Notes: generated from the letters alone by a model not told the origin. DNA of 13,316 bases from Candidatus Hydrogenedentes bacterium CG07_land_8_20_14_0_80_42_17 (GCA_002780065.1 PEWQ01000010.1:1-13316); one strand, 5' to 3'. Positions 1 through 13,316 are shown, numbered from the stretch's first letter. Program-made: numbers and translations.

Positions 1-56
1 ATTTGCACTTTCCAATTTACACTTTCCAATTTGCACTTTCCAATTTTCAATTTCAA
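1..56. repeat. 14-bp tandem repeat, about four units, cut by the window edge
   Basis: Three near-identical 14-bp units run head to tail: ATTTGCACTTTCCA at 1-14, the same with one change (G to A) at 15-28, and the exact unit again at 29-42. A fourth, decayed unit (ATTTTCAATTTCAA) follows at 43-56. The array may continue left of the window. It lies beyond the 3' end of the methyltransferase gene and overlaps no coding frame I can support. It looks like low-complexity intergenic repeat DNA, and I see no protein-binding signature in it. Confidence 0.7.
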
Positions 57-72
57 ATCATACCAGATACCA

Positions 73-116
73 AGACACTGAGATTATTTATCCATTTTTT
101 CCGTGTCTCAGTGCCT
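73..116. repeat. Intergenic inverted repeat (11-bp arms, one mismatch)
   Basis: AGACACTGAGA at 73-83 pairs with TCTCAGTGCCT at 106-116 with a single A/C mismatch, leaving a 22-base T-rich loop. It lies 9 bp past the stop codon of the methyltransferase gene, so it could fold at the 3' end of that transcript. Read on the minus strand the hairpin is followed by mixed sequence, not a U-run, so it is not a standard intrinsic terminator. A role in transcript-end protection is a guess. Confidence 0.5.
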
Positions 117-124
117 CAGTAGTT

Positions 125-1135
125 TTATTCCATATTGACTTGCATGACTCCGATTCTAATAACTCGTGATATCTTTTCAGCTATGCGGCGAAGCATATAT
201 GTCCTGATATATCGTCTCCGTCCCGTGCCATGCGAAGCAGTAAGCACTCCGAAAAATCTCTGTTTCAAGTTATTTCGAAGTTCAATATCTTCCCTCTCAG
301 CTTCGAATGTAAGATCAAGATCTGTCTGAGACAAAAAAATGTGCGGTGCATTGTCTTCAAAAAGATAAGTTCCAACAATGAGAGCGCGGCCGTCAGGTTT
401 GAGAAGTCGAGGAAGAGAATCCAGAATTCTAAATGTCTCTTCGTCTCCGTGAATTCCACCACTGTGAGACAATGCAAGAGGCCGAGTTGAGACAGACTCG
501 GCACCATAGGGCGGATTGGCAAGAATAAGATCGAATCGGCTTCGAATCCCCTCAAAAGAATCTAATTCTATAATTTTTCCATTGGTAATCCCGGCAAGAA
601 AAAGATTTATTCGGCACATGGCAATTGCTCTAGGATTCAACTCAGCAAAAATAACTCGTGCCCCGCGGCGATTAGCTAGAATGCCCTGAATACCCGTTCC
701 AGCATACGCGTCAAGAACAGTTCCTCTACTGAATAAAATAGCTCGACGAGCCAGCCGAATCGAATCGCGGCCGATATAAACCGCATCCTCTGAAAGGTCA
801 CACGCCGGATCAGAAATGAACCACTCACCAAACAAACGTGTGAGACGAATCATAGGAATGTATTCTCCATTATCAGTTTTGCGAAAAATTGCCGCAGTCG
901 TGAAATCAGAGAGTAAATCTTTATTAATACCGATCTCGCAAAAGTTTTCCTCAGTTAACTTTTCACCATCGATTAAGGCTCTCACTACTGCAGGGCGTTT
1001 CGCCGCCAAAAGAACGCGCGACCAAGTCGATGGAATTAATTGTCGGGACTCCCTCCATGTTTCAAGCGTATCAACCCACGCTATAGGATCGAGCCAATCG
1101 CGCAGGCCGCGCGGCAAAGAAAATTTTTCCCACAC
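125..1135 (-). CDS. Class I SAM-dependent methyltransferase with NPPY motif (MTS/HemK-like)
   Basis: This 336-residue protein carries a Rossmann-type methyltransferase core at about residues 120-260. The SAM-binding loop is VLDAYAGTGIQG (140-151), the acidic end of strand 2 is E165 in FAELNPRA, and the catalytic motif is NPPY (207-210). NPPY is typical of enzymes that methylate amide or exocyclic nitrogens in protein glutamine, RNA or DNA bases. The target cannot be read from the sequence. The N-terminal 100 residues and the basic C-terminus (HGTGRRRYIR onward) match no domain I recognise, and may provide substrate binding. The start is uncertain: GTG at 1133-1135 has GGAG only 2 nt upstream, and the frame stays open back to a TAA at 1187-1189 without another ATG, GTG or TTG. 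It follows fabF by about 100 bp and may be co-transcribed. Alternative readings are an RNA guanine-N2 methylase or a PrmC-like enzyme. Confidence 0.75.
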   Translation of the reverse strand: MWEKFSLPRGLRDWLDPIAWVDTLETWRESRQLIPSTWSRVLLAAKRPAVVRALIDGEKLTEENFCEIGINKDLLSDFTTAAIFRKTDNGEYIPMIRLTRLFGEWFISDPACDLSEDAVYIGRDSIRLARRAILFSRGTVLDAYAGTGIQGILANRRGARVIFAELNPRAIAMCRINLFLAGITNGKIIELDSFEGIRSRFDLILANPPYGAESVSTRPLALSHSGGIHGDEETFRILDSLPRLLKPDGRALIVGTYLFEDNAPHIFLSQTDLDLTFEAEREDIELRNNLKQRFFGVLTASHGTGRRRYIRTYMLRRIAEKISRVIRIGVMQVNME

Positions 1136-1183
1136 CGCTCCAAATTTGAGTTCAAGAATTTCTACTAAAGATAAATTAAATTT

Positions 1184-1213
1184 GGATTAACCGTATAAGG
1201 ATTGAATCGTATA
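1184..1213. repeat. Imperfect tandem direct repeat between fabF and the methyltransferase
   Basis: On the minus strand TATACGATTCAATCC (1199-1213) is followed after one T by TATACGGTTAATCC (1184-1197). The two differ by one substitution and one missing base. The pair lies about 50 bp upstream of the methyltransferase start and just past the fabF stop. Two copies on the same helical face spacing (about 15-16 bp) could be an operator, or just a small duplication. Confidence 0.45.
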
Positions 1214-1237
1214 TGAGATGAAATATTCGTAAGCTTT

Positions 1238-2473
1238 TTACACTGCTCTGAACGCAAGAACAGCGTTCTGACCGCCGAAGCCGAACGAATTAGATAAAGC
1301 AAACCGAACTTTCTTCTCGCGCGCAGTATTCGGAACGTAGTCCAAATCACATTGCGGATCAGGGTTATCGAGGTTTATAGTCGGATGTATCTTCCCTGTT
1401 GTAATGCTCAGAACAGTTGCCGTCGCTTCGATGCCGCCTGCCGCTCCGAATGTATGACCGGTCATGGATTTCAAAGATGAAATCATAACGCTGTGGGCAT
1501 GTTCATTGAGTGCTCCTTTAATCGCCAGAGTTTCAGCCGCATCATTAGCAGGAGTTGAAGTGCCATGCGCATTGATGTAATCCACTTCGTTGATTTTCGC
1601 GCCTGAATCTCTTATTGCCGCAAGAATCGCATTCTTTGCTCCAGCCCCCTCAGGGTGCGGCGCAACAATGTGATACGCATCGCACGTGGCTCCGAATCCC
1701 GCAAACTCTGCGTAAATTCGCGCTCCTCTCTTTCGCGCAGATTCGAATTCCTCAAGCAAAAGTATTCCGGAGCCCTCTCCAATAACAAATCCATCTCTAT
1801 CACGGTCGAACGGCCTCGATGCCTTAGTCGGTTCCGAATTTCTTCGTGATAACGCCTTCATAGCATCGTAGCCGTCCATTACTACAGGATTGATCGTCGC
1901 TTCCGCACCGCCGGAAAAAATCACGTCGGCGCGTCCGCTTCGAATTAAATCGAGAGCCAGACCAAGCGCATGCGAGCCTGACGCGCACGCAGTCGTGACG
2001 TCGATGTTTACTCCTGTTATTCCTAATTCCAATGCGACAGCGCTTGCCGCCATATTCACAATGGCTTTAGGAATTGCAAAAGGTCTTGAATGTCCCGGCC
2101 CTCTGTCTCTGTAATTCACCGCAGAAAATGTCGAGTCCTCATAGTCGCCTGCCGCAACTCCCAGAGATACTCCAACGCGAAAAGCATCAAGTTTTCCGAG
2201 TTCCAATCCTGAATCAGAAAGCGCCATCTTTGCAGCCGCAACTGCGAATTGGGAGAATCTAGCCATTCGCTTCTGAGCCTTTACCGAAATCCATTCGTTA
2301 GGATCGAAGTTCAAAACTTCTCCTGCAATTTGCGAAGCATGACCGTCAGGATTAAATGCATGAACTCTATCGATTCCGGATTTTCCGGCTAAAGCTGACT
2401 GCCAGAAATTTTCTTTCCCAATTCCAATCGGAGTCACAACTCCGATCCCGGTAACAACAACTCTTCTAGTCAT
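1238..2473 (-). CDS. fabF: Beta-ketoacyl-ACP synthase II (FabF)
   Basis: FabF condenses malonyl-ACP with a growing acyl-ACP in type II fatty acid elongation, in the cytoplasm. The 411-residue length is normal for the family. The thiolase-fold Cys-His-His triad is complete: C163 in TTACASGSHAL, H303 in NAHGTSTPAND, and H340 in MTGHTFGAAGG, with K335 just before the last. The glycine-rich SNSFGFGGQNA at 394-404 near the C-terminus is the usual oxyanion-side loop. The ATG at 2471-2473 has GAGGGG (2477-2482) only 3 nt upstream, a short but plausible spacing, and MTRRVVVTGIGVVTPIG is the expected family N-terminus. The gene stands apart from the usual fab partners: no acpP, fabD, fabG or fabH is in view. 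It follows the second glycosyltransferase-like gene by 72 bp and may be read from its own weak promoter or through from upstream. Confidence 0.96.
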   Translation of the reverse strand: MTRRVVVTGIGVVTPIGIGKENFWQSALAGKSGIDRVHAFNPDGHASQIAGEVLNFDPNEWISVKAQKRMARFSQFAVAAAKMALSDSGLELGKLDAFRVGVSLGVAAGDYEDSTFSAVNYRDRGPGHSRPFAIPKAIVNMAASAVALELGITGVNIDVTTACASGSHALGLALDLIRSGRADVIFSGGAEATINPVVMDGYDAMKALSRRNSEPTKASRPFDRDRDGFVIGEGSGILLLEEFESARKRGARIYAEFAGFGATCDAYHIVAPHPEGAGAKNAILAAIRDSGAKINEVDYINAHGTSTPANDAAETLAIKGALNEHAHSVMISSLKSMTGHTFGAAGGIEATATVLSITTGKIHPTINLDNPDPQCDLDYVPNTAREKKVRFALSNSFGFGGQNAVLAFRAV

Positions 2474-2502
2474 CTTCCCCTCGCTGATTTAAAACTTATT
2501 CT

Positions 2503-2531
2503 ATTCTAAAAAACTATGCTTCATCCAGCAA
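2503..2531 (-). promoter_or_regulatory. Possible sigma-70 promoter for fabF
   Basis: On the minus strand TTGCTG (2526-2531) and TAGAAT (2503-2508) are separated by 17 bp. The -10 matches consensus at 5 of 6 positions, the -35 at only 3. The start point would fall near 2496, giving a leader of about 22 nt before the fabF ATG. Weak evidence, as the gap is A+T-rich. Confidence 0.3.
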
Positions 2532-2545
2532 TACTTCAAAAATAT

Positions 2546-4495
2546 TTACTCATTACGCAGTTCGTAAAGTCCGACCCATTCCTCTCCACGCTCCTCTTTG
2601 AGCATTATGCAGTATGAATCGTTCGAAAGCATCTCTCTCACAATCTCTGTATCACGACTGCATAGAGGAGGTTCCCTCTCGCCAATCTTAATCGCAGAGT
2701 TGTAAGTCGGCTCGTTCAAAAGAATATGCGTTATTCCAGCGCGCTTAAGGTCTTTCCATAAAGTCTTCGCAGAATGGCTCGCATGAGCTCTATCGTAGAC
2801 TCTGCCGCGTTCCCAATAACCGTCAAAAATTATTCGCCTCTGAGTATAAAAAGTCCGCGACTCGCCAATCGAATAAATAACGGCAGAAGATTTCGTTCTT
2901 TCATTGATAAGAAGTTGATATGGATATGTGTTGCATGTCAGCTCGATGTATCTATTCATATTAAAAAATCCTGAGTGAAGCATAAGACTAGGCATATACC
3001 TATCAGTGGCAATCACCGAGGCTCCGAACGAAATGAAACCGGCAAAAATCGAGATTGCAATAAGTTTTCTGCTTCGAGCCAAAATCAAAGAACCGCTTGC
3101 AGAAAGCAAAACAAAAGTCGGCAGTAGAAATCTGGATTGACCGTGCCCGCCGATAAACCACAAAACAATAGATGCCGCAGAGGAGAGCATTATTGCTCGG
3201 CGGCGCTTATTTTCGTCAGAAAAGAGCATTCCAGCAAAAACTGAAGTCATGATTAATACTCCGATTGGGCCGTCAATGTTCAGAGACTTTGCTTCAAAAA
3301 AACTTTCAGCAAGATGAACAGCTCTAGCTTGAACCGCAAATAAAATGCTGTTTGCAGATTCTAATATGCCGCTCGATTCTGCGCTCATTGTTGCAGCTAT
3401 GTTAGGCGCAAGAATATGACCAACCATCAGATAGTTTCGCACTGCCCAGTATGAAGGAATAATTCCAACAGAAACTAAAATAAAGAATTTAGTTTTTAAT
3501 GAGGAGTCTCTACTCAACATTCTCCACGCAATAAAAGGCAGAGCTATTAAAGATAGCGTAGGTTTAACACCTAATCCTGCGCCGATGAGTAATCCTCCCC
3601 AGTATTCGTATTTTTTTCGCAAAGAAAGGTCTCTTATGTCAGCTTTGAGCCATGAATTTATTCCCCACATAAGCGCAGCAATCGAAAGCAAATCGTCTTT
3701 GGTATGAAAAAGAATTATGCTGACTATTGGAGAAGTCGCTACAGCGGCAGAGGCGATTAGTCCGGACAGAATTAGAGTTTTTTTCGAATCAGTATCTGAA
3801 GCAAGATTCACTACGATGCAATAACATGCTGAGACAAGCGAAAGCAAAAAAATAAAACCTGTCATGTTTGCTGAAATACCTGTTGAATCGAGCGCAAGCA
3901 GCGGCATGATCGCCATTCCAAATTCCTGCCAATAAAAATAATATCCGATCTCATCCAGCGGTCTAAGACTATGAGAAAGCAAAAACTGTCGAGGAATATT
4001 AAGATGATACGTAGTCGCATCCATTCCTATCGGAGGACCAAGCACAGATTGAAATTTCCAAAGCAATGCGATGAAAATTAGAAATTGAAAAATTGTTTCA
4101 CTTACAGTTAATAAATTTTCCGATCGTGATAAAGGTTTCTGAAAAGATGCCCGGCTAAATCTTCCAATAAGCAGAAGTGGAAAGATAAAGAGCGGCAACG
4201 CGGCAAGCGCAGGATAAAGAATTCCAAATGAGCCTATGACGATTACATAAATAGATAGAGCAAAATATCCGGTAAGTATTTCTTCAAACAAATAGGCGTC
4301 TTCTGCAAATATTTTCGCAACACGCCAGCCAATGCCCCACGCCGCCAATAATGAAAGTATTGTAAAAAGAAAAGGCATCAGCAATTCTTTTCCTTCAGCA
4401 GGCAGTCCAGCCAGAATAAGAGTCAGAATGGAACCAATTACAAGTATGATTCCGACAATCCAAACTAAATAATATTGGAGTTTGAATTCTCTCAT
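2546..4495 (-). CDS. Polytopic GT-C-type glycosyltransferase, signature residues intact
   Basis: A 649-residue integral membrane protein with about a dozen hydrophobic segments up to residue 495, then a soluble tail of about 150 residues. It has the pattern of the GT-C (ArnT/PMT-like) superfamily, whose members move a sugar from a polyprenyl-phosphate carrier on the outer face of the inner membrane. Seen directly: a first-loop acidic motif GMDATTYHL (D159, Y163, H164), TKDD (K266-D268), GVKPT (K311), WAVRNY (W350, R353) and QSRFLLP (R455). These spacings and residues recur in that superfamily. The acceptor and sugar cannot be told. The ATG (4493-4495) overlaps the TGA of the upstream paralog as ATGA, which predicts translational coupling. 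The soluble tail contains ITHILLNEP, mirrored in the neighbour as FTHILYLPI. It could instead be an oligosaccharyltransferase or ligase-like protein. Confidence 0.7.
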   Translation of the reverse strand: MREFKLQYYLVWIVGIILVIGSILTLILAGLPAEGKELLMPFLFTILSLLAAWGIGWRVAKIFAEDAYLFEEILTGYFALSIYVIVIGSFGILYPALAALPLFIFPLLLIGRFSRASFQKPLSRSENLLTVSETIFQFLIFIALLWKFQSVLGPPIGMDATTYHLNIPRQFLLSHSLRPLDEIGYYFYWQEFGMAIMPLLALDSTGISANMTGFIFLLSLVSACYCIVVNLASDTDSKKTLILSGLIASAAVATSPIVSIILFHTKDDLLSIAALMWGINSWLKADIRDLSLRKKYEYWGGLLIGAGLGVKPTLSLIALPFIAWRMLSRDSSLKTKFFILVSVGIIPSYWAVRNYLMVGHILAPNIAATMSAESSGILESANSILFAVQARAVHLAESFFEAKSLNIDGPIGVLIMTSVFAGMLFSDENKRRRAIMLSSAASIVLWFIGGHGQSRFLLPTFVLLSASGSLILARSRKLIAISIFAGFISFGASVIATDRYMPSLMLHSGFFNMNRYIELTCNTYPYQLLINERTKSSAVIYSIGESRTFYTQRRIIFDGYWERGRVYDRAHASHSAKTLWKDLKRAGITHILLNEPTYNSAIKIGEREPPLCSRDTEIVREMLSNDSYCIMLKEERGEEWVGLYELRNE

Positions 4496-6354
4496 TGCTC
4501 TCGCCTTTCAGTCAATTCATAAAGACCTAGCATATTTTCTTCTCGAATTATCGTTTTGCATTTTCCGATCATACTAAGAATTATCTTCTCGTCTTCGCCG
4601 CACTGAGCCTCAGCCGATTCTTTACCCAAAAGCTCTTTTCTCAAAGAAATCGGGAGATACAAAATATGAGTAAAGCCTTTCTCAATCAGTTCTTTTCTCA
4701 AAGAATCGGCGTCATGTGAACTATGAGCTAGTTTGAGCATCAGGTTTTTTTCTCCGAATCCATCGACAACAGCGTAACGGTGGAGATAAAACAATGATTT
4801 CTCGCCGAATGAAAGAACCTTCGCCGATTCCGGAATCATTTCATTCCCTGCTCTCTGCGGGACATAAGTCCGGTTCCATTTTGCGACAAAAAATACAGGA
4901 TCAATCTTACTCGTAAGAATCTGAATAAAAGAATGCGTCTTCTCTGAAAATAAAACTCCTGATGAAAAATTTATTAACAATGCAATGGCAATGCAAATCT
5001 TCAAAAGTCTATTTCGGACAAAGCCTGTATCTATGGTCAAAACCGGCCATAAGACGAAGAGCGGCAATAATTCTATCGAATTGCCGCTTCCCAGAATAAG
5101 CCATGAAGCAATCGAGATAAAACCTGCAATGACGACTTTTCGCAGAATCGAATTATTTTTAATAGAAAATATTGAAATAAAAATCAATATTAGAAAAACG
5201 GCTCCCAAAGGATAACTCAATTCTTCAAAATTAAAAACTACAAAACCTTTCATAAGAGAATTTATGCGAGTTAAAATATTTCCGATCGAAAATTCTTCGC
5301 TAAATTTAAATGAATATGTTCCGGAAAAATAATTTATGAATATCCAAAAAAGCGGGAAGATACTTGAAACAATAATAATCTTAAAGATTGTAGAAAAAGA
5401 AAACCTGCGGAACGAAAAGACTAGAGCAACCGGCAGAAAAACAAAAAGTGATGACGGATTTATTGCAACAGCCGAAGAAACCAGCAGCCCGTGCCAAACG
5501 GAATATCTCCAGCCATTTCCGCTCTTTGAAAAAAAAAGTCCGTGAATCGCCGCAAGCGTATAAGCAGTAGATAGCAGATAGGAAGATGTTGTAAGCAATA
5601 GAAAAAGAATAATTGGAGAAGTAATTATTACGCCAAAAGAAATTAGTCGGTCTTCAATATCGCATCTTTCATTCAAAATCGAAGAAGCAATCCACGCGAT
5701 AAGAAACGCGAAAAAAAATCCAAGTATGTTAACAGCAATGCCATTTCTATCGAGCGCAATAATCGGCAGAACAAGCATCTGGTATTGCCGAAAAACCGGC
5801 AATCCAACGGAATAATCAGTCAGAAAAATACTTTTTCGAACAATGGACTGATCTGCCGGGCCAAGATTGTTCGTCAATGCTTCCTTGCCTGTGATAGGAA
5901 CAAAAGTTGAAAATAAAGTCCAAATCAAACTCAATAATATGATGAATAACATGAATTTTGTTAAATGAGTTTTAACTGTCATGAGATTTTTTATGTCTGA
6001 ATTCAGCTTTTTCAAAGCACAAATTGTTTTCGTAGGAGACATCATCAGAGGTAAAATAAATAAAGGTAAAATTACAATCTGTATGTATAGAATGCCAAAC
6101 ATCCCTAAAAGCATAGGTATGATGGAGATGATTGCAAAGCCGACAAGATACTTCGACCATGGAAATACCGATATGGAAATTAACTTAGAGATAATATTTC
6201 CCACATTCCATGACGCAATAATAGTAAGCGAAACGGCAATTAAAGAAAAAAAATAGTCTAAGGAATTACCTGGAAATCCGGATTCAAACTGTAGAATACA
6301 GCCAGTTACAACTCCAAATACAACCAACAAAATAATTGTTATTTTTTCATTCAC
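4492..6354 (-). CDS. Paralogous GT-C-like membrane protein with degenerate signature residues
   Basis: A 620-residue polytopic protein with the same architecture as its downstream neighbour: a dozen or so hydrophobic segments, then a soluble tail from about residue 480. Homology to the neighbour is visible in matched segments: LLALDSTGI versus IIALDRNGI, TSPIV versus TSPII, and a tail ending in GLYEL in both. The key polar residues are replaced. D159/Y163/H164 of the neighbour become E158/N162/N163, K266-D267-D268 becomes S257-S258-Y259, K311 becomes N299, R353 becomes I340 and R455 becomes I427. So it is probably catalytically altered or inactive, perhaps a partner or regulator of the neighbour. 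It starts at GTG (6352-6354), since an in-frame TAA lies four codons upstream with no other start between. No Shine-Dalgarno is visible. It is visibly richer in A+T, Ile, Phe and Lys codons than ppdK or fabF. Function unknown. Confidence 0.72.
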   Translation of the reverse strand: MNEKITIILLVVFGVVTGCILQFESGFPGNSLDYFFSLIAVSLTIIASWNVGNIISKLISISVFPWSKYLVGFAIISIIPMLLGMFGILYIQIVILPLFILPLMMSPTKTICALKKLNSDIKNLMTVKTHLTKFMLFIILLSLIWTLFSTFVPITGKEALTNNLGPADQSIVRKSIFLTDYSVGLPVFRQYQMLVLPIIALDRNGIAVNILGFFFAFLIAWIASSILNERCDIEDRLISFGVIITSPIILFLLLTTSSYLLSTAYTLAAIHGLFFSKSGNGWRYSVWHGLLVSSAVAINPSSLFVFLPVALVFSFRRFSFSTIFKIIIVSSIFPLFWIFINYFSGTYSFKFSEEFSIGNILTRINSLMKGFVVFNFEELSYPLGAVFLILIFISIFSIKNNSILRKVVIAGFISIASWLILGSGNSIELLPLFVLWPVLTIDTGFVRNRLLKICIAIALLINFSSGVLFSEKTHSFIQILTSKIDPVFFVAKWNRTYVPQRAGNEMIPESAKVLSFGEKSLFYLHRYAVVDGFGEKNLMLKLAHSSHDADSLRKELIEKGFTHILYLPISLRKELLGKESAEAQCGEDEKIILSMIGKCKTIIREENMLGLYELTERREQ

Positions 6355-6355
6355 T

Positions 6356-6370
6356 ATGCATAGATTTTAT
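6356..6370 (-). promoter_or_regulatory. 15-bp start-site motif, copy 1 (glycosyltransferase-like gene)
   Basis: On the minus strand ATAAAATCTATGCAT ends one base before the GTG start. The same motif with one change (ATAAACTCTATGCAT) sits at the radA start (12640-12654). It contains the -10-like TAAAAT (6364-6369). It also contains an ATG out of frame with the gene, opening a five-codon frame (ATG CAT AGT GAA TGA) that ends inside the start of the real gene. Confidence 0.45.
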
Positions 6371-6392
6371 ATTGAGTAGCAGCACGTTGCAA
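6364..6392 (-). promoter_or_regulatory. Candidate sigma-70 promoter of the glycosyltransferase pair, near-leaderless
   Basis: TTGCAA (6387-6392) and TAAAAT (6364-6369) on the minus strand are 17 bp apart and match the consensus hexamers at 4 and 5 of 6 positions. A start about 7 nt after the -10 leaves only a few bases before the GTG at 6354, which fits the absence of a Shine-Dalgarno. The -35 lies in the middle of a perfect 16-bp palindrome. The pilin terminator lies just upstream, so a separate promoter is expected here. Confidence 0.45.
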
Positions 6393-6397
6393 CGTGC
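6376..6397 (+). repeat. REP-like element: GTAG plus 16-bp perfect palindrome
   Basis: GCACGTTGCAACGTGC at 6382-6397 is a perfect palindrome. It is preceded on the plus strand by GTAG (6376-6379) and two bases. A GTAG tetranucleotide at the 5' foot of a palindrome is the hallmark of REP elements mobilised by REP-associated tyrosine transposases. No such transposase is in the window. The palindrome could also be an operator, because it covers the -35 of the candidate promoter. Confidence 0.5.
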
Positions 6398-6414
6398 CTC
6401 TATAATTCGACCAT

Positions 6415-6450
6415 AAAAAAAACCGCCTGTCAAAAGGCAGACGGTTTTTT
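6415..6450 (-). terminator. Rho-independent terminator of the pilin gene
   Basis: Read on the minus strand, ACCGTCTG pairs with CAGGCGGT around the 8-base loop CCTTTTGA, and the stem is extended by A6/T6 flanks ending in a T-run. One internal pair is U-G in minus-strand RNA but would be a C/A mismatch in plus-strand RNA, so the hairpin is tuned for the minus strand. It begins 11 bp after the pilin stop codon, and separates the pilin from the glycosyltransferase-like genes. Confidence 0.88.
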
Positions 6451-6461
6451 CTAAATCAAAC

Positions 6462-6875
6462 TTACGGGCAATCGCTAGAAAATGCCAACTTTCCCTGCGG
6501 ACTGCTATAATATTGCCATCCTTCTGCAGTCGTGTTACAACCGTTAGCATTGGCAATCGACACACAAAGGGTATAGATATTACCATCTCCTTTGTAAAGA
6601 AAAGAGCCATTCCAAGGACTTGTCGGTGCTTGAGCCATGTAAGCTGACACGATGTATGTTGAAACATTGATTGACGCCGCAGTATTTGGATATTGATAGT
6701 TGGTTCCATAATACATTGCCAGAGAACCATTTAGTGAGCCTAATACTCCGGCTGTTTGACCGGCCTTTGACTGGCAGATAGCTGCAAATAGTTTCGGTAA
6801 TGCAATAGCGGCAAGAATACCGATGATTGCTACTACTACGAGCAATTCAATAAGAGTAAAACCTTTTTTTCTCAT
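6462..6875 (-). CDS. Type IV prepilin / type II secretion pseudopilin-like protein
   Basis: A 137-residue precursor with a class III signal. MRKKG is the leader, cleavage is expected after G5, and the mature protein would start with F6 with the invariant glutamate at mature position 5 (E10). The hydrophobic helix FTLIELLVVVAIIGILAAIA follows. A prepilin peptidase would cut and N-methylate it, and the product would assemble in an inner-membrane-based pilus or pseudopilus. Four cysteines (C34, C104, C113, C136) could form disulfides, with C104/C113 enclosing a short loop. The globular part has SPWNGSFLYKGDGNIYTL, recalling major pilins and GspG-type pseudopilins. The ATG at 6873-6875 is chosen over two in-frame GTGs (6885-6890), because those GTGs are part of a strong ribosome binding site. 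No assembly genes are in view. It has its own terminator, so it is probably monocistronic and highly expressed. Confidence 0.93.
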   Translation of the reverse strand: MRKKGFTLIELLVVVAIIGILAAIALPKLFAAICQSKAGQTAGVLGSLNGSLAMYYGTNYQYPNTAASINVSTYIVSAYMAQAPTSPWNGSFLYKGDGNIYTLCVSIANANGCNTTAEGWQYYSSPQGKLAFSSDCP

Positions 6876-6884
6876 TTTTATTTT

Positions 6885-6893
6885 CACCACCTT
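6885..6893 (-). promoter_or_regulatory. Strong ribosome binding site that fixes the pilin start
   Basis: AAGGTGGTG on the minus strand matches the ideal anti-16S complement AAGGAGGTG at 8 of 9 positions. It sits 9 nt before the ATG at 6875. It contains the two GTG codons that would otherwise be read as upstream in-frame starts. Confidence 0.85.
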
Positions 6894-6922
6894 TATTTTT
6901 GTTATGCTACATAAAACCTAAA

Positions 6923-6937
6923 GCAACTTCAATGCCA
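6923..6937 (-). promoter_or_regulatory. Sigma-54 (RpoN) -24/-12 promoter of the pilin gene
   Basis: On the minus strand TTGGCATTGAAGTTGCT holds a TGGCA -24 box (GG at 6936-6935) and a TTGCT -12 box (GC at 6924-6923). The invariant GG and GC are separated by exactly 10 bp, as RpoN requires. The start point would fall around 6911, giving a leader of about 35 nt that holds the strong ribosome binding site. Pilin genes driven by RpoN with a PilR-type activator are well known, which supports the call. No competing sigma-70 promoter stands out. Confidence 0.72.
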
Positions 6938-6948
6938 AATTGATTTAT

Positions 6949-6983
6949 CGACAGTTGAGTTGAATTGCTCAAACTAAACGACA
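6949..6983 (-). promoter_or_regulatory. Candidate upstream activator boxes (TGTCG x2, 30 bp apart)
   Basis: TGTCG occurs on the minus strand at 6949-6953 and 6979-6983, exactly 30 bp apart, or about three helical turns. Both are upstream of the -24 box. PilR boxes in Pseudomonas contain a TGTC core, so these are plausible sites for an NtrC-family activator. A weak inverted repeat (TTGAG/CTCAA, 6955-6972) lies between them. The motif is short and could be chance. Confidence 0.35.
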
Positions 6984-7021
6984 AATTTTTGATACCAATT
7001 CGTCAAAATTACGACTTTTTA

Positions 7022-7048
7022 GCACCGCAGGCTAAAGCCTGCCGCTAC
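7022..7048 (-). repeat. REP-like element: GTAG plus GCAGGCT palindrome
   Basis: On the minus strand GTAG (7045-7048) is followed after two bases by GCAGGCTTTAGCCTGC (7027-7042), a 7-bp stem with a TT loop. Weaker outer pairing extends toward GGTGC. The layout, GTAG then an imperfect hairpin, is that of a REP element. Sequences of this kind occur in many copies in some bacterial genomes. Confidence 0.55.
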
Positions 7049-7083
7049 CGTTCGAAAGAAATCGAATTTCTTCTTTCAAGCGG
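7048..7083. repeat. Imperfect inverted repeat with long arms
   Basis: The left arm (7048-7062, containing TTCGAAAGAAAT) is nearly the reverse complement of the right arm (7066-7083, containing ATTTCTTCTTTCAAG), with small bulges and the loop CGA. Both ends carry CCG/CGG. It joins the REP-like palindrome directly on one side and the tandem array on the other. Its function is unknown. Confidence 0.5.
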
Positions 7084-7203
7084 AACACATAGGTTCTAAG
7101 GGCGAACACATAGGTTCTAAGGGCGAACACATAGGTTCTAAGGGCGAACACATAGTTCTAAGGGCGAACACATAGTTCTAAGGGCGAACACATAGGTTCG
7201 CCC
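7083..7203. repeat. Six-unit 20/21-bp tandem array ending at the ppdK stop
   Basis: Units starting GAACACATAGGTTC recur at 7083, 7104, 7125, 7146, 7166 and 7186 with no spacer DNA, joined by TAAGGGC. The first three repeat at 21 bp, the next two at 20 bp after losing one G of the GG, and the last regains it. Each 21-bp unit can form a 4-bp GAAC/GTTC hairpin. The last unit forms a longer hairpin, GGGCGAAC (7182-7189) with GTTCGCCC (7196-7203). The array looks like an expansion of half of that palindrome. Confidence 0.85.
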
Positions 7204-7207
7204 CTAC
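7182..7207 (-). repeat. REP-like element overlapping the ppdK stop codon
   Basis: On the minus strand GTAG (7204-7207) is followed by G-rich sequence and an 8-bp stem, GGGCGAAC with GTTCGCCC, around a 6-base loop. The TAG of GTAG is the stop codon of ppdK. The hairpin therefore starts at the first base after the coding region and could protect the 3' end or slow polymerase. No U-run follows, so it is not a standard terminator. Confidence 0.55.
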
Positions 7208-9861
7208 TTTTCTTCTGCAACCGCCTGAGCCGCCGCTAGTCTTGCTATCGGAACTCGATATGGAGAACATGAAACATAATCCATTCCCACTTTATGACAG
7301 AACTTTACGCTCTTAGCCTCACCACCATGCTCACCGCAAATTCCAATCTTCAACTTCTTCTTCGTCTTTCTTCCAAGCTCGATACCCATCTTCACTAATT
7401 TTCCTACTCCACTCTGATCAAGCGACTGGAACGGATCGTCAGTAAAAATTCCAGTTTTCTTTTCGTCTACATAATCGGGCAGGAATTTGCCTGCGTCGTC
7501 TCGAGAGAGCGCCATTGTAAATTGAGTCAAATCGTTAGTGCCGAAAGAAAAGAACTCAGCAATCTCAGCAATTTCATCCGCCAGAAGCGCGGCTCTCGGA
7601 ACTTCAATCATAGTTCCTACAAGATAATCCACTTTTTTCTTCTGCTCGGCAAAAACTTCTTCCGCAACCGCCCGCGTTCTCTCCACAAGAATAGAAAGTT
7701 CTTTCTTGTCTAAAACCAACGGGTGCATGATCTCCGGAAAAACCTTAATCTTTTTCTTCGCACAGATGCACGCGGCTTCGATAATCGCTCGAACCTGCAT
7801 CTCGAGAATCTCCGGATACGTTATCGAAAGCCGACAGCCGCGGTGTCCGAGCATCGGATTCGCTTCCTTCAAACTCTCAACTCTATGAGCAACCTTTTCT
7901 ACCGGCACTCCGCACTGGCGAGCCACAGCTTCTTGTCCTTCTCTATCGTGCGGAACAAACTCATGCAGCGGAGGATCGATCAGCCTGATAGTGACAGGAA
8001 GTCCGTTCATTGCCTCAAAGATGCCGGTGAAATCCTCTCTCTGAAACGGCAGTAACTTTGCAAGCGCCACTCTTCTCGATTCAATAGAATCTGCAACAAT
8101 CATCTCCTGAATTGCGAGTCTCCTCGCCTCTGTGTCAAAGAACATGTGCTCGGTTCTGCAAAGCCCTATTCCTTCTGCTCCAAAATCTCGAGCTTTCTTT
8201 GCATCGTAAGGAGTATCTGCATTTGTTCTAACCTTGAGTCTTCTCATTTCATCAGACCACTTCATTATCGAGTAAAACTCTTTTGGAGGTTCAGGCCTAT
8301 CGAGCGGGAGTTCACCCTCGTACACATTTCCCGTATTTCCGTCGAGAGTAAAGAACGCGCCTTCACCGAACTCTCTGCCGTTTACAATCAGCTTCTTCTC
8401 ATGCTCATCAATTGAAAGCGCTTCGCATCCGACGATACAACACTTTCCCCATCCTCGAGCAACCACTGCCGCATGAGAGGTCTTTCCGCCGGTTGCGGTA
8501 AGGATTCCTGCAGAAGCATGCATTCCGCCCACATCCTCGGGGCTCGTTTCACGCCGCAGTAAAATAACTTTTTTCCCTTGTTGATGCCATTCTTCAGCAG
8601 TCTCCGCTGTGAACACAATTTGTCCTGCCGCAGCGCCTGGAACGGCATTGATGCCTGTAGCAAGCCTCTTCGTTTCTAATTCAGATTTCGAAATTTTATC
8701 GGAAATAACCGGATAGAAGAGCCGCTCTATATCTTCAGGAGTTATTCTTAAAATTGCTTCTTCCTTTGTAATCAGCTTTTCTTTTGCCATATCTGCCGCC
8801 ATCCTGAATATTGCACGCGGTGAACGCTTGCCCGTGCGGCACTGAAGCATGTACAACTTCTCATCCTCAATCGTGAACTCGAGGTCCTGCATATCCCTAT
8901 AATGCTTTTCAAGGGTCTTTCTCACTTCACAAAGCTGTTTGTAAGCCTTTGGCATAATTCTCTTGAGTTCGATTAATTTTATCGGAGTTCGAATTCCTGC
9001 GACAACATCTTCGCCTTGCGCATTGATGAGTATGTCTCCATAAAATTCATTTTCTCCTGAATTGGGATCTCGTGTAAAACATACTCCAGTGCCCGACCTG
9101 TCGCCTTTATTGCCAAATACCATCTGCACTACGCTTACCGCAGTTCCTTTCAACCCTGTAATCTTCTCGACTCTTCTGTATGTGACTGCCTTGTCTGCCA
9201 TCCATGAGCCAAATACTGCCGCAATAGCGCCTTCAAGCTGTTTCCGAGCATCTTGAGGAAATTCCTCGCCGGTCTTTTCCTTGAAGAATTCCTTGAATCT
9301 TCCGCAAAGCGTCTTCCAGCCTTCGGCATTAATTTCAGTATCGAGCTTGACTCCAAGTTCTTCCTTCAACTCATGGAGCTTTCCTTCGAGCCCTTCTTTC
9401 GAAAGTCCGATAACAACTGTCGAATACATCTGAATGAATCTGCGGTATGAATCGTAAGCAAATCTCGCGTTATTAGTCTGCGCTGCAAGTCCTTCAACTG
9501 CCACGTCGTTTAACCCGAGATTCAAAATTGTCTCCATCATTCCCGGCATTGAGCGCGCTGCGCCGGACCGCACTGAAACTAGCAGTGGATCTTTATCATC
9601 TCCAAAACGCTTCTTTGTCACCTTCTCGAGTATTTTTATGTTCTTATCAACTTTTTTCATCATGTTCGGCGGAAATTTCCTGCCGTTCTTGTAAAATAAA
9701 TCGCACGCTTCTGTTGTGATAGTAAAGCCGGCCGGAACCGGAAGCCCGATTCTCGTCATCTCGGCAAGACCTGCTCCTTTTCCGCCTAGCAACTCACGCT
9801 GATATCCGCGCCCTTCTGATTTCCCAGCTCCGAAAAAATAAACAAACTTTGTTTTTGACAT
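7204..9861 (-). CDS. ppdK: Pyruvate, phosphate dikinase (PPDK)
   Basis: This cytoplasmic enzyme interconverts pyruvate + ATP + Pi and PEP + AMP + PPi, linking glycolysis and gluconeogenesis, or PPi-dependent glycolysis. At 885 residues it is full length and has all three domains. The N-terminal ATP-grasp domain includes LLVSVRSGAARSMPGMME (93-110). The swivelling phosphohistidine domain has GGKTSHAAVVARG, with H463 as carrier. The C-terminal PEP/pyruvate TIM barrel carries R568 (GLCRTEHMFF), R625, E753, FGTNDLTQ (773-780) and the proton-donor C842 in GICGEHGG. The ending VPIARLAAAQA is the usual PPDK C-terminus. The ATG at 9859-9861 has AGGAGG 11 nt upstream. It appears to be a single-gene unit with its own promoter, and no PPDK regulatory protein gene is nearby. 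The stop codon lies within a repeat element, but the protein is not truncated. Confidence 0.98.
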   Translation of the reverse strand: MSKTKFVYFFGAGKSEGRGYQRELLGGKGAGLAEMTRIGLPVPAGFTITTEACDLFYKNGRKFPPNMMKKVDKNIKILEKVTKKRFGDDKDPLLVSVRSGAARSMPGMMETILNLGLNDVAVEGLAAQTNNARFAYDSYRRFIQMYSTVVIGLSKEGLEGKLHELKEELGVKLDTEINAEGWKTLCGRFKEFFKEKTGEEFPQDARKQLEGAIAAVFGSWMADKAVTYRRVEKITGLKGTAVSVVQMVFGNKGDRSGTGVCFTRDPNSGENEFYGDILINAQGEDVVAGIRTPIKLIELKRIMPKAYKQLCEVRKTLEKHYRDMQDLEFTIEDEKLYMLQCRTGKRSPRAIFRMAADMAKEKLITKEEAILRITPEDIERLFYPVISDKISKSELETKRLATGINAVPGAAAGQIVFTAETAEEWHQQGKKVILLRRETSPEDVGGMHASAGILTATGGKTSHAAVVARGWGKCCIVGCEALSIDEHEKKLIVNGREFGEGAFFTLDGNTGNVYEGELPLDRPEPPKEFYSIMKWSDEMRRLKVRTNADTPYDAKKARDFGAEGIGLCRTEHMFFDTEARRLAIQEMIVADSIESRRVALAKLLPFQREDFTGIFEAMNGLPVTIRLIDPPLHEFVPHDREGQEAVARQCGVPVEKVAHRVESLKEANPMLGHRGCRLSITYPEILEMQVRAIIEAACICAKKKIKVFPEIMHPLVLDKKELSILVERTRAVAEEVFAEQKKKVDYLVGTMIEVPRAALLADEIAEIAEFFSFGTNDLTQFTMALSRDDAGKFLPDYVDEKKTGIFTDDPFQSLDQSGVGKLVKMGIELGRKTKKKLKIGICGEHGGEAKSVKFCHKVGMDYVSCSPYRVPIARLAAAQAVAEEK

Positions 9862-9872
9862 TAAATCTAAAT

Positions 9873-9878
9873 CCTCCT
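9873..9878 (-). promoter_or_regulatory. Ribosome binding site of ppdK
   Basis: AGGAGG on the minus strand, a perfect Shine-Dalgarno core, ends 11 nt before the ATG at 9861. It confirms the start and suggests strong expression. Confidence 0.85.
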
Positions 9879-9908
9879 TAGCTAATATTGATGTCTATTT
9901 AGCAATAC

Positions 9909-9936
9909 AGAATAAGCAGAGATTGAATCAAGTCAA
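9909..9936 (-). promoter_or_regulatory. Candidate sigma-70 promoter of ppdK
   Basis: TTGACT (9931-9936) and TATTCT (9909-9914) on the minus strand are 16 bp apart and match consensus at 5 and 4 of 6 positions. The start point near 9902 gives a leader of about 40 nt that includes the ribosome binding site. It is the best -35-like hexamer in the 146-bp hisA-ppdK gap. Confidence 0.5.
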
Positions 9937-9977
9937 TAGATGTAATTTTTTAACAAATCCAATTGTGGAAAACATTT

Positions 9978-9995
9978 TTTTACTCAATAGTAAAA
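9978..9995. other. A+T-rich hairpin after hisA
   Basis: TTTTACT (9978-9984) and AGTAAAA (9989-9995) form a perfect 7-bp stem with a 4-base loop, 13 bp past the hisA stop. The stem is weak, and on the minus strand it is followed by more A's, not a T-run. A terminator role for the his block is therefore doubtful. Confidence 0.3.
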
Positions 9996-10007
9996 TCACA
10001 AATATTT

Positions 10008-10721
10008 TTAGCTCTCACTGATTGCTTCCTTTAATGAAAACTTTTCCTCATACAACGCTTTGCCAACAATGGCTCCTTCAACGCCTTTTATTGCTTTCAG
10101 CCGTCTCAAATCATCAAGATTACTTATTCCACCAGACGCAATAATCGACAATGAAGTTTTAGATGCTAGAGCCTCGATCTCTTCAAAATCAGGTCCAACT
10201 AATTCGCCGTCCCGCTCAATAGCTGTAAAAATTATTCCTCTTGCTCTCCACTCCTCAGAGCGCTCAACTATCTCCTGTATTGAACGCGAGGAAGTTCTTG
10301 TCCAGCCATGAGTTGCCGCCATGCCTGCCCGAGCATCAACTCCTACATAAATTTTTTGAGGAAACATTTCAATTAATTCAGCGGCAAGCTGAGATTTTTC
10401 TATCGCAAGAGTTCCAATAACAACAAATGATGCTCCTGCCTCAAATAAGCCGGCGACGCTCTGAGCATCCCGCAACCCGCCTCCAACTTCAATCGGGACT
10501 TTCACACTCTCGGCAATCTTTTTTATTACCGCAATATTCGCGCAAGCACCCTCAAATGCCCCGTCTAGGTCAACAACGTGTATTCGCTCCGCACCTTGCG
10601 CTTCCCATCTCTTTGCGCGTTCGATCGGGTCAGCATCATAAACTTTTACTCTTCCACGTTCGCCTTGAGTAAGCCGAACACATTTCCCTTCCATTATGTC
10701 TATCGCAGGTATAACTATCAT
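10008..10721 (-). CDS. hisA: ProFAR isomerase (HisA)
   Basis: HisA carries out the Amadori isomerisation of ProFAR to PRFAR, the fourth step of histidine synthesis, in the cytoplasm. The 237-residue (beta/alpha)8 barrel is a normal length. Catalytic D8 (IPAIDIMEGKCVRL), D129 (VGVDARAG) and T166 (IIFTAIERDG) are present. So are both phosphate-binding loops, EVGGGLR (78-84) and IASGGIS (194-200), which reflect the barrel's half-repeat origin. The DARAG segment followed by HGWT matches HisA, and argues against HisF, which it otherwise resembles. It begins 4 bp after hisH with AGGA about 10 nt upstream, so the two genes are one transcript. A bifunctional HisA/TrpF (PriA) role cannot be excluded, since no trp genes are visible. 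Confidence 0.95.
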   Translation of the reverse strand: MIVIPAIDIMEGKCVRLTQGERGRVKVYDADPIERAKRWEAQGAERIHVVDLDGAFEGACANIAVIKKIAESVKVPIEVGGGLRDAQSVAGLFEAGASFVVIGTLAIEKSQLAAELIEMFPQKIYVGVDARAGMAATHGWTRTSSRSIQEIVERSEEWRARGIIFTAIERDGELVGPDFEEIEALASKTSLSIIASGGISNLDDLRRLKAIKGVEGAIVGKALYEEKFSLKEAISES

Positions 10722-10725
10722 CGAA

Positions 10726-11355
10726 TTATTTTCCTATCCTTTTGATAAATATTTTTAATAAATTAATTCCATCTCGCCCTGACTTTTCCGGATGAAACTG
10801 CAGAGCAAGAATTGAATCGTCTTCCAGAGCAGAGCAATACTCTATTCCGTAATTTGACGTTGCCGCAATTACTTCCTGATTATGCGGCTCGGCATAATAA
10901 GAATGAACAAAATAAAATCTCTTTTCATCTAAATCAGAAAGTATTCCGTTCTTCTTGGCTGAAATGCTGTTCCAGCCCATAGCAGGAACTATCATTTTTT
11001 TTCCGTTTGCCTCCGCAGGAAACCGCTTCACTGAGCCCTGATAAATACCCATTCCTTTTGTCTCCATGGACTCTTCGCTGAATTCGAAGAGCACTTGAAG
11101 CCCAAGACAAATCCCCAAAAAAGGTTTCTTCGATAGAATCCAACTTCGAATTTTCTCTTCAAAATTCTTTTCGCGCAGACGTTGCATCGCGTCGCCGAAA
11201 TTACCAACTCCCGGCAATACAACACAGTCAACTCTTTCGAGTTCGAAAGGTTCAGTCAATATCTTCACGTCAGCACCGGCATTTAAGAGCGCCTTAGATA
11301 CAGAATGGAGATTTCCCATTTCGTAATCTATGACTCCTATTTTTGGAATATGCAT
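10726..11355 (-). CDS. hisH: Imidazole glycerol phosphate synthase, glutaminase subunit (HisH)
   Basis: HisH hydrolyses glutamine and passes ammonia to HisF, which makes IGP and AICAR from PRFAR. The 209-residue class I glutamine amidotransferase has the full triad: C83 in GICLGLQ, H188 and E190 in LQFHPE. The oxyanion strand LPGVGNFGDAM (47-57) is also present. One oddity: the motif usually read as PHMGWN, at the HisF interface, is PAMGWN here (A125 in place of His), while the anchor tryptophan W128 is kept. The ATG at 11353-11355 lies inside the end of radA (19-bp overlap) and has GAGG at 11360-11363, inside radA. It is followed 4 bp later by hisA. The partner hisF is not in the window. Confidence 0.94.
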   Translation of the reverse strand: MHIPKIGVIDYEMGNLHSVSKALLNAGADVKILTEPFELERVDCVVLPGVGNFGDAMQRLREKNFEEKIRSWILSKKPFLGICLGLQVLFEFSEESMETKGMGIYQGSVKRFPAEANGKKMIVPAMGWNSISAKKNGILSDLDEKRFYFVHSYYAEPHNQEVIAATSNYGIEYCSALEDDSILALQFHPEKSGRDGINLLKIFIKRIGK

Positions 11356-12641
11356 AAAGCCTCGCTTATGTGTTTAACTTTGCGCAATGATATTTCTGAA
11401 ACCGAATCTATTTTTTGTTCAGGAATAAACGCTGATTTAAATCCCAACTTTGCGGCTTCTTTCAGTCTGCTCTCAATCTTTCCGACCGGTCTGATTTCTC
11501 CGCCTAAACCAACCTCACCGATAAAAATTGCGTGTTCCGGTACAGGTAAATCAAGAACTGCCGACGCAACAGCCATCTCAACGCCGAGATCGACGGCAGG
11601 TTCTTTCAACCTGAATCCTCCTGCCGAATTTAAATACACATCGGAATTGCCGACCTGAATTCCGCCTCTGCGTTCCAATACTGCCAACAGCATCGAAAGT
11701 CTATTTTGCTCGATGCCGGTCGAGAGTCTGCGCGGAGTTCCAAACGCAGTCGGAACAGTCAAAGCCTGAAGCTCGATCAGGAGCGGGCGCCGTCCTTCAA
11801 GTGATGCGACCACGGCTGATCCAGGAACTAAATCAGTTCTTGTCGGCAATAAAAGCTCCGACGGATTTGTGATTTCACGCATTCCGTCTTCGCCCATTGC
11901 AAAAAGTCCAACCTCATCGACAGAGCCAAAACGATTCTTCAATCCGCGCAATAGTCGATATGCTCCTGATGTATCGCTCTCCAAAAGGAGAACTACATCG
12001 ACAAGATGTTCGAGGAGCATCGGGCCGGCAATGTCTCCGGACTTCGTCACGTGGCCGACCAAAATCGCGGGTATTCGCGGTTCTTTCAAAGAATGGAGCA
12101 GATACGCGGCGGCCTCACGAATTTGGTTCACGGCTCCGACTGAGTTTGAGGTTTCAACCCGCGCCGTCTGAATGGAATCGATAACTAAAAGACTCGGCAT
12201 CAGTTCTTTCGCTTCAGCAACAATCTTTTCGACCAATGTTTCGGTCGTAACTTTAATTCGTTTCGAGTCGATTCCCAACCGATCTGCGCGCAGGCGAATT
12301 TGAGACGGAGATTCTTCTCCAGCCGCGTAAAGAACCGAGTCGAACGCTGACGACATCTGCAGAGCGAGCGTGGATTTGCCAATGCCGGGATCTCCGGCCA
12401 GAAGGTTAATGGAGCCTTTCACCAATCCGCCGCCGAAAACACGATCGAGCTCGCTTATTCCGGTCCGAATTCTTCCAGCCTCTTCAGGTTCTACTTGATC
12501 GAGCCTAACCGGCCTTTTCCCGCGGCCTGATGTTTCTTCTTTCGCAATGCTTCCCCACGCTCCGCAAGAGGGGCAGCGGCCAAGCCACTGCGGCTGACTT
12601 GCACCGCATTCAGAGCAGGCATACGATTTACTTTTATTCAT
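11337..12641 (-). CDS. radA: DNA repair protein RadA (Sms)
   Basis: RadA is a RecA-like hexameric DNA motor that helps branch migration and recombinational repair. The 434-residue protein has every expected part: a C4 zinc finger (C9, C12, C23, C26), Walker A GDPGIGKST (83-91), Walker B LLVIDS (D155), the RadA-specific KNRFG motif (235-239), and a Lon-like C-terminal domain from about residue 270 containing EVGLGGEIRPVGKIE. Length is slightly below the usual 450-460. The ATG at 12639-12641 gives the standard N-terminus just before the zinc finger, but no Shine-Dalgarno precedes it. It follows recG by 65 bp and runs into hisH, so repair and histidine genes may share a transcript. No frameshift or missing motif is seen. 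Confidence 0.97.
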   Translation of the reverse strand: MNKSKSYACSECGASQPQWLGRCPSCGAWGSIAKEETSGRGKRPVRLDQVEPEEAGRIRTGISELDRVFGGGLVKGSINLLAGDPGIGKSTLALQMSSAFDSVLYAAGEESPSQIRLRADRLGIDSKRIKVTTETLVEKIVAEAKELMPSLLVIDSIQTARVETSNSVGAVNQIREAAAYLLHSLKEPRIPAILVGHVTKSGDIAGPMLLEHLVDVVLLLESDTSGAYRLLRGLKNRFGSVDEVGLFAMGEDGMREITNPSELLLPTRTDLVPGSAVVASLEGRRPLLIELQALTVPTAFGTPRRLSTGIEQNRLSMLLAVLERRGGIQVGNSDVYLNSAGGFRLKEPAVDLGVEMAVASAVLDLPVPEHAIFIGEVGLGGEIRPVGKIESRLKEAAKLGFKSAFIPEQKIDSVSEISLRKVKHISEALCIFQK

Positions 12642-12654
12642 GCATAGAGTTTAT
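12640..12654 (-). promoter_or_regulatory. 15-bp start-site motif, copy 2 (radA)
   Basis: ATAAACTCTATGCAT on the minus strand matches copy 1 (6356-6370) at 14 of 15 bases, and its last two bases begin the radA ATG. The TAAACT within it (12648-12653) fits the TANNNT form of a -10 box and ends 6 nt before the ATG, so a transcript from it would be leaderless. No -35 is evident. As in copy 1, an inner out-of-frame ATG opens a tiny frame (ATG CAT GAA TAA) overlapping the gene start. Confidence 0.42.
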
Positions 12655-12706
12655 TCGAGAACCAAAAAAAATCCATCAGCAATATTTGCGCAGCACTCAT
12701 CACAAT

Positions 12707-13316
12707 CTAAAACACATCCGCTCCGCGCTTTTCCCAGCCTTCAATTACCCGCCGCAAAAAATTATGATTCATCAATTCAAAATCTTCTTCGATTAATTTC
12801 TTTGCTAACCGCTGAGCATTAGGAATAAGTTCGAAATCAACTGATAAATTTGCCACCTTCAATTCCGTTCCGCCGTGTTGATGCTCCCCAAGTATTTCTC
12901 CCGGGCCTCTTAGTCTCAAATCCTCTTCTGCAATCTTAAATCCGTCCTGACATTCCAAAAGAACTTTCATCCGCTCTTCAGCATATTCACCGAGTATATC
13001 CGCAGTCGTGAGAATACAGGTTCCCGGTCTTCCGCCTCTACCAACTCTGCCGCGAAGCTGATGCAATTGCGCAAGCCCGAAATACTCGGCGTGTTCAACA
13101 ATCATCAGCGTCGCCGTCGGAACGTCAATGCCTACCTCGACAACAGAAGTAGCAACTAATATAGATATTTTTCCGTCTCGAAATTTCTTCATTGTAATTT
13201 CTTTCTCTTCGGATTTGGATCTTCCGGTAAGCAAAGCAGTCTTACAATTTTTGAATGCGGCAGAAATTTTCCTGTATTGACCTTCTGCATCTCTTAAATT
13301 CAGTTCCTCGTCTTCC
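12707..13316 (-). CDS. recG: ATP-dependent DNA helicase RecG, C-terminal part (5' end outside window)
   Basis: RecG remodels stalled replication forks and Holliday junctions. Only the last 203 or so residues are in view. The frame is open to the right edge, reading EDEELNLRDAEGQYRKISAA at the start of the visible part. Present are helicase motif V (VATSVVEVGIDVP), the RecG hallmark EYFGLAQLHQLRGRVGRG that contains motif VI, and the TRG translocation segment DGFKIAEEDLRLRGPGEILG followed by EHQHG, where QSG is more usual. The C-terminus is of normal extent. TTG codons inside the visible part are not starts, because homology continues upstream of them. radA follows 65 bp downstream on the same strand. 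Confidence 0.96.
   Translation of the reverse strand, partial: EDEELNLRDAEGQYRKISAAFKNCKTALLTGRSKSEEKEITMKKFRDGKISILVATSVVEVGIDVPTATLMIVEHAEYFGLAQLHQLRGRVGRGGRPGTCILTTADILGEYAEERMKVLLECQDGFKIAEEDLRLRGPGEILGEHQHGGTELKVANLSVDFELIPNAQRLAKKLIEEDFELMNHNFLRRVIEGWEKRGADVF

Follow-up and report, generated by a model that had tools for sequence, protein, structure and literature searches.

A candidate pseudo-glycosyltransferase encoded with an intact GT-C-like paralogue downstream of a type IV prepilin gene in a Candidatus Hydrogenedentes bacterium

The window analysed here, a stretch of 13,316 nucleotides, corresponds to contig C181 in the metagenome-assembled genome of Candidatus Hydrogenedentes bacterium CG07_land_8_20_14_0_80_42_17, an assembly that totals 2.39 Mb in 207 contigs and is 87% complete. 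Its nearest relative among the searched genomes is Ca. Hydrogenedentota bacterium J006 (G001), which is placed with it at the level of order only. The main genes of the window are all encoded on its minus strand, and two adjacent ones specify large membrane proteins, hereafter UP and DOWN. UP starts approximately 110 bp past the stop codon of a prepilin gene on the same strand, with a Rho-independent terminator in the interval, and so has the layout of a pilin-accessory gene, which directly follows a type IV pilin gene and is separated from it by a terminator (Table 1).

Table 1. Features of the prepilin and GT-C gene region, in window coordinates
Feature	Position	Strand	Description
UP	4492..6354	-	predicted GT-C-fold membrane protein, 620 aa, GTG start; candidate pseudo-glycosyltransferase without the family active-site signature (E158, N162, N163, Y259, N299, I340 and I427 at the signature positions, UP numbering)
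DOWN	2546..4495	-	predicted GT-C-fold membrane glycosyltransferase, 649 aa, ATG start; full signature (D159, Y163, H164, K266, D268, K311, R353, N354, R455)
ATGA overlap	4492..4495	-	4 nt, UP stop and DOWN start; read from the sequence
Type IV prepilin (GspG-like pilin)	6462..6875	-	137 aa, ATG start, AAAGGTGG ahead of start
Rho-independent terminator between pilin gene and UP	6416..6450	-	hairpin -16.2 kcal/mol, z -5.45, followed by a T run
Promoter-like TTGCAA-17-TAAAAT	6364..6392	-	about 10 bp ahead of the UP start codon; weak consensus evidence

The prepilin has a class III signal and is GspG/PilA-like. Four N-x-S/T motifs (residues 49, 70, 89 and 114) and 22 Ser/Thr residues are present among the 137 amino acids of the predicted pilin, and the genome carries an STT3-like gene at its other locus with a prepilin and a GT-C gene (contig C55, below). 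Promoter-like sites of the type found ahead of UP number 16 in the region where 12.5 are expected. An Rfam search of the window gave no match. Two tandem repeats were also observed, one with a 21-base unit in 5.7 copies (7083-7199), located between the genes for PPDK and the prepilin, and another with a 14-base unit at positions 1-58.

A preliminary description of this DNA noted an ATGA overlap between the two membrane protein genes, and positions 4495-4492 do read ATGA, so that translation of UP and DOWN is likely coupled. The two proteins align over 645 columns with 27% identity and 45% positives (E 4e-54) and hence are true paralogues. Origin as sister genes from a local duplication is favoured (tree support 77/77).

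Neither UP nor DOWN matches any Pfam or NCBIfam model at E values up to 1, including PF13231 and NF047510. Among 42 aligned homologues, however, 33 match PF13231 (PMT_2) and 31 match NF047510 (LIC_10190), and it is through these homologues only that the pair is tied to the two families. A literature search on LIC_10190 yielded no characterised function. The same genome carries one more paralogue, on contig C55, while G001 has three close paralogues and a distant one. A profile built from the five intact close paralogues identified members in 77 of 386 genomes. Searching genome contigs for relatives returned three loci of the sister genome J006 only, and the viral contigs searched held no relative of UP or DOWN. 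No orthologue of UP was found among the genomes searched. The distant G001 member (L075:1199-3160, contig C11) is very divergent, with D268 replaced by Y and K311 by H, and has the longest branch in the tree (3.01). Another member (L077, G265:C172) is split across two overlapping frames, probably by a frameshift or as a pseudogene.

AlphaFold2 models were generated from the family alignment and are confident for both DOWN (pLDDT 89.5, pTM 0.91) and UP (pLDDT 85.9, pTM 0.90). The GT-C fold proposed for both proteins in the preliminary description agrees with these models, as the best solved-structure match of each is ArnT (DOWN: Z 23.0, 442 residues, rmsd 4.5; UP: Z 22.3, 433 residues, rmsd 4.2). 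The next matches of both models are ALG12, PMT and the catalytic subunits of oligosaccharyltransferases, within a Z range of 18-23. In DOWN, juxtamembrane helices 158-164 and 166-174 come after helix 131-150, as in GT-C proteins. The models thereby predict, almost certainly correctly, a GT-C fold for both UP and DOWN. The match to ArnT (5f15/5ezm) spans the membrane module as well as the C-terminal domain, but sequence identity to UP and DOWN is only 6-12%, and the acidic and basic residues of the active site are missing from UP.

A search of the PDB with the family profile yielded nothing beyond weak matches to GT-C proteins (GPI mannosyltransferase 1, E 5.8e-6), and the residue-level mapping onto ArnT is therefore based on helix positions and the literature rather than on a residue alignment. 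Between UP and DOWN themselves, the one-to-one correspondence of positions claimed earlier is upheld by sequence and by the helix boundaries of both models. DOWN 159 lies in a helix starting at 158 and UP 158 in one starting at 157; helices begin at DOWN 268 and UP 259; DOWN 311 and UP 299 each form a one-residue break between helices; and DOWN 455 and UP 427 are each one residue into a helix.

The catalytic base of PimE is D58, which is situated at the tip of JM1 and held by Y62 (D+4), while K195 binds the donor phosphate; the mutations D58A/N, Y62A and K195A abolish activity (PMC12041525). DOWN resembles this arrangement: D159 is placed at the beginning of the predicted helix that follows helix one of the GT-C module, and Y163 occupies D+4, a fit to the D58/Y62 pair (PMC12041525). 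K311 is the presumed counterpart of the EL3 lysine. That the residues lost from UP are catalytic ones, as had been proposed from general knowledge of the superfamily, is in keeping with the catalytic or donor-binding roles of their equivalents in PimE, ArnT and TMTC (PMC12041525, PMC7801869). Active GT-C enzymes have an acidic residue in EL1 together with basic phosphate-binding residues. DOWN possesses this set (D159, Y163, H164, K311, R455) and is very probably an active transferase. UP instead has E, N, N, N and I, with the acid alone conservatively kept.

All of the residue changes listed in the preliminary description recur in the alignment of UP with DOWN. In DOWN numbering, D159 is replaced by E, Y163 and H164 by N, the KDD motif at 266-268 by SSY, K311 by N, and both R353 and R455 by I. 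The wider assertion that UP has lost every charged or polar signature residue stands for these key losses, but “every” is too strong, as UP retains Q170, W350, N354 and R391 as well as E545, R553 and H590 in the C-terminal domain. Moreover, the change at D159 is conservative, and R353 is less diagnostic than the other positions, because K/R is likewise missing at this site in intact relatives such as L003 (S), L041 (I), L096 (Q) and L102 (L). UP also reads GKEA where other members read GMDA.

Conservation was scored at five signature positions (D159, H164, D/E268, K/R311 and K/R455 in DOWN numbering). When UP is set aside, D159 and H164 are each present in 43/43 homologues, D/E268 in 43/43, K/R311 in 43/43 and K/R455 in 42/42. 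Across 85 full-length members from many bacterial families, a survey that leans to intact members (its first profile held intact sequences only, while the second, A3, included UP), all five positions are kept in 78. The remaining seven comprise three members with four positions, one with three, two with two, and UP, which alone has none; each of the 84 others thus keeps at least two. Several members on branches longer than that of UP (for example 2.44 and 2.31, versus 1.84) still keep nearly all signature residues, so branch length does not explain the loss in UP, which is far beyond chance.

We also considered whether a degenerate partner is the rule in tandem pairs of this family, and rejected the idea, since most other tandem pairs hold two intact copies. 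The five key positions are intact in both copies of the pairs from G372, G374, G318, G246 and G110 (one copy being truncated at a contig end), and the G206 pair has a single change, H164 to F in its first copy. Three positions are lost in G129, where the genes are divergently transcribed, and four of seven in G072, where a 624-aa member lies behind another GT-C gene. Members with part of the signature lost, each near another GT-C gene, lie at L074:5515-7614 (H164, K311 and R455 lost) and at L101:1284-3158 (Y163, H164, D268 and R455 lost).

The best functional clue is the prepilin-terminator context, which is absent from the preliminary description. The assembly contains nine prepilin-type genes at five loci, and both of its loci for this GT-C family, the window and contig C55, adjoin a prepilin gene. 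By a rough estimate that assumes 1.5% per locus within 3 kb, the chance of finding two of two loci near a prepilin gene is about 2 in 10,000. On C55, the third paralogue is accompanied by a prepilin gene and an AglB/STT3-like gene. A similar order recurs in an unrelated genome (G288), where a terminator (13-pair stem plus T run) comes after a PilA-like prepilin gene and is in turn followed by an intact family member, 82 bp past the prepilin stop codon. The gene upstream of that prepilin gene resembles a response regulator, as at pilR-pilA loci. However, none of the four family loci in G001 is on a prepilin-bearing contig, and most members elsewhere have no prepilin gene within the short flanks that were read, which rules out pilin modification as a role common to the entire family.

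The described pilin-accessory cassettes of Pseudomonas aeruginosa share this layout. A terminator after pilA attenuates the accessory genes and is a hallmark of these cassettes, and TfpW is a GT-C family arabinosyltransferase that acts on pilin (PMC11841053). As in the pilA-terminator-tfpO/tfpW cassettes, the locus presented here combines a prepilin gene, a Rho-independent terminator and a gene for a GT-C membrane protein on the same strand, and group IV strains likewise have a second, non-enzymatic accessory protein, TfpX (PMC11841053). The locus departs from the TfpW cassettes in its second protein, which is a degenerate paralogue of the GT-C protein itself, and the likeness drawn here is one of gene layout and description.

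By analogy, PIG-U would be the closest precedent for UP as a pseudoenzyme. In PIG-U (Gab1p) the acidic EL1 motif is replaced (DxD to SSW), and the protein has a scaffold role in the GPI transamidase (PMC12653191, PMC9098846). Its fold is GT-C-like, and structure 7wld_U matches DOWN with Z 14.3 and UP with Z 12.7. PIG-U differs in being eukaryotic and part of a five-subunit transamidase, with no intact paralogue encoded alongside, and UP is not closely related to it. Our literature search for a bacterial GT-C pseudoenzyme found nothing relevant.

If UP were a decaying pseudogene whose frame is not yet lost, its longer branch (1.85 versus 1.19 for DOWN), its GC content below that of its neighbours and its missing conserved sites would be accounted for. 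Yet its 620-codon frame is open at an identity of only ~25-27% to any relative, and in neutral simulations starting from DOWN, none of 200 frames was still open at 70% amino-acid identity, which excludes an unselected open frame of this length. Codon usage is genome-like, correlating with the rest of the window at 0.83 in frame against 0.60 and 0.43 out of frame, and the predicted fold is a confident one. Compared with four other paralogues of the clade, the C-terminal domain of UP is as similar as that of DOWN (25.9-29.9% and 21.6-29.5%), whereas its membrane module is less so (18.3-24.0% versus 28.3-32.8%). At invariant sites defined on five intact close paralogues, UP keeps only 1/10 charged, His or Tyr residues of the membrane module, versus 15/24 other invariants of that module (Fisher p 0.008) and 8/10 in the C-terminal domain (Fisher p 0.005). 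Each intact paralogue, when left out in turn, keeps 10 of 11-13 charged sites, while UP keeps one or two. This uneven retention makes the loss specific to the active-site region. The preliminary view that selection preserves the frame and fold of UP is in accord with the neutral simulation and the C-terminal conservation; UP is in all likelihood maintained by selection, and decay is a very improbable explanation. Having kept its predicted fold but lost active-site residues that nearly all relatives retain, UP is probably a non-catalytic helper, and we consider it likely that it lacks the canonical activity. Counted against a catalytically dead UP is the acid kept at the base position (E158). 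UP could instead be re-specialised, with E158 as base and new residues such as K157 binding a different donor, so that two transferases act in sequence. The conservative D-to-E change, the GKEA in place of GMDA, the preserved fold and helix pattern, and the two intact enzymes in most other tandem pairs of the family are in line with this option. Nevertheless, the simultaneous neutralisation of Y163, H164, D268, K311 and R455, set against the survey above and the fact that the D+4 tyrosine and phosphate-binding lysine of PimE are each essential (PMC12041525), makes it rather unlikely.

The reading we prefer, with roughly even chances of being right, is a pilin-accessory cassette in which DOWN glycosylates the pilin or a pilin glycan and UP is its non-catalytic partner. 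The cassette would consist of a prepilin gene, an attenuating terminator and a co-translated GT-C pair. DOWN would be a GT-C(A) enzyme that uses a polyprenyl-phosphate sugar, with D159 as catalytic base, and would act in the periplasm on the adjacent pilin or on a glycan attached to it. UP, having kept the membrane fold and soluble C-terminal domain without the base and the charged equivalents of the donor-binding residues, would be unable to bind or activate a donor by the usual route. It would most likely assist either DOWN or the pilin as a non-catalytic partner, in stability, acceptor recognition or specificity. Gene context slightly favours the pilin or its glycan as the target, and gene coupling makes a physical UP-DOWN heteromer conceivable, if somewhat short of an even bet. 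It is doubtful that the full scenario holds, in which a GT-C pseudo-glycosyltransferase evolved from a co-translated enzyme and an enzyme/pseudoenzyme heteromer modifies the adjacent type IV pilin. The pair could also be unrelated to pilin and have lipopolysaccharide, cell-wall glycans or other glycans of the surface as its target, with the prepilin gene a chance neighbour. Family members elsewhere do occur in polysaccharide or mixed loci that lack prepilins, the terminator after the prepilin gene is strong and could simply separate unrelated units, and UP and DOWN may have their own promoter. This is the less probable alternative, given that a post-pilin terminator is a described hallmark of pilin-accessory cassettes (PMC11841053), that the 2.39 Mb assembly has only five prepilin loci and yet both family loci adjoin one, and that the prepilin-terminator-GT-C order recurs in G288.

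Kinases and other soluble enzymes include well-known cases of pseudoenzymes that regulate an active paralogue or serve as its scaffold. Among GT-C glycosyltransferases, PIG-U is the example of such a role that we found. To our knowledge, no GT-C pseudoenzyme has previously been described in a bacterial pilin cassette, and UP, if our reading is true, would be the first. A co-translated bacterial enzyme/pseudoenzyme pair, if real, would offer a compact and testable system for how a GT-C scaffold functions without catalysis, and the prepilin link suggests a function for part of the large, uncharacterised LIC_10190/PMT_2 family of membrane proteins.

Contig C55 (L065) has additional features. Its AglB/STT3-like oligosaccharyltransferase gene (3934-5523; TIGR04154, E 3.8e-22), found here in a bacterial genome, is divergent from a prepilin gene and overlaps the third GT-C paralogue at the latter's 3′ end. 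An EcoRV-type restriction endonuclease (964-2829; PF09233, E 2e-103) is encoded on the same contig beside a D12 class DNA adenine methyltransferase, ~0.5 kb from the second prepilin gene.
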